Positions 1 to 64,000 of a DNA stretch of 64,000 nucleotides are shown one piece after another. The first letter of the stretch is position 1, and every line of letters starts with the position of its first letter. A program made the position numbers and the translations under genes. Source of the DNA: Burkholderiales bacterium Ga0077544 (GTDB lineage: Bacteria; Pseudomonadota; Gammaproteobacteria; Burkholderiales; Burkholderiaceae_D); assembly GCA_001464355.1 (NCBI GenBank), contig LNEU01000026.1:310001-374000 (forward strand), in the 5' to 3' direction. Below the pieces are notes generated by a model. That model saw only the letters and a program-made list of their open reading frames with translations, did not search any database and was not told the origin of the DNA.

Positions 1-752
1 CAAATGCGGCAAGGTTCTCCCGCCCGCGCATAGGCAAAATAATTTTGCTGGAAGTAACCGGACTGACCGTTGACGCCTATGAAATCCTTCAGCGTGCTAC
101 CGCCTTGTTCAATGGCAGCAGCCAGGATTTCCCGTATCGCCTGTGCCAGACGTTCGTAGCGCTGCAGGCCGATTCTATGCGCTGGCGTCTTCGGATTGAT
201 ACGCGCCTGGAACAAACTTTCCGATGCATAAATATTTCCAACACCGACAACTATGTCTCCCGCCAGCAACACTTGCTTGATTGCCGAACTGCGGCTGCGC
301 GTTTGCTTATACAGCCATTCTGCGCTGAACAAATCTTCCAGCGGCTCGACCCCCAAAGTGCGCAGCAACAAGTGATTTTCGACCGCGCCCTCTTCCGCCG
401 CATGCCATAACACTGCGCCGAAGCGGCGTGGATCGGTCAGCCGCAACACCTGACTACCAACCGACATATCGAAGTGATCATGTTTTTGCGGAGGGACGCC
501 GAACGGAAGTATTCGGATATGCCCGGACATGCCGAGGTGGATGATCAAGGTGCCATGATCAAAATGTATCAACAGGTATTTGCCGCGCCTGCCGGTACTG
601 CGCACCGTATGGCCAGCCAGCGTTTGCGACAAATCAGCCGGGAACGGCCAGCGCAAACCGCTATGCCGCAATACGACACTGGTGACGGTGTGCCCTTCCA
701 GATGGGGTGCCACGCCGCGACGTGTTACTTCTACTTCGGGTAATTCAGGCAT
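1..752 (-). CDS. mutM: Formamidopyrimidine-DNA glycosylase (partial, 3' end off the window)
   Basis: Base-excision repair glycosylase/AP lyase that removes 8-oxoguanine and formamidopyrimidines. The protein starts MPELPEVE; Pro2 (the N-terminal residue after Met removal) is the catalytic nucleophile of the Fpg family and Glu3 the general acid. About 250 codons are present, including the H2TH region near VVGVGNIYASES. The frame runs off the left edge just after EPCRI, which is the first cysteine of the C-terminal zinc finger, so only about 20-25 residues are missing. It is divergent from the TPR gene at 852, with about 100 bases between them that must hold both promoters. The start at 752 is the only one that gives the invariant N-terminus. 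Confidence 0.96.
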   Translation of the reverse strand, partial: MPELPEVEVTRRGVAPHLEGHTVTSVVLRHSGLRWPFPADLSQTLAGHTVRSTGRRGKYLLIHFDHGTLIIHLGMSGHIRILPFGVPPQKHDHFDMSVGSQVLRLTDPRRFGAVLWHAAEEGAVENHLLLRTLGVEPLEDLFSAEWLYKQTRSRSSAIKQVLLAGDIVVGVGNIYASESLFQARINPKTPAHRIGLQRYERLAQAIREILAAAIEQGGSTLKDFIGVNGQSGYFQQNYFAYARAGEPCRI

Positions 753-851
753 GACGACAACAACTTCCTTGGTGGCTCTCGCATGGCGTCTATCGGCACA
801 GCACCGCGCACATTAGGCAACGGTTAAGCGTAGAATAAAAACCTGCTCGAT

Positions 852-2675
852 TTGCTTGGACTTCAATTGAAAAATGCTCTCGTTATTGTAACGCTGTCCG
901 TCCTGTTGTCTGCCGGTACCAACTTGCAAGCGCAGCCATTAGTGCCCGTCAAAGCGCCTCAGCCATCTCAATTGCTGGCTAAAGAAGGCCAGAAATCTTC
1001 CACGGCAAGCGGCAAAAGTACCGACAAGAAAGTGGTCAGCGACAAACAGGAAGATCCATTGCCGACACTCGACATGTCGGAGGATTTGCTATTCAAGTTG
1101 TTGCGCGCAGAGCTGGCTTATCAGCGCGGCGATTGGCAACTTGCCTATGTGACGATGCTGGTTGCAGCGCAGGAAACACGCGATCCCAGACTCGCACGTC
1201 GCGCTGCAGAAATCGCCTTGAGCGCCAAACAAACAGGGGAAGCCTTGTCTGCGGTCAGACTATGGCGCGAACTGGCACCGCATTCGGATGAAGCCAATCA
1301 GTTTTATCTCGGACTGGTTGTACTGGGTGAAAACCTGGCGGAAGCCAAACCTGTCTTTGTAGAGCGGCTGCGCGAAGTCAGCCCGCAAGCACGTGGCTTG
1401 CTTATCCTGCAAATTCAACGTCTGCTGAACCGCACCAAGGACAAGAATGCGGCGTTTACCTTGCAGGAAGAATTGACAGCGCCTTATCAAGGCCTGGTAG
1501 AAACGCATATCGCGCTGGCGCAGGCAGCACACGCCAAAGGTGATCTGGCACGTGCACGTATCGAGGCAGGCAAAGCACTCGCCATCAAACCTGATCTGGA
1601 AATCGCTGTCTTGATGCAGGCGCAATCCACACCCAGCCGCGAAGAGGCATTGCAGACGCTGGCGAGTTTCCTGAATAGCTATCCGAAAGCGCGCGACGTC
1701 CGCATCGCCTACGCAAAAATCCTGATCGACGACAAGCAATACGATGGCGCACGCAAGCAATTCGAGATTTTGCTCAAGGACCAGCCCAAGGATCTAAGCA
1801 TCATGTATGCGATGGGTATTCTCGGTGCGCAAATGAACGATAGGGCAAGCGCCGAGAAATATTTGAGCGCCTATCTGAAAGAACTGGAAAATAATCCGGA
1901 TGACGAACGCGATCCGGTACAGGCATTGCTGATCCTTTCGCAAATCGCCGAAGATCGCAAGGACTTCCCTGCAGCCCTTGCATGGCTGGCGCAAGTTGAA
2001 CCTGGCCCGGCCTATCTAGAAGCACAGGTGAGAAGCGCACAAATCATGGCCAATACCGGCGACTTGAGTGGCGCACGCAATTTGCTCAGCCATTTGAAAC
2101 CTGACGGTCAACGCGAACAGATTCAAATCATGGTGGCAGATGCGCAATTGCTGCGCGATGCCAATCGTGTTCCAGACGCACTGGCCGTACTGACCAAAGG
2201 TCTGGAACGCTTTCCCGAAGATACCGGCTTGCTGTATGACTACGCCATGCTGGCTGAGAAGGCTGGCCGTTTCGACTTGATGGAAGGCGCATTGCGCAAG
2301 ATCATCAAGCTCGCGCCTAATAATCAGCACGCGTATAACGCATTGGGCTATTCATTCGCCGAGCGCAATATCCATTTACAGGAAGCCTACACGCTGATCG
2401 ACAAGGCATCAAAACTGGCACCGGAGGATCCATTCATCATGGATAGCATGGGCTGGATCTATTTCCGCCTAGGCAAATTGACGGAAGCGGAAGATTATTT
2501 GCGTCGCGCCTACGCAGTTCGGCCGGATGTAGAAATAGGCGTGCACCTGGGTGAAGTGTTGTGGATCAAAGGTGAAAAAGAGGCAGCACAACAATTGCTG
2601 CGCGATGCAAATCTGAAAGATCCGAAAAACGATTTGTTGAAAAGTACCTTGGCGCGTCTGGGCATCAAGCTTTAA
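852..2675 (+). CDS. Exported TPR-repeat protein
   Basis: A 607-residue protein with an N-terminal hydrophobic stretch (about residues 8-26, ending near LQAQP) that looks like a signal peptide. A long alpha-helical region of tetratricopeptide repeats follows; the clearest lie in the C-terminal third (NNQHAYNALGYSFAER, DPFIMDSMGWIYFRLGKLTEAEDYL). It is probably a periplasmic or membrane-anchored scaffold; the cargo cannot be read from sequence. The start is a TTG at 852 (a second in-frame TTG is at 867); no in-frame ATG precedes the signal peptide. It precedes lolB, as in many betaproteobacteria, and a strong hairpin follows the stop. Confidence 0.85.
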   Translation: MLGLQLKNALVIVTLSVLLSAGTNLQAQPLVPVKAPQPSQLLAKEGQKSSTASGKSTDKKVVSDKQEDPLPTLDMSEDLLFKLLRAELAYQRGDWQLAYVTMLVAAQETRDPRLARRAAEIALSAKQTGEALSAVRLWRELAPHSDEANQFYLGLVVLGENLAEAKPVFVERLREVSPQARGLLILQIQRLLNRTKDKNAAFTLQEELTAPYQGLVETHIALAQAAHAKGDLARARIEAGKALAIKPDLEIAVLMQAQSTPSREEALQTLASFLNSYPKARDVRIAYAKILIDDKQYDGARKQFEILLKDQPKDLSIMYAMGILGAQMNDRASAEKYLSAYLKELENNPDDERDPVQALLILSQIAEDRKDFPAALAWLAQVEPGPAYLEAQVRSAQIMANTGDLSGARNLLSHLKPDGQREQIQIMVADAQLLRDANRVPDALAVLTKGLERFPEDTGLLYDYAMLAEKAGRFDLMEGALRKIIKLAPNNQHAYNALGYSFAERNIHLQEAYTLIDKASKLAPEDPFIMDSMGWIYFRLGKLTEAEDYLRRAYAVRPDVEIGVHLGEVLWIKGEKEAAQQLLRDANLKDPKNDLLKSTLARLGIKL

Positions 2676-2720
2676 TTCAAGTTCTGCTTCTAGCTGAACG
2701 CCAAAGCAAACCTTGCATAC

Positions 2721-2766
2721 ATTCTGGATTTGACAATGCAGTAGTCAAATCCAGAATTTCATTATT
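2721..2766 (+). terminator. Hairpin terminator after TPR gene
   Basis: A perfect 14-bp inverted repeat (2721-2734 with 2744-2757) encloses a 9-base loop. It is followed by a T-rich stretch, TTCATTATTTCT. It lies 45 bases after the TPR stop and ahead of lolB, so it probably limits read-through. The T tract is interrupted, so termination may be incomplete. Confidence 0.6.
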
Positions 2767-2901
2767 TCTATCGGCCCCAGTCGCGCCCGCTGTCGCTTAC
2801 AATCATCCGCTCTATGCAAGCCACTACAAGCCTTGCAAATCCATTCAGTAGCTTGCTTTGCGTACGACACACCCGCAAAGCTTATGTATATATCTAACGC
2901 G

Positions 2902-3549
2902 ATGCCCCGACAAACCACAAAGACGTTCATGCACAAAGCCGCCAGTTCCATTGCATTCTGCGCCCTCTTATTGAGTGGCTGCTCCACGATTTCGCCCGCC
3001 GAAAATAAGGACATGGCTGAACAAAACACCAGCCAACGCAGCTATAAGGACGCGCTGGAACTCGATGGACGCTTGTCGGTGCAGTATCAAAGAAACGACG
3101 AGGATCAAGCAATACACGCCAGCTTTAACTGGAAGCAGAGCAAGGACCGCAGCAGCATTACCATCCTGTCGCCACTGGGGCAAATTCTCGCGACCATAGA
3201 CGTCAAACCGGGCAATGCCACGCTGACACAATCAGGCCAGGCGCCACGTAACGCAGCGGATGTCGATACTCTGGCAGAGCAGGCACTCGGCTGGCCTTTG
3301 CCGGTTTCAGGCTTGCGCAACTGGCTGCAAGGATTTGCCACCGATACAAATAACCAAAGCTTTATCGCAAGCTCGTCGAACACGAATGTGCAGACACGGG
3401 ATGGCTGGAATATTCAGTACATGAGCTGGGAAGACGATAATCAGACACCCGTGCAAAGCCGCCCCAAACGCATAGACCTGACGCGCCAGACCGAACAGGC
3501 CGGCAAAGTCATGATCCGCATCGTGCTCGACAAATGGCAGTCACAATAG
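2902..3549 (+). CDS. lolB: Outer-membrane lipoprotein receptor LolB
   Basis: Receives lipoproteins from the periplasmic carrier LolA and inserts them into the outer membrane. The lipobox LLSGC places the lipidated cysteine codon at 2980. The mature part has the LolB pattern: LDGRLSVQYQ strand, FNWKQ, LSPLGQILATI, and the ALGWPLPVSGLRNWL segment. Three in-frame ATGs exist (2884, 2902, 2929). 2902 is preferred because it gives a basic n-region (PRQTTK) before the hydrophobic core; an even longer frame opens at 2833. It lies directly upstream of ispE, the usual order in Proteobacteria. Confidence 0.9.
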   Translation: MPRQTTKTFMHKAASSIAFCALLLSGCSTISPAENKDMAEQNTSQRSYKDALELDGRLSVQYQRNDEDQAIHASFNWKQSKDRSSITILSPLGQILATIDVKPGNATLTQSGQAPRNAADVDTLAEQALGWPLPVSGLRNWLQGFATDTNNQSFIASSSNTNVQTRDGWNIQYMSWEDDNQTPVQSRPKRIDLTRQTEQAGKVMIRIVLDKWQSQ

Positions 3550-3591
3550 ACATCCTATTCAACGATAGATATTCAACAGCCGCACAAGCAT

Positions 3592-4455
3592 ATGGTTCGC
3601 ATACTCAACAACTGCCCGGCACCGGCCAAACTGAATCTTTTTTTGCACGTCACAGGCAGACGGGCTGATGGCTATCATCTGTTGCAAAGCGTATTTCAGT
3701 TGATAGACAAAGGCGATGTACTGCACTTCGCCGTGCGTGACGATAATGTCATCCAGCGCAGCACCGAACTGGACGGCGTGCCCGCCGAAAGCGATCTGGT
3801 GGTGCGCGCAGCACGACTGCTGCAAGCGGAAGCAAAAAAGCAGGGCAAAGTCGTGGGCGCAGAGATCGCCGTTGAAAAAAATCTGCCCATGGGCGGCGGC
3901 CTCGGTGGCGGCTCATCCGATGCGGCCACCACACTGATCGCCCTCAATCATCTGTGGCAAACGGGACTGGCGCGCGCCGAATTGATGGCAATTGGACTGC
4001 AATTAGGCGCGGATATACCATTTTTTATATTCGGACAAAACGCATTTGCTGAGGGTATAGGCGAAGCTTTGGTCGCGGTAGAAACGCCGAAACACTGGTT
4101 CATCGTCATCGAACCTGGCGTGTCGGTTCCAACGCAGCAGATATTTTCTGCAACTGAATTGACAAGGGATACGAAACCCGTCAAAATATCGGACTTTTCC
4201 GGGGCTCTAGAAAGCTTCGGTAAAAACGACCTGCAAGTCGTGGCTGCAAACTTGTTTCCGCCGATTGCCGAGGCCATTAAATGGTTGCAGCAGTACGGCG
4301 ATGCAAGAATGACAGGTTCCGGCGCTTGTGTGTTTTGCCCATTTGAGCAAGAACAACAAGTCGATGCAGTACTGGCAACAGTACCGCCGCAATGGAAAGC
4401 CTGGAAAGCCCAAGCGATGTCGCATCATCCGCTCGCTTATTTGACGCAAAAGTAA
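3592..4455 (+). CDS. ispE: 4-diphosphocytidyl-2-C-methyl-D-erythritol kinase
   Basis: Fourth-step kinase of the MEP isoprenoid pathway; it phosphorylates the 2-hydroxyl of CDP-methylerythritol. The 287 residues are normal for the family. The [11 protein letters not shown]-terminus carries the active-site lysine (about K13). The GHMP ATP-binding loop, [15 protein letters not shown], is at about 98-112, and the catalytic aspartate is in GADIPFF (about D141). The C-terminal GHMP motif is MTGSGACVF. It is 42 bases after lolB, so probably in one transcript, and is followed by a tRNA gene. Confidence 0.97.
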
Positions 4456-4557
4456 ATGCGGCAAACCTAAATGCAGTAGTCGTAAAGTCAGAATTCGTCG
4501 TTCGTATTATCCGCCGCTAACCAAGCGAAGATAATGCGGAAGACACAAAGGTTGCGT

Positions 4558-4634
4558 AGGGGAATCGCCAAGTTGGTTAAGGCACTGGATTTTGATTCCA
4601 GCATTCGAAGGTTCGAGTCCTTCTTCCCCTGCCA
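4558..4634 (+). tRNA. glnT: tRNA-Gln (anticodon TTG)
   Basis: A full cloverleaf can be drawn. The acceptor stem is AGGGGAA (4558-4564) with TTCCCCT (4624-4630), followed by G73 and a genomically encoded CCA at 4632-4634. The anticodon stem CTGGA/TCCAG encloses a 7-base loop with anticodon TTG at 4592-4594. The T arm is GGTTCGAGTCC. Position between ispE and prs is the classic location for tRNA-Gln in beta- and gammaproteobacteria. Confidence 0.97.
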
Positions 4635-4742
4635 TTCATATCTATAGCAAGAAAAACAATAGCCGCCAACGCAAGACGTCACCGTCAGGCTTTGGCGGCT
4701 TTCCAGCTTTTTACTGTCATCTAACTTTGTAGCGGGAATTCC

Positions 4743-5696
4743 ATGGCACTCGAAAACCTGATGGTTTTTACCGGCAACGCAAATCCGGATCTGGCTTTGG
4801 GGGTTGCCAAACATCTAGGCATACCGCTCGGCAAAGCAGTTGTTTCCAAATTTTCCGACGGCGAAATCGTTGTTGAAATCAATGAAAACGTACGCGGCAA
4901 AGATGTGTTTGTCTTGCAGTCGACATGCTCCCCGACCAATGACAACTTGATGGAAATCATGTTGATGGTCGATGCACTGAAGCGCGCTTCGGCTGGCCGC
5001 ATCACCGCAGCCATCCCTTATTACGGCTATGCCCGTCAGGATCGCCGCCCACGCTCGGCGCGTGTTGCGATTTCGGCAAAAGTCGTCGCTAACATGCTGC
5101 AAGAAGCTGGCGTTGAACGCGTACTCATCATGGATCTGCATGCAGATCAGATTCAGGGCTTCTTCGATATTCCGGTTGATAATATTTATGCATCACCGAT
5201 ATTGCTGAGTGATCTGGTTGCAAAGAATTACGACGACCTGCTGGTTGTTTCGCCTGACGTCGGCGGCGTAGTTCGCGCGCGTGCATTGGCAAAACGCATG
5301 AACTGCGATCTGGCCATCATCGACAAACGTCGCCCGAAAGCGAACGTGTCGGAAGTAATGAACATTATCGGTGAAGTCGAAGGGCGCAACTGCGTGATCA
5401 TGGATGACATGGTCGATACCGCCGGCACATTGACGAAAGCTGCTGAAGTATTGAAGGAACGCGGTGCGAAGAAAGTCATCGCCTACTGTACGCATCCGGT
5501 ATTGTCGGGCCCTGCGATCGAACGCATCACGAACTCGCCGCTGGATGAATTGGTCGTGACCGACACCATTCCGCTGAGCGATGCAGCCAAAGCCTGTTCA
5601 AAAATCCGCGTGCTGTCTTGCGCGAGCTTGCTGGCTGAAACTTTCAAGCGCATCAGCACCGGCGATTCCGTCATGTCGCTTTTCGCAGAATCATAG
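4743..5696 (+). CDS. prs: Ribose-phosphate pyrophosphokinase
   Basis: Makes PRPP from ribose 5-phosphate and ATP, feeding purine, pyrimidine, NAD, histidine and tryptophan synthesis. The 317 residues are typical of the class I hexameric enzyme. Visible motifs are the ATP-loop [12 protein letters not shown] (91-102), the divalent-cation segment [11 protein letters not shown] (131-141), the flexible loop around KRRP (195-198) and the PRPP-binding loop [13 protein letters not shown] (218-230). The start ATG follows a GCGGGAATT stretch. It lies just after tRNA-Gln and before rplY, as in related genomes. Confidence 0.98.
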
Positions 5697-5820
5697 CAAG
5701 AACGTTGAACCCTGCACCTTCGGATGCAGGCAAGGATGTCGGCGAATTGCTGTTTCGCCGATATTCAAAACCCGGTGTGGTTGATTAACGAAGTTGAGTT
5801 AATTTGCTGCACCACTTTTC

Positions 5821-5844
5821 AAATCCCCTGGTCGCGGGGGATTT
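5821..5844 (+). promoter_or_regulatory. Hairpin in the prs-rplY gap
   Basis: The 190-base gap between prs and rplY holds an 8-bp inverted repeat AAATCCCC/GGGGATTT (5821-5828 with 5837-5844). A second stem, CGGCGAA...TTCGCCG, lies near 5742-5762. Neither is followed by a T tract. They may form an rplY leader structure or a weak prs terminator; nothing further can be decided from sequence. Confidence 0.35.
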
Positions 5845-5886
5845 AACCGCAGGATGATTTTTCATCCCGCCTATTTGGAGTTCATC

Positions 5887-6513
5887 ATGAAAGTAGTCGC
5901 ATTCGCACGTAATGACCTGGGGACCGGAGCGAGCCGCCGCCAGCGCATTGCAGGCCTCACCCCTGGTATCGTTTATGGTGGCACAGCTGCACCGGTCAAT
6001 ATCTCGCTCGACCACAACGCGCTGTACCATGCATTGAAAAAAGAAGCGTTCCACTCGTCTATCCTCGACCTCGAAGTCGATGGCAAAACTGAAAAAGTAT
6101 TGTTGCGCGACTTCCAGGTCCACGCGTACAAACAACTGGTCTTGCACGCTGATTTCCAACGCGTAGATGCCAAGCAAAAAATCCACGTTAAAGTGCCATT
6201 GCACTTCGTGAACGCTGAAACATCACCAGCAGTCAAACTGTCGGCCGGCATCATCAGCCATGTCACAACTGAATTGGACGTCACCTGCCTGCCAGCTGAC
6301 TTGCCAGAATTCGTTGAAGTCGATCTGGGTGCACTGGAAGTCGGTCACTCGATCCACTTGGCTGACATCAAATTGCCAAAAGGCGTCGTTGCAGTGATCC
6401 ACGGTGGTGAAGACAACCCAACGATCGCTACTGCTGCAATCCCTGCTGGCAAAGTTGAAGAAGCCGCAGCACCTGCTGCTGACGCAGCTGCAGCTCCTGC
6501 TGACAAGAAGTAA
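5887..6513 (+). CDS. rplY: 50S ribosomal protein L25, general stress (Ctc) type
   Basis: Binds 5S rRNA in the large ribosomal subunit. This is the long, two-domain Ctc/TL5 form (208 residues) rather than the 94-residue E. coli form. It has an N-terminal L25 domain (about 1-95, with [19 protein letters not shown]), a C-terminal beta domain (about 100-185) and an Ala/Pro/Lys tail. The ATG at 5887 is chosen because TTTGGAG lies just upstream and MKVVAFARN is the family N-terminus; an open extension to 5854 is not credible. A clear terminator follows. Confidence 0.96.
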
Positions 6514-6543
6514 TCGCATGATTGTCGGCTTGCCCGGCAATTG

Positions 6544-6573
6544 AAAAACCCGCCTTCATGGCGGGTTTTTTTA
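6544..6573 (+). terminator. Rho-independent terminator of rplY
   Basis: The stem AACCCGCC/GGCGGGTT closes a four-base loop (TTCA region) and runs directly into a T tract (TTTTTTT). It lies 30 bases after the rplY stop. Confidence 0.92.
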
Positions 6574-6637
6574 TGATGCAGACAAACACAAGCCGTCTTC
6601 ATCCCCGATAATCAGGTTTTCCAATTTTCACAACGCC

Positions 6638-7228
6638 ATGCCTATTCGCCTTATCGTCGGTCTCGGCAATCCCGGCCAGGAATACGAACAAACCCGTCAC
6701 AACGCCGGCTTCTGGCTGGTCGATGAACTCGCGCGCAGTACGCCGCGTTGCAATCTGTCACGTGAATCCAAATACAATGCGCTCGCCGCAAAAACAGCGA
6801 TCGCGGGACAGGAAGTCTGGCTGCTGGAACCGCAAACGTTCATGAATCGTTCCGGCCTATCGGTCGGTGCACTAGCGCGCTTTTATAAGATCCTGCCGGA
6901 TGAAATTCTGGTCGCGCATGATGAACTCGATATTCCACCCGGCGTCGCCAAGCTGAAAAAAGGCGGCTCATCCGGCGGGCACAATGGTTTGAAAGACATT
7001 ACTGCGGCACTCGGCACGCAAGATTACTGGCGTCTGCGCATAGGCATAGGTCATCCGCGCACATTGAATTTGAATCAGCCGGTCGTTGATTTTGTTTTGC
7101 ATAGGCCGCGCAAGGAAGAACAACCACTGATCGATGAGGCCATAGCCAAGAGCTTGTCGATTATTCCACTACTGTGTGAAGGCAATTTCAATGCGGCAGC
7201 GATGAAATTGCACACTGTCGAAAAATAG
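6638..7228 (+). CDS. pth: Peptidyl-tRNA hydrolase
   Basis: Cleaves peptidyl-tRNA released from stalled ribosomes, recycling tRNA. It has 196 residues, the usual size. The N-terminal signature [18 protein letters not shown] contains the catalytic histidine (H21). Other conserved blocks are PQTFMNRSG, the substrate-positioning DELDIPPG, and [13 protein letters not shown]. The gene order rplY-pth-ychF is widely conserved. Confidence 0.97.
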
Positions 7229-7395
7229 GCGGCATTCGAAAATCACCGAAATTGTGACCGAGATGAATCGCAATACTCATCTCAAAATCCTGCTCAATGT
7301 GCATAGCCTTCAACTAGTCATCCGCCAAACACGGCATACCCCGCTCGCTACGGTAAAATAGCGGGTTAATTCATCTCTCAGCAAAGCACAACATC

Positions 7396-8487
7396 ATGAG
7401 TCTCAAATGCGGCATCGTCGGCCTGCCTAACGTCGGCAAATCTACCCTCTTCAACGCACTCACGAAAGCCGGCATCCCTGCTGAGAACTATCCGTTCTGC
7501 ACGATCGAGCCTAACGTCGGCATGGTCGAAGTGCCGGATCCACGTTTGCAAGCATTGGCAGAAATCGTCAAGCCTGAACGCATCCTGCCAGCCACCGTTG
7601 AGTTCGTCGATATCGCCGGCCTGGTCGCAGGCGCATCCAAAGGCGAAGGCCTGGGCAATCAGTTCCTCGCGCACATTCGCGAAACCGATGCCATCGTCAA
7701 CGTGGTGCGCTGCTTTGAAGACGACAATGTGATCCACGTCGCCGGCAAAATCAATCCGCTCGACGACATCGAAGTCATCCAGACCGAACTCGCACTCGCG
7801 GACATGGGCACAGTTGAAAAAGCAATCCATCGCGAAAACAAGAAAGCCCGTTCCGGCGATAAAGATGCAAGCAAGCTGGTCGAAATCCTCGAACGCATCA
7901 TGCCGCACCTGAACGAAGCCAAACCAGTGCGCGCAATGGGTCTCGACAAGGAAGAGATGGAGTTGATCAAGCCACTGTGCCTGATCACAGCCAAACCGGC
8001 GATGTATGTTGGCAACGTGTCTGATTCCGGCTTCACCAACAACCCATTGCTGGATCAATTGACTGCGTATGCCAAATCGCAAAACGCTCCTGTCGTTGCT
8101 ATCTGTGCTGCCATCGAATCCGAAATCGCCGAGCTCGACGATGCAGATAAAAAAGAATTCCTTGCCGATATGGGCATGGAAGAACCAGGCCTCGATCGTT
8201 TGATCCGTGCCGGTTTTTCATTGCTCGGCCTGCAAAGCTACTTCACCGCTGGCGTGAAAGAAGTGCGCGCATGGACCATCCACGTTGGTGATACCGGCCC
8301 ACAAGCGGCCGGCGTGATTCATACTGATTTCGAGCGTGGTTACATCCGCGCACAAACCATCGCGTATGAAGATTTCATCAAGTTCAAAGGTGAACAAGGC
8401 GCGAAAGAAGCCGGCAAGATGCGCGCCGAGGGCAAGGAATATGTCGTCAAGGATGGGGACGTGTTGAATTTCCTGTTCAATGTATAA
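7396..8487 (+). CDS. ychF: Redox-regulated ATPase YchF (Obg-family)
   Basis: Ribosome-associated P-loop NTPase of the Obg family; YchF proteins prefer ATP over GTP. 363 residues, full length. The G1 loop GLPNVGKST is at 9-17, G3 is [14 protein letters not shown], and the C-terminal TGS domain includes [21 protein letters not shown] and ends [10 protein letters not shown]. In the family a change from NKxD to N-x-x-E in G4 explains ATP use; I did not locate G4 with certainty here. A long hairpin follows. Confidence 0.97.
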
Positions 8488-8599
8488 AGTGCGCTATAAA
8501 ACCGATACAAAAACCGGCATAACGCTAGATAAAACTGCTCTACGATCTGGATTAAAAACCAGATTGGAGAACATTTAGAAACAACCGGTCTGATCCGGC

Positions 8600-8641
8600 A
8601 TTGCCGTTGGTTTCGATATCGCGAAGCCAACGGCAATTTTC
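8600..8641 (+). terminator. Terminator after ychF
   Basis: Arms of 16 bases (8600-8615 with 8622-8637, one G-T wobble) enclose a six-base loop and are followed by TTTT. The hairpin lies between ychF and the MOSC gene. It overlaps an upstream in-frame extension of the MOSC frame, which is one reason to place the MOSC start at 8670. Confidence 0.75.
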
Positions 8642-8669
8642 TAGACAATTCCAAACGCTCACGCCCGAC

Positions 8670-9521
8670 ATGCCCATCCTCACTGAACTCAATCTGTATC
8701 CGATCAAATCCTGCGCCGGCATTTCCTTGCGCGAAGCGACATTGACGCCGGCGGGCTTGATGAGCCAGCATATTTATGATCGCGAGTGGATGATCGTCGA
8801 TGAAAATGGGCTGGCATTGACGCAGCGCGAATTTCCAAAAATGGCCGTGATCGAACCACGCATCAAGGCCGACACGCTGGAACTGCGTTCGCCCGGCATG
8901 CTGCGATTTGAAATTCCATTGGATCTACCTGACCCGGCAGATGAAAAAATCGTGCGCGTCAAAGTCTGGGATGATGAAGTCGATGCCTACGATTGCGACG
9001 ATACGACTGCTTTGTGGTTCTCGAATGCATTGGGGACATCTTGCAGACTCGTGCGCTTTCATCCGAACGCGCAAAGACTCGCAAATAAGGAATGGACGAA
9101 GGAACTCGACGCTCCTACGCTGTTCTCAGATGGCTTCCCGATGCTGGTAATCGGCACAGGTTCGCTGGAAGATTTGAATGAAAAACTGGTGGCGCAAGGA
9201 CGCGCTGCCTTGCCCATGAATCGCTTTCGCCCTAATCTGGTGTTCAGCGACATCCCGCCATTTGAAGAAGATTTTGCGAGTTTGTACAAAATCGGTGATG
9301 CCAGCCTGAAACCAGTCAAACCTTCCCCGCGCTGCCCTATTCCATCGATCGATCAGGCCACTGGTGAGTTCGGTCCCGACCCGCTGGATATTCTGCAAAC
9401 CTATCGCACCAATCCCAAACTGGACGACCGCATCACGTTTGGCATGAATACCATTTTGCTCAGCGGTGAAGGACAAGTGATACGCGTGGGACAGACGGTT
9501 GAAGTGGAACTAGATTTCTGA
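8670..9521 (+). CDS. MOSC-domain protein (molybdenum cofactor sulfurase C-terminal-like)
   Basis: 283 residues. The N-terminal MOSC_N beta-barrel domain begins ILTELNLYPIKSCAG, and the C-terminal MOSC domain includes MNRFRPNLVF and the conserved cysteine in PSPRCPIPSID. Relatives (YcbX/YiiM type, mARC) act in molybdenum-cofactor-dependent reduction of N-hydroxylated compounds. Unlike E. coli YcbX there is no C-terminal 2Fe-2S domain. The ATG at 8670 matches the family N-terminus; the upstream extension to 8601 falls in the ychF terminator. Confidence 0.9.
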   Translation: MPILTELNLYPIKSCAGISLREATLTPAGLMSQHIYDREWMIVDENGLALTQREFPKMAVIEPRIKADTLELRSPGMLRFEIPLDLPDPADEKIVRVKVWDDEVDAYDCDDTTALWFSNALGTSCRLVRFHPNAQRLANKEWTKELDAPTLFSDGFPMLVIGTGSLEDLNEKLVAQGRAALPMNRFRPNLVFSDIPPFEEDFASLYKIGDASLKPVKPSPRCPIPSIDQATGEFGPDPLDILQTYRTNPKLDDRITFGMNTILLSGEGQVIRVGQTVEVELDF

Positions 9522-9696
9522 GCTAACGCATAGCTGCATTTATCGCACAACAAATCATCTTCAACTTTAGACATCTGAATTGAGAGTAAAGCGATCTTAA
9601 CCTCGCACGAAAATTGCCATGAGGTAAGCATAGGCGTAGTATGCAGCACTTACCTATCGCGACACCCCCGGCCATTGCAGTTTTGATCTGACGTCC

Positions 9697-10785
9697 ATGA
9701 CGAACACGCTGACTAACGAAAATTCGCAGTTACGCAATCAGTTGAAACTACTGCTGGAACAGGCACATCGCAATCAGCAAATCATGCAGCGCTATCAGGA
9801 GTTCGACCTGAAGTTCATAGGCTCGAACACCTTCCAGGAATTGATCGATAGCGTCTTCGATACGCTCACCGAAGCATCGGAACTCGATGTCGTCACGCTG
9901 TCACTGATCGATCCCGATGCAGAAATTCGCCGCATCTTGACCGACCTGCGGATTGATATCAGCGATTATCCGAATCTCATTTTCGTCGAACAAAACGTCG
10001 ACGAGATCACGCATCCGGCGCGCAAGCCATCTATCGGCCCATACAGCACGATGCTGCATCGCCGTCTTTTCCCGGATACGGTATTAAAGCCCAGCAGCGT
10101 CGCAGTACTGCCACTGATACGCCGCAACATGCTGATAGGCTGGCTCAGCCTGGGCAGTCTGGATCCGACCCGCTTCACTGCGAACATGGCCAGTGATTTC
10201 TTGCAGCACCGCGCATCCATCGTCGCGATTTGTGTCGAAAACGTCATCAACAATGAACGCCTGCAGCATATAGGTCTGACCGATCCGCTGACCGGCGTCA
10301 ACAATCGCCGTTATGTTGAGCGTCGCCTGCTGGAAGAAGTGGGACGTACGCAGCGACATGGCTACTCATTGTCGAGCCTGTACATCGACCTGGATTTCTT
10401 CAAGAAGGTGAATGATAACTACGGTCACCAGGGGGGCGACGAAGTACTGCGCGAAGTTGCCGCACGCATCAAGGCAGAACTACGTTTGAGCGATGCGCTC
10501 GGCCGTTTCGGCGGTGAGGAATTTGTCGTTTTGTTGATCGACGCGCCGTTGGATGCCGCTGTTGCAGTCGCCGAACGCATACGCGCCAGCATCTGCAACA
10601 CGCCGATTACGCTGACCTCGGGTGAAAATCTGCGCGCAACCGTTTCCATCGGCGTCTCCAATCTGAAGGCCATAGGCCGCAAGGAAGAAATCGCAGCGGC
10701 AGCACAACATTTTTTGGCGAAGGCGGATCAGGCGCTGTATCTGGCCAAGCAAGGTGGCAGAAACAAAGTGGTGAGCGCAGAGTAA
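9697..10785 (+). CDS. Diguanylate cyclase with N-terminal DUF484/GAF-like domain
   Basis: 362 residues. A short coiled coil (about 5-30) leads into a DUF484/GAF-like sensory domain (about 30-185, ending LGSLDPTRFTANMASDFL). A GGDEF domain follows (LTDPLTGVNNRRYVE, then IDLDFFKKVNDNYGH). The active-site motif is GGEEF, so the enzyme should make c-di-GMP. A product-inhibition I-site RxxD (RLSD) sits five residues before it. There is no signal peptide or membrane segment, so it is cytoplasmic. The N-domain resembles the stand-alone DUF484 protein at 62251. Confidence 0.93.
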   Translation: MTNTLTNENSQLRNQLKLLLEQAHRNQQIMQRYQEFDLKFIGSNTFQELIDSVFDTLTEASELDVVTLSLIDPDAEIRRILTDLRIDISDYPNLIFVEQNVDEITHPARKPSIGPYSTMLHRRLFPDTVLKPSSVAVLPLIRRNMLIGWLSLGSLDPTRFTANMASDFLQHRASIVAICVENVINNERLQHIGLTDPLTGVNNRRYVERRLLEEVGRTQRHGYSLSSLYIDLDFFKKVNDNYGHQGGDEVLREVAARIKAELRLSDALGRFGGEEFVVLLIDAPLDAAVAVAERIRASICNTPITLTSGENLRATVSIGVSNLKAIGRKEEIAAAAQHFLAKADQALYLAKQGGRNKVVSAE

Positions 10786-10816
10786 TCTGCGAATAAAATT
10801 CAAATACACGCGCAAT

Positions 10817-10850
10817 AAAAAAGGGACCAATCATTGGTCCCTTTTTTATT
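10817..10850. terminator. Bidirectional terminator
   Basis: AAGGGACCAAT/ATTGGTCCCTT stem flanked by an A tract and a T tract. It is placed between the convergent diguanylate cyclase and ferredoxin genes and can serve both. Confidence 0.92.
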
Positions 10851-10871
10851 GATGAGGGATGTGACTGAAGT

Positions 10872-11267
<396 letters not shown>

Positions 11268-11272
11268 TCAGC

Positions 11273-11770
11273 TTACTTCTGCTCCAACGCTTGTGCAGCA
11301 ATTTTTTCTTTCAGCCATTTATCGACTGAAGGGAACACAAACTTCGATACATCGCCGCCGAGTGCGGCGATCTCACGAACAATCGTACCAGAGATGAATT
11401 GATACTGATCAGAAGGAGTCAGGAACAGCGTTTCGACGTCAGGCAGCAAATATCGATTCATGCCCGCCATCTGGAATTCGTATTCGAAATCGGATACAGC
11501 GCGCAAACCGCGCACGATCACACGCGCATCGTGCCTACGCACAAAATCTTTTAACAAGCCGGAAAAACTTTCGACATGCACATTCGGATAATGACCCAGC
11601 ACTTCATTGGAAATGGTCAAACGTTCTTCCAGCGAAAAGAATGGCTTTTTATTCTTGCTGTCGGCAACGCCGACAATCAACTTGTCGAACAAACCTGATG
11701 CCCGACGTACCAAGTCTTCGTGCCCACGTGTCAGTGGATCGAATGTACCTGGATAAATGGCTGTGACCAT
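11273..11770 (-). CDS. coaD: Phosphopantetheine adenylyltransferase
   Basis: Penultimate step of coenzyme A synthesis: 4'-phosphopantetheine plus ATP gives dephospho-CoA. 165 residues, normal for bacterial CoaD. The nucleotidyltransferase motif [14 protein letters not shown] (about 8-21) contains the (T/H)xGH-type site, and the second motif is [11 protein letters not shown]. It lies between rsmD and the ferredoxin gene on the same strand, a common beta/gamma arrangement. Confidence 0.97.
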
Positions 11771-11917
11771 GATGGCTCCCGTATGGTGGCTAAGTGTCAG
11801 CTGGCGGAAAAAGCACGCGGCGCATGCGCCGGTTGAAGGGCCAATATGAGCGTTTTGCTTCTGGTTCCGGCATAGCGCAGGACGACACTATGGGCACCGC
11901 AAATAACTGAAAGCGCA

Positions 11918-12583
11918 TTATGCCTGAAGTTCAGGCAGTTTTTTCGCTTGCAATAGATGGTAAAAAACCAAGCCAGCGCTATCGGCACGCACGACTTCCC
12001 AGCCTTGCAGCCAATCAGGTTGCGTCTGGACGTCCAGAGCAACTTCAGATTCAACATAAATCAAGCCATCGTTCGCCAACAAAGGCGCACATGCGGGCAA
12101 TATTTTGGCGAGCCAATCCTGCAGATACGGTGGATCCAGAAAAATCAGATTGAACTGGCCATTGCCACCGCGAGCTTGCAAGCCCTGAACTGCGGACAAA
12201 GCATCACCACGCACGATACTGACTTGCTCTGCGCGCAGTTTTTCCTTGGTGGCTTCAAGTTGTCGCACTGCCGGTGTATGCATTTCCACCATTACAACTT
12301 GTTCGGCACCACGACTCGCCGCCTCAAAACCCAGTACGCCGGTACCAGCGAACAGATCCAGGCATTTGAGCGTGCTCCAGTGTCCGTCTATCAGATGATT
12401 GATCCAGTTGAATACTGTTTCGCGCACGCGATCAGGCGTAGGCCGCAACCCTTCTGCATCAATCACGACGAGCGGCGTACGCTTCCATTGCCCGCCGATG
12501 ATGCGCACCTGATGCGTCATGACGGGACGCGGTGGGCGTTTGGCAGCAGGCTTGGGAGGTTTATTGCGTATTTTTTTGGACAT
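11918..12583 (-). CDS. rsmD: 16S rRNA (guanine966-N2)-methyltransferase
   Basis: SAM-dependent methylation of G966 in the small-subunit rRNA. 221 residues. A basic N-terminal extension (KKIRNKPPKPAAKRPPRP) precedes VRIIGGQWKRTPL. The SAM motif is LDLFAGTGVLGFEA and the catalytic motif DPPY is in NLIFLDPPYLQDW. The start at 12583 is favoured over the in-frame codon at 12640 because SKKIRNK is the more usual N-terminus; another ATG lies at the MTHQVRI position. It is followed by coaD after about 150 bases. Confidence 0.94.
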   Translation of the reverse strand: MSKKIRNKPPKPAAKRPPRPVMTHQVRIIGGQWKRTPLVVIDAEGLRPTPDRVRETVFNWINHLIDGHWSTLKCLDLFAGTGVLGFEAASRGAEQVVMVEMHTPAVRQLEATKEKLRAEQVSIVRGDALSAVQGLQARGGNGQFNLIFLDPPYLQDWLAKILPACAPLLANDGLIYVESEVALDVQTQPDWLQGWEVVRADSAGLVFYHLLQAKKLPELQA

Positions 12584-12720
12584 GAATGAAGATGCAATGG
12601 GAGATATGATTAAAGCGATATGCTGAAAACCGCGCAGCATGGATTGTAATGACTACGCACCATGCAAGCCAGCGCTACGCGGTCTATTTATCCCATGGCC
12701 TATTCAATCTATTCATCACT

Positions 12721-14037
12721 TTATTTGTCGGCACCAACCACCACTATCGATAATTTATCCATTTGCAGCTTGCGATTGAATGCATTTTTTACCTGTGTTG
12801 TCGTTACCGCGGCAACCTTTGCATTCCAGGTATCCAGATAATCCAGCGGCAATTGGTAAAAACCGATGGCGGCAATATTCTGCAAGATTTTGCTATTGCT
12901 ATCGATACGCAGGGAAAAACCACCGATCAGATTATCCTTGGCCGCTTTCAATTCCGCTGCAGTCGGGCCGTCGCGCAAGAATTCGGTCACGGTATCGCGC
13001 GTCACTTTCAAGGCTTCATTGGCCTGCTCTTTTTTGGTTTGCAAGCCAATCTGGAAAGGTCCGGGTTGCTCCATCGGATTGAAGTAACTGCTCACGCCGT
13101 AAGTCAGCCCGCGCTTTTCACGCACCTGCTGCATCAAGCGTGAAGCAAAACCGCCGCCGCCCAATACATAATTGCCGACCGTCAGCGCGAAGTGATCAGG
13201 ATCATGACGCGCCATCGTCGGCATGCCGATCAATATGTGCGCTTGGGTCGCTTGATGCGGGATACGCTCTTCCGCACCTTTGGCCACCGGCACCGCAGGT
13301 AATTCTGGCAACGCCGCACCTTGCGGCAAACGTCGCGTTAATTCCTGCGCAATTTTGTCTGCCTGCTCGCGAGTGACGTCACCTATCAGCGCAACCACGG
13401 CGCGATTGGCTACGTAATGCGCGGCATGGAATGCCAGCAGATCGTCACGCGTTATCGCCGTTACCGATGCCACAGTCAACTGCTGGCCGTAAGGATGATC
13501 GCCATATAACAAGTGCGAAAATGCTTTATCGGCGATCGCTTCCGGCTGCGTCAAGCTTTCCTTGATCGAAGCAATCGTGCGTGCCTTGTCGCGGACCAAA
13601 AAATCTTGGGGAAAACTTGGCTGAGCAAGCAAACGCCCCAGCAAAGGGATGGCGACATCGCGTTCTGTCACCAGCGTACGCAAGGTCACACCCGAACGAT
13701 CCTCGTCGACTCTTGCGCCTCGTACGGCAGCAGTATCTGCAAACCCATCGGAAATCTCCGCCTCGCTCAATGCCGGCTCATTCACACTCGGGCTTTGCAC
13801 TGCGCGTAAACCACGTGCCAGCATGGCGTTTGTCAATGCAGCGACGCCGGATTTTCCGGTGGGATCTCGGCGCGAACCCGCATCGAAATCAACGCTGAGA
13901 TCAAGAATCGGAATCGTGTGATTTTCGACGAACAATACGCGCGCGCCATTCGGCAAACTCCACGACTGTATTTGTAATGCAGCGTGAGCAATACTGCATG
14001 CGGCACACAAGGCGAGGCCGGCGATCATTTTGAACAT
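12721..14037 (-). CDS. M16-family peptidase, non-catalytic partner
   Basis: 438 residues with a signal peptide (about 1-19, ending SIAHA) and two M16 domains. Where the catalytic zinc motif HxxEH should be, the sequence reads VAALTNAML, so zinc ligands are missing. The substrate-orienting R/Y pair of inactive partners is retained in SRLMQQVREKRGLTYG. This is the pattern of the regulatory subunit of a two-gene M16 peptidase, like the mitochondrial processing peptidase pair. It lies 58 bases downstream of the catalytic partner, almost certainly in one operon. Confidence 0.92.
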   Translation of the reverse strand: MFKMIAGLALCAACSIAHAALQIQSWSLPNGARVLFVENHTIPILDLSVDFDAGSRRDPTGKSGVAALTNAMLARGLRAVQSPSVNEPALSEAEISDGFADTAAVRGARVDEDRSGVTLRTLVTERDVAIPLLGRLLAQPSFPQDFLVRDKARTIASIKESLTQPEAIADKAFSHLLYGDHPYGQQLTVASVTAITRDDLLAFHAAHYVANRAVVALIGDVTREQADKIAQELTRRLPQGAALPELPAVPVAKGAEERIPHQATQAHILIGMPTMARHDPDHFALTVGNYVLGGGGFASRLMQQVREKRGLTYGVSSYFNPMEQPGPFQIGLQTKKEQANEALKVTRDTVTEFLRDGPTAAELKAAKDNLIGGFSLRIDSNSKILQNIAAIGFYQLPLDYLDTWNAKVAAVTTTQVKNAFNRKLQMDKLSIVVVGADK

Positions 14038-14095
14038 GGTGACTCCAGAGATACTTTATTGGTTTTGAAAATAGTGCAGAACACGCTCCGCACTA

Positions 14096-15469
14096 TCAAT
14101 GCAGCCGGCCATCTGCTGGCGGTGCAGCTTTCTTGTCGGTCATAGGCAAAGGCACCAGCGTCGCTACCGTCAATGCATCATCGCCAAAATACTTTTGCGC
14201 CACTGCCTGCACTTGCTGCGGCGTCACCGCACGCAAGCGCTCGATGATCAGATCGATGTCCTTGTACGACAGGCCAGACATTTCCATCGCGCCGATTTCC
14301 ATCGCTTGCCCAAATACCGAATCGCGTTTGTAGACCTGACCCGCGATCAATTGCGTTTTCACGCGCTTCAACTCGACTTCTGATACGCCATCGGTCGCGA
14401 TACGCGTCACTTCCGCCCGCAATTGCTTTTCCAGTTGTTCAGTTGTATTACCTGCCGCTGGCGAACCATCCAGCAAAAACATCACGGGCCCACGCGCAAC
14501 ACCAGAATAGGATGCACCGACTTCATTAGCAACGCGCTCGGTACGCACCAGCTTGGCGGTGAGGCGCGCATTGTCATAACCATCGAGTACAGCAGCCAAC
14601 ACATCAAGCGCAAATGCATCATTGTCTTTTTTGACATCCTGCAATGCGGGCACCTTGAATGCCAATACGACATAAGGATTTTCTGCCGGCGCCTGCACCG
14701 TCACACGCTTGATGCCGAGTTGTGGCGGTTCGTTTTGCGGCCGGGTGCGCGTCAACGTTCTGCTCGCATAGTTGCCAAAGTATTTTTCTGCGAGCGCAAA
14801 AACCTGCTTCGCATCAACGTCACCGGATACCACCATCGTTGCATTGTTCGGCACATACCAGGCGTCATGCCATGCCTTTACATCAGCGACGGTCATGTTC
14901 TGCAAATCATCCATCCAGCCTATGATCGGATTGCGATAGGGATGTGCAGCATAAGCGGTCGCTGTCAGGGCTTCGTACACCATCGCAATCGGCTGATCGT
15001 CGGTACGCAAACGGCGCTCCTCCATCACTACGCGGATTTCCTTGGAGAATTCATTCTTGTCGAATTGCAGGTTCACCATGCGGTCTGCCTCCAGCGCCAT
15101 CACCGCTTCCAGCTTGGATTTCTCGATTTGCTGAAAATAAGCAGTGTAATCCTTGCTGGTAAATGCATTTTCACGCCCGCCCAGTTGGGCGACGCGCTTG
15201 CTGAACTCCCCGACTTTCAACTTCTTGGTGCCTTTGAACATCATGTGTTCCAGCGCATGCGCCACACCCGTAGTGCCATTGCGCTCATCCACCGCGCCGA
15301 CGCGATACCAGATCATGTGCGCCACCGTCGGTGCACGATGATCTTCGTTGACGATGATCTTCATCCCGTTTTTCAACGTGAATTCTTCAGTTTGTGCGGC
15401 ATGGGCAAATGACGACGCCAAAATAATCGATCCCGCCAACAGCATTGTTCTGATTGTTCTAATACGCAA
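14096..15469 (-). CDS. M16-family zinc peptidase, catalytic partner
   Basis: Secreted or periplasmic metallopeptidase of about 457 residues. The inverted zinc motif HALEH gives H71, E74 and H75, and the distal glutamate lies in VMEERRLRTDD. A TTG at 15469 is chosen as the start: GAAGG lies eight bases upstream, and it adds the basic n-region RIRTIR before the hydrophobic core LLAGSIILASSFAHA. The ATG at 15445 lacks both a ribosome binding site and basic residues. A much longer open frame to 15961 is antisense to ftsY. Substrates are unknown. Confidence 0.9.
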   Translation of the reverse strand: MRIRTIRTMLLAGSIILASSFAHAAQTEEFTLKNGMKIIVNEDHRAPTVAHMIWYRVGAVDERNGTTGVAHALEHMMFKGTKKLKVGEFSKRVAQLGGRENAFTSKDYTAYFQQIEKSKLEAVMALEADRMVNLQFDKNEFSKEIRVVMEERRLRTDDQPIAMVYEALTATAYAAHPYRNPIIGWMDDLQNMTVADVKAWHDAWYVPNNATMVVSGDVDAKQVFALAEKYFGNYASRTLTRTRPQNEPPQLGIKRVTVQAPAENPYVVLAFKVPALQDVKKDNDAFALDVLAAVLDGYDNARLTAKLVRTERVANEVGASYSGVARGPVMFLLDGSPAAGNTTEQLEKQLRAEVTRIATDGVSEVELKRVKTQLIAGQVYKRDSVFGQAMEIGAMEMSGLSYKDIDLIIERLRAVTPQQVQAVAQKYFGDDALTVATLVPLPMTDKKAAPPADGRLH

Positions 15470-15566
15470 TTTGATAGCCTTCGCTCTGATAGAATACGTC
15501 GATTGTATCCGCTTGCCTGCAATACAACCGCAAGCGCCTGTGACCGCTGTTCTGACCCCATTCCCG

Positions 15567-16610
15567 ATGTTTAGTTTCTTCAAGAAAAAACCGCAAGAAC
15601 CTGCCCCACTGGCGAACACGCCTGTAACGCTGGCGCCACCTCCCGAACCAGTTGCACCTGCCGCAGTCGTAACGCCAACTGAAATCGTTACAGCCGTTAC
15701 GCCGGTAGAGCAAAAACAATCATGGGTAGCACGACTGAAGGTCGGGCTTTCCAAAACATCATCCAATTTGACGACATTATTTGTCGGCGCAAAGATAGGC
15801 GATGAATTGTATGAAGAGCTGGAATCCGCATTATTGATGTCGGATGCGGGCGTTGATGCCACGCAATTCCTGCTCGATGAACTCAAGCGCAAGGTCAAAA
15901 ACGAAAAACTCACAGAAGCCGCGCAAGTCAAATCCGCATTGCGCAGCTTGTTGCTTGACATGCTGACGCCACTGCAAAAACCGCTGGTACTGGGGCAACA
16001 TCAACCACTAGTCATGATGATCACTGGCGTCAATGGCGCAGGCAAAACCACCACTATCGGCAAGCTCGCCAAACATTTGCAGGCGCACGGCCAATCCGTT
16101 TTGCTGGCCGCCGGCGATACCTTCCGTGCCGCCGCACGCGAGCAATTGACGGTATGGGGACAGCGCAATAACGTCACCGTAATCGCGCAAGAATCTGGCG
16201 ACCCTGCCGCCGTTGCTTTCGATGCGGTGCACTCGGCGCAAGCACGCGGCACCAATGTCGTAATGGTCGATACCGCAGGACGGCTGCCTACGCAATTGCA
16301 TTTGATGGAAGAATTAAAGAAAATAAAACGCGTCACAGCAAAGGGCATGGCGTCTGCACCGCATGAGATTTTGCTGGTCATAGACGGCAACACCGGTCAA
16401 AACGCGCTGACGCAGGTCAAAGCATTTGATGACGCATTGGGTCTGACAGGTTTGGTCGTCACCAAGCTGGACGGCACGGCCAAAGGTGGCGTGCTGGCAG
16501 CAATTGCGCGGGCACGGCCGATCCCGGTTTACTTTATTGGCGTCGGCGAACAAATCGAAGATCTGCAGCCTTTCAATGCGCAGGAATTTGTAGAAGCACT
16601 CTTGGGATAA
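15567..16610 (+). CDS. ftsY: Signal recognition particle receptor FtsY
   Basis: SRP receptor GTPase that docks ribosome-Ffh complexes at the membrane. 347 residues. A short acidic/proline-rich A region (about 1-50, starting FSFFKKKP) is followed by the N domain and then the G domain, with G1 GVNGAGKTTTIGKLA, G3 VDTAGRLPTQ, and TKLDGTAKGG. The ATG at 15567 is the family start. Divergent from the M16 pair and first gene of ftsY-ftsE-ftsX. Confidence 0.96.
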   Translation: MFSFFKKKPQEPAPLANTPVTLAPPPEPVAPAAVVTPTEIVTAVTPVEQKQSWVARLKVGLSKTSSNLTTLFVGAKIGDELYEELESALLMSDAGVDATQFLLDELKRKVKNEKLTEAAQVKSALRSLLLDMLTPLQKPLVLGQHQPLVMMITGVNGAGKTTTIGKLAKHLQAHGQSVLLAAGDTFRAAAREQLTVWGQRNNVTVIAQESGDPAAVAFDAVHSAQARGTNVVMVDTAGRLPTQLHLMEELKKIKRVTAKGMASAPHEILLVIDGNTGQNALTQVKAFDDALGLTGLVVTKLDGTAKGGVLAAIARARPIPVYFIGVGEQIEDLQPFNAQEFVEALLG

Positions 16611-16620
16611 CCCGACATCG

Positions 16621-17304
16621 ATGATTGAATTTCGCCAGGTTTCAAAAAAATATACGCAAAACGTTACTGCGCTGTCCGACATCACTTTGTCGGTCAACAA
16701 GGGCGAGCTGGTGTTTCTGGCGGGCCCTTCGGGTGCCGGCAAATCCACGCTCTTGAAAATGATTGCTGCAGTGGAAAGACCGACTGAAGGCACGGTCATC
16801 GTCAGCGGCCACGATATTGGTCGCATCAAAAATTCCGGCCTGCCTTATCTGCGACGCAATCTCGGTTTGATTTTTCAGCAGCAGCGTCTGTTATCGGATC
16901 GCAATGTGCTGGCAAATGTGATGCTGCCGCTCATCGTCTGCGGTGCTTCACGCGCCGATGCCGAACGACGTGCGCGTGCTGCGCTCGACAAGGTGGGACT
17001 GCTAGACAAGGCCAGCTCCGCGCCGCAAACATTGTCTGGTGGCGAGCAGCAACGCGTGTCAATTGCGCGTGCCATCGTCAATCGTCCGCAAATTATTCTG
17101 GCAGACGAACCGACCGCGAACCTGGATAGAGAAAGTGCAAACAAAGTGCTCGATGCATTGAAAGCGTTCCACGCAGTCGGTGTGACTTGCCTGATTTCCA
17201 CCCATGACGAACAATTTCTCGATACCGCAACCCGTGTGATTTATCTGGATCACGGCAAGATCATCGAAAGCTGGCGCAGAACGACTCCGCAGGTGATGGC
17301 ATGA
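16621..17304 (+). CDS. ftsE: Cell-division ATP-binding protein FtsE
   Basis: ATPase of the FtsEX complex, which activates septal peptidoglycan hydrolases through periplasmic partners. 227 residues. Walker A is AGPSGAGKSTLL, the signature LSGGEQQRVSIARAI, and Walker B IILADEPTANLD. It starts ten bases after ftsY and overlaps ftsX by four bases (ATGA). Confidence 0.97.
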   Translation: MIEFRQVSKKYTQNVTALSDITLSVNKGELVFLAGPSGAGKSTLLKMIAAVERPTEGTVIVSGHDIGRIKNSGLPYLRRNLGLIFQQQRLLSDRNVLANVMLPLIVCGASRADAERRARAALDKVGLLDKASSAPQTLSGGEQQRVSIARAIVNRPQIILADEPTANLDRESANKVLDALKAFHAVGVTCLISTHDEQFLDTATRVIYLDHGKIIESWRRTTPQVMA

Positions 17305-18227
17305 ATAGCTGGTTCAGACAACATCGCTTCGCGCTAAGCGATGCGTTTCGCCATTTATTTAAAACGCCGGGTAATTTTTTACTGAACGTATTGGTTGTGT
17401 CGATTGCGCTGGCATTGCCGTTTGTCGGTCTGACATTGATTGAAAACGTCAGGCCTGTTTCAGAACAGTTGGCGGTGGAACCGGAAATCAGCATCTTCAT
17501 GCAGATGGATGCGTCGCGTGAACGTGCTACTGCGCTCGCGCCGGAAATCAAACGCATTGCGCAAGAAGCCAAGCACCCGGTCAAGGTGGAATTCATCCCG
17601 CGCGAAAAGGCACTCAGTACACTCAAGGATAAAACCGGACTGGAAGATGCGATCAGCACGCTGGGCGCAAATCCCCTGCCGGATGCCTACGTCGTCAAAA
17701 TGACGGGCTTCCAGAACGATGACGACACCCAAAAAATCAAGCGAATCACTGAAAAGCTGCAGTCATTGAACGGTGTTGAGTACGTGCAGATTGATTCGGC
17801 CTGGGTCGAACGGCTGGCGGCTCTGTTGCAAGTGATGCGCCTGGTCTTGCTATTTCTGGCGGCGACCTTGGGCGTGGTGGTAGTTGCGGTCGTGTTCAAC
17901 ACGATACGTCTGCAAGTCATGACGCAACGCGAAGAAATCGAAGTCTCGCGTCTGGTCGGCGCTACCGACTCCTTCATTTGCCGACCTTTTTACTACACTG
18001 GCGCATTGCTGGGATTGATCGCGGGCGCCGTCGCGCTGATCGCAGTTGCGATTACTCTAAACCCGCTGAACGCGGCTATCGCCGATTTCGCCCGTTTATA
18101 TGCATCGGAATTCAGGCTAGTGCCTTTGGATGCAATGGCAACCTTGATCATGCTGGCGGCCAGCTCTTTCCTCGGCTTGCTGGGTGCATTGCTATCGGTG
18201 CAAAGACATCTGGCGCGACTAACCTAA
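17301..18227 (+). CDS. ftsX: Cell-division membrane protein FtsX
   Basis: Membrane partner of FtsE. 308 residues: TM1 near 28-50, a periplasmic domain of about 120 residues (about 60-170), then three further membrane segments in the C-terminal half (LRLVLLFLAATLGVVVVAVV, ALLGLIAGAVALIAVAI and the C-terminal LAASSFLGLLGALL). Four-base overlap with ftsE indicates translational coupling. Confidence 0.95.
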   Translation: MNSWFRQHRFALSDAFRHLFKTPGNFLLNVLVVSIALALPFVGLTLIENVRPVSEQLAVEPEISIFMQMDASRERATALAPEIKRIAQEAKHPVKVEFIPREKALSTLKDKTGLEDAISTLGANPLPDAYVVKMTGFQNDDDTQKIKRITEKLQSLNGVEYVQIDSAWVERLAALLQVMRLVLLFLAATLGVVVVAVVFNTIRLQVMTQREEIEVSRLVGATDSFICRPFYYTGALLGLIAGAVALIAVAITLNPLNAAIADFARLYASEFRLVPLDAMATLIMLAASSFLGLLGALLSVQRHLARLT

Positions 18228-18587
18228 GGCCATCGGATAGTATTGAAAATACGCGGACAATACTGTTATTTACCTAATTAGCTGGCAAGTATACATAGAC
18301 GTCCTGACTGCCTATGCGTTGTTTAATATACAAGTCATTTTGCTGCCGGCAAACAGACGTTACTCGCTAAAAAATCATCCCTTGCACGCAACTTCATCGC
18401 TGAATTTTGCTCTAATCCCCGTAAGCCAGAATTTATTGTAATAAAAAATGCAATAGTGTTTTAGCTATGGGCTTAGTATAAAACGCTCATTAGCAGTCAT
18501 TCTTATAGAGTGCTAATATAGCCGTTCTAACCGATTTACCTGCAAGCAAGACGAGTCGATTTTGAATAAAGTAAGCAAGGAGAAAGC
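18228..18587. promoter_or_regulatory. rpoH upstream region
   Basis: A 360-base gap between ftsX and rpoH, AT-rich between about 18430 and 18520. It should hold the rpoH promoter or promoters. I cannot name a promoter with confidence. The ribosome binding site AAGGAG (18578-18583) lies before the ATG. No ORF or stable terminator was seen. Confidence 0.4.
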
Positions 18588-19484
18588 ATGAAAGCAGCAC
18601 CTGCATCCACCGCAATGATTCCAGCAAGCAACATCATGGCACTGGGATTTTCTGGCGCGCTGGGCAATATTGACGCTTACATCTCGGCGGTCAATCGCCT
18701 GCCTATGCTGACGCATGAAGAAGAAATGTCGCTGGCACGTCGCCTGCGCGACGATAACGATCTAGGCGCTGCGCAAAAGTTGGTGCTTTCGCATCTGCGC
18801 TTGGTCGTATCGATTGCGCGCGGCTACCTCGGTTATGGCTTGCCACATGCGGATTTGATTCAAGAAGGCAATATCGGCTTGATGAAAGCCGTGAAACGTT
18901 TTGATCCCGATCAAGGCGTGCGTCTTGTGTCGTATTCGATGCATTGGATCAAGGCAGAAATGCATGAGTACATCCTGAAGAACTGGCGTTTGGTAAAAGT
19001 TGCGACGACGAAGGCACAACGCAAGCTGTTCTTCAATCTCCGCAGCCATAAAACGGGGCTTGATTCGATGACACCAGATCAGGTTGATGCATTGGCAAAA
19101 ACGCTGAACGTCAAACGCGAAGAAGTCATTGAGATGGAAATGCGTTTGTCCGGCCGCGATATTGCCCTGGAAGCGCCAACCGATGATGAAGACGACAAGT
19201 TTGCACCTATCGCTTATTTGTCTTCGGATATGCAGGAGCCAACCAAGGTCTTGGAATCGCAGCACTACGACAAACTGCAAACAGAGGGTTTGTCGACGGC
19301 GTTGGGCAAACTGGATCCGCGTTCGCGTCGCATCGTGGAAGCACGCTGGTTAGCCAATGACGATGGTTCAGGCGCAACCCTGCATGAACTGGCTGATGAG
19401 TTCGGTGTATCTGCAGAACGCATACGTCAGATTGAAGCAGTTGCATTGAAAAAAATGAAAGGTTCGCTGGCTGCTTACGCGTAA
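18588..19484 (+). CDS. rpoH: RNA polymerase sigma-32 factor (heat shock)
   Basis: Directs RNA polymerase to heat-shock promoters. 298 residues. Region 2 is HLRLVVSIARGYLGYGLPHADLIQEG. The RpoH box QRKLFFNLR, diagnostic for sigma-32 against other group 3 sigmas, is present. Region 4 is near LHELADEFGVSAERIRQIE. It follows ftsYEX as in many Proteobacteria. A bidirectional terminator separates it from sco. Confidence 0.97.
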   Translation: MKAAPASTAMIPASNIMALGFSGALGNIDAYISAVNRLPMLTHEEEMSLARRLRDDNDLGAAQKLVLSHLRLVVSIARGYLGYGLPHADLIQEGNIGLMKAVKRFDPDQGVRLVSYSMHWIKAEMHEYILKNWRLVKVATTKAQRKLFFNLRSHKTGLDSMTPDQVDALAKTLNVKREEVIEMEMRLSGRDIALEAPTDDEDDKFAPIAYLSSDMQEPTKVLESQHYDKLQTEGLSTALGKLDPRSRRIVEARWLANDDGSGATLHELADEFGVSAERIRQIEAVALKKMKGSLAAYA

Positions 19485-19516
19485 TAAAATATGTAGTTAA
19501 GCAAGCTGCAGTGAAC

Positions 19517-19548
19517 AAAAAAGGCGCTCAATTGAGCGCCTTTTTTTA
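19517..19548. terminator. Bidirectional terminator, rpoH/sco
   Basis: AAGGCGCTCAATTGAGCGCCTT palindrome with flanking A and T tracts, between the convergent rpoH and sco genes. Confidence 0.93.
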
Positions 19549-19567
19549 TGACGGCCTACTGATTCGA

Positions 19568-20164
19568 TCAGACCGGCTCAGCCAACAGAATCGTCAAGTC
19601 GTGCACGATAGGTTCTACCCCCTGACCGTGGCGTATGAATAAACGTATGCGTCCTTGCGGATCGAATACATAGCTGCCTGCAGTGTGATCAACCGTGTAA
19701 CTACCTGGCGTTTTTCCCGGTACTTTTTGATAAAAGACCTTGAATTCCTTGGCGGTCTTTTCAGTCTCTGCCAAGTCGCCACGCAAACCCAGGAAGCGCT
19801 TATCAAACGCTGGCACGTATTGAGATAGCAGAGTCGCGGTGTCGCGTTCAGGATCTACTGTGATAAACAAAACCTGTACCTTGTCGGCGTCCGGCCCCAG
19901 GGCCTTCATCACATTCGCCATTTCCAGCATCGTCGTCGGACACACATCCGGGCATTGCGTAAAGCCAAAGAACACGACCACCGCCTTGCCCTTGAAGTCA
20001 GCGAGCGTGCGTGGCTTGCCATTATGATCAGGCAAAGAAAAGTCCTTGCCATACGCCAGCCCGGTCACATCGGTATTATTAAAAGCCACAGGCGCAGTCT
20101 TTTCGCCACATGCACTCAGGGCAAACAAAACCGTACAGATCAACAACAAGGAACGTAGACGCAT
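19568..20164 (-). CDS. Sco1/SenC copper chaperone for cytochrome oxidase
   Basis: Thioredoxin-fold lipoprotein that delivers copper to the CuA site of oxidase subunit II. 198 residues. The lipobox LSAC gives lipidated C19, the copper motif is CPDVC (in FFGFTQCPDVCP), and the distal histidine is in DHTAGSYVF. The start at 20164 gives MRLRSLLLI, a proper signal; a longer frame to 20287 runs back into ctaB. It is last in the leftward ctaA-ctaB-sco group, five bases after ctaB. Confidence 0.94.
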   Translation of the reverse strand: MRLRSLLLICTVLFALSACGEKTAPVAFNNTDVTGLAYGKDFSLPDHNGKPRTLADFKGKAVVVFFGFTQCPDVCPTTMLEMANVMKALGPDADKVQVLFITVDPERDTATLLSQYVPAFDKRFLGLRGDLAETEKTAKEFKVFYQKVPGKTPGSYTVDHTAGSYVFDPQGRIRLFIRHGQGVEPIVHDLTILLAEPV

Positions 20165-20169
20165 CTTTT

Positions 20170-21054
20170 TCAAAACCTCAAATAGTGATCGACCAGTAAT
20201 GCAGCAAACAACAGCGACAAATAAATAATCGAATACGTAAACATCTTGCGCGCAATCATGTCGGTGTAATGGCGATAAACCTGCCACGCATACCAGACAA
20301 AAATCGCGTCGAGTACCGCAGCTGACGCCAGATAAATCAAGCCGCTCATGCCTACTGCAAAGGGCAACATCGTCGTCGCCACCAAGGCTATCGTGTACAA
20401 CCAGATGTGGAACTGAGTGAAAGCAGTCCCATGCGTGATCGGCAGCATAGGCAAGCCGGATTTAGCATATTCATCACGGCGATACAAAGCCAGTGCCCAG
20501 AAATGCGGTGGCGTCCAGATGAAGATGATCAAGACGAGTATCCATGCCTGCATAGGCAAATCATTCGCAACCGCAGCCCATCCCAGTGCCGGCGGCATCG
20601 CACCGGACAAACCGCCGATGACGATATTCTGCGGTGTGGCCGGTTTGAGAATGATGGTGTAAATCACGGCGTAGCCAACAAAGGTCGCGAAGGTCAGCCA
20701 CATCGTCAGTGGATTGACGAAGTTATAAAGTATCCACATACCGGCACCGCCAATCACGCCTGAAAATACCAGCGTCTGCGTCACCGTGATTTCGCCACGC
20801 GCCATAGGTCGACGTGCAGTGCGCGCCATGCGTGAATCAATTTCGCGCTCGACCAGGCAATTGATGGCGAAAGCAGCACCCGCCAATAACCAAATACCAA
20901 CAGTTGCAGCGACAACTATCTTCCAGCTCGGGAGTTCAGGTGTCGCCAGAAACATGCCGATCACGGCGCAAAAAACTGCTAGCTGCGTGACACGCGGCTT
21001 GGTCAGTGCCCAGTATTGAGCGATGCGATTGGGAGATGCGGTCAAGGTTGTCAT
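20170..21054 (-). CDS. ctaB: Protohaem IX farnesyltransferase (haem O synthase)
   Basis: Adds the farnesyl chain to haem B, giving haem O. 294 residues with about nine membrane segments and the UbiA-superfamily aspartate-rich motif [19 protein letters not shown]. It sits between ctaA (haem A synthase) and sco, so the haem A route and copper delivery are grouped. Confidence 0.96.
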
Positions 21055-21101
21055 TCGTTATCTTTTGATGCGGTCGATGAGTTCAAATCAATATGCAAAA
21101 T

Positions 21102-22217
21102 CTATTTGATCTGACTCACGATGTTCCCGGGTTGACCCGAGATTCGAGTCTTGTAGTTTAACATGACCAGCAATAGCACAAGTAAGGCTGCACAACCGTT
21201 GTGCGCTACTGCAAGTGCGAGCGGCCATTTCAATGACACGGTGGCAATACCGATCGTGATTTGCAAAGCCAGCGCGCCCAGCAAAGCGCGCGCAATCGGT
21301 CGCATGCCTTCAAGCTTCAATGCTCGATAACCCAGCCAAGCCAAATACGCAGCCAGCACAAATGCAAAAATTCTATGCGTCCAATGGATAGCGGTCAGTG
21401 CTTCAAACGGTAGATACTCACCATCCGCCGTTTTACCCAAACTGCGCCATAGGGTAAAGCCATTATCGAAATCCATCTGCGGTATCACTGCGCCGTGACA
21501 CAAAGGGAAGTCAGTGCAAGCCAGCGCGGCATAGTTGGTGCTGACCCAACCGCCCAACGCAATTTGCACGGTCAGCATTATCAAACCTATCAAGGCAGGG
21601 AGTCGCAATGCAGATGCCTGCTCTGCAACTGGCGCATGATCTTTTTGGCAAGCACCTACCCAGGTCAACATGCCGAGTAAAAGCATGCCTAGCAATAAAT
21701 GAATGGTGACAATGATGGGCTGTAACTTCATCGTGACAGTCCATGCACCAAACGCACCTTGGATGCAAACGAAGACAAACAGCAGCATTGGATAACGCGG
21801 TGAGAAACGCTGATTCGTGCGCCCGCTTTGCAACCAGAAGCGCCAGGCAATTACCAGGATCGCGATGATCAATACGCCTATGCCCATCGCCAGATAGCGA
21901 TGAATCATTTCTATCCACGCCTTCATGACCGTAACAGGACCATCAGGCATCAAGGCTTCCGCAGCGCGTATATGCTCCATCGCCTGCAAAGGATTGGCAT
22001 GACCGTAACAGCCTGGCCAGTCAGGGCAACCCAGACCCGAATCAGTGAGCCGCGTAAAAGCACCGAACATGATTACATCAAAGGTCAGGAATACCGTCAC
22101 CCATACCAACTTGCGATACTTGTCCGGATCTTTCGAAGACCATACGATCACAAATGCCAGCAATGCGACGAACAGTCCCTTGGTGGCCAACTGGAATAAT
22201 ATGTTGGAATCAACCAA
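21102..22217 (-). CDS. ctaA: Haem A synthase (COX15/CtaA)
   Basis: Oxidises the C8 methyl of haem O to give haem A. 371 residues, about eight membrane segments. The cysteine pair of the proteobacterial/mitochondrial-type enzyme is seen in GLGCPDWPGCYGH. Candidate haem-ligand histidines lie in MIHRYLAMG, TIHLLLGM, IHWTHRIFAF and VAHNG. It overlaps the upstream Sco-like gene by eight bases and precedes ctaB by 47 bases. Confidence 0.95.
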   Translation of the reverse strand: MVDSNILFQLATKGLFVALLAFVIVWSSKDPDKYRKLVWVTVFLTFDVIMFGAFTRLTDSGLGCPDWPGCYGHANPLQAMEHIRAAEALMPDGPVTVMKAWIEMIHRYLAMGIGVLIIAILVIAWRFWLQSGRTNQRFSPRYPMLLFVFVCIQGAFGAWTVTMKLQPIIVTIHLLLGMLLLGMLTWVGACQKDHAPVAEQASALRLPALIGLIMLTVQIALGGWVSTNYAALACTDFPLCHGAVIPQMDFDNGFTLWRSLGKTADGEYLPFEALTAIHWTHRIFAFVLAAYLAWLGYRALKLEGMRPIARALLGALALQITIGIATVSLKWPLALAVAHNGCAALLVLLLVMLNYKTRISGQPGNIVSQIK

Positions 22218-22794
22218 TGGATGAAGCTTTCAAAAGTTTGGTCACATCCTTCTTGATCTTGTTTGGGTCTGCGTCTTTAGGGAAACGCATCATTAAATTA
22301 CCAAGAGGATCAATCATGTAAATATGATCGGACATCGTCGTGCCCTCTTCCACCGGCAACCATGCACGTACCGCATCCGCTTTTGCTCGCAGCATATTGG
22401 TCCCGTCAAACTCGCGCATCAATATCGTATCCAGCGGTTTATCGTCAGTGATCAGCCAGACGCGCTCTATACGTTCCATCTCTTTGCCTTGTGCGAGGCG
22501 CAACTGACGTATGTCATGCAGTTTCTTTTCGCACACCGCAGGACATTCCCCGCCATCAATCTGCAGCATGATCCATTTGCCCTGGTAGGCGTCCAATGCG
22601 ATCGGCTTGCCATCCAGCGTCATGGTTCCGAGTACCGGAATCGGATAATCGCGCGGGTCGATGAATGCGCCGTAATTGGTGCGACCCTGCGGTTTGATCA
22701 CGTAGTAAGTCAGATACGAAAAAATGATAGGCGAGGCGCAGACCAGCAGAACCGCCAGTAATTTCCAGCGCCCTTTGTGTTTATTTTTTTCCAC
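22210..22794 (-). CDS. Membrane-anchored Sco/thioredoxin-like protein
   Basis: 194 residues. One N-terminal membrane anchor (about 11-32) is followed by a periplasmic thioredoxin-like domain with a CxxxC motif (ECPAVCEKK) and a later histidine (SDHIYMID), the layout of copper-binding Sco proteins though sequence similarity is weak. The genuine Sco is also present at 19568, so this is a second, divergent family member found in oxidase clusters of Burkholderiales. It overlaps ctaA by 8 bases and the SURF1 gene by 14 bases, so expression is probably coupled. A copper or disulfide role is inference. Confidence 0.8.
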   Translation of the reverse strand: MEKNKHKGRWKLLAVLLVCASPIIFSYLTYYVIKPQGRTNYGAFIDPRDYPIPVLGTMTLDGKPIALDAYQGKWIMLQIDGGECPAVCEKKLHDIRQLRLAQGKEMERIERVWLITDDKPLDTILMREFDGTNMLRAKADAVRAWLPVEEGTTMSDHIYMIDPLGNLMMRFPKDADPNKIKKDVTKLLKASSIG

Positions 22795-23494
22795 GTCGAA
22801 TTCCTGTCACAACAAAGAAAATGAAAGCCATTGCCGCCAGTGCATACCACTGGAAGGCATAACCGCGATGCTTCTCCACACCATTAGATGGCTGCGGCCA
22901 GTCGCGCACCAAGCCATCTTGCGTGTCGGATAACTGCTCAAGAAAAATCGGCTGCATCAGCAACTTGCTGGAAGCGGCAAAACTTGGGATATCGAGATTT
23001 TGCACAATCGCATGAGGCTGTGGCGCATCTACAGCACCCAATTGCATGACGCGGCCAATGCTCCGGCGCGCCACACCTTCAATTTCAATCGTGCCATCTG
23101 GTGTGGCGATAGCCGGCACTTTGGTACGATCGGCAACGTTGCGAGGAATCCAGCCGCGCGCTACCAGAACATGCTGATTGCTATCGACAATCTTGAACGG
23201 CATCAACAGATAAAAACCGGCAACGCCGTTACTCGGGCGATTATCCAGATAGACAGGCCAATCGCGCACGAACTCTCCTTTTGCTACCACGCGGCGAAAT
23301 TCAAGGCTCTCGTCATCGGGCAAGGCCGCACTCAACCGAATCGCAGGCGCAGACTGCCTGGCCTGCAGTTTGTCTGCCAGCTCGATCTTCTCTGTCGCAC
23401 GCCGGGTCTGCCACTGCGCCAGGGATAGTCCGACTGCCACTGCGACCGCTGCAGCAACAAATGGAATGAACCTAAATCGAAAGTTGATTCGCAT
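22781..23494 (-). CDS. SURF1-family oxidase assembly protein
   Basis: Assembly factor linked to haem A insertion into subunit I of aa3 oxidases. 237 residues with two membrane segments, N-terminal (about 7-24) and C-terminal (about 215-232). Family blocks include VYLDNRPSNGVAGFYLLMPF, LVARGWIPRN and the C-terminal GYAFQWYALAAMAF. It overlaps the Sco-like gene and is divergent from the small DUF2909 gene. Confidence 0.94.
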   Translation of the reverse strand: MRINFRFRFIPFVAAAVAVAVGLSLAQWQTRRATEKIELADKLQARQSAPAIRLSAALPDDESLEFRRVVAKGEFVRDWPVYLDNRPSNGVAGFYLLMPFKIVDSNQHVLVARGWIPRNVADRTKVPAIATPDGTIEIEGVARRSIGRVMQLGAVDAPQPHAIVQNLDIPSFAASSKLLMQPIFLEQLSDTQDGLVRDWPQPSNGVEKHRGYAFQWYALAAMAFIFFVVTGIRRGKK

Positions 23495-23562
23495 TACAAT
23501 ATCAATTCACTCAAACCATACTGCGTTACTGACTAAGCTTTCTCTGTCAGGCGTACATTGCC

Positions 23563-23763
23563 ATGAAAATCATCGTCGCCATCGCTTTTATCCTGATCAT
23601 TGCCAGCCTTGGATCCGCGCTGTTTTTCATGATGAAGGATAAAGGTAAAAGCGATCGCACGGTCAAGGCACTGGCGATGCGTGTCGGATTCTCGATCACG
23701 CTCTTTATCCTGGTGCTGGTTGCTTATCACTTCGGTCTTATTCAACCGACCGGAATACGCTAA
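23563..23763 (+). CDS. Twin-transmembrane DUF2909 protein
   Basis: 66 residues almost filled by two membrane helices (about 3-25 and 43-60) joined by a basic loop (KDKGKSDR). This small family is regularly found beside oxidase assembly genes in betaproteobacteria, and here it is divergent from SURF1. The function is unknown; assembly or stability of the oxidase is a guess from context. Confidence 0.85.
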   Translation: MKIIVAIAFILIIASLGSALFFMMKDKGKSDRTVKALAMRVGFSITLFILVLVAYHFGLIQPTGIR

Positions 23764-23816
23764 GCATCAATATACAATGCGTTTTTTGCATGTCATACAA
23801 CATGTAAGTCGCTCGT

Positions 23817-23846
23817 AAAAAAGCCGCACCGAAGTGCGGCTTTTTT
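23817..23846. terminator. Bidirectional terminator, DUF2909/coxC
   Basis: AAGCCGCACCGAAGTGCGGCTT hairpin with A and T tracts between the convergent DUF2909 and subunit III genes. Confidence 0.92.
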
Positions 23847-23902
23847 GTGCCCTGCTGCTTTACTCTCGACTCAAATTAACAAGCAATATTGAAAGCGAAT
23901 AC

Positions 23903-24763
23903 TTAGAGCCAATAAACAACAACGTACAAACCAAGCCATACCACATCGACAAAGTGCCAATACCATGCGGCACCTTCAAAAGCGAAGTGATTGTCTGCTG
24001 TAAAGTGACCCTTCAGTACACGATACAAAATGACGCTCAACATGATCGCACCCAGAGTCACATGAAAACCATGGAAGCCGGTCAGCAAATAGAAGGTTGA
24101 ACCATAAACACCCGAGGTCAGCTTCAGGTTCAAGTCGCTGTAAGCGTGCATATATTCATAGACTTGAAAGCCCATGAAAATCGCGCCCAGCAGAATTGTC
24201 GCAGCCAGCCAGAAAGCCGTTTTACCACGATGATTTTCTCGAATCGCATGGTGTGAAATTGTCAGCGTCACGCCAGACAACAATAACAATGCGGTGTTGA
24301 TGGTCGGTATCCAAAATGGGCCCATGGTGGCAAACGACTCCACGGTTCCCGCAGGGCCGACATTACCCCATTGCGCCGCAAAATCAGGCCACAGAATCTT
24401 GTGGTCAAGATCGCCCAGCCAAGGCATCGTGATGCTGCGCGCATAAAACAAGGCGCCAAAGAATGCAGCAAAAAACATGACTTCGGAGAAAATGAACCAG
24501 CTCATGCTCCAGCGGAAAGAGACATCAATACGCTGGTTGTACAGACCGCCCTCGGACTCGGCAATTGCCTCGCCAAACCATTTGTACAAAACGAACAGGA
24601 AACCGATCAGGCCGATCGCGTTTGCATAAGGGCCCCAGGCAATATCGTTTACCCAGGCCGATGCACCAGCCATCATTATGAGTAGCGAAATACCAGCCGT
24701 TACCGGCCATCTGGACGGGCCAGGCACGAAATAGTAAGGCGCATTCGCGTGTTGAGCACTCAT
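23903..24763 (-). CDS. ctaE: Cytochrome c oxidase subunit III
   Basis: Core subunit of the aa3-type oxidase; 286 residues with the family's seven-helix pattern. Typical blocks are WFIFSEVMFFAAFFGALFYAR, TLLLSGVTLTISHHA, and the C-terminal WYWHFVDVVWLGLYVVVYWL. The start at 24763 (SAQHANAPYYFVPGPS) has GGGAG six bases upstream; an open extension of six codons is rejected. It follows ctaG in the leftward cox group. Confidence 0.96.
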   Translation of the reverse strand: MSAQHANAPYYFVPGPSRWPVTAGISLLIMMAGASAWVNDIAWGPYANAIGLIGFLFVLYKWFGEAIAESEGGLYNQRIDVSFRWSMSWFIFSEVMFFAAFFGALFYARSITMPWLGDLDHKILWPDFAAQWGNVGPAGTVESFATMGPFWIPTINTALLLLSGVTLTISHHAIRENHRGKTAFWLAATILLGAIFMGFQVYEYMHAYSDLNLKLTSGVYGSTFYLLTGFHGFHVTLGAIMLSVILYRVLKGHFTADNHFAFEGAAWYWHFVDVVWLGLYVVVYWL

Positions 24764-24893
24764 CTCCATCTCCCAATACAAAATTCAAATAGTTACGATG
24801 CAACGGCAACTGCGACCCATGTCACAAGCACCGCAATTCAACTCCATTTAAACCTCGCGACATGACTGTCGTCGTATTTCCGCTTCTTATTTC

Positions 24894-25472
24894 TTATCCT
24901 GCTACTACTGGCTTCAACTCAACTGTTTTTTCAGGCTTGGCAATCTCAAAGAAAGTATAGGACAAGGTGATCGTCTTTACATCTTTGGGTAAGGCAGGAT
25001 CCAGGTAAAACACAACCGGCATTTGCTTGGCCTGATTTGGCTCCATTGTCTGTTGCTGGAAACAAAAGCATTCCACCTTCTTGAAGTGCGCTGCAGCTTG
25101 CTGCGGCGCATAACTTGGGATTGCCTGCGCTTCCACACTGCGAGCTTGCGTATTCACTACCTCATACACCACTTGCGTCATTTCACCCGGGTGCACTTGC
25201 ATGCTATTTACGGTCGGGCGAAAGCGAAATGGCCCTTGTGTATTTGCATCAAACTCAACCGTGATCGTTCTGCTCTTGTCGATTTGCGAGTTATCGATCG
25301 GCTTTACCTTCATCTCTTGCGAAGTAAGGATATTGACGCCAGTCAGCTCACAAATCTGTTTGTAAATCGGCACAAGCAGATAACCAAAACCAAACATCAT
25401 TACCGCAATCACGGCGAGCTTGCCGAACATTCGGGCATTCAATCTGCCCGTTGGTTCTGTCTGGTTATCCAT
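24894..25472 (-). CDS. ctaG: Cytochrome c oxidase assembly protein Cox11/CtaG
   Basis: Copper chaperone for the CuB site of subunit I. 192 residues with one N-terminal membrane anchor (about 13-33) and a periplasmic immunoglobulin-like domain. The copper motif CFCF is in KKVECFCFQQQ, and FRPTVNSMQVHPGE is another family block. It lies between the 34-residue assembly peptide and ctaE. Confidence 0.96.
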   Translation of the reverse strand: MDNQTEPTGRLNARMFGKLAVIAVMMFGFGYLLVPIYKQICELTGVNILTSQEMKVKPIDNSQIDKSRTITVEFDANTQGPFRFRPTVNSMQVHPGEMTQVVYEVVNTQARSVEAQAIPSYAPQQAAAHFKKVECFCFQQQTMEPNQAKQMPVVFYLDPALPKDVKTITLSYTFFEIAKPEKTVELKPVVAG

Positions 25473-25478
25473 CTTGTC

Positions 25479-25583
25479 CTAAATAAACCAAATACGTTTG
25501 ACAACCACGCTGAGCATGAAGACTGCTGCGAGTGCTACGAGCAGTAGCGCGGTACGCAAATTACGTTTTTTCTGATCAGTCAT
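25479..25583 (-). CDS. Small oxidase assembly membrane peptide (34 aa)
   Basis: An ORF of 34 codons: basic N-terminus (TDQKKRNLR), one membrane helix (TALLLVALAAVFMLSVVV), basic end (KRIWFI). It is nested between subunit I and ctaG, seven bases before ctaG. Very short single-helix proteins at exactly this place are annotated as cytochrome oxidase small assembly proteins in Burkholderiales. Too short for routine gene calling; support comes from position and amphipathic design. Confidence 0.8.
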   Translation of the reverse strand: MTDQKKRNLRTALLLVALAAVFMLSVVVKRIWFI

Positions 25584-25621
25584 TTGAAGACGAACTCACT
25601 CGCGTGAATCCGTCGCTCCAT

Positions 25622-27229
25622 TTACTTGACAGTCGGTGGTGTTTCAAATGTATGGAAAGGTGCAGGGCTAGGCACAGTCCATTCCAGACCTTCAGCGCCT
25701 TCCCAAGGCTTGTCCGCTGCCGGCACGCCGCCTTTGATCGATGGCAATACGACTGCGAACAGGAAATACAGCTGCATCAAACCGAAGCCAAAACCGCCGA
25801 TAGATGCAATTACATTAAAGTCTGTAAATTGCGCAGGATAGTCAGCGTAACGACGCGGCATACCCGCCAATCCCAGGAAGTGCATAGGGAAGAAGGTGAT
25901 GTTGAACAGAATCAGCGAGCCCCAGAAGTGAATTTTGCCGCGCGTTTCGTTGTACATGAAACCTGTCCACTTCGGTCCCCAGTAGTAGAAACCGGCGAAC
26001 AGCGCAAACAGCGAACCTGCCACCAACACATAGTGGAAGTGAGCAACCACGTAGTAGGTATCTTGCAGCTGGATGTCGATCGGAGTCACCGCCAGAATCA
26101 AGCCGGTAAAACCACCAATCGTGAACACGAAGATGAAGCCGATCGCGAACAGCATAGGTGTTTCAAAAGTCATCGAACCGCGCCACATGGTCGCAATCCA
26201 GTTGAAAATCTTCACGCCAGTCGGCACTGCGATCAGCATCGTCGCGTACATGAAGAACAACTGCGCAGTTACCGGCATACCGGTAGTGAACATGTGATGT
26301 GCCCACACCATGAACGACAGAATGGCAATAGAAGCGGTTGCATACACCATAGACGCATAACCGAACAATTGCTTGCGGGCGAATGCCGGAATGATGTGTG
26401 ACACGATACCGAACGCAGGCAGAATCATGATGTACACCTCTGGATGTCCGAAGAACCAGAAGATGTGCTGATACATGACAGGATCGCCGCCGCCGGCCGC
26501 GTTAAAGAAGGATGTACCGAAATGACGGTCCGTCAATGTCATCGTGATCGCGCCAGCCAGAACCGGCATCACGGCGATCAGCAGATATGCGGTAATCAAC
26601 CAGGTCCAGCAAAACATCGGCATCTTCATCAATGTCATGCCTGGCGCGCGCATGTTCAGGATGGTCACGATGATGTTGATCGAACCCATGATCGACGATG
26701 CGCCCATGATGTGCATCGCGAAAATCGCCATATCCATGCCAGGACCCATTTGCGTCGACAGTGGCGCATACAGCGTCCAGCCGGCAGCAGTTGCGCCACC
26801 AGGAACCAGGAACGACGTTGCCAACAAAATCGCGGCAGGTGGCAACAACCAGAACGAGAAGTTGTTCATCCGGGCAAACGCCATGTCGGATGCGCCGATT
26901 TGCAGCGGCACCATCCAGTTGGCGAAACCAACGAAGGCGGGCATGATCGCGCCGAACACCATCACCAGACCGTGCATCGTGGTCAGCTGATTGAAGAATT
27001 CAGGTTGCATCAATTGCAGGCCAGGCTGGAATAGTTCTGCGCGAATCAACATCGCTAGAAAACCGCCGGACAACAGCATGATGAAGGAGAACCACAGATA
27101 TAAGGTGCCAATATCCTTGTGGTTGGTTGCATAGACCCAGCGACGCCAGCCATGTGGTGCGCCGTGATGATCGTCATGCGAATGATCGTGCGCTGCGTCG
27201 TGTGAATGATCGACTGCGGTTGTGCTCAT
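25622..27229 (-). CDS. ctaD: Cytochrome c oxidase subunit I
   Basis: Catalytic haem-copper subunit; 535 residues, twelve helices. The His-rich N-terminus ([17 protein letters not shown]) may bind metal. The CuB/cross-linked Tyr region is [13 protein letters not shown], the haem ligand pair is in [11 protein letters not shown], and the K-channel and D-channel regions look intact. The start at 27229 is preferred because AGGAG lies six bases upstream; a six-codon extension exists. It lies just after ctaC. Confidence 0.97.
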
Positions 27230-27247
27230 CTCAATCTCCTGATTCAT

Positions 27248-28408
27248 TTACTTGCGCGCAGCCAGCACTTCAGCTGGTTGAACAATATTTTCCGCAGCCT
27301 TGTTGGACCAATGATTACGGGTGTAGGTAATAACGGCCGCAATTTCAGTATCCGACAACACAGACTTCCATGCCGGCATGGCAGCTTTGCCCTCTAGCAG
27401 GATTTCAATATTGGGGGCTTTGGTACCAGTAACGATAGGCGAACCGTCCAGCGCAGGAAAACTTCCTGGCACACCCTTGCCGTTTGCCTGATGGCAAGCG
27501 ATGCAATTTGAGGTATAGACTTTTTCGCCACGCTGGACGAGCTCATCAATAGTCCATGTCTTGGCAGGATCGTCTGCATTTGCAGCCATTTCCTTTTTCT
27601 TGCCATCAACCCATGCTTTGTAATCTTCTTCGCTAACCACGTTCACGACGATAGGCATGAATGCGTGATCCTTGCCGCACAATTCGGCGCATTGACCACG
27701 GTAAGTACCGATTTTTTCAGCCTTGAACCATGTATCGCGGACAAAACCCGGGATCGCATCCTGCTTGACGCCGAACGCAGGAATCATCCATGCGTGGATC
27801 ACATCATTGGCGGTCAGGACGATACGGATTTTTTTATTGACTGGAACGACGACAGGATTGTCGACTTCGATCAGATAGTTTTCGCCTTTGGTAACTGAGG
27901 AGTCAACGATCTGTTCACGTGGCGTAGCGAGATTGGACAGGAAATTGATGCCTTCGCCTTCACCGTTCAGATAGTTGTAGCCCCATTTCCACTGCATGCC
28001 GGTGGCTTTAATGGTGATATCGGCATTCGACGTATCCTTCATTGCCACCACCGTTTTGGTGGCGGGCAACGCCATACCAATAACGATCAAGAACGGGACA
28101 ACGGTCCACGCAATCTCAACCAGAGTGCTTTCGTGGAATTTGGCAGACTTGTGGCCTAGCGACTTGCGATGTTTGAGTATCGAATAAAACATCACGCCAA
28201 AGACGGCGAAAAAAATGACCAGACAGATAATCAGCATCAATGTATGCAGCGAATATATCTGTTCGGCGATTTGCGTCACAGGTTGCTGAAAATTGAGCTG
28301 ACGTACTGCAGGTCCGCCTGGACTATCGGTCACCGCCCACGACGGCAAAGCTGCCGTCAGGAGCGACGCACCGAGCATCAAAGATTGAAGGCGCTTCGCA
28401 AGTTCCAT
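27248..28408 (-). CDS. ctaC: Cytochrome c oxidase subunit II with fused cytochrome c domain
   Basis: 386 residues: signal peptide (about 1-25), two membrane helices, a CuA cupredoxin domain with CAELCGKDHAFM, then a C-terminal class I cytochrome c domain with CIACH and a probable axial Met in AAMPAWKSV. It is therefore a caa3-type arrangement able to take electrons through its own haem c. First gene of the leftward cox operon, with GAGGAAATC before the ATG. Confidence 0.96.
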   Translation of the reverse strand: MELAKRLQSLMLGASLLTAALPSWAVTDSPGGPAVRQLNFQQPVTQIAEQIYSLHTLMLIICLVIFFAVFGVMFYSILKHRKSLGHKSAKFHESTLVEIAWTVVPFLIVIGMALPATKTVVAMKDTSNADITIKATGMQWKWGYNYLNGEGEGINFLSNLATPREQIVDSSVTKGENYLIEVDNPVVVPVNKKIRIVLTANDVIHAWMIPAFGVKQDAIPGFVRDTWFKAEKIGTYRGQCAELCGKDHAFMPIVVNVVSEEDYKAWVDGKKKEMAANADDPAKTWTIDELVQRGEKVYTSNCIACHQANGKGVPGSFPALDGSPIVTGTKAPNIEILLEGKAAMPAWKSVLSDTEIAAVITYTRNHWSNKAAENIVQPAEVLAARK

Positions 28409-28854
28409 GATTTCCTCAAATGCCCAAATTAAGAATTCTGTTGACCGCCGGGCAAAATTTCCAGACCCAGCCTCTGGTGCAATTCAAATTCGAATGCCCC
28501 CTCTTGAACCATCAAGAATCACCCACATCTCATTGGTGTGTTTGCGATTCCGACCACACTTACTTGCTTATTGCACCTTACTGTCGGTGCAGTTACGGCA
28601 CTTGCTTTAGTCTAAGCGCATGCTCGTTTACGGCCTGCATGCGTGACCGAACTCACTCCCGCGCAAAACCGTCGAAGTATAAGTCGTAAATGACAGTGTT
28701 ATCAAGCGCACAGGAATTTAGCCACCTTTATTCGGGTTAAATGCTGAAAGTACGCAACACTTCACACCACACCATCAAAATTTACTGTAGCACTTGCTGC
28801 ATTAAACTAATGTTATTTCAGCAAGTGCATTTGTCTGTCTTTCCGTCTTTTTTC
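28409..28854. other. 446-base gap before the cox operon
   Basis: This gap separates the cox operon start from the 3' end of the BioC-like gene. It should contain the ctaC promoter, but I cannot name one. An inverted repeat with 10-bp arms, GCACTTGCTG/CAGCAAGTGC (28790-28799 and 28819-28828, loop 19), sits next to the methyltransferase stop and may end that transcript, though no T tract follows. No credible ORF was seen. Confidence 0.4.
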
Positions 28855-29832
28855 TTATTTTTTTGGCAAATCAAAGCGGACTATAGACTCACCGCTTGAA
28901 GTAGTGCGCGGCGCAGGCCGGAATGCGTGTCCATAAATAATTTCAAACGTCAGTGGGATCTTGCCATCCGCTCGCCGATTTTGCTCCAGCACATCCACGA
29001 CGCGCTGCCACGCCTGCTTGCCAAACAAGCCCCTCCGCCGTGTATCCAATGGATTGCCGCCACAGGCTCGGACGTCGGCCATCAGTTTTTCAACCGAGCT
29101 ATAGGTTACGGTCAAGGTTTCCATATCCATGACCGGAGTTGAAAAGCCGGCGTTCACCAGCATATCGCCGAAATCATGCATATCCACAAACGGCAATGCA
29201 TGGGACTCACTGTCCGCCACTGCAAACGCAGCGCGCAATTCCTTGAAGGTATCCGGACCAAAGCAGGAAAACATCAACAAGCCATCCTGTCTGAGCACGC
29301 GACGCCATTCGGCAAACACCCGATCAGGCTGCGGATGCCAATGCAGGGCCAGATTCGACCACACCAGGTCAACCGCGTTGATGCCTAAAGGAAGCTGTGA
29401 AAAATTACCGCACAACAAATTCGCGCTCGACTCCCGCCCCATAGCGACTGGCAACCACTGTTGCAGTAGCCGATTCATGGAGGACAAAGCGGCTGTTTGC
29501 GCAGCCTGCGCTTCAGCCAACATGGCCGGCGACCCATCCAAACCCAGCATTGCCGCTTTTGGAAAACGTTTTTGCAAGGTTGTCAGGTCCGCACCCTCGC
29601 CACAACCCGCATCGAGTACGTGCTCTGGCGCAAGCCGAACGAGCGCCAGACGCTCATGCATCCGAGCCGCTACTTCGCGGCGCAGAAAATTAGAATCGAC
29701 CAGACGCGCAGGGTCATCGAACAAGGTGCGCACCCGGGTTAAATCAATCGGCGCGCTGAGGCTGGAGTCAGAATTGGAAGACACGAAATTAGGCAATGAT
29801 TCAATGAGATAATGCCGCGAGTTTACACGCAT
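28855..29832 (-). CDS. SAM-dependent methyltransferase, BioC-like
   Basis: 325 residues of the class I methyltransferase fold, with motif I VLDAGCGEGADL, acidic loop LGLDGSPAML and VDLVWSNLALHWHPQPDRVFAEW, a pattern typical of malonyl-ACP O-methyltransferase BioC (biotin pimeloyl synthesis). About 30 extra N-terminal residues (NSDSSLSAPIDLTRVRTLFDDPAR) are seen in betaproteobacterial members. No other bio gene lies in the window, so the biotin role rests on family resemblance. Divergent from comF with only 17 bases between start codons. Confidence 0.78.
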   Translation of the reverse strand: MRVNSRHYLIESLPNFVSSNSDSSLSAPIDLTRVRTLFDDPARLVDSNFLRREVAARMHERLALVRLAPEHVLDAGCGEGADLTTLQKRFPKAAMLGLDGSPAMLAEAQAAQTAALSSMNRLLQQWLPVAMGRESSANLLCGNFSQLPLGINAVDLVWSNLALHWHPQPDRVFAEWRRVLRQDGLLMFSCFGPDTFKELRAAFAVADSESHALPFVDMHDFGDMLVNAGFSTPVMDMETLTVTYSSVEKLMADVRACGGNPLDTRRRGLFGKQAWQRVVDVLEQNRRADGKIPLTFEIIYGHAFRPAPRTTSSGESIVRFDLPKK

Positions 29833-29849
29833 GAAGGCTGGGCTGCGCG

Positions 29850-30593
29850 ATGCATTATCGTTTTCTCGACTGGACTCGGCATTTCATCCGGAAACTGCCT
29901 GCGGCGTTGCCGTCATCATGCGCATTGTGCGGCATCAGCGGCGCAAACTCGCTTTGCCACAATTGCAACACTCAATTTTTCAGTCAACATCCGCATCGCT
30001 GCGCGCAATGTGCGTCGCCACTGGCCTACGCTAGCGACAAGGCTGAGCGCTGCGGCAAGTGCTTGAGTAGCCCACCCGCCTTTGATGCCACCATCGTCGC
30101 CAGCGATTACGCAGCCCCTATCGATCAGTTGGTACTCGCACTCAAATTCGGCAGTCGCCTGGCTTTGGCACCCTTATTTGCGCACAAATTACGGGATGCC
30201 ATATTGCGCGAGCCGGTTTTCAGCATGCCCACTTTGCTGACCGCCGTGCCCTTGGGCGAAAAGCGGCTGGCCGAGCGAGGCTTTAATCAGGCGCTGGAAA
30301 TCGCCAAGCCACTGGCGCGGGCGATCGCCATACCAATCGCACCTCAATTAATTGAACGTACCCGCGACACTCTGATGCAAGCAATGCTGCCGACCGCAGA
30401 ACGGCATCGTAATATTCGCCATGCGTTTGCCTTGCCTGCCAACGCCGTGAAATTCGTGCGCGGCCAGCACATAGGTGTAGTTGATGACGTCTTGACCACC
30501 GGGGAAACCCTGAATGAAATTGCCGCCACGCTGAAACGTCATGGTGCAATACGCGTGACCAATCTGGTTTTTGCACGCACGCCGCATAAGTAA
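29850..30593 (+). CDS. ComF-family phosphoribosyltransferase-like protein
   Basis: 247 residues. The N-terminal half has cysteine pairs (CALCGISGANSLCHNC and CAQC...CGKC) that should form zinc-binding sites. The C-terminal half is a type I phosphoribosyltransferase domain with VVDDVLTTGETLNE. ComF/GntX proteins are needed for DNA uptake in naturally competent bacteria, but the biochemical reaction is unclear. The gene starts 17 bases from the divergent methyltransferase gene. Confidence 0.88.
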   Translation: MHYRFLDWTRHFIRKLPAALPSSCALCGISGANSLCHNCNTQFFSQHPHRCAQCASPLAYASDKAERCGKCLSSPPAFDATIVASDYAAPIDQLVLALKFGSRLALAPLFAHKLRDAILREPVFSMPTLLTAVPLGEKRLAERGFNQALEIAKPLARAIAIPIAPQLIERTRDTLMQAMLPTAERHRNIRHAFALPANAVKFVRGQHIGVVDDVLTTGETLNEIAATLKRHGAIRVTNLVFARTPHK

Positions 30594-30691
30594 TTCGCGC
30601 CACATCAGATTAAAATGCGCGATCCGATCCATCCACGATCTAATCGCACAGAAGACGAGCGGCATTTATCTTTAAGTCTAGGAGAATTTTT

Positions 30692-31174
30692 TTGTTTCAT
30701 GTCGTACTGGTAGAGCCAGAAATCCCGCCCAACACTGGCAATATCATCCGTCTGTGTGCCAACACGGGTGCGCAATTACATTTGATTGAACCACTCGGCT
30801 TCCCACTGGACGACGCCAAGATGCGCCGCGCGGGGCTCGACTACCATGATTACGCGCAGATGAAAGTGCATCGCGACTGGCCAGCATTTCTCGCCTCGTT
30901 TCCGGACCAACAGCCTTTGAATCCGGCGCGCTTGTTTGCAATGACTACGCATGGCTCGACGTCGTTTGCGAATTTGACATTTCAGCCCGGCGATATTTTT
31001 GTATTCGGCTCCGAGACCAAAGGACTGGATCCAGCCCTGCGTGAATCATTCCCGAGCGAGCAGAGAATACGTTTGCCCATGCGCCCCGATAATCGCAGCC
31101 TGAATTTATCCAATACTGTTGCCGTCGTTGTGTATGAAGCGTGGCGGCAAAATGGTTTTATCGGCGGAAATTAA
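30692..31174 (+). CDS. trmL: tRNA (cytidine34-2'-O)-methyltransferase TrmL
   Basis: SPOUT methyltransferase that 2'-O-methylates the wobble base of tRNA-Leu. 160 residues. Trefoil motifs are LVEPEIPPNTGNIIRLCA, FVFGSETKGLDP, and the C-terminal MRPDNRSLNLSNTVAVVVYEAW. The start is a TTG at 30692: the next residues FHVVLVEPE are the family N-terminus, AGGAG lies about eight bases upstream and no ATG fits. Confidence 0.94.
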   Translation: MFHVVLVEPEIPPNTGNIIRLCANTGAQLHLIEPLGFPLDDAKMRRAGLDYHDYAQMKVHRDWPAFLASFPDQQPLNPARLFAMTTHGSTSFANLTFQPGDIFVFGSETKGLDPALRESFPSEQRIRLPMRPDNRSLNLSNTVAVVVYEAWRQNGFIGGN

Positions 31175-31267
31175 TTTCGCCATATTTTGCGCTACGATGC
31201 TTGCTTGCAGCTACCGCCGTTGCGCTACGCAATCAAGCAGTCAGTCAGTTTCCATTCAAAGGATAGT

Positions 31268-31759
31268 ATGAACCTACGAGTAATCCCATTCATTTCTGTC
31301 AGCTTGTTGATGTGTGGCTTAGCGCTTGCGCATGACTACCGTGCAGGTGACATCCATATCGATCATCCGTATGCGCGCGCAAGCATGCCTGGCCAGACCA
31401 GCGGCAGCGCCTATCTGACACTGGAGAACAAGGGCAAACAAGGTGACGAATTGATTTCCGCGCGATCGCCTGCAGCGCAATCTGTGGAAATTCACACCAT
31501 GTCCATGACAGCCGATCATGTAATGCGCATGCGTGAGGTAAGCGGCATCGAACTCAAGCCGCAAGAAAAAATCGTGATGCAACCCGGCGACGGCTATCAC
31601 CTCATGTTGTTGGGCTTGAAAGCATCGCTCAAGGCTGGCGATCAATTGCCGCTGACGCTGACTTTCAAAAAAGCAGGGAAAGTCGAAACATCGATTTATG
31701 TTGAGGAAAACAAAACCAAGAATGCCGACGCCAAACAAGAAGAGCATCACCATCACTAA
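31268..31759 (+). CDS. Periplasmic copper chaperone PCuAC
   Basis: 163 residues with a signal peptide ending at GLALAHD. The copper-binding residues of the PCuAC family are present: H76 and the following methionines (HTMSM...M88), and the distal HxM (H111-L-M113) in GYHLMLLGL. A His-rich tail (EEHHHH) is added. PCuAC works with Sco in loading CuA of the oxidase, whose genes lie 3-12 kb upstream. The start at 31268 is the one that gives a normal signal peptide. Confidence 0.92.
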   Translation: MNLRVIPFISVSLLMCGLALAHDYRAGDIHIDHPYARASMPGQTSGSAYLTLENKGKQGDELISARSPAAQSVEIHTMSMTADHVMRMREVSGIELKPQEKIVMQPGDGYHLMLLGLKASLKAGDQLPLTLTFKKAGKVETSIYVEENKTKNADAKQEEHHHH

Positions 31760-31825
31760 TTAAAATAATGCACTTCAAGTCGTGCTTATGATTGAACAAA
31801 TAAGCAAACGACTGGTGGAATAAAT

Positions 31826-31860
31826 AAAAAAGGGGTGTTATTAAAACGCCCCTTTTTTAT
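31826..31860. terminator. Bidirectional terminator
   Basis: AAAAAGGGGTGTT/AACGCCCCTTTTT hairpin (one G-T pair) between the convergent PCuAC and DUF411 genes. Confidence 0.88.
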
Positions 31861-31873
31861 TTACGGATTCAAA

Positions 31874-32332
31874 TCATTTCGCTGCGTAATGGCGATACAC
31901 GGTAGATTTCCCGTCTGCCTGGAATAACAAGACATCATAAGCATCCGCCGGTTCACCCGCCACTTCCATGCCGGGCGACCCCATAGGCATACCGGGCACT
32001 GCCAAGCCTTTTGCTTTCGGCTTTTCTGCCAGCAAACGCTTGATGTCCGCAGCCGGTACGTGCCCCTCCAGAGCGTAACCACCTATCGTTCCGGTATGAC
32101 AACTGCCCAGTGATGGCGGTACGCCCAATTTCGTGCGATAGGCACCGGTGTTGGGCACATTCTGCACATTCACCTTGAAACCGTTGGCACGTAAATGATC
32201 TACCCATTGTGTACAGCAGCCGCAAGTCTCACTTTTGTAAACCGCGATCACAGGCCGCTCAGACTTGGCAAAACCGATAGTCGGCATTGCGCCAAGCAAA
32301 ATTGCGATACGTAAAAAAAACCGTCTTTGCAT
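31874..32332 (-). CDS. DUF411 (CopG-like) metal-binding protein
   Basis: 152 residues with a signal peptide (about 1-22, ending TIGFAKS). The CGCC motif (C37, C39, C40, in SETCGCC) and a later SCHTG are the conserved features of DUF411, whose members sit in copper or heavy-metal resistance loci. Convergent with the PCuAC gene, so these two probably form a small copper-handling pair. GGAGAAAAT lies before the chosen ATG at 32332; the extension to 32401 is rejected. Confidence 0.88.
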   Translation of the reverse strand: MQRRFFLRIAILLGAMPTIGFAKSERPVIAVYKSETCGCCTQWVDHLRANGFKVNVQNVPNTGAYRTKLGVPPSLGSCHTGTIGGYALEGHVPAADIKRLLAEKPKAKGLAVPGMPMGSPGMEVAGEPADAYDVLLFQADGKSTVYRHYAAK

Positions 32333-32401
32333 TATTTTCTCCTGATGATTCTGCACGCTCACGAAAATCCTCAGCACATACATCGTGAATTGTTTAGACA
32401 A

Positions 32402-32430
32402 ACAAAAAGCCGCAAAATTCTGCGGCTTTT
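32402..32430 (-). terminator. Terminator of the ferritin-like gene
   Basis: AAAAAGCCGCA/TGCGGCTTTTT hairpin, 21 bases downstream of the leftward ferritin-like stop. The A tract on the other side could also act for rightward transcripts. Confidence 0.85.
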
Positions 32431-32450
32431 TAATATTGCGAACCTGCCGC

Positions 32451-33299
32451 TCAGACTGCCTGTACGGCAGCCATGCGCGTGACGATTTCCTTGCGATAGC
32501 GATTCAATTCCTGTACCGAGCCGAAAGTACGCTCGAACAACAAAGACATATTGTGCAAGATGCGATCAACGACTTTCTTTTCCCATTCGCCGTCAAACTT
32601 GATCTGACCATCGAGCCAACGCTCTAGCCATTCCGGATCAGGCAAACGTGATTGCACGGTGTCGTTAGGGAACAGCGACTGGTTCACATGCAAATTGGTT
32701 GGATGCAGAGGTTTTTCAGTACGACGCGCCGAAGCCATTAACACACCAATTTTGGCGAAGGCAGCGCGCGCCGAATCACCTACTTCGTTCAACGCTTTTT
32801 TCATGTAGCGCAGATAGGCGCCGCCGTGGCGTGCCTCATCCTGGCTGATGATTTTATAAATCTGCTTGATGACAGGTTCGGTATGCCAGTCAGAAGCGCA
32901 GCGATACCAGTGATTCAGGCGAATTTCTCCGCAGAAGTGCATCATCAGCGTTTCCAGCGCAGGTGCCGGATCGAATTCGAAACGCACGTTGTGCAGCTCT
33001 TCTTCCGTCGGCACGAATTCCGGCTTGAAGCGGCGCAGATACTCCATCAGCACCAGCGAATGCTTTTGCTCTTCAAAAAACCATACGGACATGAATGCAG
33101 AGAAATCGCTATCGCCGCGATTATCGCGCAGGAACATTTCAGTCGCAGGCAAAGCCGACCATTCCGTAATCGCATTCATGCGTATGGTTTGCGCCTGCTC
33201 ATCAGTGAGTTTGGAGCCGTCAAACTGATCCCACGGAATGTCTTTTTCCATGTTCCAGCGAACCTGCTCTAAAGATTTAAACAATTCTGGGTACAACAT
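32451..33299 (-). CDS. Ferritin-like di-iron protein
   Basis: 282 residues, all-alpha. Carboxylate/histidine motifs FFEEQKH and SQDEARH fit a four-helix di-iron site, with a further Glu in NAITEWSALPATEM. The layout recalls acyl-ACP desaturase or ferritin-like oxidase families more than storage ferritin. No membrane segment or signal. It is a single gene between copper proteins and the glutathione peroxidase. Substrate unknown; desaturase or oxygenase activity is a guess. Confidence 0.78.
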   Translation of the reverse strand: MLYPELFKSLEQVRWNMEKDIPWDQFDGSKLTDEQAQTIRMNAITEWSALPATEMFLRDNRGDSDFSAFMSVWFFEEQKHSLVLMEYLRRFKPEFVPTEEELHNVRFEFDPAPALETLMMHFCGEIRLNHWYRCASDWHTEPVIKQIYKIISQDEARHGGAYLRYMKKALNEVGDSARAAFAKIGVLMASARRTEKPLHPTNLHVNQSLFPNDTVQSRLPDPEWLERWLDGQIKFDGEWEKKVVDRILHNMSLLFERTFGSVQELNRYRKEIVTRMAAVQAV

Positions 33300-33643
33300 A
33301 TGCGCCTTAAAAATTGAGTTAAGTCCTTGATTCTACCAATAAATTCGCGATTTACCCAGCAACAGCCCTGCAATTTACTTATGCAAAGCCTTATTTTCGC
33401 CATGGCATTTCATTTTTCTTGCGCCGACAAAAGCTCAATAGCCCTCCATTGGAAACATCGCATGCCATGCAAAACCTGCTCCCTTTTATAAAATGAATCA
33501 TTCTGCGATCGCTTCAATCCGCGCCCAAAGTGGCTTGGCTGCTGAAAAAAGATGTCATGCGAAAAACTTCGCAGCACACGCCATGACAAATTTGGCATCT
33601 TGATGCAAGATGCATCCATTCATATCCGATAACAATACTCATC
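33300..33643. other. Divergent intergenic region, 344 bases
   Basis: Lies between the leftward ferritin-like gene and the rightward glutathione peroxidase gene, so it must hold two promoters. I saw no convincing promoter, hairpin or ORF here. Confidence 0.4.
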
Positions 33644-34222
33644 ATGAAGACAATCAACACTGCCATCCTGCGCTGCACACTATTGTCTGGCTTGCTCATC
33701 GGCGCACATGCATTTGCGCAAACGCCTGCAAACTCTGCATGTCCGGCAACACTGAGCCATACTGTTCAGCGCCTGCAAGATGAGGCGCCGCAAAATCTTT
33801 GCCAGTACGCAGGTAAAGTCGTGCTGGTCGTCAACACAGCCAGTTATTGCGGCTACACGGTGCAGTACGAAGGATTGGAAAAACTATACGCAAAATACAA
33901 GAATCAAGGCTTGATCGTCCTCGGTTTTGCATCGAATGATTTCGGCCAGCAGGAACCCGGTGCGAACAAGGAAATCGCTGAGTTTTGCAATAATACGTAT
34001 GGCGTAAAATTCCCCATGTTCGCCAAGACATCCGTGGTTGGCGCGAACAGCAATGCGTTTTATCAATCATTGATGAAGGCAGGCGCGCAGCCGCCAAAAT
34101 GGAATTTCCATAAAATTCTGCTGGATCGCAAAGGCAATGTCCTTGACAGCTATCCATCGAAAGTGACGCCCGGCGATAAAAGACTGGTAGCAGATATTGA
34201 GCAGGCTCTGAACCAAAAATAA
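33644..34222 (+). CDS. Periplasmic glutathione-peroxidase-family thiol peroxidase
   Basis: 192 residues with a signal peptide (about 1-26, ending AHAFAQ). The peroxidatic cysteine is C69 in VNTASYCGYT; the usual family motif is ASKCGFT, so Lys is replaced by Tyr. Other tetrad residues can be seen: Gln in ASNDFGQQEPG and Trp in PPKWNFHK. A cysteine (not selenocysteine) form; such enzymes generally use thioredoxin-like reductants. The N-terminal extension has two more cysteines (C33, C53). Confidence 0.9.
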   Translation: MKTINTAILRCTLLSGLLIGAHAFAQTPANSACPATLSHTVQRLQDEAPQNLCQYAGKVVLVVNTASYCGYTVQYEGLEKLYAKYKNQGLIVLGFASNDFGQQEPGANKEIAEFCNNTYGVKFPMFAKTSVVGANSNAFYQSLMKAGAQPPKWNFHKILLDRKGNVLDSYPSKVTPGDKRLVADIEQALNQK

Positions 34223-34449
34223 GCCATGCCTGTACGCAATTCCTGAAATCTTCTATTCCGCAGATAGCCGAAGAAAACAACGCGTGTGAACACCACGGCA
34301 CAGCAAGCGCCGCACCGTGCCATCCGCAGGCATAATGTCAAACTTGACCAGATTCATGAATAAATGGCCATGCGGGTCCACCCGACAGCAATTTTGCATG
34401 AAACAAACCGAAACTGAAAGTGACTACAGGCGAACCGCGCCTCTCTACC

Positions 34450-35139
34450 ATGCGCATTTTGATTATTGAAGACAACGCAGATATCGTCGCGAATCTGTAC
34501 GCGTTTCTTGAGCCGCGCGGCTATGTACTGGATTGCGCAGCCAATGGATACGCAGGCTTCGCACTCGCGGCACAACATGAATACGATGCCGTCATTCTCG
34601 ACATCAAGATTCCAGGCATCGATGGCCTGACACTATGCCGCAAGATGCGCGACGAGCTGCAAAACGACACGCCTGTGCTGATGCTGACTGCGCGCGATAC
34701 GCTGGACGACAAAGTTGCCGGCTTCGACAGCGGCGCAGATGACTATCTGGTAAAACCGTTTTCTCTGCTGGAAGTAGAAGTCCGCCTGAAAGCATTGATA
34801 CGCCGTGCACGCGGCAAAAATCAGGGCACCAACTTCCTGAGCGTCGGCGATTTGATATTCGACACATCGACTTATCAAGTCAAACGTGGCGGCATGCCGA
34901 TCACGCTAACCAAAACCGGCTTCAAAATCCTGGCCTGTCTGATGAAAGAAGCACCGAAAGTCGTCTCACGCGAAACACTGGAACTGGAAGTCTGGGGCGA
35001 TCATCCGCCAGACAGCGATGCACTGCGCACGCACATTCACGCCTTGCGACAGGCGCTGGATAAAACACATCCGTTTGCTATGTTGCGCACGGTTCAAGGC
35101 ATAGGCTACCGCCTGGTAGGTTCGGATGAAACGACGTAG
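34450..35139 (+). CDS. OmpR-family response regulator
   Basis: 229 residues. The receiver domain has E7/D8 and phospho-acceptor D51 (VILDIKIPG) with the conserved Lys in YLVKPF. A winged-helix DNA-binding domain follows (LTKTGFKILACLMKEAPKVVSRETLE ... RTHIHALRQALDK). It overlaps the kinase gene by 14 bases, so the pair is translated together. The ATG at 34450 gives the family start (RILIIEDN). Confidence 0.94.
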   Translation: MRILIIEDNADIVANLYAFLEPRGYVLDCAANGYAGFALAAQHEYDAVILDIKIPGIDGLTLCRKMRDELQNDTPVLMLTARDTLDDKVAGFDSGADDYLVKPFSLLEVEVRLKALIRRARGKNQGTNFLSVGDLIFDTSTYQVKRGGMPITLTKTGFKILACLMKEAPKVVSRETLELEVWGDHPPDSDALRTHIHALRQALDKTHPFAMLRTVQGIGYRLVGSDETT

Positions 35140-36376
35140 TTCGCTGCGGCGACGGATTGTCGTTGCCTACCTTTTTTTCGCACTCGCGGTGTGTACTTTC
35201 TTTGGCGCGGTCGTCGCCGTTGCCATTGAAGGGACTGAAGATCTACTGGTTGATGAGCACTTGCGCAGCATTGCTGCATGGGCGTCGCCGCGTCACGCGA
35301 TAGGCATGCCGGTAGAAATGCCTTCCGATGTCAGTTTTTATCATGGCGAAAATATTCCCGAGCCGCTGCGCGGCATGCCACTTGGCGTCGCCAAGGAAAG
35401 TTTCGAAGGAAAAGTAGTCCATCTGCTGGTAGGCCAAGACGATGCCGGCGCCTATGTCGTCGTCGATCGCGCCAGCGAATACAAAAACATCGAGCACGTC
35501 ATTTACGCAATGATCATGGCCGGTTTTCTCGGCTTCGTCGCGCTATCGTTGTTTCTCGGCAGTTTTATCGCGCGCGGCTTTGTCGACCCCATCGTCGAAC
35601 TGGCTGCAGCAGTCAAGGATAATAACCACCCTACAGAATTGCCTCTGCTTAAAAGCAAGGATGAGCTCGGCGTACTGGCCCGCGCCTTTGCCGCCCATAC
35701 TACTGAACTCAAGCAATTTCTGGCGCGTGAGCGCTTCTTCACCGGCGACGTCAGCCACGAACTACGCACTCCGCTCACCATCATCACAGGTGCCGCAGAA
35801 TTATTAGTCGAGCAAACAATGACGCAACCGGCATTGCATGCGCCCGCCGACCGCATCCTGCGAGCAGCGAAAGAAGCCAACGATTGCATTGAAATCCTGT
35901 TGTTATTGGCACGTGCGCCAGATCAGATCAATCGGCCGGAAACTTCAGTGGCAGATGTAATTCACGCCGAAATTGCGCGCTGCCAGCACTTCATCGCAAA
36001 CAAACCTGTCACGCTTAACTTCGAAGAAGGCGACGATTTTTTGGTAGCTGCGCGCAAAGAGTTGCTGACAGCGGCCATCGGCAATTTGATACGCAACGCC
36101 TGCCAGTACACAGAACAAGGCTCAGTCACCGTCAAGATGGCGGGACACGCCGTCATCGTCGAAGATACCGGCCCCGGCCTGCCTGAATCCATACAGGAAA
36201 GTCTGCAAAAACTCCCCTCAGCAAAACCACTAGTAGGTTCAGCCGGCACCGGACTGGGCCTCGCCCTCGTCGTTCGCATCTGCGAATATCTCGACGCCAG
36301 CCTACACGTCGAAAATAATCCAAAAAATGGCAGTAATTTCCGAATTGTTTTTAAAGCAATTTTAACGGAAATCTAA
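35126..36376 (+). CDS. Sensor histidine kinase
   Basis: 416 residues. TM1 is about 11-34, a short periplasmic sensor of about 90 residues follows, and TM2 is about 126-150. HAMP comes next, then HisKA with phospho-acceptor H211 (GDVSHELRTPLT), and HATPase with N box NLIRNACQYT, G1 DTGPGL and G2 GTGLGLAL. Partner of the regulator at 34450. The stimulus is unknown; the small sensor domain has no recognised ligand fold. Confidence 0.93.
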   Translation: MKRRSSLRRRIVVAYLFFALAVCTFFGAVVAVAIEGTEDLLVDEHLRSIAAWASPRHAIGMPVEMPSDVSFYHGENIPEPLRGMPLGVAKESFEGKVVHLLVGQDDAGAYVVVDRASEYKNIEHVIYAMIMAGFLGFVALSLFLGSFIARGFVDPIVELAAAVKDNNHPTELPLLKSKDELGVLARAFAAHTTELKQFLARERFFTGDVSHELRTPLTIITGAAELLVEQTMTQPALHAPADRILRAAKEANDCIEILLLLARAPDQINRPETSVADVIHAEIARCQHFIANKPVTLNFEEGDDFLVAARKELLTAAIGNLIRNACQYTEQGSVTVKMAGHAVIVEDTGPGLPESIQESLQKLPSAKPLVGSAGTGLGLALVVRICEYLDASLHVENNPKNGSNFRIVFKAILTEI

Positions 36377-36633
36377 CATTTTTCTCACGTCTAATTAAGT
36401 TCTTCAGCGCTAATCTGCGCCTGTGCAGTGGAGCGGCATTGTCTAGGCAATTCAACTTCTCCAATCGGTTTTTGAGTGTTTTTATCTGGGACCGCAGACA
36501 TTCTGTTTAAAGCGAAATGTCGTGCACGCGAATACGTAGTGGCCATAAACGATTTTTCGGGTTTTCCTGATGATCGATAACTACATGGTCGTACGTCGAC
36601 CGCCACTTTTACTTAATACACCTTGAGGAAGAC

Positions 36634-37347
36634 ATGGAATTTATTGGAACCGCGGCATTCTGGGCCGCACTCGGCAACATCATCCTGATCAATATCGTGC
36701 TGTCTGGCGATAACGCCGTTGTAATCGCACTGGCCGCGAAGTCGCTGCCACCGAAACAAAAGAAAATGGCTGTAATCTGGGGTAGCGCAGCAGCGATTAT
36801 CCTGCGTATCGTTTTGACCATCTTTGCACTGCAACTGCTGACTCTGCCGTACCTTAAACTGATCGGTGCGGTTCTGCTGTTCTATATCGGCGTGCAATTG
36901 CTGGCCGAAAGTGGCGGAGAAGAAGATATCGAAGGTCATTCCAACCTGTGGGGTGCAATCAAAACCATTCTGATTGCCGATCTGGTCATGAGTCTTGATA
37001 ACGTGCTCGGCGTTGCTGCTGCTGCCAACGGTAATGTCACCTTGCTGGTGATCGGCCTGGCGATCAGCGTTCCGCTGATCGTGTTCGGTAGCGCACTGGT
37101 ACTGAAATTGATGGAAAAATTTCCTATCATCATCACCTTGGGCGCTGCACTATTGGGTTATCTGGCTGGTGAAATGTTGTTCTCGGATCCAATCGTCACA
37201 CCATGGATAGCAGTAAACATTCCACACCATGAACTGGCATTGTTTGGCCATAGCCATATGAGCATCCCAGGCTTGGCATTGGCAATTGGCGTAGTGATTG
37301 TCGGCACTTATCTGAGCAAGCGTCACAGCCACGCTACTGCGGCGTAA
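36634..37347 (+). CDS. TerC-family integral membrane protein
   Basis: 237 residues, about seven membrane helices. The acidic membrane motifs of the TerC family are SGDNAVVIALAAK (helix 1) and VMSLDNVLGVAAAANG. Family members export manganese or help metallate exported proteins. A 257-base leader with several hairpins precedes it. Two hairpins follow the stop, the second with a T tract. Confidence 0.92.
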   Translation: MEFIGTAAFWAALGNIILINIVLSGDNAVVIALAAKSLPPKQKKMAVIWGSAAAIILRIVLTIFALQLLTLPYLKLIGAVLLFYIGVQLLAESGGEEDIEGHSNLWGAIKTILIADLVMSLDNVLGVAAAANGNVTLLVIGLAISVPLIVFGSALVLKLMEKFPIIITLGAALLGYLAGEMLFSDPIVTPWIAVNIPHHELALFGHSHMSIPGLALAIGVVIVGTYLSKRHSHATAA

Positions 37348-37398
37348 GGTGATTCGGCTTGCAGCGATCGCCCGGTAGCGGTCGCTTTGTTTAAGTCT

Positions 37399-37437
37399 AA
37401 AAAAGGGCGAACCGGCCATGCCGATTCGCCCTTTTTC
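37399..37437. terminator. Terminator after terC-family gene
   Basis: AAAAAGGGCGAA/TTCGCCCTTTTT hairpin with A and T tracts. A second imperfect stem (about 37361-37388, AGCGATCGC/GCGGTCGCT) precedes it. Placed between the convergent terC-family gene and the 139-aa hypothetical gene. Confidence 0.88.
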
Positions 37438-37502
37438 ATATTTACCCGCATGTACGATCAGATCACAGAATTTTCTGCATTCTCACCGGATGCTATGCCA
37501 AT

Positions 37503-37922
37503 CTAGTATCTCTTCTTCATATTGAAATTATGCTCGGCAACCAGGCGCGTGGTCGCAATCAGGCTGCTCAAGCCAAACACCAGTTGTGTCAGTCTATCGC
37601 CGGGTAAAGCCCATATCTGCCCCGATGGCATCTCGACTTGCGTGGCAGCAGCAATCAATGGTGCGACCCACTCCGCTTCCGGTGTGACATCCAGCAGCAC
37701 ATCGCCCTCTGAGGTCGTGTGCAAATAAATGTCGCCGCCCTCGATCAAACCAAAGCACAATCCCCAGCCAGTTGCCTTATTGCTACTGATCAATTGCTGG
37801 ATCGCGCGATTTTGATGATCTATCCATGCTTCAACATCGTAAGTGGTTTTTAAGACAATCCACGGCCGTTCGACAGGCTCGCCCTGCTTTCTCTCGTCGT
37901 CTTCGAACATCTTGCATCTCAT
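37503..37922 (-). CDS. Hypothetical cytoplasmic protein (139 aa)
   Basis: I do not recognise this protein. It is acidic, with no signal or membrane segment; the composition suggests a compact alpha/beta domain (WGLCFGLIEGGDIYLHTT, PSGQIWALPGDRLTQLVFGLSSLIA). A start five codons in (MFEDDER) is equally possible. It is divergent from the ProQ-family gene and convergent with terC. Confidence 0.65.
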   Translation of the reverse strand: MRCKMFEDDERKQGEPVERPWIVLKTTYDVEAWIDHQNRAIQQLISSNKATGWGLCFGLIEGGDIYLHTTSEGDVLLDVTPEAEWVAPLIAAATQVEMPSGQIWALPGDRLTQLVFGLSSLIATTRLVAEHNFNMKKRY

Positions 37923-38068
37923 CGCTAATAATTAATTCAGGCGCACACTGTACACGTTGCGACACTACACTCTGTCCGGAAAAAAGATAAATAACCACAA
38001 CTACAGGCAATAACGCGTCATCGTGATATCCTGCGCACCCTAGCTCATCCATTGCTCGACTGCTGTTC

Positions 38069-38530
38069 ATGACGACTACAGAACCAACGCCTAACCCGTT
38101 TCAATCCGCCCGCACTCTGCTCAAGGAACTTCAGGAAAAATTCACCGTATTCGGCGAATTCCAACCTTTAGCTATCGGCATAGACAAGCAATTATTTGCT
38201 CAAATTCCTGAAGTCAGCCGGAAAACGCTGCGCACAGCGATGGGCATACATACCAATTCGCTGCGGTATTTGAAGGGAATGGAAAAAGCCACCGTGCGTT
38301 TTAATCTGGATGGCACACACGCGGATGAAGTCACCGACGTGCATCGTGCGCATGCAACCGCAACCTTGAAAGAGCGTTTTAAAAAGAACGCTGACCAACG
38401 CAAGGCGCAACGTCAGGTAGAAGAAACCCAACGCAAAGCGGAAGCAGCAAAAAAACAAGCCGAAGAAGCAGATCGCATGCGCGCTGAAAAACTCTGCCAG
38501 CTGGCAGAAAAATTCTCTCGCAAAAACTGA
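38069..38530 (+). CDS. ProQ/FinO-family RNA chaperone
   Basis: 153 residues. The ProQ/FinO domain occupies about 10-110 (PLAIGIDKQLFAQIP, SLRYLKGMEKATVRFNLDG), followed by a basic coiled-coil-like tail rich in Lys, Gln and Ala (about 112-153). These proteins bind structured sRNAs and mRNA 3' ends. No C-terminal SH3-like domain as in E. coli ProQ, so it is a short form. Confidence 0.92.
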   Translation: MTTTEPTPNPFQSARTLLKELQEKFTVFGEFQPLAIGIDKQLFAQIPEVSRKTLRTAMGIHTNSLRYLKGMEKATVRFNLDGTHADEVTDVHRAHATATLKERFKKNADQRKAQRQVEETQRKAEAAKKQAEEADRMRAEKLCQLAEKFSRKN

Positions 38531-38559
38531 TCAGCCATATATCCGCTTTTAAATCACCT

Positions 38560-38593
38560 TGTCGCTGGCGCGATACGTATCGCGCCAGCGACA
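38560..38593. repeat. 34-bp perfect palindrome between convergent genes
   Basis: TGTCGCTGGCGCGATAC followed directly by its exact complement in reverse (38560-38576 and 38577-38593). It lies 29 bases after the proQ-like stop and 11 bases before the end of the convergent TauE/SafE gene. As RNA it forms a very stable stem on both strands, but no T tract follows, so it differs from the other terminators here. Confidence 0.9.
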
Positions 38594-38604
38594 CAATCTA
38601 ATAC

Positions 38605-39399
38605 CTACCAATAAGTCCACAGCATCTTGGCTGCCAGCACATACAGCAGGCAGGCAAAAATGCGCTTCAATACCAGCACCGGCAAGCGGTGTGAAAGGCG
38701 TGCGCCGAACGGTGCGGTGACCACGCTACCGCAGACTATGCCGACCAGCGCAATCGTTGAAATAAAACCTACGGCATCAGATGGCAAGCCTGGGACGTTC
38801 CAGCCAGAGATGATGTAGCCTATTGTCCCCACCACCGCCAGCGGAATACCCATCATCGCGCCCGTGCCTATGGTTTTCTTCATAGGTACACCGCACCACA
38901 GCATGAATGGAATCGTCAGGAACGCACCACCCGCAGATACCAGCCCGGCGATAATACCGATCACAAGACCAACAAAGAATAACGGCCCTGCCGCCGGCAG
39001 AGTCCGCGCAGCTTTCGGTTTTTTATTCAACAGAATTTGGGTCGCGCCAAAGAACACGATCACAGAAAAACTCAGTGCCAAATGACGCTGCGGTATCCAG
39101 GCCGACACGGATGTCGCCAGCAAACTGCCGATCACCAAACCCGGCGTCATGCGCTTGACGATGTGGAAATCGACACCGTCGAATTTAAGATGCTCGCGCA
39201 CGCTGGATCCGGACGTGAATGCAATCGATGCCATGCATGTTGCCAATGCCATATGCACGATGTGATCAGGCGCAAAATGCTGCGCCGCGAACAGAGCCGC
39301 CATGACAGGCACCAGTGTCATGCCGCCACCGATACCAAGCAAGCCCGCCAGCACGCCGACAAAAGCGCCAGCGAGAACGTACGCACCAAACCACATCAT
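38605..39399 (-). CDS. TauE/SafE-family membrane transporter
   Basis: 264 residues, about eight membrane helices in two repeats (GAFVGVLAGLLGIGGGMTLVPV and GIIAGLVSAGGAFLTIPF, the paired glycine-rich motifs of the family). Members export sulfite, sulfoacetate or other organic anions. No sulfur gene is adjacent, so the substrate is open. Confidence 0.9.
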   Translation of the reverse strand: MMWFGAYVLAGAFVGVLAGLLGIGGGMTLVPVMAALFAAQHFAPDHIVHMALATCMASIAFTSGSSVREHLKFDGVDFHIVKRMTPGLVIGSLLATSVSAWIPQRHLALSFSVIVFFGATQILLNKKPKAARTLPAAGPLFFVGLVIGIIAGLVSAGGAFLTIPFMLWCGVPMKKTIGTGAMMGIPLAVVGTIGYIISGWNVPGLPSDAVGFISTIALVGIVCGSVVTAPFGARLSHRLPVLVLKRIFACLLYVLAAKMLWTYW

Positions 39400-39719
39400 G
39401 ATCGCACCTTGAGAAACAGGATCTTGTTGAAGAACTTGCTGACGATAACTTGCATGCGATTCGCCTTATTTTGACTTACTTGAATACTTACCTGGCCGAA
39501 CGCAATCGACTGCCAGCGCAAGCGACACTATACGTTAGCCACCATGAAATTTCCTGTGCTGGCTTGCGGGATGCCAGCCGAGCAAGCGAGCCCCAAACCC
39601 GCTAGACTAGCGCATGGAAATCCAGCTTGCCAGGATGCATATGCTGATTTTTCGTTAATACATTTCAGCCATCAACCAAACCGGATTTTTTTACCCAAAT
39701 ATCAACTGGCAGACCCTCT
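39400..39719. other. Divergent intergenic region, 320 bases
   Basis: Between the leftward TauE/SafE gene and the rightward MFS gene. Open frames here are short and have unnatural composition. No clear promoter or repeat was recognised. Confidence 0.4.
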
Positions 39720-40967
39720 TTGCAAGCAGCCTCACCAACACCTTTAGTAAAAAACGAACGCCTGTTCCTGCTGACGATCGCCGGCATACAATTTACGCAC
39801 ATTCTCGATTTCATGATCATGATGCCGCTCGGGCCGCAACTGATCCGGATTCTGCACATCGACACGCATCAGTTCGGCTTGTTATTGTCGTCCTATACGC
39901 TGACCGCTGCCGCCTCCAGTCTGCTGGCAGCGACTTATATCGACCGCTTTGACAGGCGCAAGCTGATGCTGACGCTGTACGCACTCTTCATCATTGCAAC
40001 CTTGTGCTGCGGCCTTGCACCTAACTACACGGCATTACTGATTGCGCGCGCACTGGCTGGTGCATTCGGCGGCATACTCGGCGCACTGGTGCAAACCATG
40101 GTGGCCGATGTGATTCCATTTGAAAGACGCGGCAAGGCAATGGGTACGGTAATGACAGCGTTCTCGATGTCGACAGTAGCAGGTGTTCCGCTGGGCTTGC
40201 TATTGGCATCAACCTTCGCCGACATCGGCTGGCGCGCACCATTCTTTTTCATTGTCTTGCTGGCATCTATCTTTTGGCTGATCGGATACAAACTGCTGCC
40301 AAATCTGACTGCACATATGCACGACAATCGAGTTGGCAATGTTTTTCAGCAGTTGTACGCGGTAGCAAAGGAGCCCAGCCATTTGACGGCATTCGTTTTC
40401 ATCGCCTTGTTGATGATGGCTGGCTTTACCGTGATCCCATACATCCCACTGTATCTGACCAGCAACGTCGGCATGACGGAATCATTCATCACCTTAGTCT
40501 ATCTATGCGGTGGCGCAGCGACCTTTTTTACTTCGCAATTAATCGGCAGAATGTCGGACAAACACGGCAAGCTGAAAATGTTCCGGCGCGTGGCGCTGGT
40601 GTCTTTCATTCCACTATTGATCACGACACATCTTGTACCGGTCGCCTGGTGGCTGGTACTGATTAATTCGACACTGTTCTTTATCCTGGTGCCGGGACGC
40701 ATGGTGCCGGGGATGGCAATGGTGAGCGCAGTTCCCGCATCACAGGTACGCGGCACGTTCATGAGCCTGATCTCTTCAGTGCAAATGTTGTCGTCTGGAG
40801 TAGCGACGCTGGTTGCCGGCTTGATTATCACCCGCACCCCTACCGGACAAATCGATCATTACGATACAGTCGGCTATATTGCCGTCGCATGTGGCGCGAT
40901 CACAATCTGGATTGCTCGACATTTGCGCATCGCTGGAAGCGTTACCAAGACTGACGAAGAAACCTAA
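39720..40967 (+). CDS. MFS transporter
   Basis: 415 residues with twelve predicted membrane helices. The inter-helix 2-3 loop motif is DRFDRRKLMLTLY, and the AraJ/arabinose-efflux-like subfamily pattern is seen in LLIARALAGAFGGILGALVQTMVADVIPFERRGKAMG. It probably exports a small molecule. The only in-frame initiator ahead of helix 1 is a TTG at 39720 with no strong ribosome binding site, so the start is uncertain. Confidence 0.88.
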   Translation: MQAASPTPLVKNERLFLLTIAGIQFTHILDFMIMMPLGPQLIRILHIDTHQFGLLLSSYTLTAAASSLLAATYIDRFDRRKLMLTLYALFIIATLCCGLAPNYTALLIARALAGAFGGILGALVQTMVADVIPFERRGKAMGTVMTAFSMSTVAGVPLGLLLASTFADIGWRAPFFFIVLLASIFWLIGYKLLPNLTAHMHDNRVGNVFQQLYAVAKEPSHLTAFVFIALLMMAGFTVIPYIPLYLTSNVGMTESFITLVYLCGGAATFFTSQLIGRMSDKHGKLKMFRRVALVSFIPLLITTHLVPVAWWLVLINSTLFFILVPGRMVPGMAMVSAVPASQVRGTFMSLISSVQMLSSGVATLVAGLIITRTPTGQIDHYDTVGYIAVACGAITIWIARHLRIAGSVTKTDEET

Positions 40968-40980
40968 GGTGCTCGCAGTC

Positions 40981-41649
40981 TCAGGTTTTGGCAGATGGTC
41001 GGCGTTTTTTAACTGCAGTTTTCGCTGGTGTTTCGGCAGAGTTGCCAGCTTTGTTCTGTTCTGCTTGGGTCTCTGACTTTGCTGCAGATTTCTTCGCGGC
41101 AGTAGATGAGGCCCGGGCCGATGTATCTTTCTTCTTTGTGGTCGACGAATCGTCTGCCATCACACTATTCACCGCTTGATTGAACTGTGTCTGCAATGCA
41201 GACCACCATGCGGCTGTTGCGTCTGCGGCAGCATTGACATTTAAATGATTGGTATCAACAGTCGCCGCAGGTTGTTGAGCAGGAGCCTCTGTTGGCCAAG
41301 CATTGCCGGCAGTACTCGACGCTGTGTTTGATGTACCGGCTGATGCTTTATTCGGCTTCATCTCTGCACCGAATGTCGCGCCCATTGCATGCAACGAAGC
41401 AATCGTTGCACTCTGCACTTCGAGCGCCTGTATCGTTCCGCGCAACATGTTCATGTTGACGTTCAGCCACGACTCGACTGCCTTCAGGTCGGCAATTTGC
41501 TTGTTGATTTCTTCCAGCGATAACATGGGCATGGGCATGCCGGGAATCCCTGTCGCCCCCTGCATGCCGCCCCACATGTTTTTGACGAACTCCATCGTAT
41601 CGGCCATCACGTCGAAACCTGGAAGATTAGGCATATTGGGTTGGGTCAT
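40981..41649 (-). CDS. PhaM-like polyhydroxyalkanoate granule regulator
   Basis: 222 residues. The N-terminal helical part (about 1-100: FVKNMWGG, LSLEEINKQIADLKAVESWLNVNMNML) matches PhaM, which activates PHA synthase and ties granules to the nucleoid. The C-terminal tail (about 165-222) is Lys/Ala-rich (STTKKKDTSARASSTAAKKSAAK), like histone H1-type DNA-binding tails. No phaC in the window. Confidence 0.85.
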   Translation of the reverse strand: MTQPNMPNLPGFDVMADTMEFVKNMWGGMQGATGIPGMPMPMLSLEEINKQIADLKAVESWLNVNMNMLRGTIQALEVQSATIASLHAMGATFGAEMKPNKASAGTSNTASSTAGNAWPTEAPAQQPAATVDTNHLNVNAAADATAAWWSALQTQFNQAVNSVMADDSSTTKKKDTSARASSTAAKKSAAKSETQAEQNKAGNSAETPAKTAVKKRRPSAKT

Positions 41650-41722
41650 GCTGCACCTCCGAAAAAAGGCAAGATGAAAAACCTAGCTTGTACATCTCAG
41701 CTTAGCAGAGAACGACCCTGCT

Positions 41723-42991
41723 TTAGTGTGTCGTTCTGCGCATCCGGCAACTGCTAGGCAAGGCCGTCTTTCCTGTGGGCAAATAAAGCTCGGTTTTGAA
41801 GCCATAACCGCTACCTTCATTATCGAAACGCAGACCGTCCGTCACCTGTTTACGCATGACAGAGACATACAAGGGTTGAATCAATTGATGATCGCCTGCC
41901 CGCATGGTCGCGTCATGAAACGCATTGCGATAGTGTGCGCCTTCCAGCGCTTGTGCCACCGCATCAGCATCGATCTTGCCGACTTTTTCAATCGCCGTGA
42001 CCAGCATTTCTATCATTACGTGCATACGCAACAGCAGGTAATCATCCTTGGCTTGAGGATAGCGTTGACGGAAGCCTTGATAAAACTGGTCACTGGGAGA
42101 TTGCATCGTACCCGCACCTGCGTTTGGATGCCATTCGGCGACTGCACGCACTTTATCCACGCCGGCGTCGCCTATCGCGGCTGGCGCGCCCAAACTGTTG
42201 CCGTAAAAAGTATAGAACTTGGCGTTCAAGCCAAACTCTTTGGCGGCCTTGACCAATAGCGTCAGGTCATTCCCCCAATTACCTGTGATGACGGTATCGG
42301 CACCACTCGCCTTGATCTTGGCAATGTAGGGAGCGAAATCCTTGACCTTGCCTATCGGATGCAACTCATCACCGACGATCAGCATGTCCGGCCGCTTGTG
42401 CGCTAATTGGCTGCGTGCCGTTTGCGCGACCATGCGACCGAAACTGTAATCCTGTCCTATCAGATAAACCCGCTGGGCACGCGTATCGCCTTTGATGACC
42501 TCGGTCAGCGCATGCATGCGCATATCGGCATTGGCATCGAAGCGGAAATGCCAGTAACTGCATTTTTCATTCGTCAAAGCCGGATCTACCGCGGAATAAT
42601 TCAAAAACAGAACCCTACTACCGGGTACGCGCTGATTGTGCCTTTCGACTGCTGCCACCAAAGCGCTGGCAATCGCAGAGCTGTTACCCTGCGCCATGAA
42701 GGCGATGTGTTTGTCGGTCAGGCGTTTGAATTCCATCAGGGATTCTTCGACACCTTGCTTGTTGTCGAATATCTCCAGCACCAGCGGATGCCTGCCGTCC
42801 GGCAATCTAACGCCACCGCGCGCATTGACAGTCGCTATCGCGAATTGCAGATTGCGCGCGACGGCCTCACCGGCGTTGGCGAAGGCGCCTGACATACCTT
42901 CTATCATCCCGATACGGATAGCTTCCGCAGAGTGCGCCAGGCTGCCGGCAAACCAGATTAACGCTGCGACCAGAATTTTTTTGCTTTGCAT
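41723..42991 (-). CDS. Branched-chain-type ABC substrate-binding protein
   Basis: 422 residues with a signal peptide (SKKILVAALIWFAGSLAHSAEA). The type I periplasmic binding fold of the LivJ/urea-amide family starts IRIGMIEGMSGAFANAGE. No permease or ATPase gene is adjacent, so it either serves a transporter encoded elsewhere or is a sensor. The ATG at 42991 is chosen; a GTG four codons upstream is possible. It is divergent from the DUF3108 pair, and a nine-C tract lies between. Confidence 0.88.
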   Translation of the reverse strand: MQSKKILVAALIWFAGSLAHSAEAIRIGMIEGMSGAFANAGEAVARNLQFAIATVNARGGVRLPDGRHPLVLEIFDNKQGVEESLMEFKRLTDKHIAFMAQGNSSAIASALVAAVERHNQRVPGSRVLFLNYSAVDPALTNEKCSYWHFRFDANADMRMHALTEVIKGDTRAQRVYLIGQDYSFGRMVAQTARSQLAHKRPDMLIVGDELHPIGKVKDFAPYIAKIKASGADTVITGNWGNDLTLLVKAAKEFGLNAKFYTFYGNSLGAPAAIGDAGVDKVRAVAEWHPNAGAGTMQSPSDQFYQGFRQRYPQAKDDYLLLRMHVMIEMLVTAIEKVGKIDADAVAQALEGAHYRNAFHDATMRAGDHQLIQPLYVSVMRKQVTDGLRFDNEGSGYGFKTELYLPTGKTALPSSCRMRRTTH

Positions 42992-43086
42992 AATCAAGAC
43001 CACTTTTTAAAGAAGGCATTTTACGCGGCGCCCCAGGCCCTCGCCTGCCCCCCCCCAACCGCCGATCTTGCGTTTACACTGCTGAT

Positions 43087-44175
43087 ATGACGATGGCCCG
43101 CCTCTCGCAAGCAACGCACTACAAACGCCAGCACATAACCGTGCGCTGCTTGTCGTTATTGATCGCGGCGGCGCTATTGCACTTGATCGCCATCAGCTGG
43201 TTAAGCGGAACAATCGTTTTCCCGGTGCCCTCATCGTCGGAAAATGCAAGCGTGATTGTCGCGACCTTCGAAGCGTCGCCACCCAAGCCAGTGATCACGG
43301 CAGTGTCTAAGCCAGGCAAACCCAAAACACCAAACAGCAAAACCGCACCGCGTGTCGCTAAAGCGCCTGCGCTGCAAGCTTCGAGTGCTGAGCCAGCATT
43401 CGCTACCGAGGTCGTCGCTCCGCAGCCCGAGACCTCTCTCGCAGACGTGCCCGCAGCACAAGAAAATACAATGCCTACAGATGCACAAACAGAATCGAAA
43501 ACGGTCGGCTACAACGTCGATTTACCACCCTCTGCCGATCTGAAATACGATGTACAAAAAATTCAGAAAGATGGTGCCCCCATGTATGGCAGCGGCACCA
43601 TCAGCTGGCATACCGACGGCAGCAAGTACACGGTGGATGGCGACTTTGGCGTGCTGTTTATTACCGCGCTGCGTTTTCAGAGCAGCGGCACCATCGAAGA
43701 CATGGGCATAGCGCCCGAACTGTATAGCGAAAAGCGTTTTCGCAAGGCAGAGACCAATACGCACTTCCATCGCGAACGCAATACAATCAGCTTTTCATCC
43801 TCGACTGCATCTTACCCGCGTACGGGTGGCGAACAGGACAGAGCCAGCATCGTGTGGCAACTGGCGGGCATAGGACGCGGCGATAGCGGAAAATTCATTG
43901 CAGGTTCCAGCATCGATCTATTTGTTGCCGGCACCCGCAATGCAGAAACCTGGCAGCTTCTGATCGTCGGACAGGAAGACATTCTGATAGACGGCATCAG
44001 CACACGCACCTGGCATGTAGCGCGCGCGCCGCGCGCCGGTTCACATGAACAAAAACTGGATATCTGGCTGGCGCCTGAGCAAAACTGGTATCCGGTGCGC
44101 TTGCGCTATACCGAAACCAATGGCGATTACCTGGACATGACGCTGACCAGCCTGAACGTTTCCGCAATACACTAG
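43087..44175 (+). CDS. DUF3108 protein with N-terminal membrane anchor and Pro/Lys/Ala linker
   Basis: 362 residues. A single N-terminal helix (about 22-45) is followed by a low-complexity region rich in Pro, Ala, Lys and Ser (about 55-140), TonB-like in composition, then a DUF3108 beta-domain (about 145-360). The domain repeats blocks of the next gene, for example GGEQDRASIVWQLAG. It should be anchored in the inner membrane with the domain in the periplasm. Function unknown. Forms a tandem pair with the gene 36 bases downstream. Confidence 0.82.
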   Translation: MTMARLSQATHYKRQHITVRCLSLLIAAALLHLIAISWLSGTIVFPVPSSSENASVIVATFEASPPKPVITAVSKPGKPKTPNSKTAPRVAKAPALQASSAEPAFATEVVAPQPETSLADVPAAQENTMPTDAQTESKTVGYNVDLPPSADLKYDVQKIQKDGAPMYGSGTISWHTDGSKYTVDGDFGVLFITALRFQSSGTIEDMGIAPELYSEKRFRKAETNTHFHRERNTISFSSSTASYPRTGGEQDRASIVWQLAGIGRGDSGKFIAGSSIDLFVAGTRNAETWQLLIVGQEDILIDGISTRTWHVARAPRAGSHEQKLDIWLAPEQNWYPVRLRYTETNGDYLDMTLTSLNVSAIH

Positions 44176-44211
44176 TCTGATCTTCTCAACCACATGATAT
44201 TTGGTGATTCA

Positions 44212-44982
44212 ATGAACCGCTTTGTTTCCACATCTTTGCTTTCCCGCTCCATGTTGAGCGCGCTGTTTGTCTTTGTCGCAAGTACTTCACATATCGCCGC
44301 TTTTGCTCAAACAAAAACCAAGGCAGCACTCAATCCGCCGCCCTCAGCTGCGCTGGACTACACCATTAATGCCAATCAAAAGGGCCTGCCCTTGACCGGC
44401 TCTGCCATTCTGCAGTGGACCAACAGCAAGGATAAGTACGCAATCAGCACGGAAACACGCGCCATGCTGCTCGGCAAAATTCTCGAAGCAAAAAGTGAAG
44501 GTGCAATCGATGCCTCTGGTTTGGCGCCGGCCACTTCAGTTGAAAAACGTTATCGCAAAGACGCGACCACTACGACCTTCAATCGTGAAACCCGCAACAT
44601 TACCTTCAGCGCATCCGATGCCAGCTACCCGCTCAAGGGTGGCGAACAAGACCGCAACAGCGTCGTGTGGCAGTTGGCAACGATGGCGCGCAGCCTGCCC
44701 GCCAAGTTCAAGCAGGGTGCCAGCATCCCTATGGTCGTTGCAGGACAAAAAGATGCAGATCCATGGACCTTCAAAGTCGGCAAGGCTGAAACCATCAAAA
44801 CGCCATTGGGCGATTTGAAAGCAGTCAAAGTCAGCAAGCTCATCAAGGATGGCGACCGGGAACAAAAGATCGATATCTGGTTTGCATCCAGCAAAGAGTG
44901 GTATCCGGTACGGATACGTTTTACCGAACCATCGGGTGACTTTATCGAACAAACCATTTCAAAAATCACGCCGCAATCCTGA
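44212..44982 (+). CDS. DUF3108 exported protein
   Basis: 256 residues: signal peptide (about 1-32, ending AAFAQ) then a DUF3108 beta-domain with the same landmarks as its neighbour (VEKRYRK, FSASDASYPLKGGEQDRNSVVWQLA, KIDIWFASSKEWYPVRIRF). Tandem paralogue lacking the linker. The start at 44212 gives the usual basic n-region. queC follows after about 80 bases. Confidence 0.85.
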   Translation: MNRFVSTSLLSRSMLSALFVFVASTSHIAAFAQTKTKAALNPPPSAALDYTINANQKGLPLTGSAILQWTNSKDKYAISTETRAMLLGKILEAKSEGAIDASGLAPATSVEKRYRKDATTTTFNRETRNITFSASDASYPLKGGEQDRNSVVWQLATMARSLPAKFKQGASIPMVVAGQKDADPWTFKVGKAETIKTPLGDLKAVKVSKLIKDGDREQKIDIWFASSKEWYPVRIRFTEPSGDFIEQTISKITPQS

Positions 44983-45062
44983 TCTGCAAAAGATAGCCGC
45001 GCCCTTACGCGCCGCAGTTACCCCCTATAATTCGGCTATCGATTTTGCTCGGCAAGGGAAAC

Positions 45063-45764
45063 ATGAACTCAGCAGATAGCGCACTGGTACTTTTCAGCGG
45101 CGGTCAGGACTCCACCACCTGTTTGGCATGGGCACTCGCGCGCTACAAGCGAGTGGAAACCATAGGCTTCGACTACGGCCAGCGCCATGCCATAGAGCTG
45201 ACGGTGCGCCCGACCGTACTGCACAAGCTGCACGGCTTTTCGCCAGAATGGAATAACAGACTCGGTGAAGACCATATGATTGATCTGTCGCTGATTTCAA
45301 AAATATCCGACACCGCCCTCACCAGCAATGTCGAGATCACGATGCTGGAAAATGGCTTGCCGAATACCTTCGTCCCCGGTCGCAATCTGTTGTTCATGAC
45401 AGTCGCGGCAACTGTCGCCTACCGACGGGATTTGAACGTGTTGGTGGGTGGCATGTGTGAAACAGATTTTTCCGGCTATCCCGATTGTCGCGATGACACG
45501 ATGAAAGCCTTGCAGGTCGCGCTCAATCTCGGCATGGCCACCAATCTGCAGGTAGCGACGCCCTTGATGTGGATAGACAAGGCAGAGACGTGGAAAATGG
45601 CACAGGACTTAGGCGGCACAGCTTTGGTCGATCTGATCCGCTCTGAAACGCATACCTGCTATCTAGGCGAAAGAGGCGCATTGCATGATTGGGGATATGG
45701 TTGCGGTACTTGCCCTGCATGTGCATTACGGGCACGCGGTTATGCGGATTTTATTCAGCAATAA
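45063..45764 (+). CDS. queC: 7-cyano-7-deazaguanine synthase
   Basis: Makes preQ0 from 7-carboxy-7-deazaguanine, ATP and ammonia, for queuosine in tRNA. 233 residues. PP-loop motif [16 protein letters not shown] (about 8-23), then a zinc-binding cysteine cluster [19 protein letters not shown] plus a downstream CxxC (CPAC). No other queuosine gene lies in the window. A strong bidirectional terminator follows. Confidence 0.96.
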
Positions 45765-45861
45765 TTTGGCAGCAAAATATTGAGAATATCTGCAGAACAT
45801 CTGCTAGAGCATTTCAGCCGGGTAAAGAATCCGGTCGTCAAATAGATGACGCAAAAAAATC

Positions 45862-45900
45862 AAAGCCGTCTATCGAGCAAAGCGATAGACGGCTTTTTTA
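45862..45900. terminator. Bidirectional terminator after queC
   Basis: AAAGCCGTCTATCG/CGATAGACGGCTTT with a seven-base loop and flanking T tract, between queC and the convergent small exported protein gene. Confidence 0.93.
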
Positions 45901-45909
45901 TTTGCGGTT

Positions 45910-46356
45910 CTAGTACTGAGGACTCATTACAGGCGCTGGCTGATACTCGCTTCCCGCAGGCTGAGGTGCCGGCACGATGGTCCGCGTTTCACGAAGGACA
46001 CCGCCGCCATCTACACTGCCCGATACCGTACCCTCACCCTGGATACGACGAATACAGTCATCACGATCTGCCGGTGGCAAGACATTGCAGCGGGTTTGCG
46101 CGTTTTGAGATGAAATAGGACTCTCAGTCAAGTTGCCACGCTTGGCTTCGCCACGTGCCGCACCCGCTTCTTTCAGACAAGTTGCCCTGTCCTGTTGCGT
46201 TTGGCCGCTCAAGCAAGCCGCGCGCTCCTGCTTATAGCTGCCGCTTGCATCCGCAGCAATAGCGGCTGTCGAAGCAAGGCCCATGCTGCAGGCAAACAAA
46301 GACAGTGCCAGTACGTATTTATGTGTATTGCATGCATTATTTTGAATCAATAACAT
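45910..46356 (-). CDS. Small exported cysteine-containing protein
   Basis: 148 residues with a signal peptide (about 11-34, ending TAAIAADA). The mature part carries paired short motifs, RAACLSGQTQQDRATCLKEAGAA and later CNVLPPADRDDCIRRIQGEG, so four cysteines likely form two disulfides. The C-terminus is Pro-rich. I do not recognise a named family; similar proteins are seen in Burkholderiales as hypothetical exported proteins. Confidence 0.72.
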   Translation of the reverse strand: MLLIQNNACNTHKYVLALSLFACSMGLASTAAIAADASGSYKQERAACLSGQTQQDRATCLKEAGAARGEAKRGNLTESPISSQNAQTRCNVLPPADRDDCIRRIQGEGTVSGSVDGGGVLRETRTIVPAPQPAGSEYQPAPVMSPQY

Positions 46357-46610
46357 GTCAGTCTCCCGCTATATAAACCACCAGATTATGTGCATGCATA
46401 GCCCTTGTATGTGCGGTAACCGGCTTATCTTGAATCGAAATTGCTTGATGATGAACAAGATGCGCCACCACTCGCTACCAGCACCCCTTGTTGAAGTTAT
46501 TTCTGTGCACAATCATTTCATTCAATGACATACTTGCAATTCACATACCGATTACTGCATGCACTATCTTGTCGGCACACAGATCAAAATATTCTATTCA
46601 AAGAGACGCG

Positions 46611-47243
46611 ATGAATTCACCCAAACCGCCCCGCAAGCACTTCTCAATGTTGCGTGGCTTTCACCTCGCTGATTTCTTTACTCTCGGTAATGCAGCTTGC
46701 GGTGTCGCCGCAGTGTTTTTTGCGATGCTCTACATGAACAGCCAGTCGCTCACGCATTTTTATGCGGCCGCGGCAATGGCGCCGGCCGCCTTTATATTCG
46801 ATGTGCTGGATGGCAAGATTGCACGCTGGCGCCGCCAGCATTCGGCAATGGGACGCGAGCTGGATTCGCTGGCCGATGTAATTTCATTCGGGCTCGCACC
46901 GGTAACACTGGGCTTCGCTGCCGGATTGACGGGTGGTTGGGATTGGGTCGCGATGATTTATTTCGTTTGTTGCGGCGTGAGTCGTTTGGCACGTTATAAC
47001 GTCACTGCAGAAACCTTGTCCGAAGGCGCCGACAAAGTCGCTTACTTTGAAGGTACGCCGATCCCGACCAGCGTCGTGATTACCGGCATTCTGGCGTGGC
47101 TGGCATCGCAAGACCGCATCGGCAGCGCGATTTATGGCGACATCCTGATGCTGGGCCCTTGGGAATTTCATCCATTCGCGCTGTTATTCGTGCTGTCCGG
47201 CAGCTTGATGATCAGCAAGACCTTGCATATCCCGAAATTTTAA
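46611..47243 (+). CDS. pssA: CDP-diacylglycerol-serine O-phosphatidyltransferase
   Basis: First committed step to phosphatidylserine and phosphatidylethanolamine. 210 residues with several membrane helices. The CDP-alcohol phosphotransferase motif D-G-x2-A-R-x8-G-x3-D-x3-D is complete: DGKIAR...G...D...D in DVLDGKIARWRRQHSAMGRE plus the following residues. The start at 46611 is preferred to an open extension to 46488. Confidence 0.95.
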   Translation: MNSPKPPRKHFSMLRGFHLADFFTLGNAACGVAAVFFAMLYMNSQSLTHFYAAAAMAPAAFIFDVLDGKIARWRRQHSAMGRELDSLADVISFGLAPVTLGFAAGLTGGWDWVAMIYFVCCGVSRLARYNVTAETLSEGADKVAYFEGTPIPTSVVITGILAWLASQDRIGSAIYGDILMLGPWEFHPFALLFVLSGSLMISKTLHIPKF

Positions 47244-47262
47244 GCGCCTTAACGGCTCAGCC

Positions 47263-47337
47263 CTACAAGCGATATATCAGCGCCGCAATCACCGTTGCGA
47301 CCGCTGATGCTGCAGTTATGGCATCCAGCACATCCAT
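47263..47337 (-). CDS. 24-residue hydrophobic peptide ORF with strong RBS
   Basis: Reading leftward, GGAGGTGCGAT is followed by an ATG at 47337 and 24 codons encoding an acidic start (DVLD), a hydrophobic centre (AASAVATVIAALIY) and a basic end (RL). The spacing to the ribosome binding site is ideal. It would be a single-pass membrane peptide. No homologue is recognised. It lies 3' of pssA on the opposite strand, close to an EF-hand protein gene. Confidence 0.5.
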   Translation of the reverse strand: MDVLDAITAASAVATVIAALIYRL

Positions 47338-47570
47338 ATCGCACCTCCATTGAACGATTGCACAGCAAATCCAACATGCGTGAATTTGAATTCCTCACGT
47401 TTCAGTTTACACAAAGAATGCCGATCACCAACGAAGGCTTTCTTCCTTGCTTATGAAGAAAAGAAATATCAGATAGAAATGTAACAAGGCGTAAATAAAT
47501 TGGCACATCAAGCGGAATAACTTTTCAATACGCTTGCAAGCGCGGATTCGTGCTTGAAAAGGGAGCCCTC

Positions 47571-47855
47571 ATGAACGCCAAATTAATCGCAATCGCCACC
47601 GTTTTACTTAGTAATGTTGCGTTTTCACAACCAACCTCTGCTACTGACGTGCGCCGCGCTGCAGCCGAAAATGCTGTCACTGACAATAACAAACAGGCAC
47701 CAAAAAGCATTACCAAATCACAAGCTAAAGCGGCCAAACTGGTCCGCGTTGTAGAAAATTTTGAACGTATCGACACCAATAAAGATGGCGTCGTAACACG
47801 CCATGAATTGCGTCTGTACGCGCTCTCCACGCGTCGCCATGTTCCGATGACCTGA
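47571..47855 (+). CDS. Small exported EF-hand protein
   Basis: 94 residues: signal peptide (about 1-19, ending VAFSQ), a short charged helix, and one complete EF-hand loop (DTNKDGVVTRHE) near the C-terminus with calcium-ligand positions filled. Probably a periplasmic calcium-binding protein of unknown role. GGGAG lies just before the ATG. Confidence 0.8.
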   Translation: MNAKLIAIATVLLSNVAFSQPTSATDVRRAAAENAVTDNNKQAPKSITKSQAKAAKLVRVVENFERIDTNKDGVVTRHELRLYALSTRRHVPMT

Positions 47856-48111
47856 TATCCAGCTTGATTGAGTATGCTCGACTGCCACTTGTTTGGCGGC
47901 AGAGTAGTTTGTGTCAATCTGTTTATTCACCCTATTATTTGCGCCCGACTCTTCTCTACGCAAGCATCTCAACATATCAAAAACACATGTTGCACCCCAG
48001 CATTTCTGATTGAAAAATCAGTTGCCTGAGGTCGGCTATGGCATTCTTAGGCACCATCAAAAATGAGCCAGAAACGCTAACTGCGCATATGGCCGCCTAG
48101 GGGAGCACAAC

Positions 48112-49245
48112 ATGTTTGGTTCTTTGCGCGTATTAATTGTCGGTCTGATTTCCGCTGGTTTTTTCTGTCAGGCTTATGCAGAAGAAGGTGTGACCGATAC
48201 CAGAATTCTGATTGGTCAAACGATAGGACTGACCGGCACCATTGCCGGCCCGGTCAAGGAAATGAATGAAGGCGCCAATGCCTACATTGCCAGCGTCAAC
48301 AGTCGCGGTGGCGTCAACGGCCGCAAGATCGAGTTGCTCACACTGGACGACAAATTCGATGCCAAACTGGCCGCAACCAATGCAGAACAACTGGTGAAGA
48401 AGGAGCATGTATTCGCCCTGTTCCAGAATCGTGGCACGCCGCTCACTGAGGCGGTCCTGCCGATCCTCGCGGCAAATAAAATCCCCTTGATTGCCCCTAG
48501 TACGGGGGCCCGCATTTTCCATACACCAGTCAATCCGCTCATATTCAACGTGCGCGCAAAATATCAGGATGAAGTCAGAAAAGGGGTCGAACATTTCGCA
48601 ACCATAGGCGCCAAGAGCATAGGCTTGCTACACGTCGATGATTCTTTCGGCATGGATGGATTGGCTGGCTTTGTCGGTGCAATGAATGACCGCAGCATGA
48701 TTCCGGCTATCGTCGCGACCTTCCCGCGCGTCAAGCCTGATTACACAACGAGCGCTGACATCATCGTCAAGGCTAATCCGAATGCATTGATCATCGTCAG
48801 TTCATCCGCGCATACTATTGAACTCATCAAGGCGATACGCGCAAAAGGCAGCATGGTGCAAATCATGACCTTATCGAACAATTCCTCGCAATCTTTCGTG
48901 CAGGATCTCGGACCTGCAGGCACTGGCGTGATCGTGTCGCAAATTACCCCTGCGCCCAATTCGGTAACCACAGGCCTGGGCAAGGAATTCATGGCACTTG
49001 CAAAAGCCAGCAACACCACCGTGTCGTACGCTGCGATGGAAGGCTTCGTGGCAGCCAAGGTATTGGTGGAAGGATTGAAACGCGCCGGTCGCAATCTGAC
49101 CCGCGACGGCTTCGTGCGGGCGATGGAATCGATGCAGAAATTTGACATGGGCGGCTTGATGATCAGCTACACCGCCACCGACCACACAGGTAGCGAGTTC
49201 GTCGAGATGACGATGATCACCAAAGACGGTCGCTTCATACGCTAG
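48112..49245 (+). CDS. Branched-chain-type ABC substrate-binding protein
   Basis: 377 residues with a signal peptide ending at AYAEEG. Periplasmic binding fold of the LivJ-like family (ILIGQTIGLTGTIAG, IPLIAPSTGAR, VAAKVLVEGLKRAGRNLTR). No permease or ATPase is adjacent. It is a second orphan of this family in the window (the other at 41723) but only distantly similar to it. Ends 15 bases before the convergent cca stop. Confidence 0.88.
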   Translation: MFGSLRVLIVGLISAGFFCQAYAEEGVTDTRILIGQTIGLTGTIAGPVKEMNEGANAYIASVNSRGGVNGRKIELLTLDDKFDAKLAATNAEQLVKKEHVFALFQNRGTPLTEAVLPILAANKIPLIAPSTGARIFHTPVNPLIFNVRAKYQDEVRKGVEHFATIGAKSIGLLHVDDSFGMDGLAGFVGAMNDRSMIPAIVATFPRVKPDYTTSADIIVKANPNALIIVSSSAHTIELIKAIRAKGSMVQIMTLSNNSSQSFVQDLGPAGTGVIVSQITPAPNSVTTGLGKEFMALAKASNTTVSYAAMEGFVAAKVLVEGLKRAGRNLTRDGFVRAMESMQKFDMGGLMISYTATDHTGSEFVEMTMITKDGRFIR

Positions 49246-49260
49246 AAAACAGCGCTGTGA

Positions 49261-50505
49261 TCAGATGTCGGTCTTCGCTTCATTGATGGCTGCAGCCACC
49301 GCCTTCACGCGCGCCTCGCGTATCGCATCGGGAATGCGCGCAGGCTGGTCTGGATAACGCTGTCGTGTCAGCGCGGCAAGCTCGCCGCCATTGACGGTTT
49401 GTGCCGCATTTAATGCCTTTTGCAAATAGGCGTTTTGTGGAAACGCTTTATCTGCAAAGCCGTTACGACCACGATGATCGCATTCGGCAGCCTGCAACAT
49501 ATCGATGAATCGTTGCGGCTTGCGGAAAGCGTCGCAACGCTCAAACAAGCTCACGATGGTCGCCGCGCGCAATTCCAGAGCACGGCCGATATTGCCATGT
49601 TCACGCGCCGTCATCAGTGCCAGATCACGACTATCATTTGGAATTTTCAAGCGCTGGCAAACCACCTCGACCAACTTCGCGCTATGCATTTCATGCCCGT
49701 GATGCTTGGGCCACAGCTCCGGCGACGTCACACCTTTACCTAAATCGTGCAAGAGCGCAGCACAGCGGATCGGCAAGCTGCAATTCTTTTGCGCGGCGTA
49801 GTCGACCACCATCATCACGTGCACGCCGGTATCGATTTCAGGATGGTGCAATGCCGGTTGCGGCACACCCCACAAAATATCCAGCTCCGGCAAGATGCGC
49901 TTCAAAGCGCCGCAATCGCGCAACACAGCAAACATGCGCGAGGGCTGTTGTTCCATCAAACCGCGCGCCAGTTCCTGCCATACGCGCTCAGGCACCAAGG
50001 CATCGACCTCGCCGGCTGCGACCATGGCGTGCATCAGGGTATTGGTTTCTGCCGCAACCGAAAATTGCGGAAAGCGCGCCGCAAAACGCGCCACACGAAG
50101 TATGCGCACAGGGTCTTCTGTAAATGCAGGCGACACATGCCGGAAAATATGTTGCGCAAGATCCTGCTTGCCGTTGAAGGGATCAACGATGATGCCATCG
50201 GCATCTTTGGCCATCGCATTGACGGTCAGATCGCGACGGATTAAATCTTCTTCCAGCGTGACCTCCGCATCGGTATGAAATACGAAGCCTTTGTAGCCAG
50301 GAGCGGTTTTGCGTTCGGTACGAGCCAGCGCATATTCTTCGTGCGTAACAGGATGAAGAAATACGGGGAAGTCCTTGCCTACTGGCGTGTAACCTTGCGC
50401 GATCATTTGCTCAGGCGTAGCGCCGACCACCACATAATCACGGTCCTTGACTGCGACGCCAAGCAACTCATCCCTTACTGCGCCGCCGACGATATAGGTT
50501 TTCAT
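49261..50505 (-). CDS. cca: CCA-adding tRNA nucleotidyltransferase with HD domain
   Basis: Adds or repairs the 3' CCA of tRNAs. 414 residues. The class II nucleotidyltransferase motif GGAVRDELLG leads to the DRDY carboxylates and RRDLTVNAMA; the C-terminal HD domain has CAALLHDLGKG, a phosphohydrolase module found in gamma/beta CCA enzymes. Third gene of a leftward slt-GST-cca run. Confidence 0.96.
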   Translation of the reverse strand: MKTYIVGGAVRDELLGVAVKDRDYVVVGATPEQMIAQGYTPVGKDFPVFLHPVTHEEYALARTERKTAPGYKGFVFHTDAEVTLEEDLIRRDLTVNAMAKDADGIIVDPFNGKQDLAQHIFRHVSPAFTEDPVRILRVARFAARFPQFSVAAETNTLMHAMVAAGEVDALVPERVWQELARGLMEQQPSRMFAVLRDCGALKRILPELDILWGVPQPALHHPEIDTGVHVMMVVDYAAQKNCSLPIRCAALLHDLGKGVTSPELWPKHHGHEMHSAKLVEVVCQRLKIPNDSRDLALMTAREHGNIGRALELRAATIVSLFERCDAFRKPQRFIDMLQAAECDHRGRNGFADKAFPQNAYLQKALNAAQTVNGGELAALTRQRYPDQPARIPDAIREARVKAVAAAINEAKTDI

Positions 50506-50531
50506 TTCAGTGCTATGCGATCCGAATTTGA

Positions 50532-51245
50532 TCAGTCGGGATAGACGTCGTATTTTTCAATATGCGCAGTCTCGGCCAGCGCGCCGCTTATCCATTGCGC
50601 CACGGCCGGATGCGCAGCAACGCGTTCAACATAAGCGTCGAGCGCAGGGCCGAGCACGACTTCATAGGTACGGAAGCGCATGACCACCGGTGCGAAATAC
50701 GCATCCGCAATCGAAAATTCACCGAACAGAAATGCGCCGGGGCCGGACAAGGCAAGACAGGTTTCCCATATCTCGCTAATACGGCCGATGTCGGCTTGTG
50801 CATCTATAGTGCGGCCTTTTCCGGGAAACTTGGCGCGGATATTCATCCACATCGCCGATCGCACACCGGTAAAACCGGAATGCATTTCCGCACAAATCGA
50901 GCGCGCCAGCGCGCGTGCTGCAACATCTTCCGGCCACATTTTCTTTTCAGGAAATTGTTCTGCCAGATATTCGCAAATCGCCAGCGAATCCCAAATCGTC
51001 GTTTCGCCCGCCAGCAAAATAGGCACGCGACCGGCCGAAGAATAGTGCGCGATCTGCGCCGTCGTATCCGAACGAGCCAGCAAAAGGGGGATTTCCTGAA
51101 ACGGAATATTGAATGCCGTCATCGCAACCCACGGGCGCATCGACCACGACGAATAATTTTTATTGGCGATCACGAGTTTGAGGCCACCCTTTTCGGCATT
51201 GCCCAGCGTTTGCGAAAGGGTAGGATCAAGTTCTGTGGTTTGCAT
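50532..51245 (-). CDS. Glutathione S-transferase-family protein
   Basis: 237 residues: N-terminal thioredoxin-like domain with NKNYSSWSMRPWVAM, whose Ser residues replace the classical Tyr/Ser position, and the glutathione-binding GETTIWDSLAICEYLAEQFP. A C-terminal helical domain follows. A short N-terminal extension (about 20 residues) precedes the core. 26 bases upstream of cca, so probably cotranscribed. Confidence 0.92.
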   Translation of the reverse strand: MQTTELDPTLSQTLGNAEKGGLKLVIANKNYSSWSMRPWVAMTAFNIPFQEIPLLLARSDTTAQIAHYSSAGRVPILLAGETTIWDSLAICEYLAEQFPEKKMWPEDVAARALARSICAEMHSGFTGVRSAMWMNIRAKFPGKGRTIDAQADIGRISEIWETCLALSGPGAFLFGEFSIADAYFAPVVMRFRTYEVVLGPALDAYVERVAAHPAVAQWISGALAETAHIEKYDVYPD

Positions 51246-51277
51246 AAATGTGGTCGAGGAAAAAGTGGCGTGATCAG

Positions 51278-51312
51278 ATGCAAGCCCGGCTCACCAGGAG
51301 CCGGACTTGCAT
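51278..51312. repeat. Hairpin after slt
   Basis: ATGCAAGCCCGGCT/AGCCGGACTTGCAT inverted repeat (one mismatch) between the slt stop and the GST start. No T tract follows on the minus strand, so it may stabilise or partially end the slt transcript. Confidence 0.6.
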
Positions 51313-51319
51313 TTCGCTT

Positions 51320-53269
51320 TTACGGCAAATCAGTCGGCACAAAGGCAGCAGGTGCAACACTGCCCAAACGGGCCTTCAATGATTGCGGCTTGCCATCGAA
51401 CATAGCCGCATAGTAAGTTGCATTCGACAATACTTTTTTCACATAGTCGCGAGTTTCAGAAAACGGGATTGACTCGGCAAAAATTGCGCCCTCGACTTGG
51501 CGTGGCAGAGTCGAACGCCACGAACGTGGACGTCCAGGACCCGCGTTATAAGCCGCCGTTGCCATCGTTTGCGAACCCTCAAGATCACTCAACACCATAT
51601 TCAAATAACTGGTGCCCAGCAAAATATTCGTTTCGATTTCATTGACCTGGCTATGTGAAAAATCTGTCATGCCAATTTTTTTGGCGACATGCCTTGCGGT
51701 AGCCGGCATCAACTGCATCAAACCGGAAGCACCTACATGTGAGCGGGCATTCCTGATGAAGCGTGATTCCTGGCGGATCAGGCCATAAACCCATGCCATT
51801 TCCATACCCTGCCGCTGCGTCGTGCTACGCATGATATCGCGATGCGGTGTAGGGAAGCGCTGCGTAAAGTCAAACTCGGCCTTGGTACGATCCGATGTAT
51901 TGACCATGCGATCCAGTACATCGCTGCGACGCGCAAATTCGGCCGCCGCCAGCAACTGCCTGTCATTCATCTGGCGCAATTCCCAGTTCCATTCACGGTA
52001 ACCTTCAAAGCGCAAATCCAGCTCGAAAAATTTGAGCGCACGGCGGAAGCCGGCATTGCTCGCCATAGGCGTAATCTCGTCATCCGTCACCGGTAAAGCG
52101 CGTGGCGGAATCGTAATTTTTTGTCCCAACTCCTCCAATGCCAGTTGCCCGTAAAAATTGGTTTGCGCTGCGATCAACTGAAAGCGTGCATTGGCAGCGT
52201 CGGCCTTGCCATCTTCGCGCAATGCGCGCGCCAGCCAGTAAGTCCATGTCGCGTCCTCGCGCAAGGATGCCGGCATCGCTTCGATACCAGACTGCACCAG
52301 CTTCCAGTCGCCGGCACGCAAGGCAGCGCGAATTTTCCACTGATGGGCTTCCGGCGACAACGGCGCGTTACCCGCCTTGCGCCAGTATTGAACGGCTTCC
52401 GGTGCCAGCTTCATCGACGCCTGATAGGCGATCTGCGCCCAGGCGAATGCTTCCTGCTTTTTACTCAGCAACAAGGTGTTGTTCGACAATAGATCCGCAG
52501 CTTGCGCTGGATTATTCTTGGCGATGCGTCCCAATGCGACAACATAAACTTCGTGTCGCACACGACGGAATCCAACGCCACGCGCAATGATAGATGCAGG
52601 TTTATCCATCGCGGCGACCAGCGAGCCGTCTTCAATACCCGTCAACGGTACAAAGCGGCGCACGTAATCGATGGAGCCGGTATCCGATGCAAGACGTATT
52701 TGTGCCCATAAATCATCTTCATCAAACTGCCTGGTTTCCATCAGGGTTGTCACCAGGGCGACGCAGGCTTCGCCAAAATCCTTGGGTACATTCAACAACG
52801 CACGCGCTTCATCGGCGACCTTGATGCCTTTCGCTGCTTTTGACATCAAGGCATAGCATTTCAGCTGCGTGTCATCGTTCAGCTGGAATTGCGGATACTG
52901 TTCATCGAACGTGAGCCAGTCACGCCGCTTGCCCAATTCCAGCAACCAGTCATTCCTTAAGCGATCCGCAATCGCGCTGCCGTTATAACGCGCCAGATAG
53001 GACTGCAACTCGCCAGGCGTTGCGTCCTTGATGCGCGGCTTAAGTTGATAATAATCAACGTAAGACGGGATAGGATAGTTGCCCAAATTCCCCGCAATAT
53101 CCGCAGCGCGACCCGCATCATTGCGGCGCGAAGCATCGCGCAATGCCAGAAAGGCATCGTCATCGCTGGCAAAACCAGTCGCACGTTTTTGCGCATGCGC
53201 AGCCGGCAACAAGCATGCAGCCGACATCGCGACCAACAAGATACGAGAAAATAATTTATTTGAGAACAT
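51320..53269 (-). CDS. slt: Soluble lytic murein transglycosylase
   Basis: Cleaves peptidoglycan glycan strands with 1,6-anhydro products. 649 residues: signal peptide ending PAAHAQ, a long superhelical U/L region of helices (about 30-480), and a C-terminal lysozyme-like SLT domain with the catalytic Glu in IRQESRF and signatures GASGLMQLMPATA and AAYNAGPGR. The start at 53269 gives a basic signal n-region; an open extension to 53332 runs into the repeat-rich leader. Confidence 0.95.
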   Translation of the reverse strand: MFSNKLFSRILLVAMSAACLLPAAHAQKRATGFASDDDAFLALRDASRRNDAGRAADIAGNLGNYPIPSYVDYYQLKPRIKDATPGELQSYLARYNGSAIADRLRNDWLLELGKRRDWLTFDEQYPQFQLNDDTQLKCYALMSKAAKGIKVADEARALLNVPKDFGEACVALVTTLMETRQFDEDDLWAQIRLASDTGSIDYVRRFVPLTGIEDGSLVAAMDKPASIIARGVGFRRVRHEVYVVALGRIAKNNPAQAADLLSNNTLLLSKKQEAFAWAQIAYQASMKLAPEAVQYWRKAGNAPLSPEAHQWKIRAALRAGDWKLVQSGIEAMPASLREDATWTYWLARALREDGKADAANARFQLIAAQTNFYGQLALEELGQKITIPPRALPVTDDEITPMASNAGFRRALKFFELDLRFEGYREWNWELRQMNDRQLLAAAEFARRSDVLDRMVNTSDRTKAEFDFTQRFPTPHRDIMRSTTQRQGMEMAWVYGLIRQESRFIRNARSHVGASGLMQLMPATARHVAKKIGMTDFSHSQVNEIETNILLGTSYLNMVLSDLEGSQTMATAAYNAGPGRPRSWRSTLPRQVEGAIFAESIPFSETRDYVKKVLSNATYYAAMFDGKPQSLKARLGSVAPAAFVPTDLP

Positions 53270-53280
53270 GAATTCCGTGA

Positions 53281-53410
53281 CCCTTTTTTTGACTGTGCTT
53301 ATACTGAGCACTGCGCTGAACACTGTGCTCAATACTTAGCCAAGTACTGAGCTAAGCAATAAGCTGGGCAATGCACTAACGATTGCGCTACGCATTGCTA
53401 GAAAATCTTG
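53281..53410. repeat. Nested imperfect inverted repeats upstream of slt
   Basis: The block between slt and the divergent cyclo-ligase gene repeats ACTGAGC/GCTCAATACT-like words. One near-perfect hairpin (GCTCAATACTT/AAGTACTGAGC, one mismatch, four-base loop) and a TGAGCAC...GTGCTCA pair can be drawn. It has no coding frame. Confidence 0.6.
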
Positions 53411-53478
53411 CGGCCCGCAGGCACGCATAAACGATAGCTAGAATAGCACGCGATCCCTTCAAATCCTTAACCCATCAT

Positions 53479-54027
53479 ATGCAAAACAAGAGCGAGTTAC
53501 GCCAGCTATTACTTGAATCGCGCAAAGCAATCTCTGCCGAGCAAAAACTGCTTTGGGATAAGCAACTTATCGAGAAAATCCTGGCATGGTGGTCAGTAGA
53601 ACGCATCCAAACAATAGGCGTTTACTGGCCCATGCGCGGCGAACCTGACTTGCTTGCAGCATATGCAAGATTGACTGAACTTGGCACAACACTCGCATTG
53701 CCAGTTGTTGTGAGTGATCATGCACCGTTAAAGTTCTATGCGTGGATGCCGGGCGATCCCGTCATCAAGGATAGATACGGCGCTGCCGTACCGGCAGATC
53801 AACATACAGAACTGCAGCCGCAGGCATTGATCATCCCTTGTCTAGGGTTTAGCCAGCAGCGCTTTCGACTAGGCTATGGTGGCGGATTTTATGATCGCAC
53901 GCTGGCCTTGCTGCCCAGACCGCATACGGTAGGCGTCGCCTATGACGTTGCAGAATCCGCTTTCGCGGCCGATCCCTACGATGTGGCGCTGGATATCGTG
54001 ATGACGCAATCGGCCACGTTTGCGTAA
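53479..54027 (+). CDS. 5-formyltetrahydrofolate cyclo-ligase
   Basis: Returns 5-formyl-THF to the 5,10-methenyl pool with ATP. 182 residues; the ATP/folate-binding LGFSQQRFRLGYGGGFYDRTL-type segment near 120-140 is diagnostic. Divergent from slt. First of a group of one-carbon genes (metF, ahcY, metK lie beyond, on the other strand). Confidence 0.93.
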   Translation: MQNKSELRQLLLESRKAISAEQKLLWDKQLIEKILAWWSVERIQTIGVYWPMRGEPDLLAAYARLTELGTTLALPVVVSDHAPLKFYAWMPGDPVIKDRYGAAVPADQHTELQPQALIIPCLGFSQQRFRLGYGGGFYDRTLALLPRPHTVGVAYDVAESAFAADPYDVALDIVMTQSATFA

Positions 54028-54035
54028 AATCGCGC

Positions 54036-54064
54036 AAAAAAAGCCGCATAAGCGACTTTTTTCT
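54036..54064. terminator. Bidirectional terminator, cyclo-ligase/metF
   Basis: AAAAAAGCCGC/GCGACTTTTTT hairpin with one mismatch and a four-base loop, between the convergent cyclo-ligase and metF genes. Confidence 0.8.
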
Positions 54065-54078
54065 TTTTACCATCAAGC

Positions 54079-54930
54079 TTACTTCTGCGACAGGTTCAAA
54101 CGGCTCCAGATTGCATGCGTCGCTGCTGCCTGATTCAATGTATAGAAATGCAAGCCTGGCGCACCACCGGCCAGCAAACGCTCGCACAAATCGGTGACCA
54201 CATCCAGACCGAAAGCGCGTATCGAATCGGTATCGTCGTTATAGCTAGCCAGCTTCAAACGTATCCAGCGCGGGATTTCGGCACCGCACATATCCGAGAA
54301 ACGCATCAGCTGCGAGTAATTGGTAATCGGCATCACGCCAGCGGTGACCGGCACATCGGCACCTGCCTTGCTCGCATCCTCGACAAAGCGGAAATAAGCA
54401 TCCGCATTGTAGAAATACTGCGTGATCGCCGAGTTCGCGCCGGCCTTGACCTTGCGTGCAAAGCTGGCGATGTCGTCGTTTGGTGATTTCGCTTGCGGAT
54501 GCATTTCCGGATAGGCAGCTACTTCGATATGGAACCAGTCGCCGGTTTCGGCACGTATGAATTCCACCAGTTCATTGGCGTAATGAAATTCGCTGGACGA
54601 CGCATCCATCGCGCCATAGCCGCTAGGCAGATCGCCGCGTAAGGCGACGATGCGTTTGATGCCATGCGATTTATACTCCTGCAAAATCGATCGCAGGCTT
54701 TCACGCGAACTTCCCAGGCAAGACAGATGCGGTGCAGCCTCATGACCGGCACCGCGTATCTCCAAAACCGTATCAAGGGTGCCGTGTTGTGTCGAACCGC
54801 CGGCGCCGAAAGTGACCGAGAAATACTTGGGATGCAATTCGGCCAGCTTGGCGCAAGTAACGCGCAATTTTTCCACGCCGAGCGGCGTCTTGGGCGGGAA
54901 AAATTCTATGCTGAAATTCTGTTGTTTCAT
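54079..54930 (-). CDS. metF: 5,10-methylenetetrahydrofolate reductase
   Basis: FAD-dependent reduction giving 5-methyl-THF for methionine synthesis. 283 residues. Conserved blocks are SIEFFPPKT (active-site Glu), TFGAGGS, HLSCLGSSR and RIVALRGDLPSGYG. The start at 54930 overlaps the upstream holin-like gene by four bases (ATGA), so the two are coupled. Confidence 0.96.
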   Translation of the reverse strand: MKQQNFSIEFFPPKTPLGVEKLRVTCAKLAELHPKYFSVTFGAGGSTQHGTLDTVLEIRGAGHEAAPHLSCLGSSRESLRSILQEYKSHGIKRIVALRGDLPSGYGAMDASSSEFHYANELVEFIRAETGDWFHIEVAAYPEMHPQAKSPNDDIASFARKVKAGANSAITQYFYNADAYFRFVEDASKAGADVPVTAGVMPITNYSQLMRFSDMCGAEIPRWIRLKLASYNDDTDSIRAFGLDVVTDLCERLLAGGAPGLHFYTLNQAAATHAIWSRLNLSQK

Positions 54931-55271
54931 TTTTCTTTGAGTATGAGCGCGGACAGTAGCCACGAAATGATGCTGTACAGGATCGCACCGCCAACCGCTG
55001 ACCAGAAACCGGCAACGTGGAAGCCGCCCACCATTTGCGACACTGCCCAGAACATCAAACCATTGATGACGAAGATAAACAAACCCAGCGTCAAAAAGGT
55101 TACAGGCAAGGTCAGCAACACGAGTATCGGACGTATCAGCGCATTCACCAGCCCCAACACCAGCGCGGCGATGATGGCCGTGCCTACGCTATCGACCGTA
55201 ATCGACTTCATCAGATAAGGAAGCGCAAACAGCGCCGCTGCATTGATCGCCCAGATTAACAATAAGCGCAT
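54927..55271 (-). CDS. Phage-holin-family/YvlD-like membrane protein
   Basis: 114 residues, four predicted membrane helices with little else (LIWAINAAALFALPYLM, IIAALVLGLVNALIRPIL, PVTFLTLGLFIFVINGLM, FWSAVGGAILYSII). Despite the family name it is a chromosomal housekeeping protein, not evidence of a prophage. Its overlap with metF and place after ahcY make it part of the leftward methyl-cycle transcript. Function unknown. Confidence 0.85.
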   Translation of the reverse strand: MRLLLIWAINAAALFALPYLMKSITVDSVGTAIIAALVLGLVNALIRPILVLLTLPVTFLTLGLFIFVINGLMFWAVSQMVGGFHVAGFWSAVGGAILYSIISWLLSALILKEK

Positions 55272-55432
55272 ATGATTTCTCCATGAATTAAATTTCAGGA
55301 AATCGCCGTTCCATCGCAAGACAATGAAACGGCACGGCAACTAATGTCAAACACCTGCTCGAAAGCAGCGATGCTCAACACAGCGAATCCAGCCAGAATC
55401 AGCCAGACCGCTGCGCTTGCAACTACAATTTC

Positions 55433-56872
55433 TTAGTAACGATAGTGCTCAGGCTTGTACGGACCAACTTGCGCAACGCCAATGTAATCAGCTTGCTCAG
55501 TGGTCAGTGTCGTCAATTGTGCATTGAGTTTTTTCAATTGCAAACGAGCGACTTTTTCATCCAGATGCTTAGGCAAGGTGTAGACGCCAACTGGATAATT
55601 TTTCGTGTTGGCGTACAACTCGATTTGCGCAATCGTTTGATTGGCGAACGAAGAGCTCATCACATAAGAAGGATGGCCAGTACCGCAACCCAGATTCACC
55701 AGACGACCTTCAGCCAGCAAGATGATGCGTTTGCCATCAGGGAAAATCACGTGATCGACTTGCGGCTTGATGTTGTCCCATGTGTATTGCTTCAACGCAG
55801 CGACTTCGATTTCATTGTCGAAGTGACCGATGTTGCAGACAATCGCCTGGTCTTTCATCTTCTTCATGTGATCGTGTGTGATCACATGATAGTTACCGGT
55901 ACAGGTGACGAAGATATCGCCATGTTCGACTGCGTAATCCATCGTCACAACGCGATAACCTTCCATCGCTGCCTGCAATGCGCAGATAGGATCGATTTCG
56001 GTAACCCAGACTTGGGCCGACAATGCGCGCATCGCTTGCGCTGAACCCTTGCCGACGTCACCATAACCGGCGATCACCGCAACTTTACCCGCGATCATGA
56101 CATCGGTCGCGCGTTTGATGCCGTCAACCAGCGATTCGCGGCAGCCGTACAGATTGTCGAACTTGGATTTGGTGACTGAATCGTTGACGTTGATTGCCGG
56201 GAAAGCCAATTTTCCGTCTTTATGCATTTGATACAAACGATGCACACCAGTGGTGGTTTCTTCGGTTACGCCGAGAATTTCTGGCAGACGTTTCGAGTAC
56301 CAGGTTGGGTCGATAGCCAGATGTTTCTTGATCGAATTGAACAGGCAGATTTCTTCTTCCGAACCTGGGTTATTCAATACCGATGCATCTTTTTCTGCAC
56401 GGGTACCGAGATGCAGCAACAAGGTTGCGTCGCCGCCGTCATCCAGAATCATGTTCGAATAAACCGGTGCGCCTTTGGCGTCGTTCGGCCATTCAAAAAT
56501 GCGGTGGGTGTAATCCCAGTAGTCATCCAGTGTTTCGCCTTTCACAGCAAAAACTGCTGTGCCGGCAGCAGCGATCGCAGCAGCAGCATGATCCTGGGTT
56601 GAATAGATATTGCACGAGGCCCAGCGCACTTGCGCGCCCAAGGCTTCGAGCGTCTGGATCAGCACGGCGGTTTGAATCGTCATGTGGATTGAGCCGGTGA
56701 TGCGTGCGCCTTTCAAAGGCTGCGCAGCGGCGAATTCTTCGCGAATTGCCATCAAGCCAGGCATTTCGGTTTCGGCGATTTTGATTTCCTTGTCACCCCA
56801 AACAGACAGGGACAAGTCGGCGATTACGTAATCGGAAAATTTAGTAGTGGAAGTCATTACTGCGGCGTTCAT
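55433..56872 (-). CDS. ahcY: Adenosylhomocysteinase
   Basis: Hydrolyses S-adenosylhomocysteine to adenosine and homocysteine, relieving product inhibition of methyltransferases. 479 residues. The NAD-binding Rossmann motif is [18 protein letters not shown], and other blocks are [11 protein letters not shown] and [13 protein letters not shown]; the C-terminal KPEHYRY is the family end. The start at 56872 has GGAGGG upstream. Preceded by an SAH riboswitch. Confidence 0.98.
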
Positions 56873-56885
56873 CACGCCCTCCTTT

Positions 56886-56921
56886 CGTTAGAAAAAAAGA
56901 AACGTGAGCGCAGTTGCTGTT
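56886..56921 (-). terminator. Possible switch-controlled terminator before ahcY
   Basis: In the ahcY leader, GCAACTGCGCTC (minus strand) can pair with GAGCGTTGC of the aptamer, with a short bulge, and is followed by a U-rich run (TTTCTTTTTTTC). Since SAH binding would hold GAGCGTTGC inside the aptamer, this reads as a terminator that ligand disrupts, giving an ON switch. Inference from base pairing only. Confidence 0.5.
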
Positions 56922-56925
56922 ACTG

Positions 56926-56985
56926 ACCGCATCAAGCCTGGTAGATCGAACGATCTATCGCAACGCTCCTTGATGCGGGTGCTAT
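56926..56985 (-). promoter_or_regulatory. SAH riboswitch aptamer upstream of ahcY
   Basis: On the minus strand the leader reads CCGCATCAAGGAGCGTTGCG, then a TAGATCG/CGATCTA hairpin, then CAGGCTTGATGCGG. This gives the three hallmarks of the S-adenosylhomocysteine riboswitch: the conserved GGAGCGTTGC strand, the AGGCT strand, and a closing P1 of CCGCATCAAG with CTTGATGCGG. SAH riboswitches in beta- and gammaproteobacteria sit before ahcY, as here. End points are approximate by a few bases. Confidence 0.9.
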
Positions 56986-57028
56986 TTTAAACGAAAAAAT
57001 GGCCCGCGGCCATGGTCGGCTGCGGGAA

Positions 57029-57958
57029 TTACTTATTTGGCGCAGAGGTGCCAGGTAGCGAAACCGAGTGCACGCCTGGCGCGGCAGATTGCGATTCGAC
57101 ATTTTCCTTGATCCAACCCAGCATATCTATCCAGATACGCCTTACTTCGGCTTCCGGCGGCATTTTTTGTGCATTTGGCAATTCAATGGTGATCACCGGC
57201 ACATTTTTGTGCACGCCACTGTAATTGCCTAGCGATCCCGGATAAACCCCGACCCGATTGAGCAACAGGCGACCAAATTTGCGTGGCGGCTGTGCCGGGC
57301 CATCGAAATCCAGTACGCCAAAAGGCGCATGCACCGAGATAATGACATCTGGTTTAAACGCATGCATTTCATCATCGACCCAGCGACTTTCCGGTTCCGA
57401 CAACGGTGAATTTCCGGGAAACCGGCGCGGATCGGCGCGTGTCCGTGCCTGCCAGTATTTGGGCGCTTCCTTGTCCCAGTCAGGAGTAGGAAAATTACGA
57501 TTCAGATCGACGCCGTTGGCATTCATACGCATGGCCTTTTTCGCCAGCAAACCGTCCGGATTCACAACTGGCATGATGCGCCAGTCTATGCGCTGCGCTG
57601 CGGGTCCATTCATGCTATCGACCCAGCGATACACGATCGCCGCCGAGGTAAGTTCGTCGCCGTGTATGCCGCCCATCAGTAGCACGCGCAAGGGTGGCCT
57701 TTTTTTGTTGCGATTGAGCGCAGGCACATCCTTGGCAAGCAAGGGAAAGCCTTGCAGCGAATAACGTCCGGTCGGCACAAAGCCGCCTTTCATGCACATG
57801 ACTTTATTGACGGTGGGCATGCGTGCAATCAGTTGATCGCATAATTCACCCGGTTTCAACACGACTGCCTTTTCAGCCTGCGCAGAGAACGGCAATGCCA
57901 GTGCGCACCCCGCCACCATGAAAGTTACCCACCTGTCGATCAAGCTTGAAGCGCGCAT
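57029..57958 (-). CDS. M14-family zinc carboxypeptidase/amidase
   Basis: 309 residues with a signal peptide (about 1-28, ending FSAQA). M14 zinc motif HGDE (H-x-x-E, in GGIHGDELTSAAI), a third zinc His in VISVHAPFG, and a catalytic-type Glu in VPVITIELPN. It resembles MpaA-type murein tripeptide amidases, except that this one has a signal for export. It sits between metK and ahcY but is separated from both by terminator or riboswitch elements. Confidence 0.86.
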   Translation of the reverse strand: MRASSLIDRWVTFMVAGCALALPFSAQAEKAVVLKPGELCDQLIARMPTVNKVMCMKGGFVPTGRYSLQGFPLLAKDVPALNRNKKRPPLRVLLMGGIHGDELTSAAIVYRWVDSMNGPAAQRIDWRIMPVVNPDGLLAKKAMRMNANGVDLNRNFPTPDWDKEAPKYWQARTRADPRRFPGNSPLSEPESRWVDDEMHAFKPDVIISVHAPFGVLDFDGPAQPPRKFGRLLLNRVGVYPGSLGNYSGVHKNVPVITIELPNAQKMPPEAEVRRIWIDMLGWIKENVESQSAAPGVHSVSLPGTSAPNK

Positions 57959-57975
57959 CGAGAAAACCTTAAAAA

Positions 57976-58010
57976 GAAAAAGCCGGTCAACCCAACAGGA
58001 TTGATCCGGC
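57976..58010 (-). terminator. Rho-independent terminator of metK
   Basis: Minus strand GGCCGGATCAA/TTGACCGGC stem with a ten-base loop, then TTTTTCTTTTT. It lies 23 bases after the metK stop. Confidence 0.9.
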
Positions 58011-58032
58011 CACGCGCAAGTAAAGGCTTAGA

Positions 58033-59196
58033 TTAGAGCCCTGCTGCTGCGCGCAATGCTGCTGCCTTGTCGGTACGTTCCCAGGTGAACTCTGGTTCTT
58101 CGCGACCGAAGTGGCCGTAGGCTGCAGTTTTTTGGTAAATCGGACGCAACAGATCCAGCATTTGCACGATGCCTTTTGGACGCAGGTCGAAATGCTCCAG
58201 CACCAATTGCGCAATTTTTTCATCGCTGATTTTGCCTGTACCAAATGTGGTGACCATCACCGATGTTGGTTTTGCCACACCAATTGCGTATGAAATCTGA
58301 ATTTGCGCACGCTCTGCCAAACCAGCTGCGACGATATTTTTAGCAACATAACGGCCAGCGTAAGCAGCGGAACGATCGACTTTCGAAGGATCCTTGCCGG
58401 AGAATGCGCCGCCGCCGTGCGGAGCTGCGCCGCCGTAGGTATCAACAATGATTTTACGACCGGTCAAACCGCAATCGCCTTGCGGACCGCCAATGACGAA
58501 ACGGCCTGTTGGATTCACCAGAAAACGTGTGTCTTTCAACCATTCAGCCGGTACCACTGGCTTGATGATGCTCTCGATAACCGCTTCTTCGATGTCCTTG
58601 TGTTGCATTTCCGGCGCATGTTGCGTCGACAATACGATGGTGTCGATCGACACTGGGCGGCCATCAACGTAGCGCAAGGTGACTTGCGATTTTGCATCAG
58701 GGCGTAACCAAGGCAGGCGGCCGTCTTTGCGCAATTCTGATTGACGCTCAACGATGCGATGCGCATAGTGAATCGCGGCCGGCATCAGTTCTGCCGTTTC
58801 ATCGCAAGCGTAACCAAACATCAAGCCTTGATCGCCCGCGCCTTGGTCGAGATCGATGCCAGCGCCTTCGTCAACCCCTTGTGCGATGTCCGGCGATTGC
58901 TTGTCGTATGCGACCAAAACTGCGCAGCTTTTGTAATCGATACCGTAGTCAGCGTTGTCGTAACCGATACGCTTGATGGTTTGACGAGCGACTTCGATGT
59001 AATCGACGTTGGCGAACGTGGTGATTTCGCCAGCCAGCACAACCAGACCGGTATTGCAAAGGGTTTCAGCAGCAACGCGTGCTTTTGGATCTTGCTGAAA
59101 AATTGCGTCGAGGATCGCGTCGGAGATTTGATCGGCGACCTTGTCAGGGTGGCCTTCAGAGACGGATTCGGAGGTAAACAAAAAATCATTAGCCAT
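58033..59196 (-). CDS. metK: S-adenosylmethionine synthase
   Basis: Makes SAM from methionine and ATP. 387 residues, full length. Signature hexapeptide GAGDQG (in [12 protein letters not shown]) and the P-loop-like [19 protein letters not shown] are intact, as is the N-terminal [18 protein letters not shown] with active-site His. The leader contains a hairpin whose 3' arm ends directly at the AUG (59197-59250). Single gene with its own terminator. Confidence 0.98.
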
Positions 59197-59250
59197 CGCA
59201 GGTTCTTTCTATAGTTGGTTAGATGTCGCGGCCAACTGAATGAACCTGCG
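59197..59250 (-). promoter_or_regulatory. Start-codon-abutting hairpin in the metK leader
   Basis: On the minus strand, CGCAGGTTC (59250-59242) pairs perfectly with GAACCTGCG (59205-59197), which is immediately followed by the metK AUG. Inside it, AGTTGG (59237-59232) pairs with CCAACT (59218-59213) around a 13-base loop. The ribosome-binding region therefore lies within a stem-loop, which suggests translational control. It does not match any SAM riboswitch class I can recognise by eye. Confidence 0.75.
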
Positions 59251-59366
59251 ACGCTTTAGCGAAATTTATATACCGCCTCGCAAGTTGTCATTAACTCGGC
59301 GGTTGCTGCTTTGTGCTATTTTACGCCTCTTGAAATAAATCAGCAAAGTCTCTTGTAGAGGCCCGC

Positions 59367-60257
59367 TTGAATCGCATAAAAACTTGCATGCTCGTCCTCA
59401 CTTTCCGCCTCTTGTCTTATTTGCCCTTGCCACTTTTGCATGCAATCGGCAGCGCACTCGGCTGGGCCGTTTATTTTTCTTCATCACGGTATCGCCACCG
59501 CCTGCAAGATAATATTCGGCAGGCTGGTTTTGGCGAGTACCTGTCTGCCGCCATTGCCGAAGCTGGCAAGAATATGATGGAGTTACCATTCGTATGGTGC
59601 GCTTCGCCAGAACGGGTACTGAAAACCCTCACAATCAAAAACTGGGTTTTGGTGCAACAAGCGCAAGATGCCAAACGCGGCATCATTTTTTTGACACCAC
59701 ACCTAGGCTGCTTTGAAATTTCTGCACAGGCTGCCGCTGCACAGTTGCCGTTGACAGTGATGTACCGTCCACCGCGGCAAGCCGCATTGAAGCCGCTAAT
59801 AGAGGGCGCACGCGCACGCCACAACTTGTCTTTGGCGCCAGCAAATCTAAGTGGTGTACGCAGCCTTTTTAAAGTACTGAAAAGAAACGGTGCCATCGGT
59901 TTGTTGCCCGATCAGGTGCCGCAAGATGGCGAAGGTGTTTGGGCCGACTTCTTCGGCAAACCTGCTTATACAATGACCTTGCCAGCCAAGATGCTGGAAA
60001 TGAGTGGCGCCACCATGATTCTTGCATTCGCCGAACGCTTGCCGCGTGGCCGCGGATACACCCTGCATTTCCATCCGTTCAGTATGGCTGAAGGATTAAC
60101 GCCGCAACAGCAGGTGCGCGCAATTAACGTAGCGATGGAACAGTTAATCTCATTTTGCCCGGCACAGTATTTTTGGAGCTACAACCGTTACAAGATTCCC
60201 GCCGGCGTAGTCGGTCCAAATGAATCCGATGCATCAGTTCAAAAGGACCTCGCATGA
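59367..60257 (+). CDS. Lysophospholipid acyltransferase, LpxL/HtrB family (first copy)
   Basis: Late acyl transfer to lipid A at the inner membrane. 296 residues with an N-terminal membrane segment and the catalytic HX4E motif (HLGCFE in PHLGCFEIS). The start is a TTG at 59367, chosen because AGAGG lies five bases upstream and the family has a basic N-terminus; the ATG at 59388 has no ribosome binding site. It overlaps the second copy by four bases. Confidence 0.9.
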   Translation: MNRIKTCMLVLTFRLLSYLPLPLLHAIGSALGWAVYFSSSRYRHRLQDNIRQAGFGEYLSAAIAEAGKNMMELPFVWCASPERVLKTLTIKNWVLVQQAQDAKRGIIFLTPHLGCFEISAQAAAAQLPLTVMYRPPRQAALKPLIEGARARHNLSLAPANLSGVRSLFKVLKRNGAIGLLPDQVPQDGEGVWADFFGKPAYTMTLPAKMLEMSGATMILAFAERLPRGRGYTLHFHPFSMAEGLTPQQQVRAINVAMEQLISFCPAQYFWSYNRYKIPAGVVGPNESDASVQKDLA

Positions 60258-61153
60258 GAATGCTGGTCATCTTGATGTGGTTATTGCACTGGCTACCATT
60301 ACCGGTGATTGCCCGCTTGGGCGAAGCAATCGGCAGCCTGCTGTTTATCTACAAGAAAAAACGGCGCCGCATCACACTAATCAATCTCGAATTATGTTTT
60401 CCTGAATGGACGGCCGAAAAACGCCAGCGCATCGCGAAAAAGCATTTCCAGTATTACGCACGCAGCGTACTGGAGCGGGGCATTCTTTGGTGGGGCTCCG
60501 AAGCGCGTTTGCGCAAATTGATCGTGGTGGAGCCATCCGTGCCGCTGGCCGCGATTAACGCCAGTCCGACAATACTGTTATGCCCGCACTTCGTCAGCCT
60601 GGATGTAGCCGGTGTCGCGGTCATGCTGGAATCATCGCTGTGCTCTATCTATACACAACAATTGAATCCGGTATTCGATGAAGTATTGCGCAAAGGTCGT
60701 TCGCGTTTTCGACCGGTCAAATTATTTTCGCGCAGCGATGGCGTCAAGCCCATCATCCGCGCGATGCGCGAGAATCTGCCTTTCTTCATGTTGCCGGATA
60801 TGGATTTCGGCGAGAAGGATGCCGAGTTCGTGCCCTTCTTCGGGATTCCTGCAGCAACACTGACGGCGCCTGCGCGCATCGCTGCCGCGACGAATGCCAA
60901 AGTGATTCCAGTGGTCGCCACCTACCTGCCGAATTACCGCGGCTGGACTGTCAAGTTTTATCCTGCATGGGAAAACTTTCCCGGTGACGACATGATTGCA
61001 GCAACCCGCACAATGAACGCATTCATCGAAGACCGGGCGCGTGAAGCGCCAGCCGAATATTTTTGGACACACAAGCGCTTCAAGACCCGACCAGCCGGCG
61101 AACCCAGCTTTTACGCTGCCAATGCACCGGATGAAGCACCACCTGCTTACTAA
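60254..61153 (+). CDS. Lysophospholipid acyltransferase, LpxL/LpxM family (second copy)
   Basis: 299 residues, similar in layout to the preceding gene: N-terminal membrane helix and an HX4D motif (PHFVSLDVAG). Such pairs typically add the two secondary acyl chains of lipid A. Coupled by ATGA overlap; dapF begins 57 bases later. Confidence 0.91.
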   Translation: MRMLVILMWLLHWLPLPVIARLGEAIGSLLFIYKKKRRRITLINLELCFPEWTAEKRQRIAKKHFQYYARSVLERGILWWGSEARLRKLIVVEPSVPLAAINASPTILLCPHFVSLDVAGVAVMLESSLCSIYTQQLNPVFDEVLRKGRSRFRPVKLFSRSDGVKPIIRAMRENLPFFMLPDMDFGEKDAEFVPFFGIPAATLTAPARIAAATNAKVIPVVATYLPNYRGWTVKFYPAWENFPGDDMIAATRTMNAFIEDRAREAPAEYFWTHKRFKTRPAGEPSFYAANAPDEAPPAY

Positions 61154-61210
61154 AAACGGATACGTGCAGGCATTTTTACCCTGCGCGGCCAGCGGCTTTA
61201 TAATCGCCAC

Positions 61211-62062
61211 ATGAAAATCAAATTCACAAAAATGCACGGTGCCGGCAACGATTTCGTCGTCATTGATGCAATCAATCAGTCCATCGATTTCACACCCGCA
61301 CAATGGCAATACTTGGCAGATCGCCGTTTTGGTGTCGGTGCCGATCAAATGCTGGTGGTAGAAAAACCGCTAGCAGCTGACGTCGATTTTCGCTATCGCA
61401 TCTATAACGCTGATGGCGGCGAAGTCGAGCAATGCGGCAATGGCGCACGCGCTTTCGTCAAATTTGTGACGGACAAAAAACTGACGAATAAACATGCGAT
61501 CAAGGTAGAGACCATGTCCGGCATCATCGAGCCGCGACTGGAAGCGAATGGCCAAATTACCGTCGATATGGGCCCGCCGATCTTGACCCCGGAAGAGGTG
61601 CCTTTCGACACTACCGATCTGCTATGCAAAGCCGATGGCGCAGAAACCTTGTGGCCCTTGGATATCAAGGGCGAAACTTACTGGATCGCAGTATTGTCGA
61701 TGGGCAATCCGCATGCAGTACAAGTTGTCGCCGATGTCGAGACCGCAGCTGTACGCGAAGATGGCGTGCTGATAGAACACCACCCGCGCTTTCCAAAACG
61801 CGTCAACGCAGGCTTCATGCAAATCATAGATGCACATCAAATCAAGCTGCGCGTATTTGAACGTGGTGCAGGCGAAACATTGGCCTGCGGTACAGGCGCT
61901 TGCGCAGCCGTGGTTTCAGGTATTCGGCGCGGCTTGCTGGCTTCGCCAGTCAAGGTGCAAACTCGCGGTGGCGAATTATCAATTGCATGGGCAGGCAACA
62001 CATCGGCTGTCATGTTGACCGGCCCGGCCGTGACCGTCTTTGAAGGCGAAATCGAGCTTTGA
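61211..62062 (+). CDS. dapF: Diaminopimelate epimerase
   Basis: Interconverts LL- and meso-diaminopimelate for lysine and peptidoglycan. 283 residues. Both catalytic cysteines are present: [15 protein letters not shown] (about C76) and [13 protein letters not shown]. Start [15 protein letters not shown] is typical. First of dapF-DUF484-xerC, a conserved order. Confidence 0.98.
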
Positions 62063-62179
62063 GATTGAGCCCAAGAGACAGCTTGAAATCCGGCTGCATC
62101 CGGAGCGAGCAGAATTGCTTTCCGGATGCCGATGTCGGTTAGAATCATGGCCAACTCTTGCGCAATTCATAAGCCATCG

Positions 62180-62254
62180 ATGACTAAACACCACAATCCC
62201 GATGCCGAGCTTTTATTCAGACAGTTTCTTTACGATTTAAATTACGACACATGA
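62180..62254 (+). other. 24-codon ORF overlapping the DUF484 start
   Basis: Reads TKHHNPDAELLFRQFLYDLN after the ATG and ends in ATGA overlap with the DUF484 gene. The ribosome binding site is poor. It may be a coupled leader peptide or chance; no homologue is recognised. Confidence 0.3.
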
Positions 62255-62919
62255 CTTCTCCACTGGATTCCAACACCGTTGCCGACTACTTGCTGAACCA
62301 TCCGCATTTTTTTGAAGAACATGCGGAAGTGTTGGCACAGGTAAAGCTGTCCAGCCCTTTAGGCGGACGCACCCTGTCTTTGCAAGAACGGCAAATGGAT
62401 GTGATGCGCGAAAAGTTCAAGATCATGGAAATGCGCTTGGCTGATCTGATACGCATAGGGCAGGAAAACGATCAGATCACGCGCAAGTTTCATGCATGGA
62501 CACGCTCATTATTACTGGCGCGCAACGATGTCGATCTGCCGCACACATTAACCACTGGCCTGCAAAACGCGTTCTCGGTACCGCACGTCACCTTGCGTTT
62601 GTGGGGCGTGTCGGAAGAATTCGCACACACTTGGTTTGCGGCACCCGTTTCTGCCGATTCGCGCCTGTTTTCGAACGGCTTGACCGTACCATTCTGCGGC
62701 AGCAACAACGATTTTGAAGCCGCCTCCTGGCTGGAAGACGCACCGTCGATTCAATCGCTGGCCTTGCTGCCTTTACGTCTGGATGATGCGCCTGAAGCCT
62801 TCGGTCTGCTGGTACTCGGCTCATCCGATCCGCATCGTTTCACCTCGGATATGGCGACCGACTTCCTGACCAATATCGGCCAGACCGCCAGCGCCGCGCT
62901 GTCGAGTTTGCTCGACTAA
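62251..62919 (+). CDS. DUF484 (GAF-like) protein
   Basis: 222 residues. An N-terminal helical part (VADYLLNHPHFFEEHAEVLAQV) with the DUF484 signature FFEEH is followed by a coiled coil (about 45-75) and a GAF-like domain ending LGSSDPHRFTSDMATDFLTNIG. Conserved between dapF and xerC in Proteobacteria; role not established. Its GAF-like end is clearly related to the N-domain of the diguanylate cyclase at 9697. Confidence 0.93.
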   Translation: MTSPLDSNTVADYLLNHPHFFEEHAEVLAQVKLSSPLGGRTLSLQERQMDVMREKFKIMEMRLADLIRIGQENDQITRKFHAWTRSLLLARNDVDLPHTLTTGLQNAFSVPHVTLRLWGVSEEFAHTWFAAPVSADSRLFSNGLTVPFCGSNNDFEAASWLEDAPSIQSLALLPLRLDDAPEAFGLLVLGSSDPHRFTSDMATDFLTNIGQTASAALSSLLD

Positions 62920-62928
62920 ATCCGTATC

Positions 62929-63885
62929 GTGAACGTTGCAGGCAATCAGGCTTATCTGGATGGTTATCTCGATAACCTGATCAGCCAGCGTCAATTGTCA
63001 CCGCTCACCACCACCAGCTACCGCCGCGACCTGCTGGAGCTGATCGCATTTGCAACAGTCACTGACAGGAACACATCTGTCACTGCCATCAGTCATTTCC
63101 AAATTCGCAAATTCGCCGCGCAATTGCACGCGCACGGCTTGAATGCACGTTCGATTGCACGCAAGCTTTCCGCATGGCGCGGTTTCTTCAACTGGCTGTC
63201 CGAACAAAATGCAATGACCGCTAATCCGGTCGATGGCATCAAGGCCCCAAAGCGTACCAAGCTCTTGCCGAAGGCATTAGCGGCCGATGATGCCGTGCGT
63301 CTGGTATCAGAAACCAGTCCCGGAAAAAATGCCGACTCTGGGATGCAGCGATGCAATCACGCAATGTTCGAGTTGTTGTACTCGAGCGGCTTGCGCGTTT
63401 CCGAACTGGTCGGACTGGACGTCAGATATGCACAGGAAAATCGCTACGTTTCGGCAGGATGGATAGATTTCGACGCGCATGAGGTGATGGTCACCGGCAA
63501 AGGTAACAAGATGCGCAGCGTACCTATCGGCCAGGCAGCCATCGATGCACTAAAGTCATGGCTGGCGATACGCGATACTTTGGTAAAGTTGGATCCGCAT
63601 CCACTGTTTTTAAGTGAGCGCGGCACCCGCGTATCGGCGCGCGTGGTGCAACTTCGCTTGAAGGCGCATGCGCAAGCCGTCGGCTTGCCTATGGATGTGC
63701 ATCCGCATGTACTGCGTCATTCTTTCGCGTCGCATGTGCTGCAATCATCCGGCGATTTGCGCGCCGTGCAAGAAATGCTGGGGCACGCATCGATTGCCGC
63801 CACGCAAATTTACACCTCGCTTGATTTTCAGCGGCTGGCACAGGTTTACGATGCCGCCCATCCGCGCGCAAAAAAGAAGCCCTGA
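62929..63885 (+). CDS. xerC: Tyrosine recombinase XerC
   Basis: Resolves chromosome dimers at dif with XerD. 318 residues with N-terminal SAM-like core-binding domain (about 10-100) and the catalytic domain: Arg in YSSGLRVSELVGL, Lys in TGKGNKMR, HVLRHSFASH, and the nucleophile Tyr in QIYTSLD. GTG start at 62929, ten bases after DUF484. Confidence 0.96.
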   Translation: MNVAGNQAYLDGYLDNLISQRQLSPLTTTSYRRDLLELIAFATVTDRNTSVTAISHFQIRKFAAQLHAHGLNARSIARKLSAWRGFFNWLSEQNAMTANPVDGIKAPKRTKLLPKALAADDAVRLVSETSPGKNADSGMQRCNHAMFELLYSSGLRVSELVGLDVRYAQENRYVSAGWIDFDAHEVMVTGKGNKMRSVPIGQAAIDALKSWLAIRDTLVKLDPHPLFLSERGTRVSARVVQLRLKAHAQAVGLPMDVHPHVLRHSFASHVLQSSGDLRAVQEMLGHASIAATQIYTSLDFQRLAQVYDAAHPRAKKKP

Positions 63886-64000
63886 ACTATACCCATCTGC
63901 ATCCACAAAATTTCGCAGCAAACGGATATATTGCAACTGAATTGCAAATTGCGGCATAATCAGGCTATCACCTCGCCATACAACCCGTCATCGCATCATC
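63886..64000. other. Right edge, no gene
   Basis: The last 115 bases after xerC hold no credible frame or hairpin; a promoter for a gene beyond the window is possible. Confidence 0.4.

Follow-up and report, generated by a model that had tools for sequence, protein, structure and literature searches.

The pocket of the SAM-II riboswitch (Rfam SAM_alpha, RF00521) contains 13 completely conserved nucleotides (U10-U12, U20, U21, G22, C23, G42, C43, U44 and A45-A47), of which U11 and U21 recognize the sulfonium of the ligand, U44 its adenine and A47 its methionine end, as stated in passages of PMC3764141. SAM-II control is mostly transcriptional, and a translational example at metX is called rare in excerpts of PMC6061858. 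Passages of a 2022 paper report 44 tandem SAM-II elements, in which some second copies apparently control the ribosome binding site (PMC9481103). SAM-V combines a SAM-II-like pseudoknot with translational control and also occurs as the second element in SAM-II tandems (excerpts of PMC6061858 and PMC9481103). The metXZ element of betaproteobacteria, which comes from the same lineage as the locus studied here, has a pseudoknot between conserved blocks (Leyn et al. 2014; excerpts of PMC4239095). The SAM/SAH riboswitch RF01727 of Rhodobacterales, like the present element, lies 5' of metK (passages of PMC2864571).

For betaproteobacterial metK, the excerpts of Leyn et al. 2014 (PMC4239095) give no known regulator and report that a search by those authors failed. 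The Rfam SAM_alpha model was scanned in that work; none is tabulated for betaproteobacteria in the excerpts, and the metXZ element is called new. According to a table footnote in PMC8814607, the 5' UTRs of metK, metX and metZ of B. thailandensis were suspected of carrying regulatory elements, with confirmation given as "unpublished data". Among the openly licensed papers listed in literature searches, none visibly places SAM-II at betaproteobacterial metK.

The metK leader and its start-site hairpin

The window, the whole stretch of DNA that was analysed, comprises 64,000 nucleotides from Burkholderiales bacterium Ga0077544. It holds a cluster of SAM-cycle genes, namely metK, ahcY with an SAH riboswitch, and metF (54079-54963), and an M14/AstE-like zinc carboxypeptidase is encoded between metK and ahcY (57029-57958, minus strand). 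Over the whole window, Rfam at its gathering thresholds reported only a tRNA and the riboswitch of ahcY. The latter had been recognized in the preliminary description of this DNA and is an RF01057 SAH riboswitch (59.8 bits, 56899-56977, minus strand). The ATG of metK lies at 59196-59194 on the minus strand, and the features of the locus are collected in Table 1.

Table 1. Features of the metK locus, in coordinates of the window
Feature	Position	Strand	Details
metK, S-adenosylmethionine synthetase	58033..59196	-	387 aa; Pfam SAM synthetase N, M and C domains
Likely metK promoter	59318..59346	-	-35 TTGCTG 59346-59341, 17-base spacer, -10 TAAAAT 59323-59318; read from sequence
SAM-II-like aptamer, whole model match	59246..59304	-	R1 83.2 bits, E 7.8e-19 in own genome; row was in the R1 seed
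P1 5' strand CCGCC	59298..59302	-	pairs with GGCGG 59277-59273
L1 loop GAGUUAA, putative third strand of pocket triplex	59291..59297	-	U11 and U12 kept; U10 -> G (59295)
P2 pseudoknot 5' strand GAC-AAC-UUGC	59280..59289	-	U20 U21 G22 C23 = 59283-59280; fully or almost unvarying across 44 sequences
P1 3' strand GGCGG	59273..59277	-	P1 alignment of 44 sequences
P2 pseudoknot 3' strand GCUAAAGCGUC	59250..59260	-	G42 C43 U44 A45 A46 A47 = 59260-59255
Proposed anti-sequestor P3, 5' strand GUCGC	59248..59252	-	complementary to 59229-59225 GCGAC; overlaps P2 and hairpin start
Hairpin, putative expression platform	59197..59250	-	outer stem (anti-SD/SD region, 9 pairs) CGCAGGUUC 59250-59242 with GAACCUGCG 59205-59197, both 5' to 3'; inner stem (6 pairs) AGUUGG 59237-59232 with CCAACU 59218-59213
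Proposed P3, 3' strand GCGAC	59225..59229	-	apical loop of the hairpin; invariant in 25 leaders of alignment A2

A hairpin with a 9-bp outer and a 6-bp inner stem, placed directly 5' of the metK AUG with the ribosome-binding region inside it, had been described previously, and the present analysis confirmed both points. The hairpin covers the SD region and the start codon, and its outer stem can be extended into the latter by U59251-A59196 and G59252-U59195. Folded alone, 59262-59180 reached -29.5 kcal/mol as compared to -16.28 kcal/mol (sd 2.98) for 200 dinucleotide shuffles, none of which was as good (z -4.44). The window's SD region (AGAAAGAACC) is weak, with a best anti-SD pairing of -0.9 kcal/mol, unlike many relatives that have AGGAG at this position. 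A repeat-element origin of the hairpin was dropped, as a search of its own genome at E ≤ 0.001 gave one match. A plus-strand reading was also dropped; metK is on the minus strand, and the plus-strand fold mirrors the same inverted repeat.

metK was present in all 100 genomes searched, its own genome included, and 90 leaders were read (G046, G065, G066, G073, G074, G077, G084, G092, G098 and G099 were left out). In the same-family leaders about 110 bases are conserved, most strongly 5' of the hairpin, with the consensus CCGCC GAGUUAA n GACAACUUGC GA GGCGG nnUAnAAAUnU CGCUAAAGCGUCGC. The conserved unit begins about 54 bases 5' of 59250 rather than at 59250 itself. The 54-base hairpin, at first taken for the element, is real and appears to be only the expression platform of a unit whose putative aptamer lies upstream.

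The metK transcript likely starts near 59311, which is probably just 5' of this aptamer. Of 56 same-family leaders examined, 43 have TAAAAT 5' of the aptamer, and in 37 of these 43 it lies 28-31 bases from the L1 loop. The proposed -35 sequence has three of six consensus bases, and the promoter is absent from the output of the promoter scan, whose sole minus-strand site is another one.

The putative aptamer and its likeness to SAM-II

Alignment A1 holds 44 sequences chosen from 56 distinct aptamers. P1 varies among them with pairing mostly kept: seven pairs were modelled, each with changes on both sides, and the two outermost, unpaired in 31 and 21 of the 44 sequences, are those beyond the inner five that the window has. 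P2 hardly varies (98.5-100% of cells pair). GCUAAAGCG is invariant in all 44 rows, as are the UU of L1 and AC-ACUUG, and the P2a end, where GUC 59252-59250 is able to pair with GAC 59289-59287, has one compensatory change. For P1 and P2 together, 90.1% of cells are paired as compared to 35-44% in controls slid by 1-3 columns. The covariation score was higher than in 500 of 500 shuffles, which ignore relatedness, and further pair types were unexceptional (84 of 500 shuffles). Because P2 hardly varies, covariation appears to support P1 and the platform and to say little on the pseudoknot.

A permissive Rfam scan (301 bases, 4227 families) aligned RF00521 to 59312-59235 over its full length (model positions 1-79 of 79), with 15.7 bits and E 0.29. 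The window element is unannotated by Rfam because this score is below the gathering score of 36 bits. Full-length SAM_alpha alignments were also obtained in three of 20 relatives (21.8, 20.9 and 16.5 bits, the first being the best of the 20), and 17 named loci, including 13 metK leaders, were all without SAM_alpha at gathering. In the alignments of the window and its relatives, GA-UU, CUUGC and GCUAAAG are in register. The window has 12 of the 13 pocket nucleotides (U11, U12, U20, U21, G22, C23, G42, C43, U44, A45, A46 and A47). Across the 44 rows of A1, the UU, UUG and GCUAAA blocks do not vary, and C23 is present in 43.

The metK leaders compare with SAM-II as follows. Both have P1, a UUGC/GCUAAA pocket, an A-rich L3, and an association with methionine or SAM genes, and the metK leaders would share the H-type pseudoknot layout with L1 as a third strand. 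In contrast to SAM-II, the metK leaders have G in place of U10, usually an additional base between P2 and P1, a GAC/GUC P2a, and a separate hairpin over the SD in place of a terminator, and they are placed 5' of metK in betaproteobacteria. No one strong pairwise score underlies homology to SAM-II, which would rest on the alignment over the full length, the identity of the pocket and the intermediates from beta- and gammaproteobacteria. Since U10 is replaced and the Rfam score stays below the cut-off, the metK leader is best filed, by these comparisons, as a SAM-II-like variant and not as a plain member. The earlier suggestion of an undescribed class resembling none known is not supported; it considered the expression platform only, and the putative upstream aptamer aligns end to end with SAM_alpha/SAM-II, below the cut-off. 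A described family accounts for the class, and not for the subtype or the placement at betaproteobacterial metK.

Position 10 largely separates the two groups. The window has G there, as do 129 of 131 unique metK leaders (from 137, after duplicate removal and a length filter; 125 were parsed as G, and G022, G032, G045 and L176 were re-read as G), with U in G020 and G075. Among canonical-type elements, mostly from beta- and gammaproteobacteria and two from other classes, 37 of 39 were parsed and had U in 36 and G in one. This difference would fit a SAM-II-fold aptamer in which U10 -> G brings another ligand or relaxed discrimination between SAM and SAH, as would the weak pairing, given in excerpts of PMC6061858, between a ligand-contacting U of SAM-V and the U presumably equivalent to U10. 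Such a change of ligand is nevertheless held to be quite improbable, given that the sulfonium readers U11 and U21 are kept, as are U44 and A47, and that the gene is metK.

Unlike in SAM-V, where the SD sits within P2a of the aptamer itself, the SD region of the window belongs to a downstream hairpin: it is placed some 45 bases further 3', with 59250-59242 as its pairing partner. Among Rfam matches up to E 10, SAM-V was absent from the window leader and 20 relatives, and RF01727 from the window leader. The metXZ element precedes metX/metZ and has a terminator (excerpts of PMC4239095), whereas a simple scan found no terminator-like sites at 59000-59500 of the window.

The putative expression platform and a proposed switch

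The pairing of the anti-SD strand (16 bases 3' of the aptamer) with the last 24 bases before the start was compared between cognate and non-cognate leaders. Cognate pairs reached -13.21 kcal/mol and non-cognate pairs -9.16 kcal/mol, a difference equalled in none of 2000 permutations of 88 dereplicated leaders (the permutations ignore relatedness) and, after stricter dereplication to 37 leaders, again in none of 2000. Shifted control segment pairs gave 14 and 401 of 2000, one of these controls being not fully neutral. The inner stem covaries as well (-6.36 versus -4.71, 0 of 5000 permutations, 29 same-family leaders, relatedness ignored). With the aptamer strand masked, SD openness was 0.296 in real leaders and 0.406 in shuffled sequences. 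When the 15 bases 3' of the aptamer were masked, 33 of 131 leaders gained over 0.3 in SD openness, as compared to 4.6% of shuffled leaders. Because both stems covary, SD openness is below that of shuffled leaders and masking has this effect, the comparisons indicate that the hairpin is a conserved stem over the metK start site. The covariation that the preliminary description had proposed to look for was thus found for both stems, and its view of a SAM-pathway regulatory RNA with a translational layout looks correct, with a hairpin over the ribosome-binding region whose pairing covaries in relatives.

It is considered quite probable that the metK leader works as a SAM-II-like riboswitch whose expression platform is translational. 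The resemblance of the aptamer and the masking of the SD are supported by sequence comparison, and from these we infer SAM as the ligand, lower metK translation as the direction, and the P3 step. The leader would carry a SAM-II fold from about 59304, with P1 formed by CCGCC and GGCGG, P2 formed between GACAACUUGC and GCUAAAGCGUC, and the hairpin following. SAM would bind the P2/L1 triplex and stabilise P2, the outer GAC/GUC pairs included, and the stabilised P2 would deny GUC to a competing helix, P3 (GUCGC/GCGAC). With P3 prevented, the anti-SD strand could bind the SD region, which would lower translation of metK. When SAM is scarce, P3 would form first during transcription, split the hairpin and leave the start site open. 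The outcome would be product feedback on SAM synthase. GUC is shared by P2 and P3, which therefore suggests a switch in which SAM keeps GUC in P2 and the SD masked.

If formed, P3 would draw on the GUC of P2, and the anti-SD strand would lie in the loop of P3. An exact downstream complement of GUCGC was present in 53 of 131 leaders, as compared to 8.2 expected from mononucleotide shuffles. Such a complement was found in 44 of 57 same-family leaders and in 9 of 74 others, and the retention of P3 mainly within its own family argues against the mechanism, as does the weak SD of the window. Within the family, GCG[AG][CU] is in place in all 29 dereplicated leaders, and the 25 leaders of alignment A2 in Table 1 were chosen from 44 listed. 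Equilibrium folding gave no clear switch: mean SD openness was 0.296 with the aptamer masked and 0.324 with it free, and masking made 14 of 131 leaders less open at the SD and three more open. Because of this, and because the best fold of the window (-29.5 kcal/mol) far outweighs P3 alone (-6.3 kcal/mol), any switching would have to be kinetic.

A more specific reading, in which the metK leaders form a subclass of the SAM-II fold with an altered adenine site and a kinetic three-way choice for GUC, is thought unlikely. If it were true, U10 -> G would alter affinity, discrimination between SAM and SAH, or even the ligand relative to the canonical SAM-II elements of the same cell, and P2, the anti-sequestor P3 and the SD-masking hairpin would all compete for GUC.

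The same aptamer could instead let SAM raise metK translation, or act mainly on mRNA stability, if bound P2 takes GUC out of the window's sequestering hairpin. The two-pair extension of the window hairpin runs over GUC and competes with P2, which alone predicts this opposite sign, and in equilibrium folding binding brings no clear closure. In many relatives, however, the stem is AGGCUC/GAGCCU and ends differently ahead of the start codon. SAM synthase is usually under feedback repression, which also speaks against this direction. A model of the Sinorhizobium metA SAM-II leader has the SD sequestered upon SAM binding (excerpts of PMC9373788), again the contrary sign. Activation or a stability effect is accordingly rated as having a slim chance, and a SAM-favoured hairpin that lowers metK translation is what we infer as most likely.

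A stand-alone translational element, either an RNA thermometer or a protein-binding hairpin with no ligand aptamer, had also been proposed for the hairpin. The hairpin is indeed stable in folding by itself and covers the start site, with the SD region paired. However, the strongest conservation is upstream, in invariant loop blocks that lie far from the start codon and align with SAM_alpha. A thermometer needs none of this, and the proposal, which leaves it unexplained, is very improbable. Equally remote is a DNA promoter or transcription-factor operator in place of an RNA, which would fit a block that is near-identical across the family and lies between the likely promoter and metK, but not P1 pairs that change on both sides, a loop that tolerates inserts (an extra stretch in the P2 loop of G040 and G078, able to form a small hairpin, and a long insert 5' of GCUAAA in several genomes), a conserved -10 box 5' of the block, or terminator-like sequence after related elements elsewhere.

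Distribution and related elements

A covariance model, R1, was built from the 44 metK aptamers alone. It matched 67 of the 90 metK leaders at E < 1e-9, a count that includes the seed, which matches by construction. Matches were found in 58 of 59 leaders of the own family and in nine of 31 from other families of the order, and the G025 leader gave a weak partial match (E 0.31). Counted by genome, with non-metK sites included, R1 had a match in 217 of the 300 examined from the order (E ≤ 0.01). At E ≤ 0.001 it was found in 90 of 229 genomes of the class and 16 of 200 of the phylum; the three samples overlap and many matches lie away from metK. Among 19 non-own loci of the class and phylum samples, eight precede a metZ-like gene (two of these genes being only about 34% identical to the reference), one precedes metK and 10 precede others.

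RF00521 itself was over its cut-off in eight of 60 genomes of the order. These eight loci, with four just below the cut-off, lie before metX (five), before a metZ-like gene (five) or in tandem leaders (two). At one Rfam-accepted SAM_alpha site (G104:C7), 5' of a gene for a cystathionine gamma-synthase family protein, RF00521 scored 39.1 bits and R1 43.9 bits (E 2.4e-8). In the window's own genome, R1 matched C33:434640-434697 before metX (34.6 bits, E 6.4e-6; RF00521 27.5 bits) and C33:404699-404794 before metH (27.8 bits, E 4e-4). Both downstream genes were named by NCBIfam, and both sites are below the Rfam cut-off or absent from its matches. R1 was weak on Rfam-accepted SAM-II elements of other classes of the phylum, with 12 of 26 matched at E ≤ 10, the best at 0.006, in the expected place. 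The link between the metK leaders and SAM-II of other classes would then run mainly through beta/gamma intermediates.

The two sites of the own genome carry canonical-type SAM-II-like elements with a GAUUUGA loop and a terminator-like sequence, followed by metX in one case (L104 833-909, C33:434632-434708; below the Rfam cut-off) and by metH in the other (L267 400-495). Because the metX leader element of this genome is SAM-II-like, the published metXZ element may itself be SAM-II-like.

Named genomes were scanned with the pattern GACAACTTGC N10-40 GCTAAAGCGTC, which found at least 120 stretches, 80 of them listed. Among the 80 listed, 70 lie directly 5' of metK, with the protein match 48 to 119 bases past the pattern, and four lie before a MatE-like transporter; two of the remaining six have fewer than 100 bases of contig left. 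Seventy-five of the 80 come from what we take to be betaproteobacteria, three are labelled only Proteobacteria, one is an uncultured bacterium and one a Bacteroidetes assembly. The genera found with the pattern include Massilia, Cupriavidus, Polynucleobacter, Janthinobacterium, Dechloromonas and Accumulibacter. The Bacteroidetes locus (L199 7101-7138) has the GATTTAA form with the same P2 strands and no Rfam call at gathering.

Related elements were also observed before other genes. Tandem leaders in L098, L103, L115, L129, L135, L139 and L140 have a canonical-type SAM-II element with a terminator-like sequence and then a metK-type aptamer, followed by an ORF of about 100 aa (MFDC or MYDC at its start) and a MATE-like transporter. 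The ORF of L129 has no Pfam match, and the L139 fragment matches Pfam MatE. An aptamer lies 5' of a MatE-like gene at L173, L190, L200 and L225. In L268-L273 (gammaproteobacteria, family f210), a SAM-II-like aptamer with a GATTTAA or GATTTAG loop, ending in GCGCTGGTT or GCGCTGGCC, precedes an ORF of about 100 aa that looks conserved by eye. At L109 (G087:C22), tandem SAM-II-type elements lie about 1.2 kb 5' of a second metK gene, which is divergent; the intervening ORF is related to the RelA/SpoT N-terminal part.

The SAM-II class is already known; what appears new is a U10 -> G subtype before betaproteobacterial metK. On the present results the Rfam model seems to overlook a large branch of the class, and the subtype is a natural pocket variant at a position that has been called invariant. 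It offers a testable candidate regulator for metK, the gene whose product makes SAM, across many genera of betaproteobacteria.
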